Shown here: positions 1 to 64,000 of the stretch, piece after piece
Layout: every line of letters starts with the position of its first letter
Numbering within the stretch: the stretch's first letter is position 1
Source: Desulfobacterales bacterium
GTDB taxonomy: Bacteria > Desulfobacterota > Desulfobacteria > Desulfobacterales > SpSt-501
Reading direction: 5' to 3'
DNA length: 64,000 bases
Assembly: GCA_030834695.1 (NCBI GenBank)
Contig: JAUQXK010000097.1
Span: forward strand, 150,823-214,822
Position numbers and translations under genes: made by a program
Notes under the pieces: model-generated
Databases searched by the model: none
What the model was told of the DNA's origin: nothing
Seen by the model: only the letters and a program-made list of their open reading frames with translations

Positions 1-141
1 GCCGCACCCCAAAAAACAAAGCTTTCTGCCGATCAACATGTCCACGTCCGCCTCCTCCCCCTAATTTCACGTCCGGTTCGAATTCTTATGAGCTCAGACC
101 CTGATAGTCAAGCCCAATCTCGACCGGCCGGCGGCTTGCGC

Positions 142-170
142 TTGACACGCCGATTGCAGGCAGTTATAAA
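142..170 (+). promoter_or_regulatory. Sigma-70-type promoter of the FadR-family regulator operon
   Basis: A perfect -35 hexamer TTGACA (142-147) and a -10 hexamer TATAAA (165-170) are separated by 17 bp. Transcription should begin near 177. This places the longer in-frame extension of the regulator gene (back to about 88) upstream of the transcript and supports the ATG at 211 as the true start. The -10 overlaps an operator-like palindrome. Confidence 0.75.
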
Positions 171-183
171 TGGTCTAACCATT
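169..183. promoter_or_regulatory. FadR/PdhR-type operator palindrome
   Basis: AATGGTCTAACCATT is a perfect palindrome of two 6-base arms around a 3-base centre. It matches the TGGTnnnACCA pattern bound by GntR/FadR-subfamily repressors such as PdhR and LldR. It lies on the last two bases of the -10 box and the expected transcription start, so a bound regulator would block the promoter. Autoregulation by the protein encoded at 211-1005 is inferred from position and family. Confidence 0.7.
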
Positions 184-210
184 ATAACCATCTCGCAACC
201 GGCAACGGCC

Positions 211-1005
211 ATGTTTCAGACCGCCAAACCCACCAAGGTTTTTCAGGAAGTCGTCAGCCAAATCGAGGAGGCCATTTTGACCGGCCGCATCGAAACCGGC
301 CAGACCCTTCCATCCGAGCGAGAGCTGAAGGTGATGTTTCAGATCAGCCGCGGAACCTTGCGGGAGGCCCTGCGGGTGCTGGAACAGAAGGGCCTGATCG
401 AAATCCGCCTGGGGGTCGGCGGCGGCTCCGTGGTTCGCTCCGTCGATGCCGGGCAGGTCAGTGAAAGCCTGGGGCTGCTCATCCGATCGCAGAAGGTCTC
501 CCTGAGCCACTTGACCGAATTCCGGGTAGGGATGGAGGGCAGCATCGCCGCGCAAGCAGCCGAGCGCCGCTCGGCCGCCGATGTCCGCAAACTGAAGGAC
601 CTGCTGGCGGTCGCCGGGGCCTGTGCGAAAAACGGCCGCCGGGGCCGTGATGAACTCCTGGAGGTGGACAAGCAGATCCACATGACCATTGCCGCCGCCA
701 CACAGAACCCGATTTACCAGAGCGTTCTCAGCTCTATCCATGACAACATCCACCGCTACTACGACCGCTTTCTATCCATGGATGACCGCGAGCTGTCGGA
801 AAACTACCGGGACCTTTGCGATCTGGTCGCTGCCATTGAAAAAGGGGACGCCAGCGCCGCCCGACGGCTGGCCCGTGGGCATGTCCAGCGCTTCAGCATT
901 CATATGCAACGCCGCGCCCGGGAGGAACCGTCCGGACCGAAAACGCCTTCCCGGCGCAGCGCCTCTGCGCCGAAGGGGAGTCTCCCGAGGAAACGATCGA
1001 TCTGA
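211..1005 (+). CDS. FadR-subfamily GntR transcriptional regulator
   Basis: DNA-binding repressor or activator of the GntR family, FadR/FCD subgroup (264 aa from this start). The N-terminal winged HTH (about residues 5-75) shows the family core TLPSERELKVMFQISRGTLR, followed by the wing. The C-terminal helical FCD domain (about 95-235) would bind a small carboxylate ligand. The start was chosen at 211 because a consensus promoter begins transcription near 177. A palindromic operator directly upstream suggests autoregulation. The gene overlaps the next ORF by one base (TGATG), so it is probably the local regulator of the oxidoreductase/AOR operon. The C-terminal 25 residues are basic and low in complexity. 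The ligand is unknown. Confidence 0.9.
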   Translation: MFQTAKPTKVFQEVVSQIEEAILTGRIETGQTLPSERELKVMFQISRGTLREALRVLEQKGLIEIRLGVGGGSVVRSVDAGQVSESLGLLIRSQKVSLSHLTEFRVGMEGSIAAQAAERRSAADVRKLKDLLAVAGACAKNGRRGRDELLEVDKQIHMTIAAATQNPIYQSVLSSIHDNIHRYYDRFLSMDDRELSENYRDLCDLVAAIEKGDASAARRLARGHVQRFSIHMQRRAREEPSGPKTPSRRSASAPKGSLPRKRSI

Positions 1006-3077
1006 TGCGAATCCGCAAACACCCCATCCTGGCGATTCCGGAGAAGGACGCGATCCCGTTCACCTGGAACACCGCATCCCTGAGCGGGTATCCCGGCGAA
1101 ATGATATCGTCGGCCTTGATCGCCAACGGCGTCCACATTTTCGGCCACCACGCCAGGGACGGCAGCCCCCAGGGGCTCTTCTGCGCCAACGGCCAGTGTT
1201 CCCAATGTCTGGTGATCGCCGACGGCCGGCCGGTCAAGGCCTGCATGACGCCGCTGCAGGCCGGGATGGCGGTCCAGGGCGTCGAGGGCCTGCCCCGGCT
1301 GCCCGAGGACGATGCGGTCCCGCAAACGGCTTCGGTGGAATCCGTTGCCGTCGACGTGCTCATCATCGGCGGCGGCCCGGCCGGCTTGTCGGCCGCCATC
1401 GAACTGGGCAAACTCGGCGTGCGCACCCTGCTGGTCGACGACAAGGACCGCCTGGGCGGCAAGCTGGTGCTCCAGACCCACAAGTTTTTCGGCTCCGTGG
1501 AGGACTCCTACGCGGGAACGCGCGGCTTCGAAATCGGCCATATTCTCGCCGCGGGGCTCGCGCAACATCCGTCGGTCGAGGTCTGGCTCAACACCACGGC
1601 CGTAGCCGTATTTTCGGACCGGATGGTCGGCGTGGCGCGGAACGGCCGCTACGTCGCCATCCGGTCGTCAAAGCTCATGGTAGCCACCGGCGCGCGCGAA
1701 AAAATGCTCTCCTTCCCGGGCAACACCCTGCCCGGGGTTTACGGGGCCGGGGCCTTTCAGACCCTGGTCAACCGCGATCTGGTGAAGTCCTCCGAACGGG
1801 TGCTCATTGTCGGCGGCGGGAACGTGGGACTGATCGCCGGCTACCACGCCATCCAGGCCGGTATCACGGTCGTCGCCCTGATCGAGGCCCTACCCCAGAC
1901 CGGCGGCTACAAAGTCCACGCCGACAAACTGCTGCGCCTTGGCGTGCCCATTTACACCCGCCACACCATCCTCTGCGCGGCCGGCAACGAGCGCGTGGAG
2001 TCGGCCACCATCGCCGAACTCGACGACCGATGGAACGTGAAACCCGGCACCCAAAAAAGCTTTGCCGTAGACACGGTGCTCATCGCGGTCGGCCTATCCG
2101 AGGTAAACGAGTTCTACCTGAAGGCCAAGCAGTTCGGCATGGATGTCTTTCATGCGGGCGATGCCCAGGAAATCGCAGAAGCCTCGGCGGCCATGTTCAC
2201 GGGCAGGATCGAGGGGTTGAAAATCGCAAAGTCCCTGGGGGTTTTCAGCGGCGAGGTGCCGGCCGCGTGGGACGACAAGGCGGCGGTGCTCAAGTCGCGG
2301 CCGGGCGCCGTGGTGGGCCGCGAGCCGCCCGCCCGGGAAGAAGGCGTCTTCCCGGTCTTCCACTGCACACAGGAAGTGCCCTGCAACCCATGCACCTCGG
2401 TCTGCCCGCAGCACGCCATCCGCACCGAGAACGACACGATCACGGGCCTGCCCTATTTCACCGACCGCGAAGCCTGCACCGGCTGCGCCGGCTGCGTCGC
2501 GGTCTGCCCGGGGTTGGCGATCACGCTGGTCGACTACCGCAAGGACCCCGCGCACCCTCTGGTCGTCCTGCCGTACGAGGTCTGGCGCGAAAAAGTCGCG
2601 GTTGGCCAGAAGGTGCCGGTCACGGACGTGGAGGGCGCCATCCTCGGATATTTCGCCGTGGAAAAGGTTAAGACCCGCAAGAAATACCCCGGCACCCTCC
2701 TGGTGCATGTCCGGGTCGACCGGATGGTTGCCAAGCGCGCGGTCGGCATCTGGGTGCAGGAGCGTCAGACGGATCCCATGGCCGTTTACGAGAAGGCCCC
2801 TCCGCCGGACGAGGCCATCGTTTGCCGCTGCGAGCGCATCAAGGCGGGCGAGATCCGGACCGCCATCCGTTCGGGCGTCCGCGACCTGAACCAGCTCAAG
2901 GCCCTCACGCGCGCCGGCATGGGTGCCTGCGGCTCCAAGACCTGCCGACCCATGATCTGGCGCATGTTCAGGGAAGAAGGGGTTGATCTGGGCACGGTCA
3001 CCGACCGGGTGGACCGACCGCTCTTTGTGGAAGTCCCCATCGGTGCGTTCGCCGGCACCGGGGAGGAAGGCGTGTGA
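1005..3077 (+). CDS. Fused 2Fe-2S / FAD / 2x[4Fe-4S] / BFD oxidoreductase (HcnA-HcnB-like)
   Basis: Multi-domain electron-transfer flavoprotein of 690 aa. An N-terminal 2Fe-2S domain has Cys60, 65, 68 and 80 (HcnA / sarcosine-oxidase-alpha type). A Rossmann FAD domain begins at GGGPAGLSA (about 122-130), with a second nucleotide-binding motif near 267. Two ferredoxin clusters follow around residues 453-505 (CTQEVPCNPCTSVCP and CTGCAGCVAVCP). A C-terminal BFD-like [2Fe-2S] domain has CRC near 607 and CGSKTC near 645. HcnAB and opine/octopine oxidase subunits are the closest known architecture, but the inserted bacterial-ferredoxin module is extra. It overlaps the next gene by 4 bp, which argues for a stable complex with the DAO-type protein. 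The electron acceptor is probably ferredoxin or the AOR; the substrate cannot be read from sequence. Confidence 0.85.
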   Translation: MRIRKHPILAIPEKDAIPFTWNTASLSGYPGEMISSALIANGVHIFGHHARDGSPQGLFCANGQCSQCLVIADGRPVKACMTPLQAGMAVQGVEGLPRLPEDDAVPQTASVESVAVDVLIIGGGPAGLSAAIELGKLGVRTLLVDDKDRLGGKLVLQTHKFFGSVEDSYAGTRGFEIGHILAAGLAQHPSVEVWLNTTAVAVFSDRMVGVARNGRYVAIRSSKLMVATGAREKMLSFPGNTLPGVYGAGAFQTLVNRDLVKSSERVLIVGGGNVGLIAGYHAIQAGITVVALIEALPQTGGYKVHADKLLRLGVPIYTRHTILCAAGNERVESATIAELDDRWNVKPGTQKSFAVDTVLIAVGLSEVNEFYLKAKQFGMDVFHAGDAQEIAEASAAMFTGRIEGLKIAKSLGVFSGEVPAAWDDKAAVLKSRPGAVVGREPPAREEGVFPVFHCTQEVPCNPCTSVCPQHAIRTENDTITGLPYFTDREACTGCAGCVAVCPGLAITLVDYRKDPAHPLVVLPYEVWREKVAVGQKVPVTDVEGAILGYFAVEKVKTRKKYPGTLLVHVRVDRMVAKRAVGIWVQERQTDPMAVYEKAPPPDEAIVCRCERIKAGEIRTAIRSGVRDLNQLKALTRAGMGACGSKTCRPMIWRMFREEGVDLGTVTDRVDRPLFVEVPIGAFAGTGEEGV

Positions 3078-4228
3078 ACAAGCCCTACGACGCGATCATC
3101 GCGGGCGCCGGCTCGGTCGGAATGCCGACGGCCATGTACCTGGGCGAAAAGGGTCTGCGCACCCTCGTGATCGACATGCACCCGTCGCCGGGCCAGGGCG
3201 AAAACAAGCACGCCATCGGCGGCGTGCGCGCAACCCATTCGGCTCCCGGCAAGATCCTGGCCTGTCTGCGCTCGCTGCAGATCCTGTCCACCTGGCAGCT
3301 GGTGCGCGGAGACGACATCGAGTGGCTGCAGGGCGGCTACCTGTACCCCGTCTACCGTGACAGCGACGCGGACCTGCTGAAAAACCTGCTGCCGCTGCAA
3401 AAATCATACGGCCTTAAAATCGATTTCGTGGGGCCGCGGGACGTCGCTGCGATCCTCCCGGGGATTAACGTCGACGGGCTTCTCGGCGGCACGTTCGCTC
3501 CCGAGGACGGCTCCATTTCACCGCTGCTGGTTGCCAACGCGTACTACCGCCGGGCCGTGGACCTGGGGGTTGAGTTCCGCTTCAAGGAAAAAATCGAGCG
3601 GCTGCTCGTCGAACCGGGCCGCGTGAAGGGGGTTGCCACCGATCGCGGGAGTTACGAAGCCCGGGTGGTGGTGGACGCCGCCGGGCCGTTGTCGTCCGCC
3701 CTGTGCGCGACGGCAGGAATCCCCATCCCGGTGGTCCCGGACTGCCACGAAGCCGCCATCACCGAGCCCGTACAACCCTTCTTCCACTGCATGGTCGTGG
3801 ACGTCCGACCGGCACCCGGCTCCAAGAACTTCTACTTCTACCAGAACCGGCATGGCCAGGTCGTCTTCTGCATCACGCCGGACCCGCCCATCGTCGGAAC
3901 CGACAAACGCGAGACCTCGGTTTTCCTGCCCCAGATCTGCACCCGCCTGGTCCAGCTGCTGCCGCGCCTGAAAAACCTCCGGGTCCGGCGGACCTGGCGC
4001 GGGCTCTATCCCATGACTCCGGACGGCTCGCCGATCGTGGGCTGGAACCGCGAGGTGCTGGGGCTGGTGCATGCCACGGGCATGTGCGGGCAGGGGCTGA
4101 TGCTGGGGACCGGCGTCGGCGAGATTGTCTCCCGGTTGATCGCCGGCACGCCCTCGGAAAACGACGAGATCATCCTGAAGGAATTCTCGCCGTATCGGGA
4201 ATTCAAGGGGATGGAGAAGTTGAAATAG
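3074..4228 (+). CDS. DAO-family FAD-dependent oxidase subunit (HcnC / sarcosine oxidase beta-like)
   Basis: Flavoprotein of the D-amino-acid oxidase/glycine oxidase fold, 384 aa. The N-terminal GAGSVG dinucleotide motif is at residues 11-16, and the C-terminal FAD-contact segment resembles GxxPDGxPxxG (TPDGSPIVGWN near 315). It would oxidise a secondary amine, imino acid or amino acid and pass electrons to the preceding FeS/FAD protein. The GTG start at 3074 overlaps the upstream stop codon (GTGA), giving translational coupling; the next ATG lies inside the FAD motif and is too late. By analogy with HcnABC or opine oxidases, this and the 1005-3077 product form one enzyme. The actual substrate is unknown. 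Confidence 0.85.
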   Translation: MNKPYDAIIAGAGSVGMPTAMYLGEKGLRTLVIDMHPSPGQGENKHAIGGVRATHSAPGKILACLRSLQILSTWQLVRGDDIEWLQGGYLYPVYRDSDADLLKNLLPLQKSYGLKIDFVGPRDVAAILPGINVDGLLGGTFAPEDGSISPLLVANAYYRRAVDLGVEFRFKEKIERLLVEPGRVKGVATDRGSYEARVVVDAAGPLSSALCATAGIPIPVVPDCHEAAITEPVQPFFHCMVVDVRPAPGSKNFYFYQNRHGQVVFCITPDPPIVGTDKRETSVFLPQICTRLVQLLPRLKNLRVRRTWRGLYPMTPDGSPIVGWNREVLGLVHATGMCGQGLMLGTGVGEIVSRLIAGTPSENDEIILKEFSPYREFKGMEKLK

Positions 4229-4235
4229 GATACGA

Positions 4236-4281
4236 GATACTGGATGCTCGTTAAAAAAAGCCAACGGATTTATCCAGTATC
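4236..4281. repeat. Inverted repeat in the DAO-AOR intergenic gap
   Basis: Ten-base arms GATACTGGAT (4236-4245) and ATCCAGTATC (4272-4281) enclose a 26-base loop in the only sizeable gap (82 bp) of this operon. It ends 20 bp before the AOR ribosome-binding site AGGAGG. It may be an RNA hairpin adjusting expression of the AOR relative to upstream genes, or a repeat remnant. A similar palindromic GGATAC/GTATCC text occurs near 26963-27026. Confidence 0.5.
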
Positions 4282-4310
4282 CAACAACAATTACACTTAG
4301 GAGGCTCCGC

Positions 4311-6455
4311 ATGTCCGGCTATGATCTGAAGCTTGTCCAGACCTTCAAATACCAACGCCCCGCGATCGATAAAGGCTACGCCCATCAGACGCTCTACGTC
4401 GATCTGTCGAGTCTGGAGATCGCCGCCAAGCCCGTGACGCCGACGATGAAGGACGTGTTCATCGGCGGCAAGGGCTTTGATCTCTGGCTGCTGTGGAACG
4501 CCGTAAATCCGACGACGCGCTGGAACGACCCCGAAAATGCGGTTTGCATCGCCTGCGGCCCCCTGGGCGGAACGCCCGCCTACCCCGGCTCCGGCAAGAG
4601 CATCGCCGCCACCCTGTCGCCGCTGACCGGTACGGTCATCGACTCCAACGTGGGCGGTTATTTCGGGCCTTATCTCAAGTTCTCGGGATTCGACGCGGTC
4701 GAGATCCAGGGCAAGTCCGAACGGGAAGTCATCGTCTATGTGGACGGGATCGACCAGACGGTGCAGGTCTTCGCCGCCACGGGTCTGCCGGAGGACGCCT
4801 ACCAGCTCTCCGACGTGCTGACCGGCCACTTCGCCCAGGGCAAGCCGCGCAATATTTCCGTCGTGTCGGCCGGCCCCGGCGCCAAGAATACCTTCTTCGG
4901 CTGCCTCAACTTCAGCTGGTACGACCCCAAGCGTCAGCGGGCCCGCTACAAGCAGGCCGGCCGCGGCGGTGTGGGCACGGTCTTCGCCGACAAGGGTCTC
5001 AAAGCCCTGGTCGCCCGGTGGGACGCCGGCATATCGGTCGAGACCAACCAACCGGCCGACCGGGAGCGGTTGAAAAAGGTCGCCAAGCTGCATTCGAAGG
5101 AAATCGTGGAGCTCGATCCCAAGCAGAACGAGATGGCCCGAATCGGCACCACCCATATCGTCACGATCATGAACGACCATGACCTGCTGCCGACCCACAA
5201 TTTCCGCTTCGGCAGCCACCGCGAGGCCCCCAACCTCGGCCAAGCCGTGTTTCGCAAGCTGTTCGATCCCGGATACGATGGGTGCTGGATGGGATGCACC
5301 GTGGCCTGCTCGCACGGCGTCCGGGACTTCACCCCGCTGACCGGACCCTACCGGGGCCGAAAAGTGTTCGTGGACGGCCCCGAGTATGAAACCATTGCGG
5401 GCTGCGGCTCGCTGCTCGGCATTTTCGATCCCCATACCGTGATCGAATTGAATTTCTACTGCGATGCCTACGGTCTGGACACCATCTCGGTCGGAACGTC
5501 GACCGCCTTTGCCATGGAGTGCTTCGAGCTCGGGCTGATCACCACCGCGCACACCGGCGGCCTGCAGCTTTATTTCGGAAACCGCGCCGCTGCCCTCGAT
5601 ATCGTCCACCAGATGGCTCGCGGCGAGAGCTTCGGCCGCCTCGTCGGCCAGGGCGTGCGCCGAATGAAGTCGATCTTTGCCGAGGAGTTCGGCGCCGACC
5701 CCAGGATTCTGGACGACATCGGCATGGAATCCAAGGGTCTGGAGTTCTCCGAATACGTGACCAAGGAGTCGCTTGCCCAGCAAGGCGGCTACGGGCTGGC
5801 CTTGAAAGGCCCCCAGCACGACGAGGCCTGGCTGATCTTCCTGGACATGGTTCACAACCTAATGCCCACCTTCGAAAAGAAGGCCGAGGCCCTGCACTGG
5901 TTCCCCATGTTCCGCACCTGGTTTTCGCTCTGCGGCCTGTGCAAGCTGCCCTGGAACGACATTGTTCCCGAAGACAACAAAAGCACGGCGGAACCCGCCA
6001 AGGTGATGAAACACGTCCAGTGGTACGCCGCGTACTTCAGTTCGGTCACCGGACGAGAGTCCGCTCCGGACGACCTCATCCGCATGAGCGAAGCGGTGTA
6101 CAACTTCCAGCGGATCTTCAACCTGCGCATGGGCCTGGGGCGCCGCGAGCACGACACGCTGCCCTATCGCGCCGTTGGTCCGGTGACCGATCTCGAGTAT
6201 GAATCCCGCGCCGAGCGTTATGACAAACAGCTGACGGACACCCACCGGGTCGACATCACCGGCAAGGGAACGGCGGAGAAAGTGGCCCTGCTGCGAACGT
6301 TTCGCGAACAGCAATACGAGACCCTCAAAAACGCGGTCTACCAGCGCCGCGGGTGGACCGCCGACGGGATCCCGACGCTATCCACCGTGAAACGGCTGGG
6401 AATCGATTTCCCGGAAGTGGTGGCCCTGCTGAAGGCCAACGGGGTAACCGCATGA
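4311..6455 (+). CDS. aor: Aldehyde:ferredoxin oxidoreductase family protein (tungstopterin)
   Basis: Large AOR-family enzyme of 714 aa (the family is usually 600-710). The N-terminal AOR_N beta domain contains the pterin-contact region GRGGVGTVFADKGLKA (about 219-234). The C-terminal helical domains carry the cluster cysteines: Cys325, Cys329, Cys333 and a later LCGLCKLPW segment near residue 545. The family oxidises aldehydes to carboxylates using W-bis-pterin plus a [4Fe-4S] cluster, with ferredoxin as acceptor. The first three cysteines read CX3CX3C, not the usual CX2CX3C, so a subfamily different from classical AOR is possible. A strong AGGAGG precedes the ATG. The stop overlaps the following MoaD/ThiS-like gene (ATGA). 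Its role here is probably to oxidise the aldehyde released by the upstream oxidase (inference). Confidence 0.9.
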   Translation: MSGYDLKLVQTFKYQRPAIDKGYAHQTLYVDLSSLEIAAKPVTPTMKDVFIGGKGFDLWLLWNAVNPTTRWNDPENAVCIACGPLGGTPAYPGSGKSIAATLSPLTGTVIDSNVGGYFGPYLKFSGFDAVEIQGKSEREVIVYVDGIDQTVQVFAATGLPEDAYQLSDVLTGHFAQGKPRNISVVSAGPGAKNTFFGCLNFSWYDPKRQRARYKQAGRGGVGTVFADKGLKALVARWDAGISVETNQPADRERLKKVAKLHSKEIVELDPKQNEMARIGTTHIVTIMNDHDLLPTHNFRFGSHREAPNLGQAVFRKLFDPGYDGCWMGCTVACSHGVRDFTPLTGPYRGRKVFVDGPEYETIAGCGSLLGIFDPHTVIELNFYCDAYGLDTISVGTSTAFAMECFELGLITTAHTGGLQLYFGNRAAALDIVHQMARGESFGRLVGQGVRRMKSIFAEEFGADPRILDDIGMESKGLEFSEYVTKESLAQQGGYGLALKGPQHDEAWLIFLDMVHNLMPTFEKKAEALHWFPMFRTWFSLCGLCKLPWNDIVPEDNKSTAEPAKVMKHVQWYAAYFSSVTGRESAPDDLIRMSEAVYNFQRIFNLRMGLGRREHDTLPYRAVGPVTDLEYESRAERYDKQLTDTHRVDITGKGTAEKVALLRTFREQQYETLKNAVYQRRGWTADGIPTLSTVKRLGIDFPEVVALLKANGVTA

Positions 6456-6649
6456 TCCGCGTAGCCGGAAGGGAGCATCCCTGGCGGACGGGGATGACCG
6501 TTGCCGACCTGCTGCGGGAAACCGAAGACGCGCACGACTGTCCGGTCGTGCGCGTCAACGATCATTATATCTCTCGCCCGAACTATGAAACCACTCCGAT
6601 ACCCGACGAGGCCGACGTTTTCTTCATCACGATGATTGCCGGCGGCTGA
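6452..6649 (+). CDS. MoaD/ThiS-family sulfur-carrier protein
   Basis: A 65-aa ubiquitin-fold protein ending in the diagnostic Gly-Gly (IAGG), the residue pair that is adenylated and thiocarboxylated in MoaD/ThiS. The ATG at 6452 overlaps the AOR stop by 4 bp, so the two are translationally coupled. Such small carriers are often encoded beside AORs and are thought to supply pterin dithiolene sulfur for tungsten cofactor, or to be an AOR accessory. No matching MoeB/MoaE is in the window, so a general activating enzyme is presumably used. It could also be a ThiS-like carrier with another sulfur destination. Confidence 0.85.
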   Translation: MIRVAGREHPWRTGMTVADLLRETEDAHDCPVVRVNDHYISRPNYETTPIPDEADVFFITMIAGG

Positions 6650-6654
6650 AGCTG

Positions 6655-6724
6655 GCATAGGGCATAGCGCCAAGAGCACAGAGATAGATATCCCGTTCCA
6701 TTGCTTTTGCTCCATGCCCTATGC
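6655..6724. repeat. Inverted repeat downstream of the AOR operon
   Basis: Eleven-base arms GCATAGGGCAT (6655-6665) and ATGCCCTATGC (6714-6724) lie just after the last gene of the operon. No T-run follows, so it is not a clear intrinsic terminator. The remainder of 6725-6895 is AT-rich and shows no convincing gene. Confidence 0.5.
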
Positions 6725-6895
6725 GCTTTGCTCTATGCTCTCTTTGCCCCTGCGTTGCAATTTGCAATCAGCCGAAATTCATGATATTTTTTATCAAATC
6801 GATCGAATGAAGGTCTTAACACGCCCGACGTGTTCTTCCCTATTTTCCTCAAGTTTCAATCGCATCCAGCCGAAATAAGCCTCAGCGTGGCTGCA

Positions 6896-7010
6896 ATGCC
6901 GAAGGGGAGCACGGATGGATGATCCTTGGAGGCTGCGCAGCCGAAGCGGCGCTCAAGCGGTTGTCCTCAAAACCGGGCGGCGGACCGGTTATCCCGTCGG
7001 CATCTTTTTT
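6896..7010 (+). ncRNA. Candidate structured RNA closed by a long-range stem and U-tract
   Basis: ATGCCGA (6896-6902) pairs perfectly with TCGGCAT (6997-7003). After a mismatch the pairing continues with GGGGA/TCCC, and the 3' strand is followed by a run of eight T. Inside are a GGCT-GCGC-AGCC hairpin (6931-6942) and two mutually exclusive stems that share the same AACCG bases: CGGTT/AACCG (about 6959-6975) and ACCGG/CCGGT (6972-6989). A closed ~115-nt RNA ending in a U-tract, 20 bp before the yggT ribosome-binding site, looks like a riboswitch-like leader or a free-standing small RNA. It matches no class I recognise; it is not a tRNA, SRP or 6S RNA. Confidence 0.5.
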
Positions 7011-7031
7011 TTCCGATAGAAAGAGGACACC

Positions 7032-7331
7032 ATGTTTGTGTTTTCCAACTTATTGATCGCCGCAGCCAAGGTCCTGAGCCTGGCCCTGAGCATCTTCATG
7101 TGGATCATCATCGCCCGGGCGGTGCTCTCGTGGGTGAACCCCGATCCGTACAACCCGATCGTGCGGTTCATTCACAACCTGACGGAGCCGGTGCTCTATC
7201 GGATCCGCCGGCGTCTGCCGGTGGTCTTCGGCGGGATCGACCTCGCCCCCGTGATCGTGTTGCTGGCGATCCTTTTTCTGGAGCATTTTGTGGTTGCCAG
7301 CTTGTTCGAGCTCGCCGCCGACATGCGGTGA
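7032..7331 (+). CDS. yggT: YggT family membrane protein
   Basis: A 99-aa integral membrane protein with two hydrophobic segments (about residues 1-33 and 70-95) flanking the family motif WVNPDPYNPIVRFIHNLTEP. YggT proteins are small membrane proteins linked to cell division, osmotic tolerance or channel-like functions and commonly sit next to DivIVA/SepF-type genes, as here. AGAGGA precedes the ATG. It is probably the first gene of a run through 10892. Confidence 0.9.
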   Translation: MFVFSNLLIAAAKVLSLALSIFMWIIIARAVLSWVNPDPYNPIVRFIHNLTEPVLYRIRRRLPVVFGGIDLAPVIVLLAILFLEHFVVASLFELAADMR

Positions 7332-7361
7332 TCGCGGTAAACTTAGACGGGAGGAATCGGC

Positions 7362-7865
7362 ATGGCACTCACGCCCCTTGACATCCAGCAGCAGCGCTTC
7401 CGCATCGGTTTGCGCGGATATGCCACGAAGGACGTGGAGGCCTTCTTGGAGCAGACGGCCAACGCCTTCGAAGACCTGCAGCGCGAGACCCACCGGCTGG
7501 CCGACGAAAATAAAAAGCTGCAATCCGACATCGAGGAATACCAGCGGCGGGAGGGCACCTTCAAGCGCGCCCTGCTGCACTCTCAGCGAGTTCTGGACCA
7601 GATGCAGGAGAACGCCCGCCGCCAGGCCGAAGTGATCGTGGCCGAGGCCGAGAGCAAGGCCGATAAGCTGCTCCAGCACGCCCAGAACCGGGTCGCCCAG
7701 CTTCAGGATTCCATTGCCGGCCTGAAGCGCCAGCGCATTCAAGTCGAAGAGGAGATCACGTTCGTGATCGAGACCCACCGCCGGATGCTGGAAGCCGGCC
7801 GGGAATCGGCCCGGGAATCGGACGAGCAGTCCGAGAAACTGAAGATCTTGAAAACAGCGAAATAA
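7362..7865 (+). CDS. DivIVA-domain coiled-coil protein
   Basis: A 167-aa protein with an N-terminal DivIVA lipid-binding segment (LDIQQQRFRIGLRGYATKDV, residues 5-24, then EAFLEQ) followed by long heptad-rich coiled coil to the C terminus. DivIVA-type proteins bind curved membrane at poles or septa and recruit partners. GGGAGG lies before the ATG. Location between yggT and two pilT-like genes suggests polar or septal positioning of the pilus or division machinery (inference). Confidence 0.88.
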   Translation: MALTPLDIQQQRFRIGLRGYATKDVEAFLEQTANAFEDLQRETHRLADENKKLQSDIEEYQRREGTFKRALLHSQRVLDQMQENARRQAEVIVAEAESKADKLLQHAQNRVAQLQDSIAGLKRQRIQVEEEITFVIETHRRMLEAGRESARESDEQSEKLKILKTAK

Positions 7866-7901
7866 CCCTGCCGCTGCAGGCAACGGGACGAAGAGAGATC
7901 C

Positions 7902-8984
7902 ATGGCCAAAATTGACGCGTTTTTCAAACTGATGCACGAGCAGGGCGCCTCCGACCTGCACCTCGTGGCCGGCCAGCCGCCGGCGCTGAGAATCCGCGGC
8001 GAAATCGAACGAATCAAATACAAGGTGCTGACCAGCGACGACCTGCGGTCCATGCTCTACGAAATCACTCCCGAACACAAGATCAAGCTGTTCGAGGAGA
8101 CGGGCGATGTGGACTTCGGCCACGAGATTCCGGGATTGGCGCGTTACCGCGCCAATTTTTTCATGCAGAAAAACGGGGTGGGTGCCGTCTTCCGCGAGAT
8201 CCCCAATGCCATCCTGACGGCCGAACAGCTGGGGCTGCCGCCGGTGGTCTCCAAGCTGGCCATGCTGCCCCGCGGAATGGTGCTGGTGACGGGTCCGACC
8301 GGCAGCGGCAAATCGACCACGCTGGCCTCCATCATCGATGTGGCCAACCGCAACCGCAAGGATCACATCATTACCGTAGAAGACCCCATCGAGTTCGTTC
8401 ACCAGAGCCAGGCCTGCATCATCAACCAGCGCGAAATCGGCATTCACACCAAGACATTCTCAAGCGCCTTGCGAGGGGCCCTGCGCGAAGACCCGGACAT
8501 CATTCTGGTCGGCGAGATGCGCGACCTGGAAACCATTTCGCTGGCCGTCGAAGCGGCCACGACTGGCCATCTGGTTTTCTCCACCCTGCATACCACCGGC
8601 GCCACCAAGACGGTGGACCGCGTGATCGAGGTTTTTCCGGCCCAGGAGCAGGCGCAGATCCGCTCCACGCTGGCCGATGGCCTGCGGGCGGTCATTTCGC
8701 AGACGCTCTTCAAGCGCATCGACAAAATCGGCCGTATCGTGGCGCTGGAGATCCTGATCGCCACCCCGGGGGTCCGCAACCTGATCCGTGAAGCCAAGAG
8801 TCATCAAATCCCGTCAATGATTCAGACCGGCAAGAAATTCGGCATGACCCTGCTGGACGACTCGATCATGGAGCTCTTCAAGCGCGGCGCCATCAGTGCC
8901 GAGGAGGGCTACGCCAAGTCCAACGACAAAGCGCGCTTCCGGCCGCTGCTGAGGGGTGCGCCCACCGATTTCACCGAAGCATGA
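7902..8984 (+). CDS. pilT: Type IV pilus retraction ATPase PilT
   Basis: Cytoplasmic hexameric AAA-like secretion ATPase, 360 aa, that powers pilus retraction. An N-terminal PAS-like region contains the ASDLHL signature (about 16-21). Walker A GPTGSGKST is near 131-139, the Asp box near IITVEDPIEF, Walker B GEMRDLET and the His box TGHLVFSTLHT follow. The C-terminal GVRNLIRE corresponds to the retraction-specific AIRNLIRE motif, which separates PilT from PilB. It is followed after 22 bp by a second paralogue. No pilin or PilB gene is in the window. Confidence 0.95.
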   Translation: MAKIDAFFKLMHEQGASDLHLVAGQPPALRIRGEIERIKYKVLTSDDLRSMLYEITPEHKIKLFEETGDVDFGHEIPGLARYRANFFMQKNGVGAVFREIPNAILTAEQLGLPPVVSKLAMLPRGMVLVTGPTGSGKSTTLASIIDVANRNRKDHIITVEDPIEFVHQSQACIINQREIGIHTKTFSSALRGALREDPDIILVGEMRDLETISLAVEAATTGHLVFSTLHTTGATKTVDRVIEVFPAQEQAQIRSTLADGLRAVISQTLFKRIDKIGRIVALEILIATPGVRNLIREAKSHQIPSMIQTGKKFGMTLLDDSIMELFKRGAISAEEGYAKSNDKARFRPLLRGAPTDFTEA

Positions 8985-9006
8985 TTTCGAATGAAAAGAG
9001 GGCGAC

Positions 9007-10173
9007 GTGAAGAAACAGGAAATTGATCACATTTTGGTCAAGATGCTGGACGCGTACCGCGAAGTTTCGGACTTGAACTTCACGGTCGGCAAACCCATGC
9101 AGGTGGAAAGCGCCGGTGAACTGGTCCCGATCGAGATCCGCAACAGCATCAAACCGCTGACCCCGTTTCAAACGGAGGTAATGGCCCTGAATCTCATCAA
9201 TCAGGACCGGCGGCTCACCGAGACCATGCTCCGGACCGGGTCGTGCGACCTGTCCTATTCGTTGCCCGGCAAGGCCCGCTTCCGCGTCAACATCTTCTCC
9301 CAGGGCGGCAATTTCTCCATCGTCTGCCGCAAACTGGAGTCGAAGATCCCGACGATCGAAGAACGCGGCTTGCCCAAGAGCCTGTACCAGATCGCCAAGG
9401 AAAAAAACGGCATCGTCTTCGTCACCGGCGCCACGGGATCCGGCAAAACCACGAGCCTGGCGGCGATCTTGGACGACATCAACGAACGGCGCTCGGTGCA
9501 CATCGTCACGCTCGAGGACCCGGTCGAGTACCAACATCCCCACAAGAAGGCCACGTTCAACCAGCGCGAGCTGGGGATGGACTACGACAACTACGCCAAC
9601 GGCTTGCGCGCCGCCTTGCGCCAGGCCCCCAAGGTGATACTGGTGGGGGAAATGCGGGACCGCGAGACGGTCGAAATCGGCTTGAGCGCCTCTGAAACCG
9701 GCCACCTGGTGCTGACGACCCTGCACACCACCGACGCCGGCGCCACCATCAACCGCATCCTGGGCATGTTCCCCAACGAGGACGAGCAGCAGATCCGCAT
9801 TCGTCTAGCGGACTCCCTGCGCTGGATCGTCTGCCAGCGGCTGCTGCCGAAAATCGGCGGCGGCCGGGTGGCCAGTTTTGAGATTCTCGGCACCAGCCTG
9901 CGGATCAAGGACGCCATCCTCAACGGCGAGGCCGAGGGCAAAACCTTTCACGACATCATGGAAGCCGGCAACGCCTTCGGAATGATCACTTTCGATCAGC
10001 ACCTGGTTTCGTTATACGAGCAGGGACAGATCACCCAGGAAACGGCCATGGCGTATGCTTCCCACCGCGGCAACGTGGGCCGGGGGATCGACATGATCAA
10101 GAGTGCACGCGGCGAGGCCACCACCGACATCAGCAAATTGGAGATCGACCGCGCCTACAACAAAATGATCTGA
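9007..10173 (+). CDS. pilU: Second PilT/PilU-type retraction ATPase
   Basis: A 388-aa paralogue of the preceding gene, with Walker A GATGSGKTT, Walker B GEMRDRETV and His box TGHLVLTTLHT. The C terminus lacks a good AIRNLIRE (it reads SLRIKDAILNGEAEGK) and carries the longer tail typical of PilU, the accessory retraction motor that depends on PilT. GTG start at 9007 after AGAGGGCG. The tandem pair fits the pilT-pilU arrangement; the PilU label is a family-based inference from the C-terminal motif. Confidence 0.88.
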   Translation: MKKQEIDHILVKMLDAYREVSDLNFTVGKPMQVESAGELVPIEIRNSIKPLTPFQTEVMALNLINQDRRLTETMLRTGSCDLSYSLPGKARFRVNIFSQGGNFSIVCRKLESKIPTIEERGLPKSLYQIAKEKNGIVFVTGATGSGKTTSLAAILDDINERRSVHIVTLEDPVEYQHPHKKATFNQRELGMDYDNYANGLRAALRQAPKVILVGEMRDRETVEIGLSASETGHLVLTTLHTTDAGATINRILGMFPNEDEQQIRIRLADSLRWIVCQRLLPKIGGGRVASFEILGTSLRIKDAILNGEAEGKTFHDIMEAGNAFGMITFDQHLVSLYEQGQITQETAMAYASHRGNVGRGIDMIKSARGEATTDISKLEIDRAYNKMI

Positions 10174-10247
10174 TGACGGCCCAGCCGATCGCCGCCGCGG
10201 CATGGCAATGCATTTCAGGGCTGCGCCGATTGAAAGAGGACACCCAT

Positions 10248-10892
10248 ATGAACATCGCCTGCACCAGCTGCCAAAGCCAGTTCAAAATCGCCGACGACAA
10301 AATTCCGGCGGGACAACCGGCATCCTTCCTGTGCCCCAAATGCCAGACTCGGATCACCGTGGGCGCCGAGTCTCCCGGACTCGTTGGCAAAGTCTCCCTC
10401 AAGGATATTGATACTAGCTCCTACAACCCCGCCGACCGGCCCTTCGATTTTATCGAAGAGGAGGGCAAGACCGCCCTGGTGTGCGAGGCAAACCCCTTGC
10501 TGCGCAAGCCGATCATCGAAAGTCTGGAGCTGATGGAATATCAAATCACGGTGACCGAGACCGCTCGCGAGGCCCTCAAGCGCATGCGCTATCACGTCTA
10601 TGATGTCGTGGTGGTCGACGAAAATTTTGACACCGACAACTCGGAGGCCAACGGCGTCTTGATTTACATGGAGCGCCTCGGCATGTCCATCCGCCGCAAC
10701 ATGTTCGTCGCCATGATCTCCAACCGCCACCGCACGATGGATAACATGACCGCCTTCCTGAAGAGCGTCAACCTCATCATCAACTCAAAAAACATCGAGG
10801 ACACGGGGAAGATCCTCAGCCGCGGACTCACCGAATACCTGGCCTTCTACCGCGTGTTCCGGGATAAGCTCAAGGAAACCGGCCGGGCCTGA
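10248..10892 (+). CDS. MJ0042-type zinc ribbon plus degenerate receiver domain protein
   Basis: A 214-aa protein. Residues 1-38 form a zinc ribbon (C5xxC8 and C29xxC32, MJ0042 type). Residues about 78-200 resemble a response-regulator receiver: the candidate phospho-acceptor Asp is in VVVVDENFD, but the first-strand acidic pair is reduced to C-E (LVCEANPLL) and the fourth-strand Thr is Ser (AMISNR). No output domain follows. The start was placed at the ATG preceded by AAAGAGGA; a longer in-frame extension to 10173 overlaps the pilU stop and lacks a ribosome-binding site. It follows pilT/pilU directly, so it may regulate the motors. The precise function is unknown. Confidence 0.75.
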   Translation: MNIACTSCQSQFKIADDKIPAGQPASFLCPKCQTRITVGAESPGLVGKVSLKDIDTSSYNPADRPFDFIEEEGKTALVCEANPLLRKPIIESLELMEYQITVTETAREALKRMRYHVYDVVVVDENFDTDNSEANGVLIYMERLGMSIRRNMFVAMISNRHRTMDNMTAFLKSVNLIINSKNIEDTGKILSRGLTEYLAFYRVFRDKLKETGRA

Positions 10893-11053
10893 TCCCCGCC
10901 AGCGCCCCCGAACGAAGGCCATTTGAATTTCTTCGAATTTCGAATTTGGTTTCGGCTCGCCCAGCCTGAAGCATCCGGCGCAAAACACTTGCGAAGTGGT
11001 TTTTCCGTCTGATATTAGATCGGCAACCCAACACGGATTTGGCCAGCGTTCCT

Positions 11054-11998
11054 ATGGAAAAAAAACATGTGGACCCCCATATAAACCTCGTCGCAGACGG
11101 CGTTTACCAGGTCGTCCTGACCCCGCCCCTGGATGGATTTGCGGACTTCATCAGTGCCTGGGTGGTTGTCGGGCCGCCGTCGTTTCTAGTGGACGTCGGA
11201 CCCGGCTCTACCGCCGATCAACTGATGCGCGGGTTGGAGATTCTGGGGGTCGCCCGTCTGGACTATCTCCTGCTGACCCACATCCACCTCGATCATGCCG
11301 GTGCGGCCGGCGCGGTCTCCCGACGGTTTCCGGAAGCCCGCGTCGTCTGTCACGCGAAAGGCATCCCGCATCTGGTTGACCCGACTCAGCTCTGGGAAGG
11401 CTCCCGCAACGTGCTGGGACCGATCGCCGAGGGTTACGGCCCGCTCGACCCGATACCGGCGGAGCGTTTCATCGCCGCCCAGGAGTTCCACGACGAAGGC
11501 ATCTCGACCCTGCTCACACCGGGCCATGCCGTCCATCATGTCAGCTACCTGACCGATAGGGGCCTGTTCGCCGGCGAGGCTTGCGGGGTGCGCTACCAGT
11601 TGGGGGACGGCCGAGCGTACTTAAGACCGGCCACGCCGCCCCGGTTTTTCCTGGATGTCGCGTTGGCCAGCGTCGACGCGCTCATGGCGCATTCGCCATC
11701 GCGCATGATGATCGGCCACTTCGGCATGGTGGGAGACGGTGTCAGTCTGCTGAAACGGCACCGTGAACAGTTGCTCTTCTGGGAAGAATGGTTAGCGCGG
11801 ATGGCCGGGCGCCACTCGGCTGCAGAACTTCTCGAAGTGTGTGCGGAGGGACTGCTCGCGGAAGACCCGTGCTTGGCAGACTTCAGTGCCTTTTCGGAGC
11901 CGGCCAAAAGACGCGAGCGCTATTTCCTGAAAAACAGCATCAATGGATTCTTGGGGTGGGTCGAGAATTCGGAAGGCGGAAGGCCAAAGGCGGAATAA
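11054..11998 (+). CDS. Metallo-beta-lactamase-fold hydrolase
   Basis: A 314-aa MBL-superfamily protein with the metal-binding motif THIHLDHAG (HxHxDH, about residues 75-83), a later His (TPGHAVHHVSYL, near 157-168) and a C-terminal HFGMVG-type segment. Members are hydrolases of thioesters, lactones or glyoxalase-II-like substrates, or persulfide dioxygenases. The substrate cannot be assigned. ATG at 11054 is preferred over an in-frame TTG at 11039; no strong Shine-Dalgarno precedes either. It stands alone and converges with folP. Confidence 0.85.
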   Translation: MEKKHVDPHINLVADGVYQVVLTPPLDGFADFISAWVVVGPPSFLVDVGPGSTADQLMRGLEILGVARLDYLLLTHIHLDHAGAAGAVSRRFPEARVVCHAKGIPHLVDPTQLWEGSRNVLGPIAEGYGPLDPIPAERFIAAQEFHDEGISTLLTPGHAVHHVSYLTDRGLFAGEACGVRYQLGDGRAYLRPATPPRFFLDVALASVDALMAHSPSRMMIGHFGMVGDGVSLLKRHREQLLFWEEWLARMAGRHSAAELLEVCAEGLLAEDPCLADFSAFSEPAKRRERYFLKNSINGFLGWVENSEGGRPKAE

Positions 11999-12041
11999 AA
12001 AAGATTCCGCGGCACGCCTCACACATCGTCTATTCCGCCTT
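11987..12041. terminator. Inverted repeat between convergent MBL and folP genes
   Basis: AAGGCGGAATA (11987-11997) pairs with TATTCCGCCTT (12031-12041), an 11-bp perfect stem whose left arm contains most of the MBL stop codon. No long T-run follows on either strand, so termination activity is uncertain. Confidence 0.4.
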
Positions 12042-12075
12042 CGTTTGTCCACCCTCCACATTCCACCTTCTGACT

Positions 12076-12951
12076 TCACGAATTCAGGATGGCGTCCGCT
12101 ACTTTTACGGTGGCCACCGTATTTGCGACGTCATGCACGCGCACGATGTGGGCGCCGTTGAAGATGGAGGCGGCCACCGTGGCCTGCGTGCCGGTTTCCA
12201 CAACCGGCAGATCCGGCGGTATATCCGGGTCGCCGGCCGGCTTGACCAGTCGGCGGATGAAGGATTTGCGCGATGACCCGACCAGAAGCGGCAGACCCAG
12301 CCCGGCGAATTCGGCCAGCCGGCGGATGAGCCGCAGGTTGTGCTCTGCGGTCTTGCCGAAACCGATCCCCGGGTCCACGATCAATCGCTCTCTGGCGATT
12401 CCCTGCCCTTCGGCGGCATCGGCGGCCTGCTGGAGGAAGGAGTAAATCTCTCCCACCAAATCGTCATAGCGCGGGGCCACCTGCATGCTCCGCGGCTCTC
12501 CCCGCATGTGCATCAGGATCACAGGCACCCCGAACTCGGCGGCCAGCTCGGCCAAACCCGCATCCGACCGCAGCGCGGCGATATCGTTGATCATGGCGGC
12601 GCCCGCCTCGAGCGCGCGCCGGGCAACGACGGCTTTGGAGGTATCGATGCTGATCGGAATCCGGATCTTTTCCGCCAATTCGGCGACCACCGGCACCACT
12701 CGCCGGATCTCCTCATCGGCTGAAACCGATTCCGAAAACGGGCGGGTTGATTCTCCGCCGATGTCGATGATGTCGGCCCCCTCGGCGGCCAGCCGCAGGC
12801 CCTGGGCGACGGCGTCCCGGGAATCCAAAAAGCGGCCGCCGTCGGAAAATGAATCCGGCGTCACATTCACGATTCCCATGATGCAGGTGCGGCGGCCGAG
12901 TTCCAGGCAGTGGCGCCCCCACTCCATTCGGTAACTCGTTCGAGAATGCAT
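12076..12951 (-). CDS. folP: Dihydropteroate synthase
   Basis: Folate pathway enzyme condensing p-aminobenzoate with 6-hydroxymethyl-dihydropterin pyrophosphate. A TIM-barrel of 291 aa with the two signature motifs MGIVNVTPDSFSDGG (about 25-39) and DIGGESTRP (about 61-69), plus DPGIGFGKT and GSSRKSF for substrate binding. It begins 9 bp after ftsH stops and is the last gene of tilS-ftsH-folP, an order common in bacteria. The ATG at 12951 has no clear ribosome-binding site, so coupling to ftsH translation is likely; an internal Met at residue 9 is an alternative start. Confidence 0.95.
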   Translation of the reverse strand: MHSRTSYRMEWGRHCLELGRRTCIMGIVNVTPDSFSDGGRFLDSRDAVAQGLRLAAEGADIIDIGGESTRPFSESVSADEEIRRVVPVVAELAEKIRIPISIDTSKAVVARRALEAGAAMINDIAALRSDAGLAELAAEFGVPVILMHMRGEPRSMQVAPRYDDLVGEIYSFLQQAADAAEGQGIARERLIVDPGIGFGKTAEHNLRLIRRLAEFAGLGLPLLVGSSRKSFIRRLVKPAGDPDIPPDLPVVETGTQATVAASIFNGAHIVRVHDVANTVATVKVADAILNS

Positions 12952-12960
12952 TCAGTGCAC

Positions 12961-14841
12961 TTATGCCGGGGAGGGAGAAGCGGCATCGGGAGAAGCCTTC
13001 GCCGGCTCCTCGTCGTCTTCGATGCGCTTGGAAGGCAGCTGGATTCCCGGACGCATGCTCAGGATCAATTCATCCAGCTCCTTGCCCATGACGGTTTCCT
13101 TTTCCAGAAGCACGTCGGACAATTTGTGGAGAATGTCGAGGTTTTCCAGCAGAACCGAGCGGGCGCGCTCGTAGCAGGCCTTGATCAGCTTGTTGATCTC
13201 CTCGTCGATCACCTGTGCGGTGGCGTCGGAATAATCCCGGTGCTGGACGATCTCGCGGCCCAGAAACACATGTTCCTCGCCCTTGGAATAATTCAGCGGA
13301 CCAAGCGTGTCGCTCATACCCCATCGGCGCACCATCTGCTCCGCCAGGGCCGTGGCCTGCTTGATGTCGTTGGCCGCGCCGGTACTGATGCGCTTGAAAA
13401 CGATTTCCTCCGCCGCCCGGCCGCCGTAGGCCACCGCCAGCTCGCTCTCCAGCTGGTCGCGATACTTGAAATCACGCTCCTCCGGCAGGAACCAGGTCAC
13501 TCCGGCAGCCCGCCCGCGCGGAATGATGGTGATCTTGTTGACCGCGTCGGTTTCCGGCAAAAAGCGCGCCACCAGGGCGTGCCCGCCTTCATGGAAGGCG
13601 GTCACCTTGCGGTCTTCTTCCCTGATCACCTTCGATTTGCGCTCCAAGCCCATATAGACTTTGTCCTTCGCGTCCTCGAAGTCCTGGATGTCGAGCCGCT
13701 CCTTGCCGCGCTTGGCGGCCAGCAGCGCCGCCTCGTTCACCAGGTTCTCGAGATCGGCACCGGAAAAGCCGGGCGTTCCCTTGGCCAGAATGGTGACGTT
13801 CACCTCTGGAGCAATCGGCGTCTTGCGCATGTGCACGTTCAGGATCTTCTCCCGGCCGCGAATGTCCGGCAGCGACACCACCACCTGACGGTCGAAGCGT
13901 CCGGGCCGTAACAGCGCCGGATCCAGAACATCGGGCCGGTTGGTGGCCGAGATCAGGATGACGCCCTCGTTGGATTCGAATCCGTCCATCTCGACCAGAA
14001 GCTGGTTCAGGGTCTGCTCGCGTTCATCGTGCCCGCCGCCCAGGCCGGCGCCGCGATGTCGCCCCACCGCATCGATTTCATCGATAAAAATAATGCACGG
14101 CGCGTTTTTCTTGCCCTGAACAAAAAGATCTCGAACGCGGGAGGCGCCGACGCCGACGAACATCTCCACGAAATCGGAGCCGCTGATGCTGAAAAAGGGT
14201 ACGCCCGCTTCACCGGCGATGGCCCGCGCGAGCAGGGTTTTGCCAGTGCCGGGCGGCCCCATCAGCAGAACCCCCTTGGGGATGCGGCCTCCCAGGCGGG
14301 TGAACTTTTTGGGATCTTTCAGAAAATCCACTATTTCCTGGAGCTCTTCCTTGGCCTCGTCGATGCCGGCAACATCCGCAAAGGTCACTTTTTCGGATGT
14401 GTCGGACATCAGGCGGGCGCGGCTTTTGCCGAAGGAAAGCGCTTTGCCGCCGCCGGACTGCATCTGGCGCATGAAAAAGATCCAGACGCCGATCAGCACC
14501 AGCATCGGAAACCAGGAGACCAGCAGCGACATGTACCAGGGTGATTCCGATTCCGGTTTGGCGTTGATGACCACCTTCTTCTGCCGCAGCATGCTGATTA
14601 GTTCCGGATCGGTTGGGGCATAGACTTTGTAGCGCGACCGGTTGACATCGGTGACGTAGAGTTCCTTTCCCTGGATCACGACTTCCGCCACCCGATCTTC
14701 GTTCACCATGGACAGGAACTGGGAATAGTTCAAATTCGATTCGCTCAGGTGCTGCTGGCTGAAAAGGTTGTACAGCATGATCATCATCAGCGTGATGACC
14801 AGCCACAGCGCCAGGTTCTTATAAAACGGATTCAACGCCAT
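12961..14841 (-). CDS. ftsH: ATP-dependent zinc metalloprotease FtsH
   Basis: Membrane AAA+ protease of 626 aa that degrades misfolded membrane proteins and regulatory targets. TM1 is at about 7-24 and TM2 at about 105-122, with a small periplasmic domain between. The AAA module carries Walker A GPPGTGKT and Walker [12 protein letters not shown], followed by the second region of homology. The zinc protease motif is HEGGH. The length is typical. It lies between tilS and folP on the minus strand. Confidence 0.97.
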
Positions 14842-15017
14842 TTACCTCCTCAGTGGGTACGATCCCACGACAATGTGAAACGCAAGGACGGCAACGATGC
14901 AGCTTAGCTGAAAGTATTCCGTATCTCCGACCAAAATTCAAGTGGGATTTGCACCTGAATGAGCCGGTTGGTTGAAATATCGGCACGGAGGGATTATCGC
15001 GGCTTCAGTAGGCGATA

Positions 15018-16499
15018 TTACGGCTGCCGGATGGTAATCACTTCTTGTCGATTCGCAAGGATCAGCTCGGCTTTTAACACCTGCCGGGTCTGGCGGTTCA
15101 GGCGGGCGTCGTGGCTGATCCGGTGGCCGGCAACCCATAGGATTCGGCCCTTGCTGAGCAGCAACGGGCAGCGCCGGCGTTGGTCGCGGGCGATTTTATG
15201 GTCAATGAAAAACTTCTTAAGCTTCTGAGTGCCGCCCAGGCCCAGGGGAGAGAAGCGGTCGCCGGGACGAAAGTTGCGGATCGTGACCGGAAACTCAACT
15301 GCCGCTCCATCAAAAAAGACCGTCAGCGGCCCCGCAGCGGCCGGATCCATGTCCGGTTCCGGCGCGATGGCTGTCAGAGCGATGGCGTCTCCTGTTTCCA
15401 CCAGCGTCACCACCCCGCAGCGATCCAGTTGGTAAGAATAATCGATGCCGGCGGCGCTTGGGTTTTCGTCGGCACGGTCGCTATCGCCGTATCCAATCGT
15501 CAGGGCGTTTCCCCGGCGCTGCACTCGCAGATCTTCCGGCAAGTGCAGCGGCCCCCCGTTGCTCGGCCGATTGACCAAGGCCAGGATTCCCTCGATGTGG
15601 GCAAAAGCGATGCGTCGCAGGTCACCTTGAACGCGACGCAGGCCCGCGCGAACGACCCGGCGCTGGATCGCCGGCGTGTGCCTGCGCAGTGCGCCGGCAT
15701 CCAGGGTCAGCTGCCCGGACGGACGGGCGATGACCGTCTGTTCGAGGAGGGTTTGAATCTGGCTCTCGATCCATTCCTCCTCATCCCGCAGAGCCTCCGC
15801 CGACCGGTGCAGCACGGCGCGCACCCCCGGCTGATAGTCCCTCTCCAACAACGGAATCAGCTGATTCCGAATCCGGTTGCGCAGGAAGCCGTTGTCGCTA
15901 TTCGTGGGATCAGCGAGAGCGGACAGGCTGCGTCGGCGCAGGTAATCCAGAATGTCCGCCCGGTCCGCGCGGATCAGGGGGCGGATGAAGCACCCCCCAC
16001 GCATCGGGGGCATGCCTCCCAACCCGAGCCTCCCGCTGCCGCGCAGCAAATTCAGCAGAAGGGTCTCGGCGTTGTCGTCCGCATGGTGGGCCAGGGCGAC
16101 TTTGTTGAAACCGTGACGATCGGCTGTCTCTTGAAAAAACCGGTAGCGGGCCTTCCGTCCCGCCGCCTCGATCGACAGGTGCCATCGGCGTTGAAGATCG
16201 CGCACATCGACGCGCTCGGTATGCAGCGGGAGCCTGAGGCGTTCGGCCAGCTGTCGGACAAAATCTGCATCCCGCGCCGATTCCTCCCGCAGGCCGTGAT
16301 CCAAGTGCGCAATCCCCACGCACAGCTGCCAAGCCGACGCCCGCTCCGCAAGCAAATGCAAGAGCGCCACAGAGTCCGGCCCGCCGGAAACGGCCACCAG
16401 AACGCCATCGCCGCGGGCGATCAAGTCGTACCGGGCGATCGTCTCCTCGAACCGCTGTTCAAGCCGGACAGGCTGGGTGGAAGGGCGAAAATTCTTCAC
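15018..16499 (-). CDS. tilS: tRNA(Ile)-lysidine synthetase
   Basis: N-type ATP-pyrophosphatase that converts C34 of tRNA-Ile(CAU) to lysidine. The PP-loop SGGPDS lies about 40 residues from the N terminus. The TilS core (HHADDNAETLLLNLLRGSG) and the RPLI/R..D segment follow, then a C-terminal TilS domain (FRPGDRFSPLGLGGTQKLKK). Roughly 493 aa, somewhat longer than the E. coli enzyme. The start is uncertain: GTG at 16499 or TTG at 16511 are both in frame, and neither has a clear Shine-Dalgarno. A 176-bp gap separates it from ftsH. Confidence 0.93.
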   Translation of the reverse strand: MKNFRPSTQPVRLEQRFEETIARYDLIARGDGVLVAVSGGPDSVALLHLLAERASAWQLCVGIAHLDHGLREESARDADFVRQLAERLRLPLHTERVDVRDLQRRWHLSIEAAGRKARYRFFQETADRHGFNKVALAHHADDNAETLLLNLLRGSGRLGLGGMPPMRGGCFIRPLIRADRADILDYLRRRSLSALADPTNSDNGFLRNRIRNQLIPLLERDYQPGVRAVLHRSAEALRDEEEWIESQIQTLLEQTVIARPSGQLTLDAGALRRHTPAIQRRVVRAGLRRVQGDLRRIAFAHIEGILALVNRPSNGGPLHLPEDLRVQRRGNALTIGYGDSDRADENPSAAGIDYSYQLDRCGVVTLVETGDAIALTAIAPEPDMDPAAAGPLTVFFDGAAVEFPVTIRNFRPGDRFSPLGLGGTQKLKKFFIDHKIARDQRRRCPLLLSKGRILWVAGHRISHDARLNRQTRQVLKAELILANRQEVITIRQP

Positions 16500-16726
16500 G
16501 CATCTATGCAACCATTTAAAATTTAAATAATAACTTAGGACAAACCAAACTCCGCGTCAACGTCGATTCCACGCCGACTCCACGAGAATCTGGTGCGCCC
16601 GCATTTTTCGCTTGAAAAAGCGGATGATATGCGTATGCTGTATCGAAGATCTGCGGATTCCTGAAAGAGCCAGACGACCTGTTGTGGAAGCGCTTCGATG
16701 TCATGACGGTCGCCTGGAGGTTATCG

Positions 16727-16847
16727 CCTGGATCATCCTGCTGGTCGCCACGCAACAGACGATCACGAACCTCGTCAGGTCCGGAAGGAAGCAGCGATAA
16801 GTGATGCTGGCTGTGTCGTGGTCCGTCACCGGTCGGGATGATCCAGG
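16727..16847 (+). ncRNA. ffs: Signal recognition particle RNA (4.5S type)
   Basis: The universally conserved apical domain GTCAGGTCCGGAAGGAAGCA is present (16774-16793) with the following GCG. The two ends pair: CCTGGATCATCC (16727-16738) with GGATGATCCAGG (16836-16847), giving a ~121-nt hairpin-shaped RNA typical of bacterial SRP RNA. A possible promoter is TTGAAA (16612-16617) with TATGCT (16634-16639), 16 bp apart, which would give an additional 5' leader. Confidence 0.93.
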
Positions 16848-16946
16848 TTCTCGTCTCGTTCGCCGCCATTGATTCCAGGTTTACGCCTCTTTCGCCTTTT
16901 CTGACTAAACCTCTATTTTTTCGATAAAAAGCAGCGGACGCCCAAC

Positions 16947-16974
16947 TTGACATCAGGCCATCCTGCTTTACTTT
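16947..16974 (+). promoter_or_regulatory. Putative promoter upstream of grpE-dnaK
   Basis: TTGACA (16947-16952) and TACTTT (16969-16974) are separated by 16 bp, about 40 bp before the grpE start. No CIRCE inverted repeat and no hrcA gene are seen, so heat-shock control here is not by a visible HrcA site. Confidence 0.5.
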
Positions 16975-17013
16975 CACCCTCGATTTGATAAAAATGTCTG
17001 GAAAGTGACAGTT

Positions 17014-17673
17014 ATGTCCGAACCGCGCAAGATTAAAGTAGTTGTCGATGAGGAGGATGAATCCGGGCCGGCATCCAACGGCTCTATTGAACCGATCTCG
17101 GCCGCAGAAGGCCAGAGGGAGGGGAATTCGTCCGGCGAGAGCGAGAAGCATCCCTCCGCAGGACTGAGCTTGAAGGATGTCCAATCCAAGCTGGATGCCA
17201 GGGAAAAGGACTATAAGGAAACATACGATCGCCTGCTGCGGATTACCGCGGAATTCGAAAATTATAAAAAGCGCATGTCCCGCGAGATGGAAGACTTTCG
17301 AAAATACGCCAACCAATCGCTCTTGAGGGAGATGCTGTCGGTGGTCGATCATATCGAACTCGCCATCCAGGCCGCAGGCGTACCCGCCGCTGGCGAAACC
17401 AGCATGGTTGAAGGGCTGAACCTCACGCTCAAGGAGTTTTTGCGCATCCTCGAAAAGTTCAAAGTCAAGCCGATAGAAGCGGTCGGGCAACTGTTCAACC
17501 CCCAAATGCATGAAGCCATTATGCAGGAGGCCAGCGATCGTCTGCCGGAAAACACCGTCGTGCGGGAGATGCAAAAAGGCTACACGATCAACGACCGTTT
17601 GCTGAGACCCTCGCTGGTGGTGGTGGCGGCCGCCCGACGTATCGAGCCGGATTCGACCCCGAATGCGTGTTAG
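17014..17673 (+). CDS. grpE: Nucleotide exchange factor GrpE
   Basis: Co-chaperone that releases ADP from DnaK. A 219-aa protein with an acidic disordered N terminus (about 1-55), a long coiled coil (about 60-115) and the C-terminal beta domain containing FNPQMHEAI, characteristic of GrpE. ATG at 17014 is chosen over the in-frame GTG at 17005. dnaK follows after 51 bp. hrcA and dnaJ are absent from the immediate surroundings, unlike the common hrcA-grpE-dnaK-dnaJ order. Confidence 0.95.
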   Translation: MSEPRKIKVVVDEEDESGPASNGSIEPISAAEGQREGNSSGESEKHPSAGLSLKDVQSKLDAREKDYKETYDRLLRITAEFENYKKRMSREMEDFRKYANQSLLREMLSVVDHIELAIQAAGVPAAGETSMVEGLNLTLKEFLRILEKFKVKPIEAVGQLFNPQMHEAIMQEASDRLPENTVVREMQKGYTINDRLLRPSLVVVAAARRIEPDSTPNAC

Positions 17674-17724
17674 AAAACCGTTTACTATAGCTGACATAAG
17701 AAACGTCCAAGGAGGATCCAACGT

Positions 17725-19638
17725 ATGCCCAAAGTCATCGGAATCGATCTGGGGACCACCAATTCCTGCGTGGCGATCATGGATGGAGGCGACCCAAAGG
17801 TCATTACCAACCCCGAGGGGGGGCGCACGACGCCGTCCGTAGTGGCTGTTACGGAAAGCGGAGAACGTCTGGTGGGCCAGATCGCCAAACGCCAGGCGAT
17901 CACCAACCCAGAGAACACGGTGTTCGGCGTGAAGCGGCTGATTGGCCGGAAATATGTATCCAGGGAAGTTCAATACGACAAAAAGGTGCTGCCCTATAAG
18001 ATTGACGAAGCGTCGAACGGGGACGCCCGCCTGACCATCCGCGGCAAGCCTTACAGCCCGGCCGAAATATCTTCTTTTATCTTGGCCTTCATCAAGAAAT
18101 ATGCGGAAGACTACCTCGGAGAGAAGGTAAACGACGCCGTCATCACGGTTCCGGCCTACTTTGATGACAGCCAGCGCCAAGCCACCAAGGACGCCGGTAA
18201 AATCGCGGGGCTTAACGTCCTGCGCATCATCAACGAGCCTACGGCGGCCGCTCTGGCCTATGGCATGGACAAGAAACGCGAGGAAAAGATCGCGGTTTTT
18301 GACCTGGGCGGCGGGACCTTCGACATCTCCATTCTGGAAATCGGCGAGGGGGTTTTCGAGGTCAAGGCCACCAACGGAGACACGCACCTGGGCGGCGACG
18401 ATTTCGACATGCGCCTGATCACCTACCTGGCGGATGAATTTAAGAAAGACCAGGGCATTGACCTGCGCAACGATAAAATGGCTCTGCAACGGCTCAAGGA
18501 AGCCGCCGAGAAGGCCAAGATTGAGTTGTCCACGTCCATGGAAACGGACATCAACCTGCCGTTCATCACGGCCGATGCCAGCGGCCCGAAGCACCTGAAC
18601 CTTAAGATTACGCGCGCCAAGCTCGAAGGTCTGGTGAGCGATATCCTGGACAAATTGGAGGAACCCTGCCGAACCTGCATGAAGGATGCCGGCCTGAACC
18701 CCCGGGAGATTCATGAGGTTATTCTGGTCGGCGGCATGACCCGCATGCCCGCCGTGGTGGAGCGGGTACGCCGGATCTTCGGCAAGGAACCCAACAAGGG
18801 GGTCAACCCGGACGAGGTCGTGGCCGTAGGGGCCGCCATCCAGGGTGCGGTCCTGAAGGGCGACGTCAAGGACGTACTGCTGCTCGATGTAACGCCGCTG
18901 TCTCTCGGCATCGAGACCCTGGGGGGCATCATGACCCGCTTAATCGAGAAGAATACCACCATTCCCACTCGCAAGAGCCAAATCTTCTCGACGGCCACCG
19001 ACAGCCAGCCGGCCGTATCGATCCACGTGCTGCAGGGCGAGCGCGAAATGGCGTCCAACAACAAGACGTTGGGGCGCTTTGAGCTGGTCGGTATTCCACC
19101 GGCGCCGCGCGGCGTGCCCCAAATCGAAGTGACCTTCGATATCGACGCCAACGGTATCGTAAACGTGTCGGCCAAGGATAAGGCCACCAGCAAGGAGCAA
19201 TCGATTCAGATCACGGCCTCCTCCGGGCTGACCAAGGAAGAGATCGACCGGTTGGTGAAGGACGCCGAATCGCACACCGAGGAGGACCACAAGAAACGCG
19301 AACTGGTGGAGGCCCGCAACCATGCCGACACCCTGATCTACTCAACCGAGCGTTCCATCAAGGACCTCGGGGAAAAAGTGGACAAGGACACCAAGGTCAA
19401 AGTGGAGGAAGCCATCGCCAAACTGCACAAGGCCATGGAGGGCGATGACAAGGAGGAAATCCGGCGCCTGAGCGAGGAACTGACCAATGCCTCCCACAAG
19501 CTGGCCGAGGCGATGTACCAGCAGGCCTCCCAGGCCGAAGGCCAGAAAGCCGGAACGCAGGGCGGTGCAAAGGCCTCCAAACCCGAAGACGATGTCGTCG
19601 ATGCCGACTTCGAAGAAGTCAAAGACGACAAGAAATAG
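17725..19638 (+). CDS. dnaK: Chaperone DnaK (Hsp70)
   Basis: 637-aa Hsp70. The N-terminal ATPase domain has phosphate-binding loop [14 protein letters not shown] (residues 4-17) and phosphate-2 region [14 protein letters not shown]. The linker and substrate-binding domain begin near [19 protein letters not shown] (about 387-405). The lid ends in the charged tail [28 protein letters not shown] precedes the ATG. It is the last gene of a grpE-dnaK unit closed by a strong terminator. Confidence 0.98.
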
Positions 19639-19660
19639 TTACACCCGTTCAGTTCGTGCC

Positions 19661-19696
19661 AAAAACCCGCCGATGCAAATCCATCGGCGGGTTTTT
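19661..19696 (+). terminator. Strong intrinsic terminator after dnaK
   Basis: A 15-bp perfect stem, from AAAAACCCGCCGATG (19661-19675) to CATCGGCGGGTTTTT (19682-19696), with a 6-nt loop and flanking A/T runs. It could act in both directions. Confidence 0.92.
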
Positions 19697-19701
19697 AGCT
19701 T

Positions 19702-19853
19702 ATTGCTTCGGCAACTAAATATGCCAAGGTTCGTCATTCCGGCGAACCCGGATCAATGCTCTCCGGGGCAGGCGCCGGAACCCAGGCTGGGAGTGGATGC
19801 CGGAGCAAGTCCGGTATGACGGCATTGACGTATTGGGCTGCCGGTTTAATAAA
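19702..19853 (+). repeat. Dispersed ~150-bp repeat, copy 1
   Basis: The text from ATTGCTTCGGCAACTAAATA to the GCTGCCGGTTTAATAAA end recurs with modest divergence at 20761-20915, in the same orientation. Both copies contain the GTCATTCCGGCGAA...GCCGGAATCCAG motif and end with a CCGGCATGACG-like segment, which make an imperfect palindrome. This is the REP-like 'TCATTCCGGC' family common in Desulfobacterota. The copies bracket the zinc-ribbon and uspA genes. Confidence 0.75.
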
Positions 19854-19904
19854 ACAGCCGTGGGGCCCCGTTAGAATCCAACCGCGGAGCCCAGGAGAAC
19901 GCTC

Positions 19905-20078
19905 ATGGAAGAGAAGACCGAAGAAAGCCGCGAAACCGACGCCTTATGTCGCGAGTGCGGCCATGCTTTCAAGGTTCATATCGACCGAATAATTTTTCGG
20001 GACGACGGCGCACCGGCTGAGAGTCAAACGACCGAGTGTCCGGTCTGCGGCTGCGGGAAATGCCGCATCGGGCGATAG
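19905..20078 (+). CDS. Small zinc-ribbon protein
   Basis: A 57-aa ORF with AGGAGA six bases before the ATG. It has two cysteine knuckles, CREC (residues 15-18) and CPVCGCGKC (44-52), separated by 25 residues, typical of a zinc ribbon or rubredoxin-like fold. Its function is unknown; similar small proteins act as metal-binding or nucleic-acid-binding modules. It lies between repeat copy 1 and uspA. Confidence 0.65.
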   Translation: MEEKTEESRETDALCRECGHAFKVHIDRIIFRDDGAPAESQTTECPVCGCGKCRIGR

Positions 20079-20167
20079 GGCACCTCCTACCTTTACATCC
20101 CGGCCGACCGTGCTAATTTTGCGGGCAATCCAACGCAAAACATCTATCCAAGACAGGAGATCTGACC

Positions 20168-20617
20168 ATGGACGTGAAGAGAATTCTCTGGCCGACGGAT
20201 TTTTCGAGGATCGCCGAAAAAGCGCTGCCGCATGTGAAATCCCTGACGGCGCAGTATGGCGCCGAAATCCACGTGCTTTACGTGATCGAGGATGTGGCCC
20301 ATCATGACGGTTGGTACGGAGCATTCGAGCAGAAGCGGGTGCAGGATCTCATGGAGCATGCCGAGAAAACAGCTAACCAGCGGCTGAGTCAACTTTGCGA
20401 CAAGTATATGGAAGGCTGCCCGCTTTACATCAAGCACGTAGCGGTGGGAGACCCCGCCAAAGAGATCCTCAAGCTGATCGACAAGGAAAAAGTGGACGTG
20501 GTCGTGATGGCCAGCCACGGCGCAAAGGGCAACTTCCGCTTCGGCAGCGTGACCGAGAAAGTGCTGAAAAATTCTCCCGTACCGGTCACCGTGGTGCCGG
20601 TGGAACCGTCGAAATAG
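20168..20617 (+). CDS. Universal stress protein UspA family
   Basis: A 149-aa single-domain Usp fold. The N terminus is KRILWPTDFS, the conserved strand is DVVVMASHGAKGN, and the C-terminal GSVTEKVLKNSPVPVTVVP motif ends the nucleotide-binding region. The loop between GAKG and GS is shortened. ACAGGAG lies before the ATG. These proteins accumulate under starvation or redox stress; the exact role is not readable. Confidence 0.92.
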   Translation: MDVKRILWPTDFSRIAEKALPHVKSLTAQYGAEIHVLYVIEDVAHHDGWYGAFEQKRVQDLMEHAEKTANQRLSQLCDKYMEGCPLYIKHVAVGDPAKEILKLIDKEKVDVVVMASHGAKGNFRFGSVTEKVLKNSPVPVTVVPVEPSK

Positions 20618-20639
20618 TCAGGGCCTCATCGTCTTTGCG

Positions 20640-20915
20640 TCGTCATTCCGGCATGCTTTTAGCCGGAATCCATTGAATTCAATCCGTTCTGGATGCACCC
20701 GTATCGTGGTGCGGGGCAGGCTTATCACGTCCGGCATGACGGTCCTATTTCGAGACGATTATTACTTCGGCGATTAAATATGCCAAGATTTGTCATTCCG
20801 GCGAACCCCGATCAATGATCTCCGGGGCAGGCGCCGGAATCCAGAGCGGGAGTGGATGCCGGATCAAGTCCGGCATGACGGTATTTGCGTATTTCGCTGC
20901 CGGTCTAGAAATAAA
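20640..20915 (+). repeat. REP-like repeats: short copy plus ~150-bp copy 2
   Basis: This gene-free gap between uspA and the rubrerythrin-like gene holds two repeats. A variant at about 20640-20742 runs from CGTCATTCCGGCATG to CCGGCATGACGG. The second copy of the 19702 repeat spans 20761-20915. Both can fold into long hairpins through TCATTCCGGC/GCCGGAATGA-type ends. No ORF is apparent. Confidence 0.75.
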
Positions 20916-20946
20916 TCGCCAGCACGGAGAGGAAGTATAAATCATA

Positions 20947-21411
20947 TCACCCTCCCGACGTTTGGGGGAACGCCGTGTTCGCGTAAAGATACTCCATCTT
21001 CTCCTTGTGCTTCAGCTCCTCGTTGGCCATCTGAAGCAGCATCTCCCGAGCGTCTCCCGCCGCATGCTGCTGGGCCAACACGGTGTAGAACTGGTGTGAC
21101 CGCATCTCCCGGTGGGAGGCCACGAGGTAGACCTGAGCGCTGTTCATGTCTTCGCTCACAGCGGGCTCCTCCTGGTGCTCGGCGATCTTGTAATAGACCA
21201 CGTCGCTGAGCCTCAGGCCGGCGGCGCCGAACTCCCCGTTGCGGTATTTCACCAGAAACGCTTTGTGCTTCTGCTCTTCGCCGGCGATCCAATCAATGGT
21301 TTCGCCCACAGCCGGGTCTTGGACCCTTCCGCACAGGTTGCGATAAAAGGCATACGCATCTTCTTCGCGCTGAATCGCCGTATCGATCAATTTCAAAAGC
21401 TTTGGGTCCAT
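20947..21411 (-). CDS. Rubrerythrin / ferritin-like di-iron protein
   Basis: A 154-aa four-helix protein with carboxylate/His motifs of the ferritin-like family: REEDAYAFY (helix 1), GEEQKHKAF (helix 2) and NEELKHKEKMEYLY (helix 4). There is no C-terminal rubredoxin domain, so it is a short erythrin rather than a full rubrerythrin. It probably detoxifies peroxide or stores iron in an anaerobe. The start at 21411 is chosen because AGGAGG sits 7 bases upstream; an ATG two codons earlier is too close to it. Confidence 0.85.
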   Translation of the reverse strand: MDPKLLKLIDTAIQREEDAYAFYRNLCGRVQDPAVGETIDWIAGEEQKHKAFLVKYRNGEFGAAGLRLSDVVYYKIAEHQEEPAVSEDMNSAQVYLVASHREMRSHQFYTVLAQQHAAGDAREMLLQMANEELKHKEKMEYLYANTAFPQTSGG

Positions 21412-21472
21412 CGCCATACCTCCTGTGGTTGCCGCGTGGGTGGTTAGAAAATCGATGCCGCGCGCCGGGATT

Positions 21473-22270
21473 TCAGAATCTGCGCGGCCGACGTCGGGGG
21501 GCCACCACCGCACCGTAGACCAGCAGGTAAACGGTGGCCATGCCGAATGCCGCCAGCGTGCCCCATCCGACCCCCCATGCCGGATAGAGATAGGAAACCG
21601 ATACGCCATAAGTAATCAGCGACCCGATCCCGTGCGGAAAATTCTTGATAATTGTATGCACGTGAGCCTTATCATAGGTAAAATGGACGATCAACATAAG
21701 CGGCAGCAGGGCGGTCGGAAAGGCTGAAAAAAGACCGGCCCAGGCCGGCCCCACGACCTGGGCCGCCGCCGTGATAGTGACAATGATGCCGGCCGCGAAG
21801 GCGGCCCGCAGAAAGAGGATGATAGGCGTCAACCGCACGCTGCGGGTGATGGCGACATCCCGAATGCCGCGGAAGAGACGGACAAACAAGGCCATCGAAC
21901 CGACGGCGGCAAAAACGGCCAATCCCCGCGAGAAGGGAACCAGGCGCAGCAGCCCGGCCGCCGCGAAATAACTGGCCAAGCCGGCTGCCGCGGAAGCCAA
22001 AATGCCGCGGCCGACGGTCCGCCGGGACGCCATGAAATAGCCGTACACAAACGCCTGCGACGCCGCCAGCCCGGCCAAGGTGTAGACCGCGCTCTCGGCT
22101 GCGAATTCGGGTGAAATTTCCAAACCGATGAAAAAAAGTGCGATGGCGGCGCCCAACGGGTAACCGGACAGCAGCCCGGCCGCCCGCGGGCTGACCCGCT
22201 CGGCCACCAGGGATAGCGCCAGCACCATTCCGATGGTCACGGCGATCTTCGCGGCCAGAAAAAGACTCAT
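21473..22270 (-). CDS. Polytopic membrane protein with internal repeat, unknown function
   Basis: A 265-aa protein with about eight or nine hydrophobic segments. Two halves share a similar motif: AAGLLSGYPLGAAIALFFIG (about 30-49) and WAGLFSAFPTALLPLMLIVH (about 180-199). This suggests a duplicated, possibly inverted-topology transporter fold reminiscent of GlpM-like proteins. I cannot name the family with confidence. Its neighbours give no clear pathway. Confidence 0.7.
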   Translation of the reverse strand: MSLFLAAKIAVTIGMVLALSLVAERVSPRAAGLLSGYPLGAAIALFFIGLEISPEFAAESAVYTLAGLAASQAFVYGYFMASRRTVGRGILASAAAGLASYFAAAGLLRLVPFSRGLAVFAAVGSMALFVRLFRGIRDVAITRSVRLTPIILFLRAAFAAGIIVTITAAAQVVGPAWAGLFSAFPTALLPLMLIVHFTYDKAHVHTIIKNFPHGIGSLITYGVSVSYLYPAWGVGWGTLAAFGMATVYLLVYGAVVAPRRRPRRF

Positions 22271-22414
22271 GGACTTTACACGCAGCCGATCTTTGCGCTA
22301 AGGGATTGTGGTGGAGCACCCGTATTCCAAGAGGAACAAGCACAGGCCCGCCGCGGCGCACCAGTTCGCGCGCAAGGGGTGGCCTATCGGATTGCCGGAG
22401 CAGAGATAAGCGCC

Positions 22415-22879
22415 ATGACGACCTTACACGCTGAAGCGGAAATCAGAAAAGCAGTGTTCATCCGCCTTTCTCCTGGAACGGATCTCATCTCTGGCATCGC
22501 AGCAGTCTGCCGGGACCGCGGGATCCATTCGGCCTGCATTGCCAGTTGCATCGCCAGCCTTCGACGCGCCTCGTTATTTGTGGTGGTGCCCAAAGAAAAC
22601 CGAGTCGGCGGTGGTTACAGCGAACCGGTTCACCTGGAGGCCCCGCTGGAGCTTGTCTCCGGGCAGGGGAGTATCGGCGAGACGGCCGACGGTGAACTCT
22701 TCGTGCACCTGCATGCCGCCCTGAGCGATGCCCGTGGAAGGGCCTATGGCGGCCATCTGATCCAGGGCCATTGCCCGGTTCTGATCACTTCCGAAATCGT
22801 GATCCTGCCCCTTGACGCCGTGCGCCTCAAACGCGTTTACGATCCCGAAGTAGAGATGCCCATTTTAAGACCGACATAG
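22415..22879 (+). CDS. PPC domain (DUF296) protein
   Basis: A 154-aa protein spanning one PPC/DUF296 domain, which trimerises. The signature region is HLHAALSDARGRAYGGHLIQ (about residues 98-117), followed by TSEIVILP. In plants the domain accompanies AT-hooks; bacterial versions stand alone and their role is unknown. ATG at 22415 is used; an in-frame upstream extension has no ribosome-binding site. Confidence 0.85.
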   Translation: MTTLHAEAEIRKAVFIRLSPGTDLISGIAAVCRDRGIHSACIASCIASLRRASLFVVVPKENRVGGGYSEPVHLEAPLELVSGQGSIGETADGELFVHLHAALSDARGRAYGGHLIQGHCPVLITSEIVILPLDAVRLKRVYDPEVEMPILRPT

Positions 22880-22987
22880 CCACGGCACGATCCGCACGGC
22901 ATGCGACGCACGGGGAATTTCCCTGCGTCCGGATCCCTTCACCTGGCCGCTTTCCGGTCGGGAATCCGCATTCACCGCCCAGGCCGT

Positions 22988-24280
22988 TCAACCTTTCTGC
23001 AATTCGGCTTTAACGTTTTCCACCGCCGCATAGGCGGTCGAAAACGCCAACCCGGATCCGCATTTCATGCGGATCCAATCCTGGTGAGCCAGGATCGACC
23101 CGGCTGCGAAAAGACGCGGGTGGACCGGTCGGCCGACGGCATCGAGGGGTCTGAAGAACTCGTCGGTCTGCAATCCGGCGCGGTTCACCGGATGGCCCCG
23201 GCGGTCGAGGAAATCCTCGCGATGCCAGTCGTCCCTCCGTTCGGGCTGATGGACCGGAAGATTGAAAATCGACTCCCGGAGGCCGTGACGGTCGGCCTGC
23301 AGGCCTCCGCCCATGAATCTTCCGGTCGCCAGCAGGACGGCCGCCGCCTGAACGGTGCGATCGGGTTCCATGCTCCCGGCCTCCAGCAGAAATCCCGAAT
23401 TTCGATGGACGGTGGCACGAAAAACCTTGTTTTCCAGAAGCAAGCCCGTCTTGCGGCCGGCCAGCCCGCGCTCAAAGGCCTCCTTCATGCGCAGGCCCGT
23501 CACCCCGGGCGGCATGGTGGGGATCTCGAACACCGGACATCCCAAGCGTTTTTCAAGGTCCCGCATGACCTCGGCCGACCTCGATATTCCCAGGATCGCC
23601 GGAACGCCGATGGCGGCGGCTCCCTGAATGTGAGGCTCCAAGACGGCGGCCCAGTTCGCGCGGGAACCCGCGGTTTCCAGCGACCGGGCCAGCCGTTCCG
23701 GGAAGACGTCTCCTTCCGGATGGGTTCCGGGAAAAACGACCTTCACCGTCCTCAGGTTCGGCCAGGCGCCGCCCAAAGTGGCTCTTATCTGATGCGTACT
23801 GAACCCCTTGAGGCCCTGGATGTCGACCAGCAGGCAGGCCGCCTTGTGTTGCCGGGCAGCGACCCCGCTCCACATGGTCAGGGGAACCCGGTAGGTCAAC
23901 TTGACCGTTCCCACCGAGGTCAGAACAGCCGCGTTGCGATCCGGAAAACCCGAGTAGGAAAGCCCCTGCGCTTCAAAAAACGCCAGGACCTCCTCGAAGG
24001 CGGCGCGGATGGTCGCAGTGGAAAGCCTGGCATAGGGATGCTGCGGCAGATCCTTCACCACAGCCGCGATCGCAGCCCAGGGATCGTTCCACAACGTTCC
24101 GGCTTCCAAGGGGTGAACGCCCATCAAGTCCAGGAACCCGGTGGCGAAGATGATTTCGCCGGTTCGCCCCACCAGGACGGTGGAAAGCCCCCGGTTGACC
24201 GCAAACAAGGCCGCGGCCATTCCCGCCATGCCGCTTCCGATGACGCACAGATCGCAGGTAATGGGGGCCGTATCCGTCAT
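22988..24280 (-). CDS. glpB: Anaerobic glycerol-3-phosphate dehydrogenase subunit B
   Basis: A 430-aa FAD/FMN-containing GlpB-family protein. The dinucleotide motif CVIGSGMAGMAAA lies at about 11-23 and the C-terminal AAGSILAHQDWIRMKCGSG is a typical GlpB ending. It pairs with GlpA to oxidise glycerol-3-phosphate to DHAP, delivering electrons to the membrane through GlpC in characterised systems. The start codon overlaps the glpA stop (ATGA). No glpC follows. Confidence 0.92.
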   Translation of the reverse strand: MTDTAPITCDLCVIGSGMAGMAAALFAVNRGLSTVLVGRTGEIIFATGFLDLMGVHPLEAGTLWNDPWAAIAAVVKDLPQHPYARLSTATIRAAFEEVLAFFEAQGLSYSGFPDRNAAVLTSVGTVKLTYRVPLTMWSGVAARQHKAACLLVDIQGLKGFSTHQIRATLGGAWPNLRTVKVVFPGTHPEGDVFPERLARSLETAGSRANWAAVLEPHIQGAAAIGVPAILGISRSAEVMRDLEKRLGCPVFEIPTMPPGVTGLRMKEAFERGLAGRKTGLLLENKVFRATVHRNSGFLLEAGSMEPDRTVQAAAVLLATGRFMGGGLQADRHGLRESIFNLPVHQPERRDDWHREDFLDRRGHPVNRAGLQTDEFFRPLDAVGRPVHPRLFAAGSILAHQDWIRMKCGSGLAFSTAYAAVENVKAELQKG

Positions 24281-25830
24281 CGGCGTCCTCCCAGCTCCAG
24301 TCCCAGGTATCCGCAGTGAACGGCTTCCTGAAGCTCCTCTTGAAACAGGGCCGTACCCCACAGAATCGGACGCATCCCCCGCCAGCGGGCGCTCAGAAAA
24401 GACCGCAGGTCCGCCAGCCCCTGTCGGCCCTCAAGCCGGCCCTGATCGTAAAGATAGGCGTTGATGCGCAATCCGCAGAAGGCGCCCTGGCAGGTGCCCT
24501 TGCCGACCCGGCTGCGTCGGCCGATCGCATACAGGCTGGGCAAACCGCCCTGCTCGTGGATGCCGTCGATGACCGCATCGACGGCGCTGGCCGGCACCAT
24601 TTCACACTCGCACAGCAGCAGGTCGCCGGGCGCCTTGGCCTTCATCCACAGTTTGGGGGAAAGGCCCGCCGCCGTCCATCGGTTGGCCGCGAAGGGCTTG
24701 AGCGCCTTAACCGCCGTGAGACCGGGCCGGTCGACGCCCAGCCGCCGGGAGACCAGGTCGGCGGTTTTTTCGGCCATCAATCGATAGGTGGTCAGTTTCC
24801 CGCCGATGATGGAGATGAAGTTTTCGATTCCATCGGTGGCATGATCCAGCAGGGCGAAGCCGCGGCTGAGCGCACGGCCGTCGTCCATCGACCGGGAGCC
24901 CACCAGCGGCCTTACGCCGGCATAGGCGCGGATGTAGCGCGTCGTCTTCAAGGACGGCACCATGGCCGAGGCCGTTTCGACGATGTGGTCGCTCTCCGGC
25001 ACGGTGGGAACGATCCGGGCCAGGGAGTCGATGGGGATGGAGGTCGTTCCTAGAATCGAGACCGTGCCCCCCGGCACCAGGATGTCGGCATCCGAAGCCG
25101 GCCGCAGGCGGTTGATCACCCGCTGGGTCAATCGTTGGTCGGTGATGAGCAGGCTCCCCTTCGAATACAGCAGGTCCATCTCGATTCCGGCCCGTGCGGC
25201 GACTTCCCGGGCCCAGGCGCCGGCGGCGTTCACGATCAGATCGGCCGTCATCCAGCTTTCCTCGCCGGTCTCATCGTTGATCAGACGGATGCGCCGAATG
25301 CGGCCGCTGTCACGGTCGAAGCCGACCACGCGCGTGTGCAGCATGACGCGGCTGCCGAGTTCCAGGGCTTCTGAAAGGTTGTCGAGGCAAAGATGAAACG
25401 GGTCCACCGATGCATCCGGCACCTGGAAAGCGGCGATCAGCCGCTCGGAAAGCACCGGCTCAAGCTCCCGGGCCTCGGCGGCGCTGATCGCCTTGCAGGC
25501 GATTCCGCAGCGTGAGCAAAGGGACGGAAAATCGGCGACATAAGCTTCATCGTCGCCCTCGACCGCCACGAAAAGCCCGCCGGTGTCTTCGATGCAATGG
25601 CCGGCCACTCGCTTGAGCAGAGCGCTCTCCTCGCGGCATTCGACCGCTGCCATCGGGTCGCTGCGCACGTAGCGCGCCCCGCTGTGCAGCAGCCCGTGAT
25701 TGGCTCCGGACGCACCGGCGGCAATGTCCCGTTTTTCGACTAGAACGGAATGAATTCCCCGCAAAGCCAGATCCCTGGCCAGTCCGACGCCGGTGATTCC
25801 GCCGCCGATGATCAAAACCTGGGTTTCCAA
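24277..25830 (-). CDS. glpA: Anaerobic glycerol-3-phosphate dehydrogenase subunit A
   Basis: A 517-aa flavoprotein. The FAD motif GGGITGVGLARDLALRG (about 9-25) and DAO-type catalytic domain are followed by a C-terminal BFD-like [2Fe-2S] domain with CECE near 390 and CQGAFC near 442. The start is a TTG with GGGGAG seven bases upstream. Together with glpB it encodes the anaerobic G3P dehydrogenase. The membrane FeS subunit GlpC is not adjacent; the HdrD/GlpC-like gene at 58672 belongs to another context. Confidence 0.93.
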   Translation of the reverse strand: METQVLIIGGGITGVGLARDLALRGIHSVLVEKRDIAAGASGANHGLLHSGARYVRSDPMAAVECREESALLKRVAGHCIEDTGGLFVAVEGDDEAYVADFPSLCSRCGIACKAISAAEARELEPVLSERLIAAFQVPDASVDPFHLCLDNLSEALELGSRVMLHTRVVGFDRDSGRIRRIRLINDETGEESWMTADLIVNAAGAWAREVAARAGIEMDLLYSKGSLLITDQRLTQRVINRLRPASDADILVPGGTVSILGTTSIPIDSLARIVPTVPESDHIVETASAMVPSLKTTRYIRAYAGVRPLVGSRSMDDGRALSRGFALLDHATDGIENFISIIGGKLTTYRLMAEKTADLVSRRLGVDRPGLTAVKALKPFAANRWTAAGLSPKLWMKAKAPGDLLLCECEMVPASAVDAVIDGIHEQGGLPSLYAIGRRSRVGKGTCQGAFCGLRINAYLYDQGRLEGRQGLADLRSFLSARWRGMRPILWGTALFQEELQEAVHCGYLGLELGGRR

Positions 25831-25944
25831 AAGATCACTCCCCTATCTCTTGATGGAGCGGCATGTCATCGATCGCCCGCAGGCGATGCTGGATTCATGC
25901 GGTCATTCGTTTACAAAACCTTATCATTAAATGCTTACTGGTGC

Positions 25945-25984
25945 AAAATGAAAGGCGCTGCCAGATGGTAGCGCCTTTCATTTT
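25945..25984 (-). terminator. Intrinsic terminator upstream of glpA
   Basis: A 15-bp perfect stem, AAAATGAAAGGCGCT (25945-25959) with AGCGCCTTTCATTTT (25970-25984), loop 10 nt. T-tracts occur on both strands, so it can terminate minus-strand transcription from the zraP-like gene and is bidirectional in principle. Confidence 0.8.
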
Positions 25985-26063
25985 CGTTCAGGTGTCCGCA
26001 GTTCCATGAAAGAATTGCACCAGGCTTGCGCAGCTGGACCCTGCAGGGTGCCCCCAAAACAAA

Positions 26064-26089
26064 CCGGGGGAAGCATGCGCCTCCCCCGG
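26064..26089 (-). terminator. Intrinsic terminator of the zraP-like gene
   Basis: CCGGGGGA (26064-26071) pairs with TCCCCCGG (26082-26089). On the minus strand the stem is followed by TTTGTTTT. It lies 25 bp after the stop codon of the zraP-like gene. Confidence 0.85.
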
Positions 26090-26113
26090 AATGATTCTTC
26101 TGTATGATTTATA

Positions 26114-26644
26114 TTACTGCCAGCAGGGTCCTCCGCCGGGGCAGCCGCCGCGGCCGGGGCCTTTGCCGCCGGGCCCCATGCCGTAGCCCGGACCCATCCC
26201 TCGGCCATACCCGCCGCCGAAACCCTTGCCGTAGATCTGCGGGTAGTCTTTCTTCATTTTGAGCTGATGTTCGAGTCGCTTCTGGTCCAGCTCGTTCTCG
26301 AAACCGGAGACTTCCTTCTGCAGCTCGGCCGCCTTCTTGGCGTCCGGGGTCTGCTTGGCCAGTTCGGCCTTCAACTCCAGCTCTTTCTGGTAGTGCCGGT
26401 CGCGCAGCTCTCGGGTGCTCTCGAGGAAGGCGCTGCGTTCTTTCTGCACGGTGGCGATGTCTTCATCCGAGAGGTTTCCGCCGAAACCCGGGCCGCCGAA
26501 TCCGCCGCCCCGCGGGCAGTTTCCGGAACCCGGCCCCGCGCCGTAGCCGCCGCCCCTTCCCCAGGCATAGGAATCGGCTGAATATCCGATAAGACCTATA
26601 ACCGCCAGGACCGCCAGAACCAGACCTACATGCTTTGCTCTCAT
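26114..26644 (-). CDS. zraP: ZraP/CpxP-like periplasmic metal-responsive chaperone
   Basis: A 176-aa secreted protein. The signal peptide is at about residues 1-27 (ends DSYAWG). A Gly-rich segment precedes a helical ZraP core (about 55-140) with LSDEDIATVQKERSAFLEST, and the C terminus is Gly/Pro/Met/Cys-rich. ZraP is a zinc-binding periplasmic chaperone that represses its own two-component system. The start is placed at 26644, where GGAGGT lies seven bases upstream. It is divergent from a ZraS/ZraR-like pair at 27151-30284 and has its own sigma-54 promoter, reproducing the enterobacterial zraP-zraSR layout. Confidence 0.85.
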   Translation of the reverse strand: MRAKHVGLVLAVLAVIGLIGYSADSYAWGRGGGYGAGPGSGNCPRGGGFGGPGFGGNLSDEDIATVQKERSAFLESTRELRDRHYQKELELKAELAKQTPDAKKAAELQKEVSGFENELDQKRLEHQLKMKKDYPQIYGKGFGGGYGRGMGPGYGMGPGGKGPGRGGCPGGGPCWQ

Positions 26645-26698
26645 GTTGATTACCTCCATTTGATTTTACACATTCAATCGGTACACACCCCCGATATT

Positions 26699-26715
26699 TA
26701 GCAAGGCCGATGCCA
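26699..26715 (-). promoter_or_regulatory. Sigma-54 promoter of the zraP-like gene
   Basis: On the minus strand the sequence TGGCATCGGCCTTGCTA matches the sigma-54 consensus (TGGCAC-N5-TTGCW), with GG (-24) and GC (-12) exactly 10 bases apart. The predicted transcription start is near 26690, about 45 nt before the ATG. The ZraR-like NtrC-family protein encoded next door is the natural activator (inference). Confidence 0.82.
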
Positions 26716-26757
26716 AACATGAATCTTGCGCGCCATTTCGTATTAACCAGATGTAAT

Positions 26758-26894
26758 TTGATGGACTCGTAAAAAGTCGTCACTCCGGCGGAAGCCGGAG
26801 TCCAGGCGATTTCTAACTGCCTGTAATTGTATGATTCCGGCTTTCGCCGGAATGACAAAAAACAGCATTTTCAGACTTTTTGTGAGTTCATCAA
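26758..26894. mobile_element. 137-bp MITE-like element
   Basis: Terminal inverted repeats of 21 bp (26758-26778 and 26874-26894, three mismatches, starting TTGATG) enclose two CCGG-containing hairpins of the TCATTCCGGC family. The element occupies most of the zraP-zraS gap upstream of the sigma-54 promoter, where activator sites would be expected. No ORF is present. The remaining part of the gap (26895-27150) is AT-rich with a GGATAC/GTATCC palindrome and no gene. Confidence 0.7.
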
Positions 26895-27150
26895 TTAATG
26901 TAATGTAAAAATTTTTTAGCAGCGGCGGAATGGTTGCCAATATATTTGATGTGTCAAACAAGATGGATACGAGGTATCCAGACCGGCTGCGTTTACATGG
27001 ATACATTGAATACTTAGTATCCATCTCAGGCGAATAAGCCGGAAACAAATTCGCAGCAGGTACGGCTGCACTCGAAGGAAATACAAGCTGCCTCGTTTTT
27101 TGCATACTTACGGCTTGGCTCTTAAACAACCACCCACTCAACCCATTTAA

Positions 27151-28902
27151 ATGATGGATCGAATCAAAAATACAAAATTCTGGACCGGCGTGCCGCCCTG
27201 GGTGCTGCTCGGAGCGGTGGCGGTGCTGTTGCCGATTTTCGCCTTCATGACCATGCAGAACATCCATCGCGAAAAAGAGTTCACGACCCGCCTGCTGGTT
27301 GAAAAAGGGGGGGCACTGATCCGCTCCTTCGAAGCCGGTACGCGATCCGGGATGATGGGCATGCAGCGCGGCGGCTTCCAGCTGCAGCGTCTGCTCACGG
27401 AGATGTCACAGTTGCCCGATATCGCTCACCTCATCGTCACCGATGTTGCCGGCAACATCATCGCCCACAGCGACCTCGACCGAGTGGGCTCCGTATACGG
27501 AAAAGGGCTGGATGTCGACCTCGCCTCCCAGTCCAAACGACTCGACTGGCGGATCGTCAAGGGGACGGACGGCACGCCGGTATTCGAGGTGTTTCGCAAA
27601 TTCGAGCCCACCGGCACGCCCATGGGCATGATGCGAGGGCCGGGCCCGCGTCGGCTGCCGGAAGGCTTTGAATTTCCGCCCGAGCCCCCGCGCGTCATTT
27701 TCGTGGGCCTGGACATGGCCTCCATCGAGGAGGCGCAGCGGTCGGACGTCTGGCACGCCATTCTCATGGGAACGATTCTGCTGCTGGCCGGATTCGCCGG
27801 CATCGCCCTGCTCCTGCTGGCCCAGAGCCACCGTGCAGCGCGCACGAGCCTCTCGCGTATCAAAGCCTTCTCGGACCACGTCGTCGAGAACATGCCGATC
27901 GGACTGGTGGCGACCGACAGCCGGCAGCGGGTGGCGGTATTCAACCAGGTGGCCGAATCCGTTCTGCAGGCGTCCGCTGCGAGCGTCATCGGCTGCCCGG
28001 CGAAGCAAGCGCTGCCGGCGGCGCTCTGGTCTCAGGTCGAAGCCCTGGATGCACCCAACGCAGCCGTACTGGAAAAAGAAATCGACTGTAGGATCAGCGG
28101 AGGCCGCGTGATCCCGCTTGAAATCGGCGCCGGCCGGCTCACCGATGAAGACGGTCGAGATCTCGGCAGCATCCTGCTTTTCAAGGACCTGAGCGAGGTC
28201 CGCACCCTGCGCAGCGAAATCGCGCGCAACCAGCGCCTGGTAACCGTGGGACGGCTGGCTGCAGGCGTGGCCCATGAAATCCGCAACCCGCTCAGCTCCA
28301 TCAAGGGATTTGCGACCTATTTCCGGGAGCGCTACCGCGAAAACGACCAGGACGCCCAAACCGCTTCCATTCTGATCCAGGAAGTCGACCGGCTCAACCG
28401 CGTGGTCAGCCAGCTGTTGGAGTTCTCACGGCCGGTGAACATCCTTCCGCGTCCGGTTCGGCCGGATCGCCTGCTCGCGGACATTGCCAAGCTGGTCGAG
28501 CCCCAGGCGCAGGCAAAGGGGGTCACGGTCGCCGTCCGGCATCCAGCCGATATGCCGGACGTTCTGTTGGACGGCGACCGTCTGAACCAGGTGCTGTTGA
28601 ACCTGTTTTTGAACGGCATCGAAGCGATGGACCGTGGAGGCGTTCTGACCGTGCGGGTGGCTGAAGCCTCGAATGCCTCTCGACTCGAAATCCGCGTGTC
28701 CGACACCGGCACCGGAATACGGCCCGAAGACCTGGCCCATATCTTCGAACCGTACTTCACCACCAAACCCGGCGGCACCGGTCTGGGTTTGGCCATTGCC
28801 CACAACATCATTGAAGCGATGGGCGCGGAGATCACCGTGCAGAGCACCCCCGACACCGGCACCACCTTCACATTGAAACTCCCGGTCCACTCGCAACGAT
28901 GA
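27151..28902 (+). CDS. zraS: Membrane sensor histidine kinase (ZraS-like)
   Basis: A 583-aa kinase. TM1 is at about 16-36, followed by a periplasmic sensor of ~170 residues, TM2 at about 208-228, then a PAS domain (about 243-350). The HisKA motif AGVAHEIRNPLSSIKG holds the phospho-acceptor His375. The HATPase has N box LNLFLNGIEAM and G boxes DTGTGI and GTGLGLAI. Pairs with the NtrC-type regulator 11 bp downstream. Association with a zraP-like gene suggests sensing of zinc, other metals or envelope stress. Confidence 0.9.
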   Translation: MMDRIKNTKFWTGVPPWVLLGAVAVLLPIFAFMTMQNIHREKEFTTRLLVEKGGALIRSFEAGTRSGMMGMQRGGFQLQRLLTEMSQLPDIAHLIVTDVAGNIIAHSDLDRVGSVYGKGLDVDLASQSKRLDWRIVKGTDGTPVFEVFRKFEPTGTPMGMMRGPGPRRLPEGFEFPPEPPRVIFVGLDMASIEEAQRSDVWHAILMGTILLLAGFAGIALLLLAQSHRAARTSLSRIKAFSDHVVENMPIGLVATDSRQRVAVFNQVAESVLQASAASVIGCPAKQALPAALWSQVEALDAPNAAVLEKEIDCRISGGRVIPLEIGAGRLTDEDGRDLGSILLFKDLSEVRTLRSEIARNQRLVTVGRLAAGVAHEIRNPLSSIKGFATYFRERYRENDQDAQTASILIQEVDRLNRVVSQLLEFSRPVNILPRPVRPDRLLADIAKLVEPQAQAKGVTVAVRHPADMPDVLLDGDRLNQVLLNLFLNGIEAMDRGGVLTVRVAEASNASRLEIRVSDTGTGIRPEDLAHIFEPYFTTKPGGTGLGLAIAHNIIEAMGAEITVQSTPDTGTTFTLKLPVHSQR

Positions 28903-28913
28903 GGGATGGATGC

Positions 28914-30284
28914 ATGACCGCAAACGGAACCATTTTGGTGGTCGACGACGACACGGCTCACCGCACCATGCTGCGGACCCTCGTGAGCGGCTGGGGCTAT
29001 GCGATTGATGAGGCGGATGACGGCGGGGCCGCCATCGACCGGGTCCGGCAGCAGGCCTACGATTTGGTGCTGATGGATGTGCGCATGCTCAAGGTGTCCG
29101 GACTCGAGGCCTTGGCCGCCATCAAGAAGCTCAACCCCGCCATTCCGGTCGTCATCATGACCGCCTATTCCTCGGTGGAGACGGCCGTCGACGCCCTCAA
29201 GCAGGGCGCCCACGATTATCTCACCAAGCCGCTCGATTTCGATAAACTTAAGATCACCATCGAGCGCGCCATGGAACACACGCGGCTCAAAGAGGAAAAC
29301 CGCCGCCTGCGCGAAAGCCTCGGCCGACGGCTCGACCGCAGCCGGATCATCGGTCGGAGCCCGGCCATGGTCAAACTCCTGGACACGGTGTCTCAGGTGG
29401 CGCCGTCCGAGGCAACGGTCCTGATCACGGGTGAATCCGGAACCGGCAAGGAACTGGTCGCCGCCGCCATCCATTTCAACAGCTCGCGCCGCGACGGTCC
29501 TTTCGTGCAGCTGAACTGCGCCGCCATCACCGAGACCCTGTTGGAATCCGAGTTGTTCGGACATGAGAAAGGGGCGTTCACCGGCGCCGAGCGCCGCCGG
29601 GAGGGGCGCTTCCATCAGGCCGACGGCGGCAGCCTGTTTCTCGATGAAGTCAGTGAAATGCCGCTGTCCATGCAGGTCAAGCTATTGCGGGTGCTGCAGG
29701 AGCGCGAGTTCACCCGCGTGGGCGGCGATGCGCCGGTGCGGGTGGACGTGCGTTTGATCGCGGCCACCAACCGCCATCTTCCGGATCTGATCGCGGCCGG
29801 CAAGTTCCGTGAGGACCTTTATTACCGTCTGAACGTGGTCGGCCTGATCGTCCCGCCGCTGCGCGAACGCCGCGAGGACATCCCGCTGCTGGTCCAGCAT
29901 TTTCTCGAAGCCTTCGCTCAGCGCAACCGCAAGCTGATCAAGGGCGTCACCCCGCAGGCCATGGACGGCCTCATCCGCCGCGGCTGGCCGGGCAACGTGC
30001 GCGAGCTCATGAACGCCGTGGAGCGGGCGGTGGTGCTGGCCCGAACGGATTACCTGCCCATGGAGGATTTTGCGTTGGTGCCGGCCGAGGAACCCTCGCG
30101 GGATGCCTCGGCACCTTCGCCGATCGGCGCTGATGAAAATCTGGCACTGGACGAAATCGAAAAAACCACCATTCTGCGGGCGTTGGAGTCAACCGGCGGC
30201 AATAAGAGCGAAACGGCCCGACGCCTTGGGATCACACGCCGCACCCTGCATAAAAAGCTGAAAGCGTACGGTGTGATGAAATGA
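28914..30284 (+). CDS. zraR: NtrC-family sigma-54 response regulator (ZraR-like)
   Basis: 456 aa. The receiver domain (about 4-120) has phospho-acceptor Asp55 (LMDVRM). The AAA+ domain has Walker A GESGTGKE, the sigma-54-contact loop GAFTGA and Walker [11 protein letters not shown]. The C-terminal Fis-type HTH is [20 protein letters not shown]. The start at 28914 has GAGGGA upstream; an in-frame ATG at 28899 overlaps the kinase stop. It probably activates the sigma-54 promoter of the zraP-like gene. Confidence 0.92.
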
Positions 30285-30309
30285 TAGCGGCGTCCATGGC
30301 CGTACAGAT

Positions 30310-30392
30310 GGTTGCGACGCGAAGCGGCCGAAACCCCGCCGCGACGATGAACGGCATAACCGAATTAAGCCTTATGTTATCGCCGGAGTAAT
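30310..30392 (+). repeat. Dispersed 83-bp repeat (copy of the element at 54218)
   Basis: From GGTTGCGACGCGAAGCGGCC to the CGCCGGAGTAAT end, this sequence matches 54218-54300 with scattered differences and the same orientation. It lies in the 179-bp gap after zraR. It also folds through the palindromic GGCTTAATTC/GATAAGGCTTA-like text nearby. Confidence 0.65.
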
Positions 30393-30463
30393 ATCTTTAC
30401 TTGCCGCCGATAAGGCTTAGATTGGATCCACCCAATCGATGGAAACAGACTGACGCTTTCGCC

Positions 30464-31054
30464 ATGAATGCTCCGAACACTGAGATCGTACACTGCCCCA
30501 GCTGCAACGCCGGAAACCGGATCCCTGCTGAACGGATGGGCGCGGCCTCCGCCAAATGCGGCAAATGCCAGGCGGCCCTCTTCCCTGAAAGAGCAGCGGC
30601 GCATGCCGCCGAGGCCTATAAGCTGCGCTGCGCCCAGTGCGGCGCACGCAACCGCGTACCCGGCACCCGGCTGGACGCTGCACCCAAATGCGGCAAGTGC
30701 CATGCGTCCCTGCCGACCGCTGAGTTGTTCGCCCCCCAGCCCGTCATGGTGACGGACGGCAATTTCGAAGCCAAAGTGCTGAAGTCGCCGTTGCCCGTGC
30801 TGCTTTTCGCCTGGGCGCCTTGGTGCCCGACCTGCGGTGCAGTCGTCCCGATCGTGGATCAATTTGCCTCCGAGTCCAAAGGCCGGATTCGGGTCGGCAA
30901 GCTCAATGTGGACGCCAATCCCCAGCTGGCCGGCCGTTATAGCATCATGAGCGTTCCCTTTCTCTTTATCTTCGACAACGGCGAGCTCAGGGAAAGCATG
31001 CCGGGCGCGCTTCAGAAACATGAGCTCATGCTGAAAATGGCGCATTACCTATGA
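30464..31054 (+). CDS. Thioredoxin with two N-terminal zinc ribbons (TrxC-like)
   Basis: A 196-aa protein. Two tandem zinc ribbons (CPSC...CGKC at about 11-37 and CAQC...CGKC at about 54-80) precede a thioredoxin fold. TrxC (Trx2) has only one such ribbon. The active site is WAPWCPTCG (WCPTC instead of WCGPC), and the cis-Pro motif is SVPFLFIF. It would act as a cytosolic disulfide reductase, possibly redox-regulated through zinc. ATG 30464 is chosen so that the protein begins just before the first ribbon. The stop overlaps the next gene (ATGA). Confidence 0.85.
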   Translation: MNAPNTEIVHCPSCNAGNRIPAERMGAASAKCGKCQAALFPERAAAHAAEAYKLRCAQCGARNRVPGTRLDAAPKCGKCHASLPTAELFAPQPVMVTDGNFEAKVLKSPLPVLLFAWAPWCPTCGAVVPIVDQFASESKGRIRVGKLNVDANPQLAGRYSIMSVPFLFIFDNGELRESMPGALQKHELMLKMAHYL

Positions 31055-31998
31055 CGGCGACGCGACGCGCCGCCCAAACCCGAGACTGCATGCCCTCCGC
31101 TTCCGCTGCCGCCGACATCGCCGCCGCCCTCCGGGCGATCCTGACTCGCGGTCTGGATCTGTCGGAGACGACGGTGCGCTTCATCGATTCCACCTTCTCC
31201 CATCCCTCGGCGGCTGAACTGGCAGCGATCATCGATGATGATGCCGACCCCGAACGGGATAGCTTGCTTGCGCTTCTGTTCTCACCGGATGAACCCTTGC
31301 AGATCGATCTAGAAAGCCGGCTGAGCCGTCTGCAGGGCGGAACCCCTTCCGCGGAAGAAGTGGTCGCTCGCCTGGCGGCCGCGCAGCTGGCGGTGATGTT
31401 CCGTTTTCCGGACGGCCGAGGCGTGCTGGAGGTGGGGCTGACGGCGCAGCTGGCCCGCCGACTGGTTCATGGACTCGGCATCGACCGGGTTCTCCCGGCC
31501 GGGGTCGACGAGACCATCGAGGCAGCCGTCCCCGGCCGCTGCGGAAGGCGCCTGCGGGTCATGCTTCGCAACGCCCGTTTTGATTTCACGCCGGCCGGAA
31601 GCGAATTCATTTGCGCCCTGATCCCGAAGCTGGACATCCAGGACGAAGACGGGCGGGAATGCTTTGCTTTCGCTCTGGAGCTGCTCGCGGAGCCTGGAGC
31701 GTCCGCCGAAGTTTACACGGCGCTCGCCGCCCGCCAGAAATGGCTGGTCCGGGCCCTGCACCAGGGCCAGCGGTTGCGTGAGCAGTTGGCCCAGTCCAAC
31801 TTCGAGACCCTCCTGAGCCAGGGCCAACGGCTGGCGTGGGTGGATGAAACCCTGGTCCGGCGCCAAATGGGTTTTATCGACCGAATCTGCATCGCCGTCT
31901 TCGGCCGCCTCCCGCCGGTCGATGCGAGCGGACGGCCGCGGGCGGTCAATATCGAGGGCCTCCCGGATGTGGCGGATCTGATGCGGCGCCTGCCCTAA
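31051..31998 (+). CDS. Hypothetical protein coupled to thioredoxin
   Basis: A 315-aa soluble protein, mostly alpha-helical by composition, with no TM segment or signal peptide and no motif I recognise. It contains leucine-rich helical stretches (LESRLSRLQGG, LAARQKWLVRALHQGQRLRE) and a C-terminal VNIEGLPDVADLMRRLP. Its ATG overlaps the thioredoxin stop by 4 bp, so the two are co-expressed; it may be a client or partner of that thioredoxin. Confidence 0.75.
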   Translation: MTATRRAAQTRDCMPSASAAADIAAALRAILTRGLDLSETTVRFIDSTFSHPSAAELAAIIDDDADPERDSLLALLFSPDEPLQIDLESRLSRLQGGTPSAEEVVARLAAAQLAVMFRFPDGRGVLEVGLTAQLARRLVHGLGIDRVLPAGVDETIEAAVPGRCGRRLRVMLRNARFDFTPAGSEFICALIPKLDIQDEDGRECFAFALELLAEPGASAEVYTALAARQKWLVRALHQGQRLREQLAQSNFETLLSQGQRLAWVDETLVRRQMGFIDRICIAVFGRLPPVDASGRPRAVNIEGLPDVADLMRRLP

Positions 31999-32082
31999 TC
32001 GGTCCGCGATTCCGTTTGACTTCCGCTACGGAAACCTTTAGTTTCAACCGCCGGATCGAACCGGCGCAGATTATTTCACCAG

Positions 32083-32778
32083 ATGAAGGCCATCGCACCT
32101 ATGTATCGGTTGAACAGATTTCGTCATGCATTGCTGCCGCTGGTTCTCATGGCGGTATGTTTCCATACCACGTTGGCGCGGGCCGCCGAGTCCCTCCCTC
32201 CGCTCGACTACATTCTCAAGGAAGTCGAAAAACGCTACACGGGGTCCCAATTTTCCGCGGATTTTCTCCAGGAGTCCACCATTAAATCCATGGAAATCAC
32301 CGATTTCGCATCCGGCCGGCTGTATGTGCGCTACCCGGGGATGATGCGCTGGGAATACGAAAAGCCCGAACGGCAGGTGATCATCACCGACGGCAAGAAG
32401 CTGTGGATCTTCCGGCCGCAGGACAATCAAGTGATGGTGGGCGGCGCTCCGGTCTTTTTCCGTGACGGCCAGGGCGCCAGTTTTCTGTCGGACATCAGCT
32501 TGGTGCGGAAGAAGTTCAACATTCAGCTGGCGCGGGCGGAAGGCGAGTACCTCTACGAGCTGAAGATGAAGCCGATCGAGGGAGCGGCGAACATCTCCGA
32601 GATCCGCCTCTATGTCGTCCCGCGGTCCTATCAAATCGCGCGGATCGTCACGCTGAACGACTACGGCGATGACACCCGCATCGACATCGTCAGCCCCCAG
32701 TTCAACGCCAATCTCGATCCATCGCTGTTCAGCTTTGAGATCCCGCCGGGCGTCGACGTCCAGAAAATCGAAGAATGA
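32083..32778 (+). CDS. lolA: Outer-membrane lipoprotein carrier LolA
   Basis: A 231-aa periplasmic chaperone that shuttles lipoproteins from LolCDE to the outer membrane. The signal peptide covers about residues 1-33 (hydrophobic LLPLVLMAVCFHTTLARA). The LolA core includes GRLYVRYPGMMRWEYEKPER (about 70-89) and the ending FEIPPGVDVQKIEE, both family hallmarks. The start may be 32083 or the Met at 32101. Its stop codon is embedded in the arm of a long terminator-like hairpin. Confidence 0.9.
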   Translation: MKAIAPMYRLNRFRHALLPLVLMAVCFHTTLARAAESLPPLDYILKEVEKRYTGSQFSADFLQESTIKSMEITDFASGRLYVRYPGMMRWEYEKPERQVIITDGKKLWIFRPQDNQVMVGGAPVFFRDGQGASFLSDISLVRKKFNIQLARAEGEYLYELKMKPIEGAANISEIRLYVVPRSYQIARIVTLNDYGDDTRIDIVSPQFNANLDPSLFSFEIPPGVDVQKIEE

Positions 32779-32899
32779 CGGCCTAAGAAGCCCAATCTCG
32801 GCGTTGCGCTTCGCCCCGCTGCGCTGCGGCGTACCCGATGTACGCCTCGCGCCGCGGGGCTCGCGCGCCTTGAGCTTAGGCTTCTTAGGCCGTCATTCT
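32772..32899 (+). repeat. Long stop-codon hairpin, copy A (lolA end)
   Basis: Perfect 21-bp arms (32772-32792 and 32879-32899) contain the lolA stop codon, and TTTTT follows within two bases on the plus strand. Between the arms lies an 86-bp core (read on the minus strand) similar to the cores of copies C and D: AAGGCGCGCGAGCC, an apical GGCGTAC/GTACGCC stem and GAAGCGCAACGCCG. It probably works as the lolA terminator. The rest of the gene-free gap 32900-32980 shows nothing recognisable. Confidence 0.85.
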
Positions 32900-32980
32900 C
32901 TTTTTGCTCGGCTGAGCCAGCGGGTTAGAAGCGATCAGATGCCTAAGATCAGCAGAATTTCAAGCGGGTGGGATAAAACG

Positions 32981-33126
32981 GTAAGAGCCGTTTAAAGCCC
33001 CAGATCACGGCCAAGGGCAAGGCGCCCCGGGGGTTCGAAAGCGCAGCGTACGTCGGTACGTGAGCATTTCGAAATCCGGGGCAACGCAGCAATTGGCCGT
33101 TAGATGGGGCTTTAAACGGCTCTTAC
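32981..33126 (-). repeat. Long stop-codon hairpin, copy B (yebC end)
   Basis: Perfect 22-bp arms (32981-33002 and 33105-33126) contain the yebC stop codon. The core is a divergent relative of copies A, C and D, sharing an apical CGTAC/GTACG stem, AAGGCGC and GCAACGC blocks, with an additional inner stem (GGCC and TTCGAAA segments). On the minus strand the distal arm is followed by CGTTTTATC. Confidence 0.8.
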
Positions 33127-33866
33127 GCGCGGCTGACCAGTTCGTCCGGGATATCCGCGTTGGTATAAACCTTCTGGACGTCGTCGCAGTCCTCCAGCAT
33201 GTCCATCAGCCTCACCATCTGGTCGGCCTCTTTGCCGGCCAGCCCGGTCGTGTTCTGAGGCAGCATGGTGACCTCCGATGAGATGTAGGGCGCTTTTAAT
33301 TCGTCGATGGCGGCCTTCACGGCCTCGAAATCCTCGGGTGCCGTGATGACCTCGAACGTCGTTTCGTCCTCGCGCACATCTTCGGCGCCGGCCTCCAGCG
33401 CCTTCTCCATCAGCTTCTCCTCATCCACCGCCTGGCGCTCGATGGCGATGTAGCCCTTCTTCTTGAACATCCAGGCGACGCAGCCGTTGGTCCCGAGACT
33501 GCCGCCGTTCTTGCTGAAGATATGGCGGATCTCCGCCACCGACCGATTCTTGTTGTCCGACAGCGACTCGACCAGCACGGCCGCGCCGCCCGGACCGTAG
33601 CCCTCATAGAGGCTCTCCTCGTAGCTCACGCCATCCAACTCGCCGGTGCCTTTCTTGATCCCGCGCTCGATGTTGTCCTTCGGCATGTTTTCCGCCCGGG
33701 CCGCCATAACCGCTGCGCGCAGCCGCGGGTTGCCGTTCAGATCGCCTCCGCCCATACGGGCGGCTACGGTGATTTCCTTGATCAGCTTGGTGAAGATCTT
33801 GCCGCGTTTGGCATCATTGGCACCCTTTTTGTGCTTGATGCTCGCCCATTTATTATGACCTGACAT
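33123..33866 (-). CDS. yebC: YebC/PmpR family protein
   Basis: A 247-aa YebC-family protein. The signature [20 protein letters not shown] starts it, followed by [11 protein letters not shown] and the conserved YEGYGPGG segment; the C terminus has MLPQNT. Members act as DNA-binding regulators or, as shown for some, as factors helping ribosomes through proline stretches. AGGAGG precedes the ATG. The start overlaps rlmE by 14 bp, so both are likely co-transcribed. Confidence 0.95.
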
Positions 33867-34476
33867 GGGGTCCTCCTGTTTTACCCTTCCCGATGAGGTA
33901 TATTTCCTTGCTCGCCTTACGGCAGCTCTGAGGTTTGAAGATCTTGCATTCCGGAAAGGCGCCTTGAACGGCCGCCGTGAACGATTTGAAATCCTCGCCC
34001 TGGAAAATTTTGCAGACGAACGACCCGCCGGGCCGCAGCACCTGCCGGGCGATGGCGAGCGCCGCTTCGCACAAATGGTGGGAGCGCGCCGCGTCCACCC
34101 CCCGACTGCCGGTGGTCGCAGGCGCCATGTCGCTCAACACCACGTCGAACGGCCGCCCGAAAAACGCGACGGGGTCCTCGACCAGCTCAAATACGTCCTT
34201 CGTGTAAACGCTGACGTGAGCCGGCAGGCTGACCGTCACCGGCGTCAGATCGACCCCGACGATGCAACCGGACGGTCCGGCGATTTCGGCTGCATGCATC
34301 AGCCAGGAGCCCGGTGCGCATCCCAGATCCAGAATGGCGCTTCCTCGCCGCACCACGCCGAATCGCTTCTGGATCTCCTGGAGCTTGTACACCGACCGGG
34401 CCGGGTACCGCTCCTTGCGGGCCAGCCGCGCGTAATGGTCTTCCCAGCGATTCGCCTTGGCTGCAGCATGTCTCAT
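33853..34476 (-). CDS. rlmE: 23S rRNA 2'-O-methyltransferase RlmE (FtsJ/RrmJ)
   Basis: A 207-aa SAM-dependent Rossmann methyltransferase that modifies U2552 of 23S rRNA. Motif I is [14 protein letters not shown], and the catalytic tetrad K-D-K-E is visible: an N-terminal Lys (SVYKLQEI), the DMAP of VVLSDMAP, a Lys in SFVCKIFQG and a C-terminal Glu ([10 protein letters not shown]). No strong Shine-Dalgarno precedes the ATG. It overlaps yebC. Confidence 0.93.
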
Positions 34477-34563
34477 CGTACAATGGCCGTTTAACGACTC
34501 GAATCAACGCATCATATAAAAAATAGGATTATATACAACGGCATGCTGATTCAAGTCAATCCG

Positions 34564-35931
34564 TCAGAAGAGCGCTTCGACAGCTTCTGCCACCGATCGC
34601 ACCCCGGTGACCTGAATGTCCTCTGCATCGGCCAGCCGTTTTAAATTGCTCTGCGGCAGGATGCACCGGTTGAAGCCCATTTTACGCGCTTCGAGGATGC
34701 GCTGCTCCGCCTGACCGATGGCCCGCACCTCGCCGGTCAAGCCGACCTCGCCGATGACGATGGTCCGCTCGGCCACGGGCTTGTCGAGAAAGCTCGATGC
34801 AATCGCCGCCACGATGGCCAGGTCCACGGCCGGCTCCACCACCTTGACCCCCCCGGCGACGTTCATGAAAATATCATAGCCCATCAGGTGCATGCCGATT
34901 TTTTTTTCCATGACCGCTGCCAGCAGCGCCACGCGGTTGGCATCCAGGCCCAAAATGGTGCGCCGCGGCGTGCCGAAACTGGTGCCGCTGGTAAGCGCCT
35001 GCAGCTCCACCAGGATCGGTCGCGTGCCTTCCATGCTGGCCGCCACCACCGACCCGGCCGCGGCCGCCGGCCGCTCGGAGAGGAAGACCGCCGACGGGTT
35101 GGCCACCTCGTCCAGGCCCTTGTCCTTCATTTCAAAGACACCGATCTCGTTGGTTGAGCCGAAACGGTTCTTGACTGCCCGCAGCACCCGGAAAATGTGG
35201 TTGCGGTCCCCTTCGAAATACAGCACCGTGTCTACCATGTGCTCAAGGAGCTTCGGACCGGCGATGGCACCGTCTTTGGTTACGTGCCCGACCAGGAAGA
35301 CCGGTATGCCGGAACGCTTGGCCATGAGCATCAGCCGCACCGTGGCCTCCCGCACCTGGCTGACGCTGCCGGGAGCTGAGCCGAGCTCGGGACTGAACAT
35401 GGTCTGAATCGAGTCGATCACGACCACTTCGGGCTTGACGGAGTCGATCATGGCCAGGACCGCGTCCACCTCCACCTCGGAGACCACCAGGATGTTGGGA
35501 GACACGCTGGCCAGGCGCTTGCTCCGCAGCCGGATCTGCCGGATGGATTCCTCGCCGGAAACATAAAGCACTTTGCAGCCCTGGCCGGCCAGTCCGTAAA
35601 GCGCCTGCAGCATTAACGTGGACTTGCCGATGCCGGGATCCCCGCCGATCAGGATCAGGGAACCGGCCACGATTCCCCCGCCCAGCACCCGGTCAAATTC
35701 CTGGATGGCCGTGAGCTGGCGTTTTTCGTTTTCGATATCGATGGAATCGATCGGAACCGGTACCGAGGGAGCGACGGCGGCATTGCGTTTTACTGCGAGC
35801 GGACCGGCGGCAGCCTGGCGCTCCTCCACGAAAGAGCCCCAACCGCCGCAATCCGGACATTTACCCATCCATTTGGGCGCCTGGTAACCGCACGCCTGGC
35901 AGGTGAATACGGTTTTGGATGCCTTTTTCAC
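34564..35931 (-). CDS. radA: DNA repair protein RadA/Sms
   Basis: A RecA-like helicase or branch-migration protein, 455 aa from the GTG at 35931. The N-terminal zinc finger is CQACG...CPDCGG (about 10-28), Walker A is GGDPGIGKST (about 100-109), the RadA-specific motif KNRFGSTNEIG is near 255, and a Lon-like C-terminal domain follows. Longer in-frame starts exist at 35979 and 36045, but the GTG gives the family's usual length and N terminus. Confidence 0.94.
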   Translation of the reverse strand: MKKASKTVFTCQACGYQAPKWMGKCPDCGGWGSFVEERQAAAGPLAVKRNAAVAPSVPVPIDSIDIENEKRQLTAIQEFDRVLGGGIVAGSLILIGGDPGIGKSTLMLQALYGLAGQGCKVLYVSGEESIRQIRLRSKRLASVSPNILVVSEVEVDAVLAMIDSVKPEVVVIDSIQTMFSPELGSAPGSVSQVREATVRLMLMAKRSGIPVFLVGHVTKDGAIAGPKLLEHMVDTVLYFEGDRNHIFRVLRAVKNRFGSTNEIGVFEMKDKGLDEVANPSAVFLSERPAAAAGSVVAASMEGTRPILVELQALTSGTSFGTPRRTILGLDANRVALLAAVMEKKIGMHLMGYDIFMNVAGGVKVVEPAVDLAIVAAIASSFLDKPVAERTIVIGEVGLTGEVRAIGQAEQRILEARKMGFNRCILPQSNLKRLADAEDIQVTGVRSVAEAVEALF

Positions 35932-36050
35932 AATTTCAAATTCCGGGCCGTTGTGGTAATATTTTTTAAAATGTAGCATGTGATGCCGCCCCCGGGCAAC
36001 ACCCGCGTCAGCATCCCCCTTGAACAGCGCGATCGAAGGAGTCACGCCGA

Positions 36051-36935
36051 ATGCTCAATTCCAACCCTGCTCGCCGCCATGAGACCGTGGGTATCCTGGT
36101 CTTGGCGGTGACGACCTTCTGTCTTTGGGCGTCGGTTTCCACCGCCCAGGAAAAAACCGACTATTTCGGCCCCCTGCGGCAGAGGCTCATCGCCGATGGA
36201 TTCCCTGCGGAATCGGTCTCGCAGCTGTACGACCGACCCGAGGTGTTTGTCGAGGCCGACGGCGTGTCCCGCTTTTTCATTCACAGTGAAGCCAAATTGA
36301 ACTACGATCAGTTCAGTTCGCCCGAATCCATCGAAAAGGCCCAGCGCTATCTGCAGGAGAACTTGGCCATCCTGGGTTTTGCCGAGACGGCCTATGGGGT
36401 CGACAAACGCGTGATCACCGCCATCTTGCTGGTGGAAAGCCGGCTGGGCACCCTGTCCGGCAACCGTTCCGCCCTGAACATCCTCTCGACGCTGGCCGCT
36501 TTGACCGATCCAGCCTTCCAGGAAACCTTTTGGCGCATCATCCCGCCGGAGCGGCGCATCACGCGCGAGCGCTTCAACGAACGGGTTCAAAAACGTGCCG
36601 AATGGGGCTACCGCGAACTAAAGGCCCTGCTGCACTATGCGCAGCGGGAGGGGATCGACCCGGCGGCCATCGTCAGCTCCTACGCCGGCGCCGTGGGCTA
36701 CGCCCAGTTCATGCCGACCAACATCCTCGCCTATGCCCAGGACGGCAACCAGGACGGCCGCATCGACCTTCTGGTTCACGCCGATGCCGTTGCCAGCATC
36801 GCCAACTACCTGAAACGCCACGGCTGGCAGCCGGGCATCAGCCGCGAGAAGCAGGAAAAAGTGATCCATGCATACAATCCCAGTTCGTACTACGTCAATG
36901 CGATCCTCAGGGTCGCGGATCTTCTGAAAGGATGA
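36051..36935 (+). CDS. mltB: Membrane-bound lytic murein transglycosylase B
   Basis: A 294-aa peptidoglycan lytic transglycosylase with a hydrophobic N-terminal export segment (about 15-32, no lipobox Cys seen). The catalytic glutamate lies in LLVESRLGTLSG. The MltB motifs SSYAGAVGYAQFMPTN and GDGNQDGR-like (DGNQDGRIDL) region are present, and the C terminus has AYNPSSYYVNAILRVA. AAGGAG precedes the ATG. It is coupled to a small membrane-protein gene. Confidence 0.92.
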   Translation: MLNSNPARRHETVGILVLAVTTFCLWASVSTAQEKTDYFGPLRQRLIADGFPAESVSQLYDRPEVFVEADGVSRFFIHSEAKLNYDQFSSPESIEKAQRYLQENLAILGFAETAYGVDKRVITAILLVESRLGTLSGNRSALNILSTLAALTDPAFQETFWRIIPPERRITRERFNERVQKRAEWGYRELKALLHYAQREGIDPAAIVSSYAGAVGYAQFMPTNILAYAQDGNQDGRIDLLVHADAVASIANYLKRHGWQPGISREKQEKVIHAYNPSSYYVNAILRVADLLKG

Positions 36936-36937
36936 GC

Positions 36938-37147
36938 ATGATGGAGGACATCAGGGCCATCCTGATTTTTCTGGCGATCTGCGTGCCGTTTTTCATCGGC
37001 ACGATCTGGGCCGTAGTGGATGTCGCTCAAAAGGACTTCGGCAGCGCCGGAGCGAAAGCCAAATGGTGGGTGATCGCCTCGATTCCGTTCGCGGGCTTCA
37101 TCGTTTACCTGCTGACCGGTTTCCGCAAAGGCAAAAAGGCCCTCTGA
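36938..37147 (+). CDS. Small two-TM membrane protein
   Basis: A 69-aa protein with two hydrophobic helices (about 5-27 and 46-63) and a basic tail (FRKGKKAL). The layout resembles stand-alone PLDc_N-type segments. GAAAGG is seven bases before this ATG; an earlier ATG at 36932 overlaps the mltB stop. Its function is unknown. Confidence 0.7.
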   Translation: MMEDIRAILIFLAICVPFFIGTIWAVVDVAQKDFGSAGAKAKWWVIASIPFAGFIVYLLTGFRKGKKAL

Positions 37148-37170
37148 CGCGACCTTTTTTCAAATTCCAT

Positions 37171-37199
37171 TTGACAAGATTCGATGTATCCTGTAACAA
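37171..37199 (+). promoter_or_regulatory. Promoter of tRNA-Glu
   Basis: TTGACA (37171-37176) and TAACAA (37194-37199) are 17 bp apart, placing the start near 37206, 16 nt before the mature tRNA. Confidence 0.65.
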
Positions 37200-37221
37200 G
37201 ATCGCCCTGATTTCACCCGAA

Positions 37222-37297
37222 GGTCCCATCGTCTAGCGGCCTAGGACACCGGCCTCTCACGTCGGTAACACGGGTTCGAGTCCCGTTGGGACCACCA
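37222..37297 (+). tRNA. tRNA-Glu (anticodon CTC)
   Basis: A 76-nt cloverleaf with acceptor GGTCCCA paired to TGGGACC, discriminator A, encoded CCA, T-loop GGTTCGAGTCC, and anticodon loop CTCTCAC with anticodon CTC. The 3' half serves as an integration site: 31 bp of it are repeated at 38870-38900. Confidence 0.97.
37267..37297 (+). repeat. attL-like direct repeat (tRNA-Glu 3' end)
   Basis: The last 31 bases of tRNA-Glu, from AACACGGG through the CCA, are identical to 38870-38900. This is the usual signature of site-specific integration at a tRNA gene. Confidence 0.85.
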
Positions 37298-37311
37298 TTA
37301 AAAACAAATAG

Positions 37312-38046
37312 TTAAGCTACTGAAATGCTCTTTGTATCTGCCGTTTGGGGAGTTGAAGGCTCCTCAGACGGCTTTTTGTTTTTTGACTCGGTTGGTGCCT
37401 GCTCCTGATTTACAATGGGGAATTTTACCACCGCCGCTTTTCCCGGCTTCAAATCCTCCAAGGCCTCACGGACCTTCTCCAACCCTACACTGCGAAGATA
37501 TCGCTCCGTGGTGTTAGGGCTCCTGTGCCGTAGGATCGATTGAATCACGCCGACCCCATTCCCCAGCTTGAACAGGATGGAAGCAGACAGGTGGCGAATC
37601 GCGTGGAATCCGAACTGCGTAGCCCCTGCCCGATCGCACAACCGCTTCATAAGGTGAATCCGATACAAGAACGGCTTGCCGTAATAATCCCGGCAGAACT
37701 CGGTCTGATCGAGGCAGAGGAAAACCTGCGGCTGATCCTTCACAGGGCGCTGTTCCCACCAACCCATCAGGGCTTTGCGGAGCTCTCCCGTCATGGGCAA
37801 CCAGTCGTGATCGAACGTCCCGCCAGTTCTTTTGCGAGTCCATAGCCTGACCCGGCTGTTGGCAAAATCCACATCTGCCCAAGTCAACCGGAAGATCTCA
37901 CCACGGCGTGCGGCCAGATGCAGGAGAGCCAGCAACATGACATTATCCTGGCCTTCTGCGACGGCATAGGCTTTCCAAAAGTCTTCTTCCGGCGGCACGT
38001 ACCGCGTTTCCGGACTTCCGGCATACAGCCAATTATTGTCCCGCAA
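37312..38046 (-). pseudogene. Truncated tyrosine recombinase (integrase)
   Basis: 244 aa covering only the catalytic domain of a phage-type integrase. Arg is in AARRGEIFRLTW, the HxxR box is HAIRHLSA, and the final His and Tyr are in RHRSPNTTERYL. The N-terminal core-binding and arm-binding domains (normally ~150 residues) are missing; the reading frame opens abruptly at 38046 and the adjacent sequence encodes a DUF433 gene on the opposite strand. The gene ends 15 bp from tRNA-Glu, as expected for an integrase at its attachment site. It is probably inactive after deletion. Confidence 0.85.
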
Positions 38047-38116
38047 ATCGGCACTTTATTTTGAGGCCACGGTGCGCTATTTTGAAATTGATTGTCCCCT
38101 TCGCCAGGAGGATGCC

Positions 38117-38344
38117 ATGAGACAGCTTAAGCGCATAACGGTTGATCCCCAGGTCATGGGCGGGAAACCGTGCATTCGAGACTTACGGGTCACGGTCGGT
38201 ACCATCGCCGGATTGATCGGTGCCGGCAGAACCACCGAGGAAGTTCTCGATGCGTATCCCTATTTGGAACGCGAAGACATCCTGGAGGCTCTTTCGTATG
38301 CGGCTTGGCGCGCTGAGGAAATAGAGGTCTCGCTGGCGTCGTGA
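38117..38344 (+). CDS. DUF433 antitoxin-like protein
   Basis: A 75-aa DUF433 protein (VDPQVMGGKPCIRDLRVTVG, then LDAYPYLEREDILEAL), a small HTH-like family commonly paired with a DUF5615 PIN-like toxin. CCAGGAGG is six bases upstream of this ATG. Its stop overlaps the downstream start, giving a two-gene module inside the tRNA-bounded remnant. Confidence 0.88.
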   Translation: MRQLKRITVDPQVMGGKPCIRDLRVTVGTIAGLIGAGRTTEEVLDAYPYLEREDILEALSYAAWRAEEIEVSLAS

Positions 38345-38709
38345 TCAAGATCGTCGTCGACATGAACCTTCCCCCTCGATGGGTGCCCGTATTGAAAGCC
38401 GAGGGCTGGGATGCCGTACATTGGTCTTCCGTCGGCTCACCGGGGGCGGCCGACGCCGAGGTTCTTGGATACGCAAAGGAAAGCGGCTATGCGGTTTTGA
38501 CTCATGACCTTGATTTCGGCGCCATACTCGCCGCGACCGGCGGAAACGCCCCCAGCGTGATTCAAGTTCGGACCCAAGACGTTTTCCCTGAAGCAATCGG
38601 ACCATTGGTCATCGCGGCGGTCAGGCAATTCAAAGACGAGATCGAAAAAGGCGTACTGATATCCGTGGATGAGAAACGGTCGCGTGCCCGTCTGCTTCCT
38701 TTGAGGTAG
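38341..38709 (+). CDS. DUF5615 PIN-like toxin
   Basis: A 122-aa protein of the DUF5615/PIN-like family. The first strand carries an acidic pair (VVDMNLPP), and the conserved LTHDLDFG motif (about 54-61) supplies further acidic residues of the presumed RNase centre. The GTG start overlaps the DUF433 stop. With DUF433 it forms a putative type II toxin-antitoxin pair, possibly stabilising the mobile remnant. Confidence 0.88.
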   Translation: MIKIVVDMNLPPRWVPVLKAEGWDAVHWSSVGSPGAADAEVLGYAKESGYAVLTHDLDFGAILAATGGNAPSVIQVRTQDVFPEAIGPLVIAAVRQFKDEIEKGVLISVDEKRSRARLLPLR

Positions 38710-39142
38710 GAGCCGCAGCAGTCAGACCAAGCACGACAATCCTGCCAATCGAATTGACCCCTTCAGACGGCTTTTTAGACGGCTTTTGTTTCTCGAAACG
38801 GCTTTTTGACGGCTCACAATGCCAGTAAATGCAGGTGGAATGCGGCGTTGGGCGAACTATCACCTCGGCAACACGGGTTCGAGTCCCGTTGGGACCACCA
38901 ACGATAAAATCAGTTGGTTAGATGGATTTCTAAGCCATTAAATTTTTCTGGTAGAAGTCGATTCCCACCGAATTTCCCAACTGCGTCCCTGGTTTTGACG
39001 TTTTTCCACTTAATGTGCGACGAAGGAAAAAATCAGTACAACCCTGAAGGGTCTATTTCTATCGCAGCCCTTGACCTAAAATATTTTTCGGGGGATTGTA
39101 TTAGGAATTTATTCAGCCTGCAATTAATTCGAGGATCCAAAA
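38710..39142. other. Gene-free stretch with attR and short repeats
   Basis: At 38758-38818 the block AGACGGCTTTTT / GACGGCTTTT occurs about four times; one further copy lies near 37367 at the end of the integrase gene. The tRNA-derived repeat is at 38870-38900. From 38901 onward the sequence becomes AT-rich. I see no convincing gene. Confidence 0.6.
38870..38900 (+). repeat. attR-like direct repeat
   Basis: An identical 31-bp copy of the tRNA-Glu 3' end. The preceding bases (CACCTCGGC versus CACGTCGGT) retain weaker similarity. It closes a 1.6-kb segment holding the truncated integrase and the toxin-antitoxin pair. Confidence 0.85.
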
Positions 39143-40303
39143 ATGGGAAGTTTCAACTATCTAAACGAAAACCAGTCGATGGTGTGTGACGCTTTTCGAT
39201 ATTTCGCGGCGTTGGCCGTAGCACTCCACCACTCATTTGCATATTTTTATGGTCCACTCTACAGAAATATAAGCCAAAAAGCCTTCTATACCAATCTCGG
39301 TTCGATAGGAGTTGCTATTTTCTTCTTCCTGAGCGGTTTCTTGATATCCTACACGATTCAACGAAAAAAGATTTCGAATAATTATGATTTCAATGTCTAT
39401 GCGGTTGAACGGTTCGTTCGAATTTATTTGGTTTTTTTCCCTGCATTCGCTTTTGCGTTGTTTATCAGTTTCTTTAACATTGCCTTTATTAAAGATAATG
39501 TCCCAGGCTTAGATTTTTTGACGATTAAAAATTCTGTGGCAACTCTTTTTATGCTCTCTGGCGTGAGGCCAATAACCGGGCACCAAGAGATATTTTCTTT
39601 TTTTGGCCCAGCATGGACTATTAACTATGAATTTTTCGCATACTTTATTTTTGGAGCATTGCTTTTATCATTATATAAAAATAACAGTTTGATTGACAAG
39701 ATATTACGTCTCGTTGTCATTCTTACAATTGGTTTTCTTGTTATTCGATTACCAGACGCAAAGGGGTTATTTTTGAATTGGTCGTTGGGGGTTGTTATAG
39801 CGTTGCTCTTCCAGAAATTTAAATCCAATAGATATCTGGGAGTCGCGATATTTCTTTTGGGTGCTTTTTCTTGTTATTTTGCTACAGTTGCTGTAGGTTT
39901 TGCCGCAGGTTATAATCCAATTCGACTTTTTTTTGTTGTTGGCCTATCATTTATTTTTCTTGGGTGCCTCGTGGTGATGGGCAGATCGAACTTTAAACCT
40001 ATCAAGATCAATAAGTATATAACATTGGCCGCGGGGTTTTCATATTCTCTCTATTTAACTCATGTTCCTATTATTTGGTTATACCGCTATATTTGCTTGC
40101 GGTTAAATTTTTACGAATTTGACTCGAACGATCTAAATAAATTCTTGTCATTCATGGGGGCAATCGCCGCCGTAAATTTATTTGCGTTTATCTTTGCAAA
40201 ACTAACCGAAGAACATACAAATTTTGTGCGCGGTTGGCTACTAACCAAATTGGGGCTACATAAACCGTATGCCAGAGCAGAACTATTAAAAGCCGTAAAG
40301 TAA
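39143..40303 (+). CDS. Acyltransferase-3 family membrane protein (OafA/YrhL-like)
   Basis: A 386-aa integral membrane O-acyltransferase with about ten TM helices. The conserved start is FRYFAALAVALHHSFAYFYG, where His at residue 29 or 30 is the catalytic candidate, followed by GVAIFFFLSGFLI and YAVERFVRIYLVFF (R/E-R motif). It acetylates surface sugars or lipids in known systems. Base composition is far more AT-rich than the flanking genes, indicating transfer. GAGG lies nine bases before the ATG. Confidence 0.92.
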   Translation: MGSFNYLNENQSMVCDAFRYFAALAVALHHSFAYFYGPLYRNISQKAFYTNLGSIGVAIFFFLSGFLISYTIQRKKISNNYDFNVYAVERFVRIYLVFFPAFAFALFISFFNIAFIKDNVPGLDFLTIKNSVATLFMLSGVRPITGHQEIFSFFGPAWTINYEFFAYFIFGALLLSLYKNNSLIDKILRLVVILTIGFLVIRLPDAKGLFLNWSLGVVIALLFQKFKSNRYLGVAIFLLGAFSCYFATVAVGFAAGYNPIRLFFVVGLSFIFLGCLVVMGRSNFKPIKINKYITLAAGFSYSLYLTHVPIIWLYRYICLRLNFYEFDSNDLNKFLSFMGAIAAVNLFAFIFAKLTEEHTNFVRGWLLTKLGLHKPYARAELLKAVK

Positions 40304-40692
40304 GCAACCATTTTATCCTCTCGGCGAATTCCGGGCCGATACCGCAGACCCGCTCAATTTCAGCGAACAGCCGTTCGTAAAGATCGTCTTTTAATGAGCC
40401 ACTCAATGATTCGCCTTCGAACATCCGATTGAACCTCAATTAAACGCAAAAGAGTACGGTCATCGACCGCTACCGGCCTCATTTCTTGACACTCCGCTTG
40501 ACATGCTTGACAAGTTCCATATGTCCCTTAGCTTCTCCTTAACGGGTCACAGAAAACCGTGATCCGCCGGAAGATGATGGGGGCTGAAGCCAAAGGGCGG
40601 ATTAGCGACCGCCCGAGCGAGGTACAGCGGTTTACCCATCCGCTTCCTGACATTGTAGCAACCGGGCGGCCGCAAGGTCGCCCGTTCGGTTT
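40304..40692. other. Gene-poor stretch after the acyltransferase
   Basis: On the minus strand 40304-40424 could encode a fragment starting MFEGESLSGSLKDDLYERL, which has no end outside the acyltransferase gene and looks like a decayed small gene. At 40480-40515 TTGACA-like words recur. A hairpin terminator lies at the right end. No complete gene is supported. Confidence 0.4.
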
Positions 40693-40697
40693 TTATT
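40664..40697 (+). terminator. Intrinsic terminator with GCAA tetraloop
   Basis: GGGCGGCC (40664-40671), a GCAA tetraloop and GGTCGCCC (40676-40683) form an 8-bp stem followed by GTTCGGTTTTTATTTTT. It terminates plus-strand transcripts and overlaps the 3' end of the small minus-strand gene. Confidence 0.75.
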
Positions 40698-40914
40698 TTT
40701 CCAGCTTGTCCGCGCGAAACATAGACTCCAGCCATGCAAGGTCGCGTCCCTCTGCTTGTTCGACTTCGGCGGCCTCGCACTCATTGCGCTGCCGGATGAT
40801 TTCTTGGTGCCGGGCATTCTCGGCCTGCTTGCGGGCGGCATAGATCGCCGTGAGGGCCGCAAGCGTCCGATCAGCCAGACGGTTGCGTTCGGCATCGGTT
40901 GTCTTTCTCGGCAT
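40693..40914 (-). CDS. Small helical hypothetical protein
   Basis: A 73-aa, highly charged, mostly helical protein (MPRKTTDAERNRLADRTLAA; ends FRADKLEK). AGGAAA lies about nine bases upstream of the ATG. I recognise no domain. It resembles small accessory proteins carried on phage or mobile islands. Confidence 0.5.
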   Translation of the reverse strand: MPRKTTDAERNRLADRTLAALTAIYAARKQAENARHQEIIRQRNECEAAEVEQAEGRDLAWLESMFRADKLEK

Positions 40915-41066
40915 GCCGCGTTTTCCTGAAAACGCCCTGGTGAGTGGATCCGGGGGAAGCCCTCCCAGGAAAGCGGGTTTTCGGTGCGCCCACCTATCCC
41001 CCGAAAAAGTTGCGATCTCATCGTTAGCTCTTATCTTTATCCATACACCTGAACAGGAGGTGAAAT

Positions 41067-41177
41067 ATGATCCTCCATTACGGACTCACTCAATACGTTC
41101 TGATCTCGTTTTTTTCTCTGGCCCTTCTCGGCATCATCGCAGCCATCATTTACGCCGGGCATTCCCACAAGGGTTGA
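41067..41177 (+). CDS. 36-aa single-TM membrane microprotein
   Basis: It has a perfect Shine-Dalgarno AGGAGGTG five bases before the ATG. The 36-aa product has one strong hydrophobic helix (about 9-29, YVLISFFSLALLGIIAAIIY) and a short polar tail ending HSHKG. It resembles small membrane subunits or regulators such as KdpF/CydX-type peptides in size only. There is no neighbour to suggest a partner. Confidence 0.55.
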   Translation: MILHYGLTQYVLISFFSLALLGIIAAIIYAGHSHKG

Positions 41178-41700
41178 TCCCACTTAGCCTTTATTCTGCG
41201 GCTGCCTGCTTTCCGTTCACCGCTTCACCGACCAAAGAGCCGGCCTGCTCGGAAGCCCGCTTGAGCGCTTCATCCCTCAAGTGTGCATAGCATGGACGCG
41301 CTCCCCCTTAATCGCAGGAGCAGCATCCCATTTTCGTCGAGCTGATTTCAAATCGATAAATGCCATTTCGCGCTAAAAACTATCTATTATCAGCTGGTTA
41401 GGTCTTAATCCAACATCAACGTTGGGACAGCAGTGGGTATAAATGAGAATCTGAACCGGGCAGCCAACAGGGTCGTGTTCGGGGGTAATAGAGAAACAGG
41501 CCTGCCATGCCGCATGATGTTCTTCTTGGCTATCTCAAAGAAGTCGAAAAAGCGACAGGCGATCTTCCAGATCTCCGTCATTTTTGGCGGCCATAGCAGA
41601 AGCGGCTGAGATTTCGTGTAATTACGAACGCACCCAAGATGCCTAAACGCCGCCCCCATCGGGCAAACGCACGGGCGGTTTCCGACTTTTAGCCCTAAAA
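41178..41700. other. Gene-poor stretch with decayed fragment
   Basis: The minus strand near 41215-41290 encodes AHLRDEALKRASEQAGSL and further residues without any start codon, which looks like the tail of a lost small gene. The rest shows no supported ORF, RNA or repeat. Confidence 0.4.
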
Positions 41701-41832
41701 ATACAGGATTGACTGTATTGGGTTTCCCAATTGCCGATGTTAGGTTGTCGGCAACAAGGGGCCATTACCCTCTCCCTTGTTACTCCTTTTTCCCGAGCCG
41801 AGCGGCCATCCCCGACCGCTCGGCATTTTTTT
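41701..41832 (+). ncRNA. Multi-hairpin small RNA candidate with intrinsic terminator
   Basis: Five consecutive hairpins are visible: ATACAG/CTGTAT (41701-41718), ATTGGG/CCCAAT (41717-41731), TTGCCGA/TCGGCAA (41731-41754), AACAAGGG/CCCTTGTT (about 41752-41789), and finally GCCGAGCGG/CCGCTCGGC (41797-41824) followed by seven T. Neighbouring stems share bases, so alternative folds are possible. It stands in a gap with no ORF, 117 bp before the FemAB-like gene. It could be a free small RNA or a leader with attenuator. Confidence 0.5.
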
Positions 41833-41949
41833 GACCTGACGCTTTTAAGAGCAAAATCAATAAGAACGGGAGGACGGCCTGTAAAATTTTCTAAAGCCCC
41901 TGGAATGCCAGTCGATATTACACACTGAGATGGTTTAATTGCTCGCTTG

Positions 41950-43185
41950 ATGGGTCGACTGCACGTCGTGTTCATGACCGTGCCCGGGGGTGTCATGCCA
42001 GGTTCTTCTCCGATCCTATTGCCTTCTTTCGACTTTGCCAAAATAAAAAAAGTCCCGAAGTTCCCGCCGGGGAATGTCGATCATTCGGTGATTGTACCGG
42101 CTGCCGTTATCGATGAGGTCAGCAATCTTGGCCTGGAGATCAGGGAAGAGGCTCAGTTGCAGAAATGGGAAGAACATCTCAAATCCTTTTCCGCGACTCC
42201 ATTCTTTGCGCCGTCCTGGCTGGAGTGCTTTAGAACCGAGAATCGCACCCCCATTTACCTGCGGTTCGTCTCTGGTGGAAAAACCATTGGCTTGGTGGCA
42301 GGGCTGCGAAATGAACCCTCCCATCCATTGCTGAAAAAATTCTTCAGGATCCTGTTTTTCTATAGCGGCCCCGTAGTGGTCGATGCGGACCGAGACCTGA
42401 CCCGGCTCTGTCTGGAAAAACTGATAAGCTATGCGGGTGAGAACAAATATACCCACATCAAGCTGGAGTCCTGGGATTTCCCCTGTTCGATGAATCTCGA
42501 AGGGCTGCCGTTTAAACCGTGTATCCGGAGCGAGTACATTCTGGATATGCGCCCGGATCTGGCTGAGTTAGAGAAAAAGATGAAGAACAGGATGAGAGAT
42601 GTAAGAGCCGCAGAAAAACACGGCTTGACGTTTCATGAGGGAGACTCTCCAGAAATCCTTGATGACCTCCTGTCCCTGTTGGAGGAAACCAAATCGACCC
42701 GGCTATCGAAAAATTACCAAAACTATTCTTATTTCTACATATCGTATGTGGACAAGGACACCCTGTATCAGTTGTTCAAACACAGCATCGTAAGAGCGTT
42801 CTATGTGAAGCAGCAGGACGAAATACTCTCTGTGACGCTGGATGCGGTCCATAATAAGAGAGCATACGGCTTATTCATCGGGACCAATCAGATGGGCTAT
42901 AAGTTAAAGGCGAATGCTTTTATCCATTACAAGCTGATTCAAAAATTCAAGAATGAAGGAATCGAATTCTATAATTTCGGAGGGGTCCCAAGCGATCCCA
43001 GCTCAAAAGGCCTGATTTTTTTCAAGACATCTTTTGGCGCCAGAGAACAGGTGTGCGCCGGAGGGCGCACCCACCATCTGCAGAGCCGTCTTTTCAACTA
43101 TTTGACCAATGCGTATTCCAGGTTTCCGGATTTGAAAATAAAAAAAATCATCAAAAAAAAGCTTGTGGGTCGAAATTACGCTTGA
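41950..43185 (+). CDS. FemAB/GNAT-fold acyltransferase-like protein
   Basis: A ~411-aa protein with the double-GNAT architecture of FemAB / peptidoglycan-bridge or PEP-CTERM-associated FemAB families. An N-terminal half (WLECFRTENRTPIYLRFVSG) is followed by KNRMRDVRAAEKHGLTF and the conserved C-terminal HYKLIQKFKNEGIEFYNFGG, then FFKTSFGA. Likely aminoacyl- or acyl-transfer to a cell-surface polymer. The start is uncertain: ATG at 41950, 41974 or 41995 are in frame and only the last has a G-rich sequence (GGGGGTG) just upstream. The gene belongs to the island. Confidence 0.75.
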   Translation: MGRLHVVFMTVPGGVMPGSSPILLPSFDFAKIKKVPKFPPGNVDHSVIVPAAVIDEVSNLGLEIREEAQLQKWEEHLKSFSATPFFAPSWLECFRTENRTPIYLRFVSGGKTIGLVAGLRNEPSHPLLKKFFRILFFYSGPVVVDADRDLTRLCLEKLISYAGENKYTHIKLESWDFPCSMNLEGLPFKPCIRSEYILDMRPDLAELEKKMKNRMRDVRAAEKHGLTFHEGDSPEILDDLLSLLEETKSTRLSKNYQNYSYFYISYVDKDTLYQLFKHSIVRAFYVKQQDEILSVTLDAVHNKRAYGLFIGTNQMGYKLKANAFIHYKLIQKFKNEGIEFYNFGGVPSDPSSKGLIFFKTSFGAREQVCAGGRTHHLQSRLFNYLTNAYSRFPDLKIKKIIKKKLVGRNYA

Positions 43186-43204
43186 TCCGGACAGGAAGGA
43201 ACTT

Positions 43205-43285
43205 ATGGAATCTTCGCTGAAGCGAATCTCGCTGATAATAATCCTTTACCTTTCATGGCTGATGATCGCCTCTTCGATGAAATAG
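43205..43285 (+). CDS. Possible 26-aa hydrophobic peptide
   Basis: AGGAAGGAA precedes an ATG that opens a 26-codon frame: a short basic start (MESSLKRI) and one hydrophobic helix (SLIIILYLSWLMIASSM). It follows the FemAB-like gene by 19 bp. It may be a true microprotein or the start of a truncated membrane protein. Confidence 0.3.
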   Translation: MESSLKRISLIIILYLSWLMIASSMK

Positions 43286-43866
43286 GCCGAGTCGGCAGCG
43301 TTGCGCTGGTCCCACCTTTCGTCCCTATGAATCTGCGTGACCGGTATTATTTTCCGCTCTGTTCCGGGTGATCAATCTTTTCGCCGTCCTCCAACGGCGG
43401 TAGGCCCCGATGTTTGAACAGCCTGATGGGTGGGATAAGCTCTGAATCGGTTTTCGGTTTTTTTAAAAAGAAAACCGGCCGCCTGCTTGACGGCCGCACG
43501 TGGAATGTAGTTCCGCTGGCAGCCTGACAAAAAGTGAAAGGGCCCCCAACGGGACCCCCTCACGCTCGCCCCTGCGGGCGATCCAGCTCCATAAGCATGG
43601 ATTGGCCGCTATCCTATTGTGTCGACGATAAGCGGTCAAGGTTTTTCATTCTTGGTTTTCATTCTTGGAAAGCGACCTCATCGGAAGACCTGGACTCCGC
43701 TTCAGCTTCATGAAAACTTCTCAGGCTCATTGACTTGGCGACCTATTTGGCCGTAACTGTTTTGCTAGCGAAGTGCCGCTTTATAATAATTTTTCCGGAA
43801 TCGTAATCGTTTTTCCGGCTATAGGGCACTTATTGCGACGATAAACGAATTTGAAAGGCCGAGAGG
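43286..43866. other. Gene-poor right end of the island
   Basis: On the minus strand a GGCCG/CGGCC hairpin (43477-43495) followed by TTTTCTTTTT could terminate a short transcript covering 43500-43650, which has no good ORF. Nearer the right end the word TTTTTCCGG recurs (about 43789 and 43811). No gene is supported. Confidence 0.4.
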
Positions 43867-45285
43867 ATGAGCCGCCTGGTTTCCATACTGCGCCGCTGGC
43901 TGGAGCCCTTGGGGGCGGGCCTGCCCGCTGTGTATCTGGTGGGCGGGGCGGTCCGCGACCACCTGCTCGGGCGCGAGTCGAAGGATATCGACCTGATGTG
44001 CGCGGACCCGCAGGTCCTGGCCCATGCGCTGGGATCGGTCCACGACGCCGCGCTGGTGCCGTTTCTCAACAAGCCCGACACGCCCTGCCTCCGGGTGGTC
44101 AACCGCAGCGACACGGAAGATTTCCTCGACCTGGTGCCCATCCACGGGTCCGGCGTCGAAGACGACCTGAGCCGCCGCGATTTTACGATCAATGCCATGG
44201 CCATCGTGGTCGGCGCCGGCGGCGCGCTCGGCGAGTTGATCGACCCCCTGGGCGGGCGGCGGGACCTCCGCGACCGCCTCATCCGGGCCGCCGGGCCGGA
44301 TGCCATGACGAGCGACCCCCTGCGCGTGATCCGGGCCGCGCGCTTTTCAGCCGAACTCGGCTTCGAGATCGACGCCGCCACGCGGCAGCTGATGGCCAAC
44401 GCCGCGGACCGCGTGGCCGCGATCGCGGCCGAGCGCATCGTCCGCGAATTGTTCCTCACGCTGAAGCAGCCGGACAGCGCGCCTCTGGTACGGGTATTGG
44501 ACGTCACGAGCGCCCTGCAGGCCGTCTTCCCCGAAATCACACCGATGAGGGGCTGTTCCCAGAACGAACACCATCATTTGAACGTCTGGGGCCATTCGCT
44601 GGAAGCGCTCGAAAAACTTGAAGGTCTGCTGGCTTCATTGACGGATCAGTTTGAACCCGTTGCCGGCCGGCTGCGCGCAAACCTGGAGCGGGAAAACCGC
44701 CTGCCGGTTCTGAAGCTGGCGACGCTCTTCCACGACGCGGGCAAGCCGGAGTCCCGCTCCGTGGCGCCCGAGACCGGACGGGTCACTTTCTACGGGCACG
44801 ACGCGGCAGGCTCGAGAATCGCTGAAGCCATCGCCGCCCGGCTCAAATTCTCCGCCCGGGACCAGGAGCTTTTCAGGCGGCTGATCGGAGAGCACATGCA
44901 CACGATCGGCTTGCCCGGACCCGACGTCCGGCCCGGAACGATCCTACGCTGGTTTCGGCGGCTTGGGGAGGATATGGTGGTACTGCTCCTGCTCGGCATG
45001 GCCGATGTCATGGCCACGGCCGGACCCGCATCGCGCAAGGTCGAGCGCGAGCGCCAACTCCGCTGGTGCCGCGAGACGATCCGGCTGTATTATACCGAAA
45101 TCAAGGACCGGCTCGAACGCAAACCGCTCGTCGGCGGGCGCGACCTCATGGCCATCGGCATCCCGCCGGGGCCTGGAATGGGAACAATCCTGGAGGCGGT
45201 CCGGGCGGCCCAGGACGACGGGGCCGTTCAAAACAGGGATGAGGCGTTGGCCCTGGCCGCGGACCTGGCCCGCAAGCACGGATAG
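43867..45285 (+). CDS. Poly(A) polymerase / CCA-adding enzyme family with HD domain
   Basis: A 472-aa class II nucleotidyltransferase. The head domain has VYLVGGAVRDHLLGRESKDI, whose DID-type catalytic motif is D-x-D in KDIDLM, then SRRDFTINAMA, GELIDPLGGRRDL (the CCA/PAP motif) and DPLRVIRAARF. A C-terminal HD phosphohydrolase domain (LFHDAGKPESR, about residues 291-302) follows. It probably repairs tRNA 3' CCA ends; a poly(A) polymerase role cannot be excluded from sequence. There is no strong Shine-Dalgarno beyond GAGAGG just before the ATG. Confidence 0.88.
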   Translation: MSRLVSILRRWLEPLGAGLPAVYLVGGAVRDHLLGRESKDIDLMCADPQVLAHALGSVHDAALVPFLNKPDTPCLRVVNRSDTEDFLDLVPIHGSGVEDDLSRRDFTINAMAIVVGAGGALGELIDPLGGRRDLRDRLIRAAGPDAMTSDPLRVIRAARFSAELGFEIDAATRQLMANAADRVAAIAAERIVRELFLTLKQPDSAPLVRVLDVTSALQAVFPEITPMRGCSQNEHHHLNVWGHSLEALEKLEGLLASLTDQFEPVAGRLRANLERENRLPVLKLATLFHDAGKPESRSVAPETGRVTFYGHDAAGSRIAEAIAARLKFSARDQELFRRLIGEHMHTIGLPGPDVRPGTILRWFRRLGEDMVVLLLLGMADVMATAGPASRKVERERQLRWCRETIRLYYTEIKDRLERKPLVGGRDLMAIGIPPGPGMGTILEAVRAAQDDGAVQNRDEALALAADLARKHG

Positions 45286-45415
45286 GAGTCGTCAGTCGCG
45301 CTGCAAAATTACCTTGTAATTTTTCAGTGAACGCGACCGAAGCGTTTAAACCTTTTAAAGAAATCGATTTCAAAATCCCGCTGGCCCCCTTTTGTCAAAG
45401 GGGGAAACGGAAGGA

Positions 45416-46219
45416 ATGGAGTCGATTGTTTTCGTTTGTGACAGAAGGACACTGGGCGCCATCGCCCATTTTTTAGGAAACAGTTCGTTGCCCGGGACAG
45501 GCTGCGTGGAAAAACCCTTATTGAAAATTGAAATTCTGGAAGATGCCGACTCAGTGGCTCGCAGAGCGGCGGGAATCATTGCAGCGGCAGCCCGTGAGGC
45601 GGTCGTGGCACGCGGCTGTTTCATCCTGGCCGTCAGCGGCGGGCGTACCCCTTGGGTGATGTTGCGGGCACTCGCCGGCGAAAAGATGCCTTGGGAAAAA
45701 GTCCACCTCGTCCAGGTGGACGAGCGCGTGGCGCCCGTAGGGCATGCAGACCGCAATCTCACCCATCTGCGCACCAGCCTGCTCGTTCATGCCCCGCTGC
45801 GACCCGAGCACATCCACGCCATGCCGGTCGAAGTGCGGGATCTGGACGCCGCGGCAGAGACGTATGCCCGCACGCTCTGGGGAATCGCCGGTTCGCCTCC
45901 GCTGCTGGACCTCGTCCACCTGGGCCTCGGGCCGGACGGCCACACCGCATCGCTGGTCCCGGGTGACCCGGTCCTTGACATTACGGATGCCGACGTTGCC
46001 ATGACCGCTGTCTACCAGGGCCGGCGCCGCATGACCCTGACCTACCCCATCCTGAACCGGAGCCGGCAGGTGCTGTGGGTCGTGACCGGAAGCGAGAAGG
46101 CGCCGATGCTGGCGCGCCTGCGCGCCGGGGACCGCTCGATCCCGGCCGGACGCGTCCGGCAAGACCGTGTCCTGGTGATAGCGGATCGGGCAGCGGCTTC
46201 AGCACTGGGGCCGACCTGA
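45416..46219 (+). CDS. pgl: 6-phosphogluconolactonase
   Basis: A 267-aa protein of the DevB/SOL Pgl family in the oxidative pentose phosphate pathway. The conserved motifs are LAVSGGRTP (near 77-85), HLVQVDERVAPVGHADRNLT (near 102-121) and LGLGPDGHTASLVPG (near 172-186). The first ~35 residues (MESIVFVCDRRTLG) are unusual for the family; a TTG at 45518 would give a more typical N terminus. It is closed by a strong terminator. Confidence 0.88.
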   Translation: MESIVFVCDRRTLGAIAHFLGNSSLPGTGCVEKPLLKIEILEDADSVARRAAGIIAAAAREAVVARGCFILAVSGGRTPWVMLRALAGEKMPWEKVHLVQVDERVAPVGHADRNLTHLRTSLLVHAPLRPEHIHAMPVEVRDLDAAAETYARTLWGIAGSPPLLDLVHLGLGPDGHTASLVPGDPVLDITDADVAMTAVYQGRRRMTLTYPILNRSRQVLWVVTGSEKAPMLARLRAGDRSIPAGRVRQDRVLVIADRAAASALGPT

Positions 46220-46240
46220 AAGGGATGCGCGCAGGTTGGT

Positions 46241-46274
46241 AATGGGGGCCGGCATTTGCCGGCCCCCATTTTTT
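46241..46274 (+). terminator. Strong intrinsic terminator after pgl
   Basis: AATGGGGGCCGGCA (46241-46254) and TGCCGGCCCCCATT (46257-46270) form a 14-bp perfect stem with a 2-base loop (realistically 4 or more), followed by TTTT. It touches the stop codon of the convergent Cys-rich gene and can act both ways. Confidence 0.93.
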
Positions 46275-46413
46275 AAGCAAAAGTACATCTGGAAACGCAG
46301 TCGTTGTAGCGGTTTTCGCATTCATTGCGGCTTCGGCCGCTGGCTTCGCAAGTCTGGGCCACGGATTTGCAATTCTTGGAGCAATCGAGCTCGATTTCCT
46401 TGTCTTCTTTCAT
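46273..46413 (-). CDS. 46-aa cysteine-rich microprotein
   Basis: AGGAGG lies nine bases upstream of the ATG. The 46-aa product has six cysteines at 11, 15, 22, 32, 39 and 43: two CX3C pairs and a CX9C spacing in a charged helical context. This resembles a metal-binding or disulfide helical hairpin, but I recognise no family. Its stop lies against the pgl terminator. Confidence 0.6.
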   Translation of the reverse strand: MKEDKEIELDCSKNCKSVAQTCEASGRSRNECENRYNDCVSRCTFA

Positions 46414-46494
46414 TTTAGTGCCTCCTGTCTATCGGCGGCGCACGCCGCCGATTGTTTCGACCGCTGGGCCGGCGCGATTCGCCGGCTCTCACGG

Positions 46495-46761
46495 CTAAAC
46501 AGCGCTGGTTTCCGCCGTCTCAGGCCACGGTTTGCACTCCCATCGGCGCTGAATTATTCGGTAGAAGAGGATTTCATATAAGGCCGCCACCCCGAACAGC
46601 AGGTAAATCAACCGGCTGATGGGGCTCATGACCCCGAAAACGGTCTCGACCGGGTTGAAGGCGAACAGACCGACCGCACCCCAGCAAAGGCCGCCCACGG
46701 CCAAAATGAACGCCGCGATAACATCGATTCCCTTCATGTAGCCGTTGTCATAGTCCCTCAT
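46495..46761 (-). CDS. DUF378 small membrane protein
   Basis: An 88-aa protein with two TM helices and the DUF378 signature: IDVIAAFILAVGGLCWGAVG, then LFAFNPVETVFG and SRLIYLLFGVAALYEI. Its function is unknown. GGAGGG is seven bases upstream of the ATG. It follows the aconitase gene on the same strand after 26 bp. Confidence 0.85.
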   Translation of the reverse strand: MRDYDNGYMKGIDVIAAFILAVGGLCWGAVGLFAFNPVETVFGVMSPISRLIYLLFGVAALYEILFYRIIQRRWECKPWPETAETSAV

Positions 46762-46787
46762 GATTACCCTCCATATCGAGTGTGACG

Positions 46788-48728
46788 TTAGTGGACCGTC
46801 CGGCGCGTGCGCACCACGTTGATCAGCCCTCCTGCCAGAACGGCAGCTAATTGGCGTGCGCTCATTCCGTGCTCGGTAGCAAAAAATGCATCCTGCGTAA
46901 TGTTCCGGACGGTGACCGTGCGGCCGTGGCGAAGCGCCTCGACCGCGCGTTCGATACCGAGTACATCCTCCTGGCGGATGCGATCGTAGTCGTCGGGATT
47001 CACAAACGTCAGCGGCAATATCCCGAAATTGACCAGGTTCTGCCGGTGGATGCGCGCAAAGCTCTTGGCAATCACCACCCTCAAACCGAGATAGCGCGGC
47101 GCCAGCGCGGCATGCTCTCGGCTGGAGCCCTGCCCGTAGTTGTTCCCGCCGACCACGAAAAAGTCCTGACGCTGACGCGCCATGGCGCGCTCGTAAAAAC
47201 GCTCGTCGATCGGACTGAAGACAAACCGGCTGATTTCGGGAATGTTGCTGCGAAAGGGCAGGACCCGGGACCCGGCCGGCATGATCTCATCGGTGGAAAT
47301 GTCGTCGCCGACCTTGAGCAGGGTCGGGCCGGCGATCTCATCCGACAGCCCTTCGAAGACGGGCATCGGTTGGATGTTGGGTCCTTTCTCCAACTCGACG
47401 GTGATGCCCGCGTCGGCCGGCGGCAGCAGCATGCGCGTGTTGATCTGTATCTTCTCCGGTTCGACGAATCGCGGATAGGCCATGTTCAGCGAGCGCGGGT
47501 CCGTGATGACACCGGTCAGGGCCGAAGCCGCCGCGGTCTCCGGGCTACACAGATAAACTTGGTCCTCTTTGGTGCCGGAGCGGCCGGGGAAGTTCCGAGG
47601 AACGGTCCGCAGGCTGATCTTGCCGGTGGCCGGGGCCTGGCCCATCCCGATGCAGCCGTTGCAGCCGGCCTGGTGGATGCGGGCGCCGGCGGCGATCAAC
47701 TGTTGCAGCAAGCCCTGGGCTGCCAGGTTTTCCAGGATCTGCCGCGAGGTCGGGTTGATGTCGAAGGATATCCGTTCATGCACTTGGCGGCCGGCCACCA
47801 TGAGTGCCGGCACGGCGAAATCCCGCAAACCCGGGTTGGCGGACGAGCCGATGTAGGTTTGATAGATTTCGCGGCCGGCCACCTCTCTGACCGGCACCAC
47901 GTTGTCGGGGCTGCTCGGCAGCGCGATCAGCGGCTCCAGATCGGAGAGGTCGATTTCGTCGATTTCTTCATAGCCGGCGGAGTCGTCCGCCGCGATCGGG
48001 ACCCAGTCGGCTTCGCGGCCCTGGGTCTTCAGGAACCGCCGGACGGCGTCATCGGATGGAAATACCGTGGTCGTGGCGCCCAACTCGGTTCCCATGTTGG
48101 CGATCACATGCCGGTCCATGGCGGAAAGGCCATCCAGCCCCGGTCCGAAATATTCGATGATCTTGCCGACACCTCCCTGCACGCCGCGGCGGCGCAGCAT
48201 TTCCAGGATAACGTCCTTGGCACTGACCCAGTCGGGCAGACGGCCGGTCAGCCGCACGCCCAGAATCGAGGGCATGCGGATGTAAACCGGCTCGCCGGCC
48301 ATGGCCAGGGCCACTTCCAGGCCGCCCGCCCCCATCGCCAGCATCCCCAGGGAGCCGGCCGCCGGCGTATGGCTGTCCGATCCCAGCAGGGTCCTTCCCG
48401 GCTTCCCGAAGCGTTCCATGTGCACGGGGTGGCTGACCCCGTTGCCGGGCCGGCTGTACCAGACTCCGAATTTTTTGCAGGCGCTGAGCAGGAAGAGATG
48501 GTCGTCGGCATTCTTGAAATCCGTCTGCAGCAGGTTGTGGTCGACATATTGGGCCGACACTTCGGTTTTGGCCCGCGCGACCTGCATCGCCTCGAATTCC
48601 AGCATCACCATGGTGCCGGTGGCGTCCTGCGTCAGCGTCTGATCGATGCGCAGCCCGATTTCCTCGCCGGGAGCCATTCTCCCCTCGACCAGATGGGCCT
48701 CGATGAGTTGCCGGGAGACGTTCATCAT
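46788..48728 (-). CDS. Aconitate hydratase (short, Aquifex-type)
   Basis: A 646-aa [4Fe-4S] aconitase of the compact class, shorter than AcnA (~890). Substrate and cluster residues are visible in LLGSDSHTPAAGSLGMLAMG, HQAGCNGCIGMGQAP (two cluster cysteines) and the swivel-domain GGNNYGQGSSREHAALAPRY. It interconverts citrate and isocitrate; a homoaconitase or isopropylmalate isomerase role is less likely because large and small subunits are fused. ATG 48728 and 48725 are both possible starts. Confidence 0.92.
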   Translation of the reverse strand: MMNVSRQLIEAHLVEGRMAPGEEIGLRIDQTLTQDATGTMVMLEFEAMQVARAKTEVSAQYVDHNLLQTDFKNADDHLFLLSACKKFGVWYSRPGNGVSHPVHMERFGKPGRTLLGSDSHTPAAGSLGMLAMGAGGLEVALAMAGEPVYIRMPSILGVRLTGRLPDWVSAKDVILEMLRRRGVQGGVGKIIEYFGPGLDGLSAMDRHVIANMGTELGATTTVFPSDDAVRRFLKTQGREADWVPIAADDSAGYEEIDEIDLSDLEPLIALPSSPDNVVPVREVAGREIYQTYIGSSANPGLRDFAVPALMVAGRQVHERISFDINPTSRQILENLAAQGLLQQLIAAGARIHQAGCNGCIGMGQAPATGKISLRTVPRNFPGRSGTKEDQVYLCSPETAAASALTGVITDPRSLNMAYPRFVEPEKIQINTRMLLPPADAGITVELEKGPNIQPMPVFEGLSDEIAGPTLLKVGDDISTDEIMPAGSRVLPFRSNIPEISRFVFSPIDERFYERAMARQRQDFFVVGGNNYGQGSSREHAALAPRYLGLRVVIAKSFARIHRQNLVNFGILPLTFVNPDDYDRIRQEDVLGIERAVEALRHGRTVTVRNITQDAFFATEHGMSARQLAAVLAGGLINVVRTRRTVH

Positions 48729-48760
48729 GACGGCGTCCTCACGCTCTGACAGGTGCCGGC

Positions 48761-48934
48761 TCAGGAGACCTCAAAGGGACAGCCGATATCCGGGTTCACG
48801 CAGCGGGTCTCCCACCCGCCCGAGGAAACTTGGGTGCGCTTCGGCTCTTCATCAGGCTCGTCCGCAGCCGGGCCGGCGCGCTTTTCAAGAAACAGCTTTC
48901 TGAAAATGTCAGTTAGCGATTCGAATACCTTCAT
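48761..48934 (-). CDS. 57-aa small protein
   Basis: AGGAGG sits six bases before the ATG. The product starts MKVFESLTDIFRKLFLEKR, an amphipathic helix, and ends in a segment with two cysteines (TRCVNPDIGCPFEVS). I recognise no family. It precedes aconitase on the same strand. Confidence 0.6.
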   Translation of the reverse strand: MKVFESLTDIFRKLFLEKRAGPAADEPDEEPKRTQVSSGGWETRCVNPDIGCPFEVS

Positions 48935-49075
48935 GGTGGCCTCCTGCTTCCGGTCCTCGGCCGCTGCGCCGCGCAGACGACGCGCCATCGGCCTCCCTGA
49001 TGCCGAACGAATCGGATTCCGGCACGCACGCCGTCCCATTCGCCGATCCGTCGGCATCAGGCAACCCTGGGAAGA

Positions 49076-49894
49076 TCAATCGTATGCCGTCGGCATCATC
49101 GTCACCTCCAGTTGAACCTTCTCGACCCCGGGGATCCTGCCGACGATCGCCGGGATGCGTCCCTTGTCCTCGAATTTGTAAAGCACGCCGGAAATCTGAG
49201 CGACCCCCTTCTCCGGCATTTCCACCCTCAGGCCGGCGTGCCGCAGGTCCATCTCCAGGAGCAAGGCTTCGATTCGCTTGGTCTGCGCCAGGCGCTCGAG
49301 CGCATCGCGTGCGTAAATGCTGCAAGCCTTCAATTCCGGCGACCGCGCCATATCATGGATGAACTGTGCGGTTCGCTCCAGGCCGATCTTGTCGGGATTG
49401 ACGCACAGGTCATAGAGCGCCGGATCTCTCCAGTCTTTGTGAAAGGCGTACTGGAAAAATCCTTTTTTTTGGGTGTCGCTCTTATGAATCTGTTTCTGGG
49501 CGGCCTCCCGGGAGATGCCCATTTGCTGCATCAGGTTGCGGATGCGGCTTTCTTCTTGAGCCGTCACCAGGACATGCATCGCACAGCCGAAATCATGGAG
49601 AAGCACCTGGCTGCCGTGCCCGATGATAATTCCTTCTCCGAGACGCGCCGCTTCAAAGACCACCGACTCCATCAGATGGAGATACACATCCGGCTTGTTG
49701 CTCAATAGGCGCTCAAACCAATCCGGCGCTTTCTCATTGAACCCCTTGAGTTCCTCGGTGTGAAGGCCCATCCGCAGAGCTTCCTCCTTGAGCCGGACGT
49801 CGTCATAGATCTCAACGTCGAGGCTGTCGGCGACCCGTCGGGCGATCTCCAGCGCGTCACAGCCGATGGTGTGGGTCAGTGTAATGAGAGCCAT
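49076..49894 (-). CDS. Cytidylate-kinase-like protein with C-terminal BON domain
   Basis: A 272-aa protein. Residues about 1-195 match the cytidylate-kinase-like family (TLTHTIGCDALEIARRVADS, YDDVRLKEEALRMG, GIIIGHGSQVLL, TQKKGFFQYAFHKDWRDP), but the P-loop GxxGxGK is replaced by a degenerate TIGCD. Residues about 205-272 form a BON-like domain (AQISGVLYKFEDKGRIPAIV, then GVEKVQLEVTM). The strong GGGAGGT supports the start at 49894. Such fusions occur in Desulfobacterota; the substrate is unknown. Confidence 0.8.
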   Translation of the reverse strand: MALITLTHTIGCDALEIARRVADSLDVEIYDDVRLKEEALRMGLHTEELKGFNEKAPDWFERLLSNKPDVYLHLMESVVFEAARLGEGIIIGHGSQVLLHDFGCAMHVLVTAQEESRIRNLMQQMGISREAAQKQIHKSDTQKKGFFQYAFHKDWRDPALYDLCVNPDKIGLERTAQFIHDMARSPELKACSIYARDALERLAQTKRIEALLLEMDLRHAGLRVEMPEKGVAQISGVLYKFEDKGRIPAIVGRIPGVEKVQLEVTMMPTAYD

Positions 49895-49905
49895 ATCAAC
49901 CTCCC

Positions 49906-50037
49906 TTACTCTTCCATGCGGCATTCTTCTTCGGTGTCACAGCAACAGCAGACACAGCAATCCGATATGCATTCCGCGTCGGCATCGGTTTCCGCCGCTG
50001 CCGTCGTGCTCAGATCCTTGGTTTCTTCAGTTCCCAT
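49906..50037 (-). CDS. 43-aa Cys-rich tail peptide, in frame with trpS
   Basis: AAGGAG lies eight bases upstream of an ATG that starts a 43-aa frame with eight cysteines in its last 22 residues (ECISDCCVCCCCDTEEECRM). It is in the same frame as trpS with no stop codon between, so it can be made as a separate protein or as the C terminus of TrpS. Metal binding is likely (metallothionein-like density), but no family is recognised. Confidence 0.55.
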   Translation of the reverse strand: MGTEETKDLSTTAAAETDADAECISDCCVCCCCDTEEECRMEE

Positions 50038-51144
50038 GACGTTTCTCCTTTTATGCAAAGCCCGCGCGGTTGCAGGTGCCGGAAAATCCGGCGACTGCCT
50101 GCGAGTCGATCCGCGCGGGCGGTAAAAGCGCCGGTCATCCTGCCGGCCGGTAACGAGCCCGATGGCCTCGTAAACCCTCGCAAGAGTTGTCTCGGAACGC
50201 TCCCGGGCCTGGTCGGCCCCTTGTCGCAAAATTTCATTCAATAAGACCCGATCGGCCTCAATCGAACGGTAACGCTTCTGGATCGGGTCCAAGAAATCAA
50301 TGATCCGCTCGGCCAGATCATTCTTGAATTCGGCATATCCCTTGCCAACATACCGGGCCTCGATCGACTCCGTCCGTTCCCCGCTGACGGCCGCATACAG
50401 CGCGAGCAGATTCGATATTCCCGGTTTGGACGCGTCGCCCCGCACCTCGCTGCCGGAGTCGGTCACCGCCGCCCTGATCTTTCTGCGGATCACCTCCGGT
50501 GGGTCCAACAGGGCCACGTAGTTGTCCGGGTTCGGATCGGATTTGGACATCTTGACGGCCGGGTCTTGAAGCCCCATCAACCGGGCCCCGGTTCGCGGCG
50601 TGTAGGTCGCCGGGATTTTGAAAACCTCGCCGTAGGCCGAGTTGAATTTACGAGCCATGCGGCGCGTGAACTCCATGTGCTGCCGCTGGTCGTCTCCGAC
50701 CGGGACCAGGTCCGCACCGTAAAGAAGAATATCCGCGGCCATCAGAACCGGATAGTCAAAGAGCCCTACGTGAACGTCCATCGCACGACGCCCGGCTTTG
50801 TCCTTGAATTGCGTCATGCGTTGCAGGTCTCCCATGGGCGTCACGCAGTTCAGCACCCACAGCAGCTGGGTGTGGGCGGGAACGTGCGATTGCATGAAAA
50901 TGGCGCTTTTCCCGATATCGATGCCGCAGGCAGCAAAAAGCGCCACAAATTCAAACGACCTCCGCCGCAAGACGTCCGGATCCTGTGGGAACGTTATGGC
51001 GTGAAGATCGGCTATCATCAGAAACGACGCATGCGTCGCCTGCAGCCCCGCCCAGTCCTTCAAGGCGCCGATGTAATTGCCGATCATCAACGGCCCGCTC
51101 GGCTGAAGCCCGGTCAGCATCAGGGGTTTGTGCAATTCGCCCAT
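49906..51144 (-). CDS. trpS: Tryptophanyl-tRNA synthetase with run-on Cys-rich C terminus
   Basis: Class Ic aminoacyl-tRNA synthetase. The HIGH-like motif is PSGPLMIGNYIGAL (about residues 15-28), the KMSKS loop is AVKMSKSDPNPDN, and GDDQRQHMEF is conserved. The family normally ends near RVYEAIGLV (around residue 328); here the frame continues ~80 residues through hairpin-forming sequence into the Cys-rich peptide. A TAG-to-CAG change after ...VTGR would explain loss of the stop (inference). The start is ATG 51144, with no strong Shine-Dalgarno. Confidence 0.9.
   Translation of the reverse strand: MGELHKPLMLTGLQPSGPLMIGNYIGALKDWAGLQATHASFLMIADLHAITFPQDPDVLRRRSFEFVALFAACGIDIGKSAIFMQSHVPAHTQLLWVLNCVTPMGDLQRMTQFKDKAGRRAMDVHVGLFDYPVLMAADILLYGADLVPVGDDQRQHMEFTRRMARKFNSAYGEVFKIPATYTPRTGARLMGLQDPAVKMSKSDPNPDNYVALLDPPEVIRRKIRAAVTDSGSEVRGDASKPGISNLLALYAAVSGERTESIEARYVGKGYAEFKNDLAERIIDFLDPIQKRYRSIEADRVLLNEILRQGADQARERSETTLARVYEAIGLVTGRQDDRRFYRPRGSTRRQSPDFPAPATARALHKRRNVMGTEETKDLSTTAAAETDADAECISDCCVCCCCDTEEECRMEE
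50061..50119. repeat. Nested inverted repeat in the trpS run-on
   Basis: CCCGCGCGG (50061-50069) pairs with CCGCGCGGG (50111-50119), enclosing GCAGG/CCTGC and CCGG/CCGG stems. A 59-bp nested hairpin is typical of an intergenic attenuator or terminator, arguing that this part of the trpS reading frame was originally non-coding. Confidence 0.65.
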
Positions 51145-51206
51145 CAGATCACGTTCACGGACGACGGAGCGTCGCTCGCGTATGGCCGGGCCCGCCGGAG
51201 TGGGCC

Positions 51207-51770
51207 TTATCTGCCGTGAACCATTCCCGCCCGCCCGTCGTCGCACGGTGCGTCATCGCGGTCGAAGCGGGCATGCTCGGCCCACTCCGGCGCGAATCCG
51301 CAAACGGGGACCTCTGCGCCATTTCCCTCGCGATACGGCGCCTGAAGCCGTCGTTCTGTGCTGAGCGGCTGAATGGCATCGCAGCGCAGCGCATGGCTGA
51401 AGCCGGTTATTCGCTCCGCCCGGATGATCAGCCTGCGCTTCACCTGCGGCAGATACGCATTTTCTTCAACCTCGGGCGCGAATCCGTTCACGAAAGCCTC
51501 GCCTTCGAACATCAAGACCTCGCCGAGAATTTCATATCCGTCGTCCGCGGCCGGATCCCAAATGAGGACCGCCAGTTTTGGGTTTTCGCTCAAATTCGTC
51601 ACCGTCAGCGGGCAGATCCATTCCTCGATCGCAAATTGATGGTCCGCCACCGGCTCGATCCGGCGCGCGGAATTCACATACGGAATCCCCTTCCCATCGA
51701 CCACCGCGATGAAAAAATGCTCAACCTTTTTTCCGAGCGCTATGGCCTGCGCCAGCTTTTTGGAGTCCAT
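51207..51770 (-). CDS. Pyridoxamine 5'-phosphate oxidase-like FMN-binding protein
   Basis: 187 aa; residues 1-110 show the split-barrel FMN-binding fold (HFFIAVVDGKGIPYVNSARR, then LTVTNLSENPKLAVLIWDP and EILGEVLMF). The remaining C terminus is rich in Arg, Asp and Ala and not conserved-looking. Members bind flavin or F420 and reduce small substrates; the specific reaction is unknown. It converges with no neighbour; trpS lies 63 bp downstream on the same strand. Confidence 0.8.
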   Translation of the reverse strand: MDSKKLAQAIALGKKVEHFFIAVVDGKGIPYVNSARRIEPVADHQFAIEEWICPLTVTNLSENPKLAVLIWDPAADDGYEILGEVLMFEGEAFVNGFAPEVEENAYLPQVKRRLIIRAERITGFSHALRCDAIQPLSTERRLQAPYREGNGAEVPVCGFAPEWAEHARFDRDDAPCDDGRAGMVHGR

Positions 51771-51776
51771 CCGGGA

Positions 51777-51956
51777 TCATTCCTGAAGCATGCAGTGTTT
51801 GGCGCGCTGACCGCTCCGCCTGGCAATAATCCGGGCGCACCGGTGCCATTCCGACGGCTTCTTGTAAAGTTGGTCGCAGGTTTCTAACTCGGCCGCCAGC
51901 CGTTCGTGTTCCATCGAACAACATCTTCTACTGGTTGCTTTGGAATCCTGGTTCAT
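51777..51956 (-). CDS. 59-aa small Cys-containing protein
   Basis: AGGAGG lies five bases upstream of this ATG. The product (MNQDSKATSRRCCSMEHERL...) has five cysteines, an acidic/basic helical middle (AAELETCDQLYKKPSEWHRC) and a basic tail. It ends 6 bp before the PPOx-like gene and is probably co-transcribed with it. The family is unknown. Confidence 0.55.
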   Translation of the reverse strand: MNQDSKATSRRCCSMEHERLAAELETCDQLYKKPSEWHRCARIIARRSGQRAKHCMLQE

Positions 51957-52058
51957 ATCCACCTCCTTCGCTGAAACCGGTCTAACCCCGCCGCGCCGGG
52001 CAACGGCTGAAACTGCCCGTCTTCACCTGCCGGAGTCATAAACGCCCAGCCAACGGCT

Positions 52059-52397
52059 TCAAACCTGCAGATGAAATTTTACCCCGACACCGAACCGTGG
52101 CAGCCCGTTGGCGGACAAATCGCGGCACCATTTCACGTCGCCCAAAACGATCGAAGGCGGCCACGGGCAGTCGATCCTTTCTTGGCAGTCCGATCGACAT
52201 TCGGACAGGTAGGCCTCCAGTCGCACCATAACAGTGGCGCCGTTCACGAGTGCCTGCGAACATTCAAAGGACGCTCCGTAATGGCTGAAGTTGCGCATCA
52301 GGCCACTGTGAATTTCAGCCCTGTTGAAATAGGCCCATTCAACCGGCGAGCGGCAGGCGAGTCTATCATCTCGCCGTTTTTCTTCAGCATGCTGCAT
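52059..52397 (-). CDS. PilZ domain protein
   Basis: A 112-aa single PilZ domain (c-di-GMP receptor type). The N-terminal RRDDRLACRSPVEWAYFN contains the RxxxR-like switch, followed by NFSHYGASFEC (corresponding to the D/NxSxxG motif) and the end FGVGVKFHLQV. An additional Cys-rich loop (ECRSDCQERIDC) is unusual. The start is set at ATG 52397 with GGAAAG upstream; an in-frame extension to 52562 is less likely. Confidence 0.8.
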   Translation of the reverse strand: MQHAEEKRRDDRLACRSPVEWAYFNRAEIHSGLMRNFSHYGASFECSQALVNGATVMVRLEAYLSECRSDCQERIDCPWPPSIVLGDVKWCRDLSANGLPRFGVGVKFHLQV

Positions 52398-52792
52398 GAT
52401 CGGATCTTTCCGGGAGGCTGATTGGTGCAAATCCCCCGCCTCCCTTTGCCAACGGGAGCAAAGAATTGGGTGGCTCCCCTCGATCTCGTTACCGCATGAT
52501 CGTCCGGTTGATTGACATGCACGTCGCGCCTGCTGTTTCTCTGACATCCCGCAACAGATCAAAAGCCATGCCAGGCCCCATGCGTTTTATAATCCATGGA
52601 TATCACAAAAGAATCGGTCCGGTTCAATCGGCTGCCTTCCAATCAGTTTATTGAGGATCTCAATTTTCTGGTTGTAAATCTCAAATTGTTGATTAGGTTG
52701 ACCTCAGGTATTCATCATGTGCCTCTTTTCGCCGGCCTCACTCTGCATTCCATCCCTCTTCCCCAGCATGGCGATCCAAGGAAACCGTCATC
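52398..52792. other. Gene-free stretch before the sigma-54 activator
   Basis: The region contains no convincing ORF with a ribosome-binding site. It separates divergent genes (PilZ on minus, sigma-54 activator on plus), so it should hold both promoters, but I cannot identify them with confidence. Confidence 0.4.
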
Positions 52793-53992
52793 ATGGCGCA
52801 TAGCGATATCAGCCGGGTTTTTGAGAATCTGGAAAAGCTCAAATCCGAGTGCGATCGCCTTCAAAGGGAGTGCGATCTGCAAAAATCGGCCTTGAAGAAG
52901 TCCCACGATGAACTGGAGCTTGAAGTCGCCCGGCGAACGGCCGAGATCCAGAGGCTCCAGGAGCGGCTTCAGGCCGAGAACACCTACCTGAAGGAGGAGC
53001 TTGCCGGAGCGCATGCCTATGGCGAGATCATCGGCGAAAGCCCATCACTGAAGAGCATCATTGAACGCATCGATCTGGTGGCGCCGACCGGCGCCAGCGT
53101 TCTGGTGCTGGGCGAATCCGGGACCGGCAAGGAGCTGATCGCCCGCGAAATCCACAAGCACAGCCAGCTCGCGGATCGCCCGTTGATCAAGGTCAACTGC
53201 GCCACCATTCCGCGGGAGCTTTACGAAAGTGAATTTTTCGGACACATCAAAGGCTCGTTTACCGGCGCGATCAGCGACCGGTTGGGCCGCTTCGAAGCCG
53301 CTGACGGCGGCACCCTTTTTCTGGACGAAGTCGGCGAGATCCCGACGGGCCTGCAGGGCAAACTGCTGCGGGTGCTTCAGGAGGGAGAATTCGAACGCGT
53401 AGGCGAGGGACGCACGCGCAAAGTGGATGTCCGCATCATCGCGGCCACCAATAAAAATCTGGCGGAGGAGGTCAATAACGGCCGATTTCGCGAGGATTTG
53501 TACTATCGGCTGAACGTCTTCCCCATCGAGATTCCCCCGTTGCGGGACCACAAGGAGGACATTCCTCTGCTGGCCGCCCATTTCATTAAGGTATTTTCAC
53601 AGCGCCTGAACCGTCCGGTTCCCCCTCTGACCGCGGCCAACCTGATGGATTTGAACGCCCACGACTGGCCGGGCAATGTAAGAGAGCTGCAGAACATCAT
53701 CGAACGTGCGCTGATCCTGTCGCCCCACGGCCGCCTGCGCTTCGACCTCCCGCGCATCAACGCCGACATCCCTCCATCGTTCAGCAGCCCGAACGCTGAT
53801 CCGGCCCGGCCCGTCGAATCGATTCTGACCGACTCCGCGGTCAAGGCACTGCAAAAACAGAACATGCTGGCGGCCTTGATTCAATCCGGCTGGAAAGTAT
53901 ACGGCCGCGATGGGGCCGCGCACCGGCTGGGGATCAAGCCGACCACCTTGATCGAGCGTATGCGTCGCCTGCGGATCAAGCGGCCGGGGTGA
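52793..53992 (+). CDS. Sigma-54-dependent activator with N-terminal coiled coil
   Basis: 399 aa. The N terminus (about 5-75) is a coiled coil with no receiver, PAS or GAF. The AAA+ domain has Walker A GESGTGKE (about 107-114), a GSFTGA sigma-54 contact loop (GAFTGA variant with Ser), Walker [11 protein letters not shown] and the sensor [10 protein letters not shown]. The C-terminal Fis-type HTH is [20 protein letters not shown]. Without a sensory domain it may be controlled by protein-protein contact through the coiled coil, as PspF-type activators are. Confidence 0.9.
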
Positions 53993-54026
53993 TGACTCCT
54001 CTGGCAAGTGAATATCGAGCCCAAGT

Positions 54027-54255
54027 CCGTCGGGGCGGGTTTTCGGCTGCAGCGCGCCGCAACCATCCGTTCAACGAACCAGCGTACGGCAGCAAGCCCG
54101 CTTCATACTTGTCCGGACCGCCCCGGAGGACCGATGCCCACGCAGCCGATAGCCGTCTCTGCCTGCCTGCAGTTCCTCAAGACAGCTTGGGGGCGTGGCA
54201 GGGTCGCCTGAAAAATTGGTTGCGGCGCGCTGCGGCCGAAAACCCGCCCCGACGG
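54027..54255. mobile_element. 229-bp element with 39-bp terminal inverted repeats
   Basis: The arms 54027-54065 and 54217-54255 are complementary over 39 bp with one mismatch; they start CCGTCGGGGCGGGTTTTCGG. The right arm plus following sequence (54218-54300) recurs at 30310-30392. A 25-codon frame (MPTQPIAVSACLQFLKTAWG) lies inside but has no ribosome-binding site. It looks like a non-autonomous MITE-like element in the gap between the sigma-54 activator and the convergent kinase gene. Confidence 0.7.
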
Positions 54256-54320
54256 TGAGTGGCATGACTGAATTTGCCGTATGTTATTGCCGGGGTAATA
54301 ATGCAGGAGCCTTCTCGGCC

Positions 54321-56957
54321 TCACCTGCGCTGCAGCTCATGTTTGACCGCCATCCCGAGGTTCTCCAGGGTGTAAGGCTTTCTCAGATAGATGCCTGCGC
54401 CGAGACGCTGGGCTTCACTCACCCGATCGGTTTCGGAATAGCCGCTGGTGATGACGGCCTTCTGGCCGGGATGCTGTTCCACGACGCGTCGATAGGTTTC
54501 CAGCCCGTCGATGCCGGGCGACATGATCATATCGAGCACCAGCGCCTCGACCGAGTGGGTCTTCAGGTATTCCACGGCCTCTTCGCCGCAAGCGACCGTG
54601 TGCACCTGGTAGCCGAGCTTGGATAGGATCGCCGAGGCGATTTGGCGCTGCTGTTTAACGTCGTCGACCACCAGGATGCGCTCCCCCTTGCCGTGCAAGT
54701 GATCGAGCGAGGAGGCGGAGTCCGCCGGCTCCACTTCCCTCCGGGTGACCGGGAAGTACAGGCTAAACCTCGTCCCCTGCCCCTCGATGCTGCTGACATC
54801 GATGTAACCCTTGTGGTCCTTCACGGTCCCCCAGACCACGGCCATGCCCAGGCCGGTTCCGCTCCGGCCCATTTTCTTCTTGGTAAAGAACGGCTCGAAA
54901 ACGCGCTGCAGGTCCTCGACAGCAATGCCGACCCCGGCATCCGAAACCTCCAGCACCACATAGTCTCCTTCGGTCACATGGTCATAGCCTTGGATCGGTT
55001 GGTCGACATAGGCGTTGCGGGTTGACATCCTGATCGTACCGCCATCGGGCATGGCCTCGGCCGCATTGGAGACCAGATTCATAACCGTTTTCGACAAATG
55101 CACCGGAGACCCCATGATGTTCATGAGGCCGGAGTCCAGCCGGCGATCGACCCGGACATGCGGGTGGAAGGATTGGAGCTTCCTGAATTCGGGGCTTCTC
55201 AGATACTCCAGGACGATGTCGTTCAAATTGAGCACCTCGGATACCGACACCCCGCGGCGGGCCAGCGTCAGCAGGTCCTGCACGATCGCCGCTGCCTTGC
55301 GGCCGGAATCGCGGATGGTTTCGATCGGCATCCGCAAGGGGCTGTCGTCGGGGAGATCCAGCAGGAGCAGGTCCGGGTAACTCACGATTCCGGAGAGGAT
55401 GTTGTTGAGGTCGTGGGCGACCCCGCCGGCCAGAGCGCCGATGGCCTTCATCTTCTGCGCCCGCTGGAGCTCCTCCTCCAGCTCCTGCTTCTGCAGCTCG
55501 GACTGTTTGCGCTCGGAAATGTCCCGGCAGAGCCCTCGAAAACCGATGACGCTGCCCTCTGCGCTGACCATCGGCGATGCCGTGAGATCGATGGCGATCC
55601 GCCGGCCGTCCCGCATCCGAATCTCGAAATCCTGAACGCCGGACGGCCGAACGGTTTTGTAAATCTGCCCGAACATCCGGAGCATTTTTTGAGCCGTCTC
55701 CGGCGTTGTGTATTCCCGGTAGTTGATGCCGGCGATTTCTTCGGCCGGCAAGCCCGTAATTCGGCAAAGGGCCGGGTTGAAAAAAATCAGATTCCCGCGC
55801 AGGTCGACTTCAAAGTAACCTTCCCCGATGCCCTCGATGATGGTCCGGTATTTCTGCTCGCTGCTCTTGAGCGCCTCGTCGGCTGCCTTGCGGCCGGTCA
55901 CATCTGTAAAGATGGTGGCGAAGCCGTTGCGGCCCCACGGGGCGATGGAGATGTCGAAGTACCGCCCCATGGGAGCGAAAAACGCCTCCAGGTGAGCCGG
56001 AACACCGGACAGCACGACTCGGCTGAACTCCGCCAGATAGGGTGGCGTCTGGGTCTTGTACACCTCGGTGCCGAGCCGACCGACCATCTCGGCGCGTTTG
56101 AATCCCAGGATGCGTTCGCACTGGGGGTTGCAGTCGACAATCCGGTAATTCGAAGGATGGCCGGCGCCGTCGAGGATCGCTTCATGCAGGATCACGCCTT
56201 CGGCCATGTTGGCGAAAAGCGAGCGCAGGCGCTCGGCGCTCTCAGCCAGAAGCGCCTCGGAGGCGGCGATGCGTTTACGGGCGGTCTCCGCCCGCCTGAA
56301 AAGAACGGCCAGAAAACCCAGCCCCGACAACCCCAGCAGGCTGAGCGCAATGGCCGGCAGGCAGTGCTCGAAAATACCCCAACCCCAATTACTGGCATCG
56401 ACGTCGATTCCCAGCACGGCCAGTGCCATAGCGCCTTCCGCAGGCTTGATCGGAATCAGGGCACTGACCCAGTTCCCCCAGCGATCGCGCGCCGGGCCCT
56501 CGACAGCCTCTCTGCCGGTGGCGAAAACCTCCCGGAAGGTATCCGTCGCCTCCTCATACTCTTGGCCGGGCGGCGAGTGGTCCGGCGAATCGCCGGGCTC
56601 GGAGTCCGCTAGAAAAACCACCCGGCCGTCCGGCAATTGCTTCGTGATGTAAATGAAGCGGAATTTGCCGTTGGCCGAGCACATCAATTGGAGCTGGGAT
56701 TTGATCTGCTGGTAATCCGGGGAATCGAGGTCGGACGGCGTCCCGGTCAGGTTGATGACCCGCCAGGGGTTCAAAATATCCGCCACCAGCCGCGCCTGGA
56801 CGAGAAGCTCGGAGCGCAGGTGCGCATCCTGAGATCTGCCCATCCAGAAAGCGGCCGCGCTGCCCGCAGCCACGACGGCCACCGCCATGAGGCCGCACAG
56901 CCGCACCCAGTTGAAGCCGGCATTGACTTTGCTGGATGGATAAGAGCCGCGTTGCAT
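54321..56957 (-). CDS. Hybrid sensor histidine kinase with C-terminal receiver
   Basis: An ~878-aa kinase. TM1 (about 18-39) and TM2 (about 192-218) flank an extracytoplasmic sensor. Two PAS domains follow (about 245-365 and 372-490), then a HisKA motif GGVAHDLNNILSGIVSYPDL, a HATPase with NLVSNAAEAM, DAGVGI and GTGLGMAVVWG, and a C-terminal receiver (RILVVDDVKQQRQIA; acceptor Asp in LVLDMIMSPGIDG). There is no output domain, so the signal must pass to another protein. The adjacent sigma-54 activator lacks a receiver. The start is chosen at the Met shortly before TM1; longer starts exist to 57125. Confidence 0.88.
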   Translation of the reverse strand: MQRGSYPSSKVNAGFNWVRLCGLMAVAVVAAGSAAAFWMGRSQDAHLRSELLVQARLVADILNPWRVINLTGTPSDLDSPDYQQIKSQLQLMCSANGKFRFIYITKQLPDGRVVFLADSEPGDSPDHSPPGQEYEEATDTFREVFATGREAVEGPARDRWGNWVSALIPIKPAEGAMALAVLGIDVDASNWGWGIFEHCLPAIALSLLGLSGLGFLAVLFRRAETARKRIAASEALLAESAERLRSLFANMAEGVILHEAILDGAGHPSNYRIVDCNPQCERILGFKRAEMVGRLGTEVYKTQTPPYLAEFSRVVLSGVPAHLEAFFAPMGRYFDISIAPWGRNGFATIFTDVTGRKAADEALKSSEQKYRTIIEGIGEGYFEVDLRGNLIFFNPALCRITGLPAEEIAGINYREYTTPETAQKMLRMFGQIYKTVRPSGVQDFEIRMRDGRRIAIDLTASPMVSAEGSVIGFRGLCRDISERKQSELQKQELEEELQRAQKMKAIGALAGGVAHDLNNILSGIVSYPDLLLLDLPDDSPLRMPIETIRDSGRKAAAIVQDLLTLARRGVSVSEVLNLNDIVLEYLRSPEFRKLQSFHPHVRVDRRLDSGLMNIMGSPVHLSKTVMNLVSNAAEAMPDGGTIRMSTRNAYVDQPIQGYDHVTEGDYVVLEVSDAGVGIAVEDLQRVFEPFFTKKKMGRSGTGLGMAVVWGTVKDHKGYIDVSSIEGQGTRFSLYFPVTRREVEPADSASSLDHLHGKGERILVVDDVKQQRQIASAILSKLGYQVHTVACGEEAVEYLKTHSVEALVLDMIMSPGIDGLETYRRVVEQHPGQKAVITSGYSETDRVSEAQRLGAGIYLRKPYTLENLGMAVKHELQRR

Positions 56958-57194
56958 TCGATCCCGGATGCTCCCTGACGCCCTATTGGGGCTGTGCAAT
57001 GGAATCAACTGCCTCTGCGGCATTTCGCAACGGAAAGAGATCGGACGGGAAAAAGAGCGGCAGCGCGAAACCCGGGCGAAATGGCCGATAGAGGCACCAG
57101 CACTAAGATCGGCCATCGCGCGCAAAAACTTTATAAATTCTCAAGTGTTGGCAGATGAGCGGAGCGCCGGCGGCCCTCAGGGCAGCATGCGGCT

Positions 57195-57548
57195 TTATCC
57201 GCCGGACAGCTTCGCCACAAACCCTTTCTGTTTCAGGGCGGCAAGGACGCTCTCCCGGTGGTCGCCCTGGATCAGAATTTCGCCGTCCTTGACCGATCCG
57301 CCCGCCCCGCAGCGCTGCTTTAATTCGGTCGCAAGCGCCTGGAGGTTGCTGTCCTCGAGCCGGAACCCAGCGGCTACCGTAACGGTTTTCCCGCCCCGGC
57401 CTTTGACCTCGCGTCGGATGCGGATGACGCCGTCCGCCGGTACGGATGGTGTCTGCTTTTTTCGACACACACAAGCATCGAGCGGCTTGGCGCACGCAGG
57501 GCAGAAGCGTCCCCCTTCCGTACTATAGACCAGTCTGGAATTGGCCAT
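57195..57548 (-). CDS. yciH: SUI1/YciH family translation factor
   Basis: 117 aa. An N-terminal zinc-knuckle-like CPACAKPLDACVC (about 16-28) precedes the SUI1/eIF1 fold (IRIRREVKGRGGKTVTVAAG, then LKQRCGAGGSVKDGEILIQGD). Bacterial YciH influences start-codon selection. The stop is 70 bp before the upstream end of the kinase gene; the start is 28 bp after lplA on the same strand. Confidence 0.9.
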   Translation of the reverse strand: MANSRLVYSTEGGRFCPACAKPLDACVCRKKQTPSVPADGVIRIRREVKGRGGKTVTVAAGFRLEDSNLQALATELKQRCGAGGSVKDGEILIQGDHRESVLAALKQKGFVAKLSGG

Positions 57549-57576
57549 TTATCGCTCCAGGATCATTCTCGATCTC

Positions 57577-58626
57577 TCAGCCGCCGAACACCGCCAGCCA
57601 GTCGCCCACTCCGACGCCGGGGGTTTCCAGCGCATTATCGGCATAAAAGGCCTCGATCGCTTCACGAACCTCGTGGACGATCCGGCCCTCGAGCTCGGCT
57701 TCCAGGTGCTGGATCTTTTTCGCCGGATAGCAAAAGAAGTCGCCTGAAATGGAGACGCCGGCGAGCCGGCCGTCGGATACTTCAAAGTCCGCACGGATCA
57801 GCCCGCCCCGGCATTTATGAACCTTCTGAACCACGTGGACGCCCGAGCGGATCTTGACGTTGCGCTCCGCACCGGGCCTCCGGCGCTGGATCAGCCAGGC
57901 GTCGGCCAACATCACGGACCCCAGCTCATCCATTTTGGCACGCAGCGCGTCATCGGGTGTCTTCGGCTGGAACGGCCCCACCAGCTCGCCGAACGCCTCG
58001 ATCATCAGAGCGTTCAGACGCTCTTCGGTCCATTGCGCCGCCCTTTCTTCACCCAGCTCCCGACGGATCGTCGAAAGATTCTCCGTCAGCGTCTTATGGA
58101 CCTTGTCGCGGAACTTCTCGTCCGGCACCTTCAGGATGCGCGTCATCATCCCGTAGTTGAAGTCGACGATGAGGTTGCCGACGAAAACCACGCAGCCGCC
58201 GACCTCCCCCACCCCGCTGCCGCTGATCTTGCGGCCCCCGGCGATGACATCGTTGATCGGTTTGTACTCGGCCGGAATTCCGAGCCGTCTGTAGACGTCG
58301 ACCACCGGAGACAGGAACTTGCGGTAAAAGGCTTCCTTGGAGGCGGGAATGCGCGCATCGCCGCGCGGAAGGACCAGCTGGAAAAAGAGCTGGCCGCCGT
58401 CCAGATAGACCGCCCCGCCGCCCACGTCCCGGCGGAACACCGGGATTCCGTTCGTCCGGCAGAAGTCTAAATCCACTTCATGCTCGGCATCCTGATGAAA
58501 CCCGATGCAGACATACGGGCTTGCCGGGGAGAGGAGGATCAGGCCCTCCCGGCCGAGTTCGGCCATGGCGTGGTAGATCAGCTGCGAATCCTCCCAGGGT
58601 ACTTTTCCGAGAAGGTAAAGGTCCAT
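57577..58626 (-). CDS. lplA: Lipoate-protein ligase A-like protein
   Basis: 349 aa of the BPL/LplA/LipB fold: LLSPASPYVCIGFHQDAEHE, FRRDVGGGAVYLDGGQLFFQ (lipoyl-AMP pocket) and the catalytic-lysine region GRKISGSGVGEVGGCVVFVG. A C-terminal accessory domain is present. It attaches lipoate or octanoate to carrier-protein lysines. It lies 45 bp after the HdrD-like gene in an operon with a GcvH-like carrier, so a dedicated role in lipoylating that protein is plausible, as in sHdr systems (inference). Confidence 0.88.
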   Translation of the reverse strand: MDLYLLGKVPWEDSQLIYHAMAELGREGLILLSPASPYVCIGFHQDAEHEVDLDFCRTNGIPVFRRDVGGGAVYLDGGQLFFQLVLPRGDARIPASKEAFYRKFLSPVVDVYRRLGIPAEYKPINDVIAGGRKISGSGVGEVGGCVVFVGNLIVDFNYGMMTRILKVPDEKFRDKVHKTLTENLSTIRRELGEERAAQWTEERLNALMIEAFGELVGPFQPKTPDDALRAKMDELGSVMLADAWLIQRRRPGAERNVKIRSGVHVVQKVHKCRGGLIRADFEVSDGRLAGVSISGDFFCYPAKKIQHLEAELEGRIVHEVREAIEAFYADNALETPGVGVGDWLAVFGG

Positions 58627-58671
58627 AGGGTTCGTTTGACGGCTAAGGGTTAAAAGACGAAAGGGGCACTG

Positions 58672-59877
58672 TCACGATTTGGCCGGCGTGGCCGGAATCA
58701 AGGCTTTACGGACCAGCTGCACGATATCCAATACGTCGAGCGGGATCTTGTTGCGCTTGACGCAGCTGGTCATCGTGCGCACGCACTGCTGGCAGGAGGT
58801 GATCACCGCCCGGGCGCCGGTTGAAAGGACCTCATCGATCTTGTCCCGGGCGATCTTGGCGGCCAGATCGGCGTCCACCATCTCAAGGTTCCCCCCGCCG
58901 CCGCAGCACATGCATTTTTCCCGGTTATGCGGCAGCTCGACGAGCGTGACCCCGGGGATGCTGCGGATGACCTCGCGCGGCTCCTCGAAAACACGAGCGC
59001 CGCGGCCCAGGTCGCAGGGGTCGTGGTAGGTGACCGTCAGCGGAAGCTCGGCGAGCGGCACTTTCCCGGCGCGCACCAGGCGCAGAAGCAATTCCGGCGC
59101 GGATAGAAGCTCGAGATCGGTCTCGTAGTACTCACGCCACATCTGATAGCAGGAGGGGCAGGCGAAAACCACGGTCTTGGCGCCTTTGGCTTTTACCGCG
59201 GCAAGGTTCTGGGACTTGAAATCCGCGAACATCTCCATCAGGCCGGCACCCAGCAGCGGAAACCCGCAGCACCATTCGTCCTCCCCGAGCAGCGTGAAAT
59301 CGACCCCGGCGGCGTCCATGATCTCGGCCAGGGCGATCGGAATCTTCTGGGCCAGCGGGAAGTAGGCCGACACGCAGCCGGTGATGTAGACCACTTCGGC
59401 TTGCGGCCTAACGTACCGGTCCGCCGGCGGCCGGCGCATGTCTTCGACCCACTCCGTGCGCTCGGAATTGTCCTCGCCGAAGACGTTGCGGCTCTTGGCC
59501 AGGTTCGCTCGGATCATGTCGATCTTGGACGGATAAGCCTTTTCCTGTACCAGGTCCTCGCGCAGCGAAAGCCACAGCTCCTTCAACCGAATGCCCAGCG
59601 GGCAGATCTCCTCGCAGTTGCTGCAGAGCGTGCACCGAAACACCGTATCGGCGTAATGCTTCAGCTCTTCGAGCGACGGCGGCCGCCTTCCGAGAAGTTT
59701 TGAAAATATACCCGTCCGGGACTTGAGATGGCGCTTGAGCCCCTTCATCCGATAGACGGCCGATAGCTCGCCGTTCATGGCGGCGCAGGCCGCCGGACAC
59801 ACGTCGGCGCACAGCCGGCAGTTGGTGCAGGCGTCCATCTCGAACAGCTGGCGGATGGTGAAGTTTGCTTTGGACAT
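58672..59877 (-). CDS. HdrD/GlpC-like CCG-domain iron-sulfur protein
   Basis: 401 aa. Two N-terminal [4Fe-4S] motifs (C17, C20, C23, C27 and C82, C85, C88, C92) precede two CCG domains: C168...C203-C204...C240-xx-C243 and C288...C324-C325...C362-xx-C365. This is the HdrD/DsrK/TmcB/GlpC architecture, where CCG clusters handle thiol/disulfide or quinone-linked electron transfer. Start 59877 lies two bases after the GcvH-like stop. Close coupling to a lipoyl carrier suggests the dithiol of lipoate is the substrate (inference). Confidence 0.9.
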   Translation of the reverse strand: MSKANFTIRQLFEMDACTNCRLCADVCPAACAAMNGELSAVYRMKGLKRHLKSRTGIFSKLLGRRPPSLEELKHYADTVFRCTLCSNCEEICPLGIRLKELWLSLREDLVQEKAYPSKIDMIRANLAKSRNVFGEDNSERTEWVEDMRRPPADRYVRPQAEVVYITGCVSAYFPLAQKIPIALAEIMDAAGVDFTLLGEDEWCCGFPLLGAGLMEMFADFKSQNLAAVKAKGAKTVVFACPSCYQMWREYYETDLELLSAPELLLRLVRAGKVPLAELPLTVTYHDPCDLGRGARVFEEPREVIRSIPGVTLVELPHNREKCMCCGGGGNLEMVDADLAAKIARDKIDEVLSTGARAVITSCQQCVRTMTSCVKRNKIPLDVLDIVQLVRKALIPATPAKS

Positions 59878-59879
59878 GG

Positions 59880-60302
59880 TTATTTTTTCGCGAACTTGGC
59901 GATTTCTTCCAGCATCCACGTGCGGATGGCCTCGGCTCCGTGAATCAGCTGGCCGAGATCGGCCTGGTTGTCCGGCTTGATTTTATACATCCAGCCCTTG
60001 CCGTAGCAGTCCTCGTTGATCAGGCCCGGGTTGCCTTCCAACTCCTCATTGACATCGGCCAGCTCGCCGTTGACCGGGGCGTTGACCTTGCCGAGCCATT
60101 TGCCGGACTCGACCTTGGCGAAGCGCTTCCCGGCCTCCAGTGCCTTGCCCGGCTCCGGCAGCTGCACGAAAACGATCTTGCCGGCCAGCTTCTGGGCGAA
60201 GTCGTTCATTCCCATCACCAGTAGATCTCCGTCCGCCTTGACCCAGTAGTGGTCCTTCTCGTAATAGAGGTCCTCGGGTAGGTTGTAGCCTTCTATGTCC
60301 AT
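59880..60302 (-). CDS. GcvH-like lipoyl carrier protein
   Basis: 140 aa, with the H-protein fold and the lipoylation motif VESGKWLGKVNAPVNGEL, where Lys68 is the expected lipoyl-lysine. No gcvT or gcvP is nearby, so this is unlikely to be the glycine-cleavage H protein. It resembles the lipoate-binding proteins that accompany Hdr-like complexes. It lies between a multihaem cytochrome gene (11 bp upstream) and an HdrD-like gene (2 bp downstream). GAGGAGG is found six bases before the ATG. Confidence 0.88.
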   Translation of the reverse strand: MDIEGYNLPEDLYYEKDHYWVKADGDLLVMGMNDFAQKLAGKIVFVQLPEPGKALEAGKRFAKVESGKWLGKVNAPVNGELADVNEELEGNPGLINEDCYGKGWMYKIKPDNQADLGQLIHGAEAIRTWMLEEIAKFAKK

Positions 60303-60313
60303 GACCCCTCCTC

Positions 60314-62083
60314 TTATTTATGGCGTTGCGCCGCGTTCAGCGCCAGCAGCGCCGGCGCCAGCACGATGTGGAACATGCGGCTGAACGGCAGATAAGCCAC
60401 GAATGCGCCGGTCAGCACGGCATGAAGATACCACACGGCGCCGTAGATGTCTTCCAACCAGGGAACTCCGTAAAAAAATCGGCCGACGGCGTCGCCGACG
60501 AATGCGTAGGAGGACCCGGCCGGATAACCGGTCATCGCGATCCGCATTCCCTCCAGAACAAAACCGACCAGCACGACGGCGGCGAGCAGGCCGGCGGCCA
60601 GCCGGCCCTGCCGCGGCATCCCCGGCAGCTTCGCAGAGGGCCTTCGGGTGCGAAGCATGGCAGCCGCCGCGCCCACGATGACCATCAGGCCGGTCAGGTC
60701 GAAGAACATGCCGTGCCACGGGTGGTTCTTGTCCAGCATCGCCCAGGGCCATTCCTTCTCGGGCACCCATAGAGACGCCAGGAGCGCGGCAAGGCCCCAG
60801 AGAAAACGAAGCATAAACGGCCACATCATCAAGCCGTGGACCAGCCAGCGTGAAGGCGACTGCCGGCGAAATTTGAGCTGCAGCAATCCATCCAGAACCA
60901 GGATTTTCAGGACGCTGAAAATGCTGGATGAAAAAACGGTTCTGAAAATCTCGTGGATGATCCGTCCGAATTTGTTGAACGGGCTTGCTGCAGCAACCCC
61001 AGGGAGGGAACCGGAAAGCCAGTAGGAAAGGCTTCCGATCAGACCGACGGCAAACACGACCAAGGCAAGCCGCGTGGTCGTATCGGCGGTTGAAAAGGTG
61101 GCGGCGTGGCAGGGGAGACACACGATGCTCTTGGCCGGCAGCACCATGGCGGCGGCGCCGACCGCGTTCGTGCGGTGGTGGCAGCGGCGGCAGGCGGCTT
61201 CGTCGTCGGTCAGCGTCATGGCATGCGTCCGGCTCGGGTTGCTCTCCTCTCGCACCCAGCCGATGAGGCCGCTCCCCTTATCCTTGAAGGGCAACACCTG
61301 CTTGAGATGGCACGCTCCGCAGGCGACCGACAGGTGGGCATCGTGTGTGACCGCTTCGTCGTGGCGCACGTGGCACTGACGGCAGTCGCCCGGCTTCTGG
61401 CGAGAGTGCTCGTATCGGGCTGCCTGCGGGTGACACGTCAGGCACGCAACTTCGGCGTGCGGGCGGAACCCGTCCGGCCCCATGTCGATGATCGGCAGGG
61501 CCGCGGCCTTGGCCGCGCGGACAACCGCGCTATCCGGCCCGTGGCAGGCAAGGCACAGCGTCTTGGAGTGCTGAACCGCACCGGGAGTTTTAAGGTCCAC
61601 CCGGCGATGGCAGCTCATGCAGCCTTCATCATCTGCGGAGAGCCCCGGGAGGCGATCCCGTGTTTCGTGGCAACCGCCGCATTGGCTCGCCGCCGGCTTG
61701 GACGGATCAAACGTTCCCCGGTCGTTAATTCTCAGCTGGGTGTGCGGATCGTGGCAGTCGCGGCAGCGCCGATAGTCTTGCTCGGCGTTCAACGGCTGGC
61801 CGGCGTGCCGCCCGGCCTCCAGATCGGTAAAAACCGCATCATGGCAGCCGGCACATTGTTGTGGCTGAAAGCGGCTGCCGGACGGCTGGTTTACGTTGGA
61901 AGGGTCTGGGTGCAGCGCCTGTTTGGCAATTTCGCCGTGGCAGTCCAGGCACATGATCTGCCCGTGCGCCGAAACGTGCCAGCGCGCCTCGTCCACCAGC
62001 CAATCTGCGCGAACGTCACCGTCCACGCCAATGATGGTAAACAAGACCAGAATAGTTGACGCAAAAATCCGCATGGAAATCAT
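60314..62083 (-). CDS. Undecahaem cytochrome c fused to a cytochrome-b-like membrane domain
   Basis: 589 aa. A signal or anchor segment (about 4-22) is followed by a ~310-residue periplasmic region with eleven CxxCH haem-c motifs (CLDCH, CAGCH, CRDCH, CGGCH, CMSCH, CLACH, CLTCH, CRQCH, CGACH, CRRCH, CLPCH). The C-terminal ~250 residues contain about five TM helices with conserved-looking His residues (NKFGRIIHEI, WLVHGLMMW, HPWHGMFFD, WYLHAVLTG, RMFHIVLAP), resembling NarI/HdrE/DsrM-type cytochrome b. It joins functions that are separate subunits in Tmc, Hmc and Dsr complexes, and would exchange electrons between cytoplasmic CCG protein, menaquinone and periplasmic cytochromes. Confidence 0.85.
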   Translation of the reverse strand: MISMRIFASTILVLFTIIGVDGDVRADWLVDEARWHVSAHGQIMCLDCHGEIAKQALHPDPSNVNQPSGSRFQPQQCAGCHDAVFTDLEAGRHAGQPLNAEQDYRRCRDCHDPHTQLRINDRGTFDPSKPAASQCGGCHETRDRLPGLSADDEGCMSCHRRVDLKTPGAVQHSKTLCLACHGPDSAVVRAAKAAALPIIDMGPDGFRPHAEVACLTCHPQAARYEHSRQKPGDCRQCHVRHDEAVTHDAHLSVACGACHLKQVLPFKDKGSGLIGWVREESNPSRTHAMTLTDDEAACRRCHHRTNAVGAAAMVLPAKSIVCLPCHAATFSTADTTTRLALVVFAVGLIGSLSYWLSGSLPGVAAASPFNKFGRIIHEIFRTVFSSSIFSVLKILVLDGLLQLKFRRQSPSRWLVHGLMMWPFMLRFLWGLAALLASLWVPEKEWPWAMLDKNHPWHGMFFDLTGLMVIVGAAAAMLRTRRPSAKLPGMPRQGRLAAGLLAAVVLVGFVLEGMRIAMTGYPAGSSYAFVGDAVGRFFYGVPWLEDIYGAVWYLHAVLTGAFVAYLPFSRMFHIVLAPALLALNAAQRHK

Positions 62084-62114
62084 CGCAGTTAGAACAGGTC
62101 TACGCTAAAAATAC

Positions 62115-62241
62115 ACCTGGCTGCGCGAGAGGGCCAGATTCAAGGCGCGCAAGCCTTGCGGAGTGAGGCGTACGTTAAGTACGCCGCAGCGATCGCGAGG
62201 CGCAGCACAACGCCGAAGGTGGCCCTCCCGCGCAGCCAGGT
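62115..62241 (-). repeat. Long stop-codon hairpin, copy C (lpdA end)
   Basis: 22-bp arms (62115-62136 and 62220-62241, one mismatch) end on the last base of the lpdA stop codon. On the minus strand the distal arm is followed by GTATTTTTAG. The core shares with copy D AAGGCGCGC, GCGGAGTGAGGCGTAC, GTACGCCGCAGCG and CAACGCCG. It separates lpdA from the cytochrome gene. Confidence 0.85.
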
Positions 62242-63608
62242 CAGGGGATGTAGATGGCCCAGCCCAGCGCCTCCCGCGCCGCATCCGCCAGTGATTCCGC
62301 AATGGTGGGATGCGGCAGGGCGCAGCGCGCCAGGTCCTCCAGGGTGGCCTCCATCTGGATCGCCAGGGCACCCGCACCGATGATTTCGGTGGCGAACGGC
62401 GCCATGATGTGCACGCCGAGAAGCTCGCCGTATTTCTTTTCGCCCACCACCTTGACCACCCCGCTGCTCACCCCCTGAATCATCGCCATGGGGCTTGCCG
62501 CGATGGCGGCGGTGCCGGCGAGGACCTCGTAGCCGGCCTCCTCGGCTTGCTCTTCACTCAACCCCACCGAGGCAGCCTGCGGGTTCGTGTAGGCCACGCG
62601 CGGAACGCTGTTCGGGTTGAAGGTCCGCTTGGCGCCCAAGGCGTTTTCAGCCGCAATAATTCCCATGGCCGAAGAACGATGGGAGAGGAAAGGCCCCTTG
62701 CCGACGGCATCGCCGACGGCCCAGATGCCGGGAGTTTGAGTGGCGAGGTGCTCGTCCACGCCGAGGTCTTTGAGACCGATCGTATCCAGGCCTAAGTCCG
62801 CAACTGCCGGCTGGCGGTCGAAATAGATCACCCGGTCGAACGGACGCGTCTCCTCCTTGCCTTTGACCAGGAGAACGGCGGACAACCCGTCCTTGTCTTT
62901 GGCCATTGAAACCACCTGGCAGGAGTTGAGGATCGTCAACGGATCGCTCTTGAAGGCGCCGCGCAGGCGCTGTCCGATCTCCGCGTCGAACTCGGGCAGG
63001 ATGCCGCGCTCGCGCGCGGCCACCACCACCTGGCTGCCGCAAACGCCCAGGAATTGGGCGAGCTCCAGCGCCCAGGGGCCGGCCCCCAGGATCAGGCTGC
63101 GGCCCGGGATCTGGCCTTCTTCCAGGAACTGGCTGGAGTTGACGACGCCTTCCAGATCCGCTCCCGGAAACGCCGGGCGGACCCACTGCGCACCCACGGC
63201 CACGATGACGGACCGGGCCTGATAGATCTTGTCCCCCACCGCCACCCGGCCGGGGCCGGCCAGGCGCCCTTTCCCCTTGATGGGAGTTACGCCCTTGGCC
63301 TTCACGAGGCCCTCGGTGCCCATCGAGAAGTACCCCACCAGCTCGTCCTTCATTTTGAAGACTGCGGCGGGGTCAACCACGGCTTCCGCTTTGGAGAAGC
63401 CCATCTTGGCCGCGGTCTGAATGGCCTTGCTTCGGTCCAGGGTGGCCGCAAAGAGCTTGGTAGGCACGCAGGCCCGGTTGAGGCAGAAGCCACCCCAGTG
63501 CGTGCCCTCAACGATGGCCGCCGTGGCCCCGAGCTGGACGCCGCGGATGGCGGCCGCTACCCCGCCCGGCCCCCCGCCGATGACGATGAGATCGAAATTA
63601 TCCGACAT
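62241..63608 (-). CDS. lpdA: Dihydrolipoamide dehydrogenase (E3)
   Basis: 455-aa FAD disulfide oxidoreductase that reoxidises dihydrolipoamide with NAD. The FAD motif is IGGGPGGVAAAIRGVQLG. The redox disulfide is FCLNRACVPTK (the CX4C spacing is kept, although the consensus GGTCLNxGCIPSK is altered). The C-terminal His-Glu dyad is HPTIAESLADA. AGGAAATT precedes the ATG; longer in-frame starts are not supported. It follows E2 on the same strand after a copy D hairpin. Confidence 0.93.
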   Translation of the reverse strand: MSDNFDLIVIGGGPGGVAAAIRGVQLGATAAIVEGTHWGGFCLNRACVPTKLFAATLDRSKAIQTAAKMGFSKAEAVVDPAAVFKMKDELVGYFSMGTEGLVKAKGVTPIKGKGRLAGPGRVAVGDKIYQARSVIVAVGAQWVRPAFPGADLEGVVNSSQFLEEGQIPGRSLILGAGPWALELAQFLGVCGSQVVVAARERGILPEFDAEIGQRLRGAFKSDPLTILNSCQVVSMAKDKDGLSAVLLVKGKEETRPFDRVIYFDRQPAVADLGLDTIGLKDLGVDEHLATQTPGIWAVGDAVGKGPFLSHRSSAMGIIAAENALGAKRTFNPNSVPRVAYTNPQAASVGLSEEQAEEAGYEVLAGTAAIAASPMAMIQGVSSGVVKVVGEKKYGELLGVHIMAPFATEIIGAGALAIQMEATLEDLARCALPHPTIAESLADAAREALGWAIYIP

Positions 63609-63651
63609 AATTTCCTCGCAGGATGGATGAAAAATATAGATTCCCAAGCCG

Positions 63652-63777
63652 ACAGGCTGGTGAGAAATGCCCAGATGCAAGGCGCGCGAGCCTCGCGGAG
63701 TGAGGCGTACTGAAGTACGCCGCAGCGACTGCGAGGTGAAGCGCAACGCCGCAGATGGGCGTTTATCGCCAGCCTGT
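63652..63777 (-). repeat. Long stop-codon hairpin, copy D (E2 end)
   Basis: 22-bp arms (63652-63673 and 63756-63777, three mismatches) end on the last base of the E2 stop codon. The 82-bp core is nearly the same as copy C, while the arms differ completely. A T-run occurs about 20 bases further on the minus strand (TATATTTTTC). Confidence 0.82.
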
Positions 63778-64000
63778 TAAAGCATTAAGCTGGGCTCCTC
63801 GATCATATCCTTGATCGTCTTCAAAAACGCCGCGCCGGGCGCCCCGTCGATGACGCGGTGGTCGAAGGACAGCGACAACGCCATGCGCGGCTCGATGACC
63901 ACCTGGCCGCTTCTGGCGATCGGCTTCTCCACGATGCGGCCCGCTCCCAGGATGGCGCTTTCGGGGTGGTTGACGATCGGGGTGAAGTCGTCGATGTCCC
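63777..64000 (-). CDS. 2-oxoacid dehydrogenase E2 acyltransferase, C-terminal part
   Basis: The window cuts this gene; only the last ~74 residues are visible. They hold the E2 catalytic-domain ending DDFTPIVNHPESAILGAGRI and the active-site motif LSFDHRVIDGAPGAAFL (HxxxDG). This identifies a lipoate acyltransferase of a pyruvate, acetoin or branched-chain complex. The visible part does not say which. It lies just upstream of E3 in the same direction. Confidence 0.9.
   Translation of the reverse strand, partial: DIDDFTPIVNHPESAILGAGRIVEKPIARSGQVVIEPRMALSLSFDHRVIDGAPGAAFLKTIKDMIEEPSLML

Follow-up and report, generated by a model that had tools for sequence, protein, structure and literature searches.

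REPs are tied to RAYT tyrosine transposases and are not known to produce target-site duplications (TSDs). Members of the REP GTAG and CGTC superfamilies are palindromic, lie mostly between unidirectional or convergent genes, not far past where the upstream gene ends, and in the GTAG superfamily the ends of the repeat have been reported often to supply the stop codon TAG (PMC3733652). For the enterobacterial ERIC (RU-1, 127 bp), the passages of PMC2229807 that describe it report an orientation-dependent effect on the upstream mRNA, and the same passages place the targets of YPAL (RU-2) at or adjoining dyad symmetry and describe both repeats as transcribed together with their neighbours. Here, we analyze a palindromic repeat found next to stop codons in a 64,000-nt stretch of a Desulfobacterales genome (contig JAUQXK010000097.1), referred to below as the window.

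Repeat copies in the window

Two copies of the repeat, C and D, lie on the reverse strand, each adjoining the stop codon of a gene on the same strand. Copy C (62115..62240; covariance-model match 62113-62243), for which the sense strand is that of the upstream gene, adjoins the TGA (62241-62243) of a dihydrolipoamide-dehydrogenase-like gene with Pyr_redox_2 and Pyr_redox_dim domains (62241..63608). As defined by the fold, its near arm (62219..62240) is directly 3' of this stop codon and pairs with the far arm (62115..62136), and the conserved core (GCGTTG..GCGGCGTAC..GTACGCCTC..GCGCGCCTTG) occupies 62141..62218. Copy D (63652..63777; covariance-model match 63650-63779) belongs to a sub-group with GATAAA in the arms and adjoins the TAA (63777-63779) of a 2-oxoacid dehydrogenase acyltransferase (E2) gene, of which the window holds only the 3' end (63777..63998). 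Consistent with the original prediction, which was made from the sequence of the window alone, the core is common to both copies (zero occurrences expected by chance), the outer arms, about 21 bp long, are complementary within each copy and the arms end on stop codons. When folded as RNA, C and D are 8–11 SD below shuffled sequences, and either strand yields a strong fold.

Two further copies are found elsewhere in the window. One (32773..32898, forward strand) has the TGA of a LolA gene (32776-32778) inside its near arm. The other is more diverged (32982..33125, reverse strand) and has perfect 21-bp arms that include the TAA stop of the upstream YebC gene (33123-33125) and, on the far side, its complement. 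The same arrangement is seen in loci L075 (TAG) and L416 (TAA), where the arms include the stop and its complement, as though the far arm had been adjusted to fit the stop. At the gathering score, Rfam has no match at any repeat copy in the window; elsewhere in the window, int-alpA RNA (RF02996) is matched at 40935-41004 and a small SRP RNA is found at 16739-16837.

Size of the family and covariation of the arms

A search of the window's own genome with the 75-nt core alone, as suggested by the original prediction, yielded 40 places. Of these, 28 were used to build a covariance model, which recovered about 60 distinct copies, many of which were listed twice, on the opposite strand too, because the element is nearly palindromic. 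The repeat unit is ~125–155 bp: a 125-bp quasi-palindrome which, in the full form, reaches ~155 bp with a 28-nt tail. The full element has the ends TGATGnnnTCGTAAAAAG / CTTTTTACGAnnnCATCA, the latter being the terminus of the tail.

The original prediction regarded the arms of C and D as unrelated, a view that does not hold once the 28 copies are aligned, since the arms are homologous and have a common consensus. The shared arm of the family is TGATGGCTTCGTAAAAAGCCC…, and the arm consensus in gene sense reads TGATGGCTTCGTAAAAAGCCCAATTTCGGCGTTGCGC…GCGCGCCTTGAACTTGGGCTTTTTACGAAGCCATC; copy C retains TGGCT.CG and GGCC of this consensus, and copy D groups with L111, L114 and L115, which have GATAAA in their arms as well. 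The arms of C and D are therefore diverged versions of one shared arm, produced via paired changes. In the outer helix, 95% of positions are paired and 17 of the 19 pairs vary at both partners. Across the structure as a whole, 142 double-change cells are observed compared to 40±6 in shuffles (none of the 500 shuffles reached 142), and the signal collapses in slid controls. One-sided intermediates are rare in the outer helix, which fits strong pairing selection and hairpin-templated correction alike. Orthologous copies also display arms changing pairwise in place (e.g. G-C to T-A at L057, G000 versus G005), not counting a few alignments of this comparison that are out of register.

Some copies are arranged in larger structures. 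L106 (G000:C65:15013-15525) is a head-to-tail array of four copies with a period of ~128 bp, and in L098 and L102 (G000:C134, C17) a different repeat (CAAAGGGGG..GGGGGATT) is joined onto the near side, which points to nested or composite repeats.

Of 148 genomes sampled from Desulfobacterota, 58 have a match to the covariance model, and a sequence match is present in 19 of 40 relatives. Among the matches listed for the core pattern, most come from Desulfobacterota (Desulfosarcina cetonica, Geotalea toluenoxydans, Syntrophaceae, Desulfobulbaceae), with others in Acidobacteriota, Gemmatimonas, Polyangiaceae, Omnitrophota and Methylomirabilota MAGs, where the labels may reflect contamination. As judged by eye, the core in these records is enclosed by several arm types, e.g. 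TA[AG] followed by CAGGCTGCTGAAAAA, and TAGTTTCCRTCCRGAAA. The spread over 58 genomes and the presence of the core in further phyla bear on the annotation of intergenic DNA and of spurious ORFs there.

Empty orthologous sites

In two genus mates (G003 and G004), sites C and D are both empty, with neither arm nor core: the genes finish at the same codon and are followed by a short spacer. In a third genome (G001), site D carries the same core with different arms compared to G000 and G005, and site C holds an internally deleted copy. This deleted copy (L128, G001:C7) is still closed by a perfect 10-bp arm (AATGGCATCG/CGATGCCATT). For further sites, the terminal 130 nt of the preceding gene were traced in six genus mates, with 24 of 26 prepared copies searched, and 46 orthologs at 21 other sites were scored as empty, a few of these being remnants and not truly empty. 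Nearly all of the orthologs scored empty have a native stop (TGA, TAA or TAG) at the insertion point. No traces of arms were detected at the 46 empty orthologs, where similarity to the copy's own arms (6.93) is matched by that to arms of other copies (7.02), and terminator-like signals are found at only four of the 46. The empty sites fold no better than shuffled sequences (-16.5 versus -17.6), indicating that the targets are not hairpins. The possibility that the near arm represents native post-stop sequence, with the far arm as its inverted copy, was rejected, as no similarity extends past the stop codon.

These observations bear directly on the central claim of the original prediction, namely, that at each locus the gene already had a terminator hairpin and a mobile core then entered its loop. 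The idea is understandable when only C and D are compared, because they look alike inside and different outside. Nevertheless, it is contradicted by the homology of arms across copies, by orthologous copies that have the same core and different arms, as at site D, and by empty orthologs, which lack the arms along with the core. Since the arms are missing from the empty sites, pre-existing terminator stems are refuted, and we consider this explanation extremely improbable; the arms are part of the repeat itself. The related suggestion of a hairpin-targeting element fails on the folding of the empty sites, and armless empty sites are the very outcome that the prediction had named as speaking against it.

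Ends, target duplications and the search for a transposase

The terminal inverted repeat (TIR) TGAYGnnnTCGTAAAAAGTC is found at 753 ends in G025, a genome of the same order, and at 40 ends in G000, with none in the reversed control. G025 contains 41 copies that are 97-99% identical, and 18 of the 28 copies for which both flanks are available carry an exact duplication of 4 bp or more (shuffle mean 1.0, maximum 5). Likewise, 16 of 20 tailed copies from four other genomes (G145, G155, G182 and G075) have a 4-bp duplication (shuffle mean 1.6), and in all 16 duplication-bearing copies the N4 is preceded by A and followed by T. In related genomes, the target is thus A-N4-T with a palindromic tendency, TCA-N4-TGA, and the element is inserted right before the T with N4 duplicated. 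A clear TSD is seen in only four of 57 copies of the window's own genome (control mean 0.8, maximum 5), and most of the 57 are old. Locus L414, AAAGGT/TGATGG…CCATCA/AGGT/TAG, consists of an element with the TSD AGGT and a displaced native TAG, so that the TGA of the element occupies the exact place of the native TAG. Copy number varies from 0 to more than 20 per genus mate. Given the TIRs, the 4-bp TSDs and insertion before T, the repeat is a MITE-like mobile element; the short unit, the lack of an encoded protein and the empty sites are likewise features of MITEs.

As for an autonomous partner, no PF01609 or Y1 transposase gene was found to be convincingly flanked by the element ends. PF01609 is absent from G000 and G002. 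Y1 genes are present in all eight genomes, including G004, which has no repeat copies, and most of the Y1-gene loci fetched have no repeat copy on their flanks. Among the Y1 loci fetched, only at L390 (G005:C261) does sequence resembling the element's ends or core lie on either side of the Y1 (RAYT-like) transposase gene. Two TIR pairs, 1.4 and 1.1 kb long, were discarded as transposase candidates, since by eye they enclose a WYL-type regulator and a carbonic-anhydrase-like gene. Another MITE-like element in the window (26759-26893) shares these ends (TGATGGACTCGTAAAAAGTC ... TGATGAACTCACAAAAAG on the opposite strand) and differs inside, where it is based on CCGGC..GAAAGCCGG palindromes; similar elements are found in G000 (C10, C50, C87 and C110).

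Position, polarity and age of copies at stop codons

Of 57 copies in the window's own genome, 44 have a coding-like ORF that terminates at the near end and nine have one at the far end, counting stops from -20 to +15 of the end. In 21 of the 44 the stop is exactly on the first triplet (offset 0), and a few of the near-end ORFs (e.g. L059) may be shadow ORFs. A method based on ORF length gives 47/60 for the near end and 14/60 for the far end. In other lineages, 58 core matches were usable; sense ORFs of 150 aa or longer terminate at the near end (-65 to -51 from the core) in 23 cases, versus about one at the mirror position. In G066, the stop is at the near end in all six copies and at the far end in none.

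In other genomes, young tailed copies are rarely at stops (1/20) compared to tail-less ones (7/9, p=0.0002), a contrast that is partly lineage-dependent, because the tail-less set comes mostly from one genome, G066. Among recent copies of G025, two of 29 are exactly at a stop. Within the window's own genome, copies at stops and copies elsewhere do not differ significantly in tail status (p=0.18). A palindromic target accounts for the phase of the insertions but not for their orientation, from which we infer that copies in one favoured orientation would have been retained after insertion, giving rise to the polarity.

Possible role at mRNA 3' ends and alternative explanations

We lean, by a modest degree, towards a non-autonomous MITE/REP-like palindromic mobile repeat, the settled stop-codon copies of which may have been kept partly for a hairpin effect on the mRNA. 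The element begins with TGA and inserts before a T, duplicating N4; because of this TGA, an insertion before the T of a stop codon leaves the stop at the same codon and is neutral for the protein, as illustrated by L414 and the empty orthologs. Copies at gene 3' ends are associated with the lack of both tail and duplication and with a single orientation. Their outer arms diverge in matched pairs with the core staying conserved, and the copies may be kept, in part, as a strong oriented hairpin right after the stop could act on the mRNA, either by blocking 3' decay or by attenuating read-through. Position, polarity and covariation perhaps point to such a role at mRNA 3' ends. To this extent, the modular 3'-end RNA structure that the original prediction offered as a second option may stand, judging from the position and orientation bias at stop codons, the arm covariation and the paired changes at orthologs. 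We more tentatively suggest that the repeat might be a portable, orientation-constrained mRNA 3'-end module, whose own TGA makes insertion at stop codons protein-neutral and which many genes could take up as a 3'-UTR hairpin, its core conserved across phyla and its outer stem free to change pairwise.

The evidence for a classical terminator is different. The T5 run beyond the far arm of copy C, pointed out in the original prediction, is indeed present on the gene strand (62107..62111, reverse strand), but it does not extend to the family: TTTT occurs no more than 12 nt past the far arm in 4/57 copies, the same as in the mirrored control (4/57), and inside the far arm in 8/57. Since T-tracts are not conserved, a classical terminator role is unsupported for most copies, and the repeat does not have the GC-rich stem followed by a T-tract that defines intrinsic terminators. 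Counts of G-U versus A-C pairs, used to identify the selected strand, are inconsistent between two methods: with an orientation-neutral structure, A-C is in excess in the sense orientation (125 versus 61), and the pairwise method gives opposite signs for the whole element and for the arms.

Two other explanations deserve consideration. A purely selfish MITE, in which the target preference (A-N4-T, TRA) and purifying selection within genes account for the positions and no cellular function is involved, is possible but clearly less probable than partial retention for an mRNA effect; equally tentative is its explanation of arm pairing, namely, that ends must match a transposase or undergo hairpin-templated correction. 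The TSD and target logo, the patchy distribution and the location of recent G025 copies mostly away from stops all agree with this explanation, as does the scarcity of one-sided outer-helix intermediates, which is expected from template-switch correction. On the other hand, a palindromic target predicts no polarity, and the near end is strongly preferred both here and in other lineages; moreover, settled copies vary too widely in their arms for a single transposase. An inherited, non-mobile structured RNA family, whether a 3'-UTR motif or a terminator, could explain the conservation of the core across phyla, the 3'-end position and the covariation. It is nonetheless improbable in view of empty orthologous sites between species, TSDs, bursts of near-identical copies such as that in G025 and the lack of Rfam matches at the window copies.

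The family provides a testable route by which selfish palindromes may reach gene ends, with a TGA-encoding end and a T-starting target replacing the stop and leaving the protein unchanged. The comparison of young tailed and settled tail-less copies separates insertion preference from later retention, an open question for REP-like repeats.

Comparison with known repeats

A literature search by sequence fragments returned only chance matches, and the comparison below is with described systems. IS1272 is a precedent for a mobile element acting on inverted repeats, but it takes the place of the target hairpin and produces no TSD, whereas here the targets are not hairpins and TSDs are present (PMC5678879). 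In the same phylum, the Geobacter multicopy sequences and the Chunjie MITE are palindromic multicopy intergenic families, called predicted RNAs or MITEs in the relevant parts of PMC2700814, PMC2996986 and PMC10969869. The Geobacter central motif, GRCGTAGCGCTGCTACGCC, differs from the core described here, a comparison made by the printed motif only, so that overlap is possible, and Chunjie is 235 bp long versus 125–155 bp here. ERIC and YPAL resemble the repeat in being long imperfect palindromes of similar size with TIRs and a TSD, as described in PMC2229807; ERIC has TA termini and its ends thus differ, as far as can be judged by description only. Neither stop-codon phasing nor paired arm divergence appears in the descriptions of ERIC and YPAL given in those passages.

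The repeat is like REPs (PMC3733652) in palindromy, 3'-end position, a stop supplied by the end and complementary variation of the stem. By contrast, a REP unit is 20–40 bp with a GTAG/CGTC tag, and the unit of 125–155 bp with TGA ends, TIRs and 4-bp TSDs places the present family outside REPs; furthermore, REPs are tied to RAYT, whereas the present repeat flanks hardly any of the sampled Y1 genes. Overall, the layout is that of REP/ERIC-class repeats, and the REP/ERIC/MITE kind being already known, the family is a variant of it.
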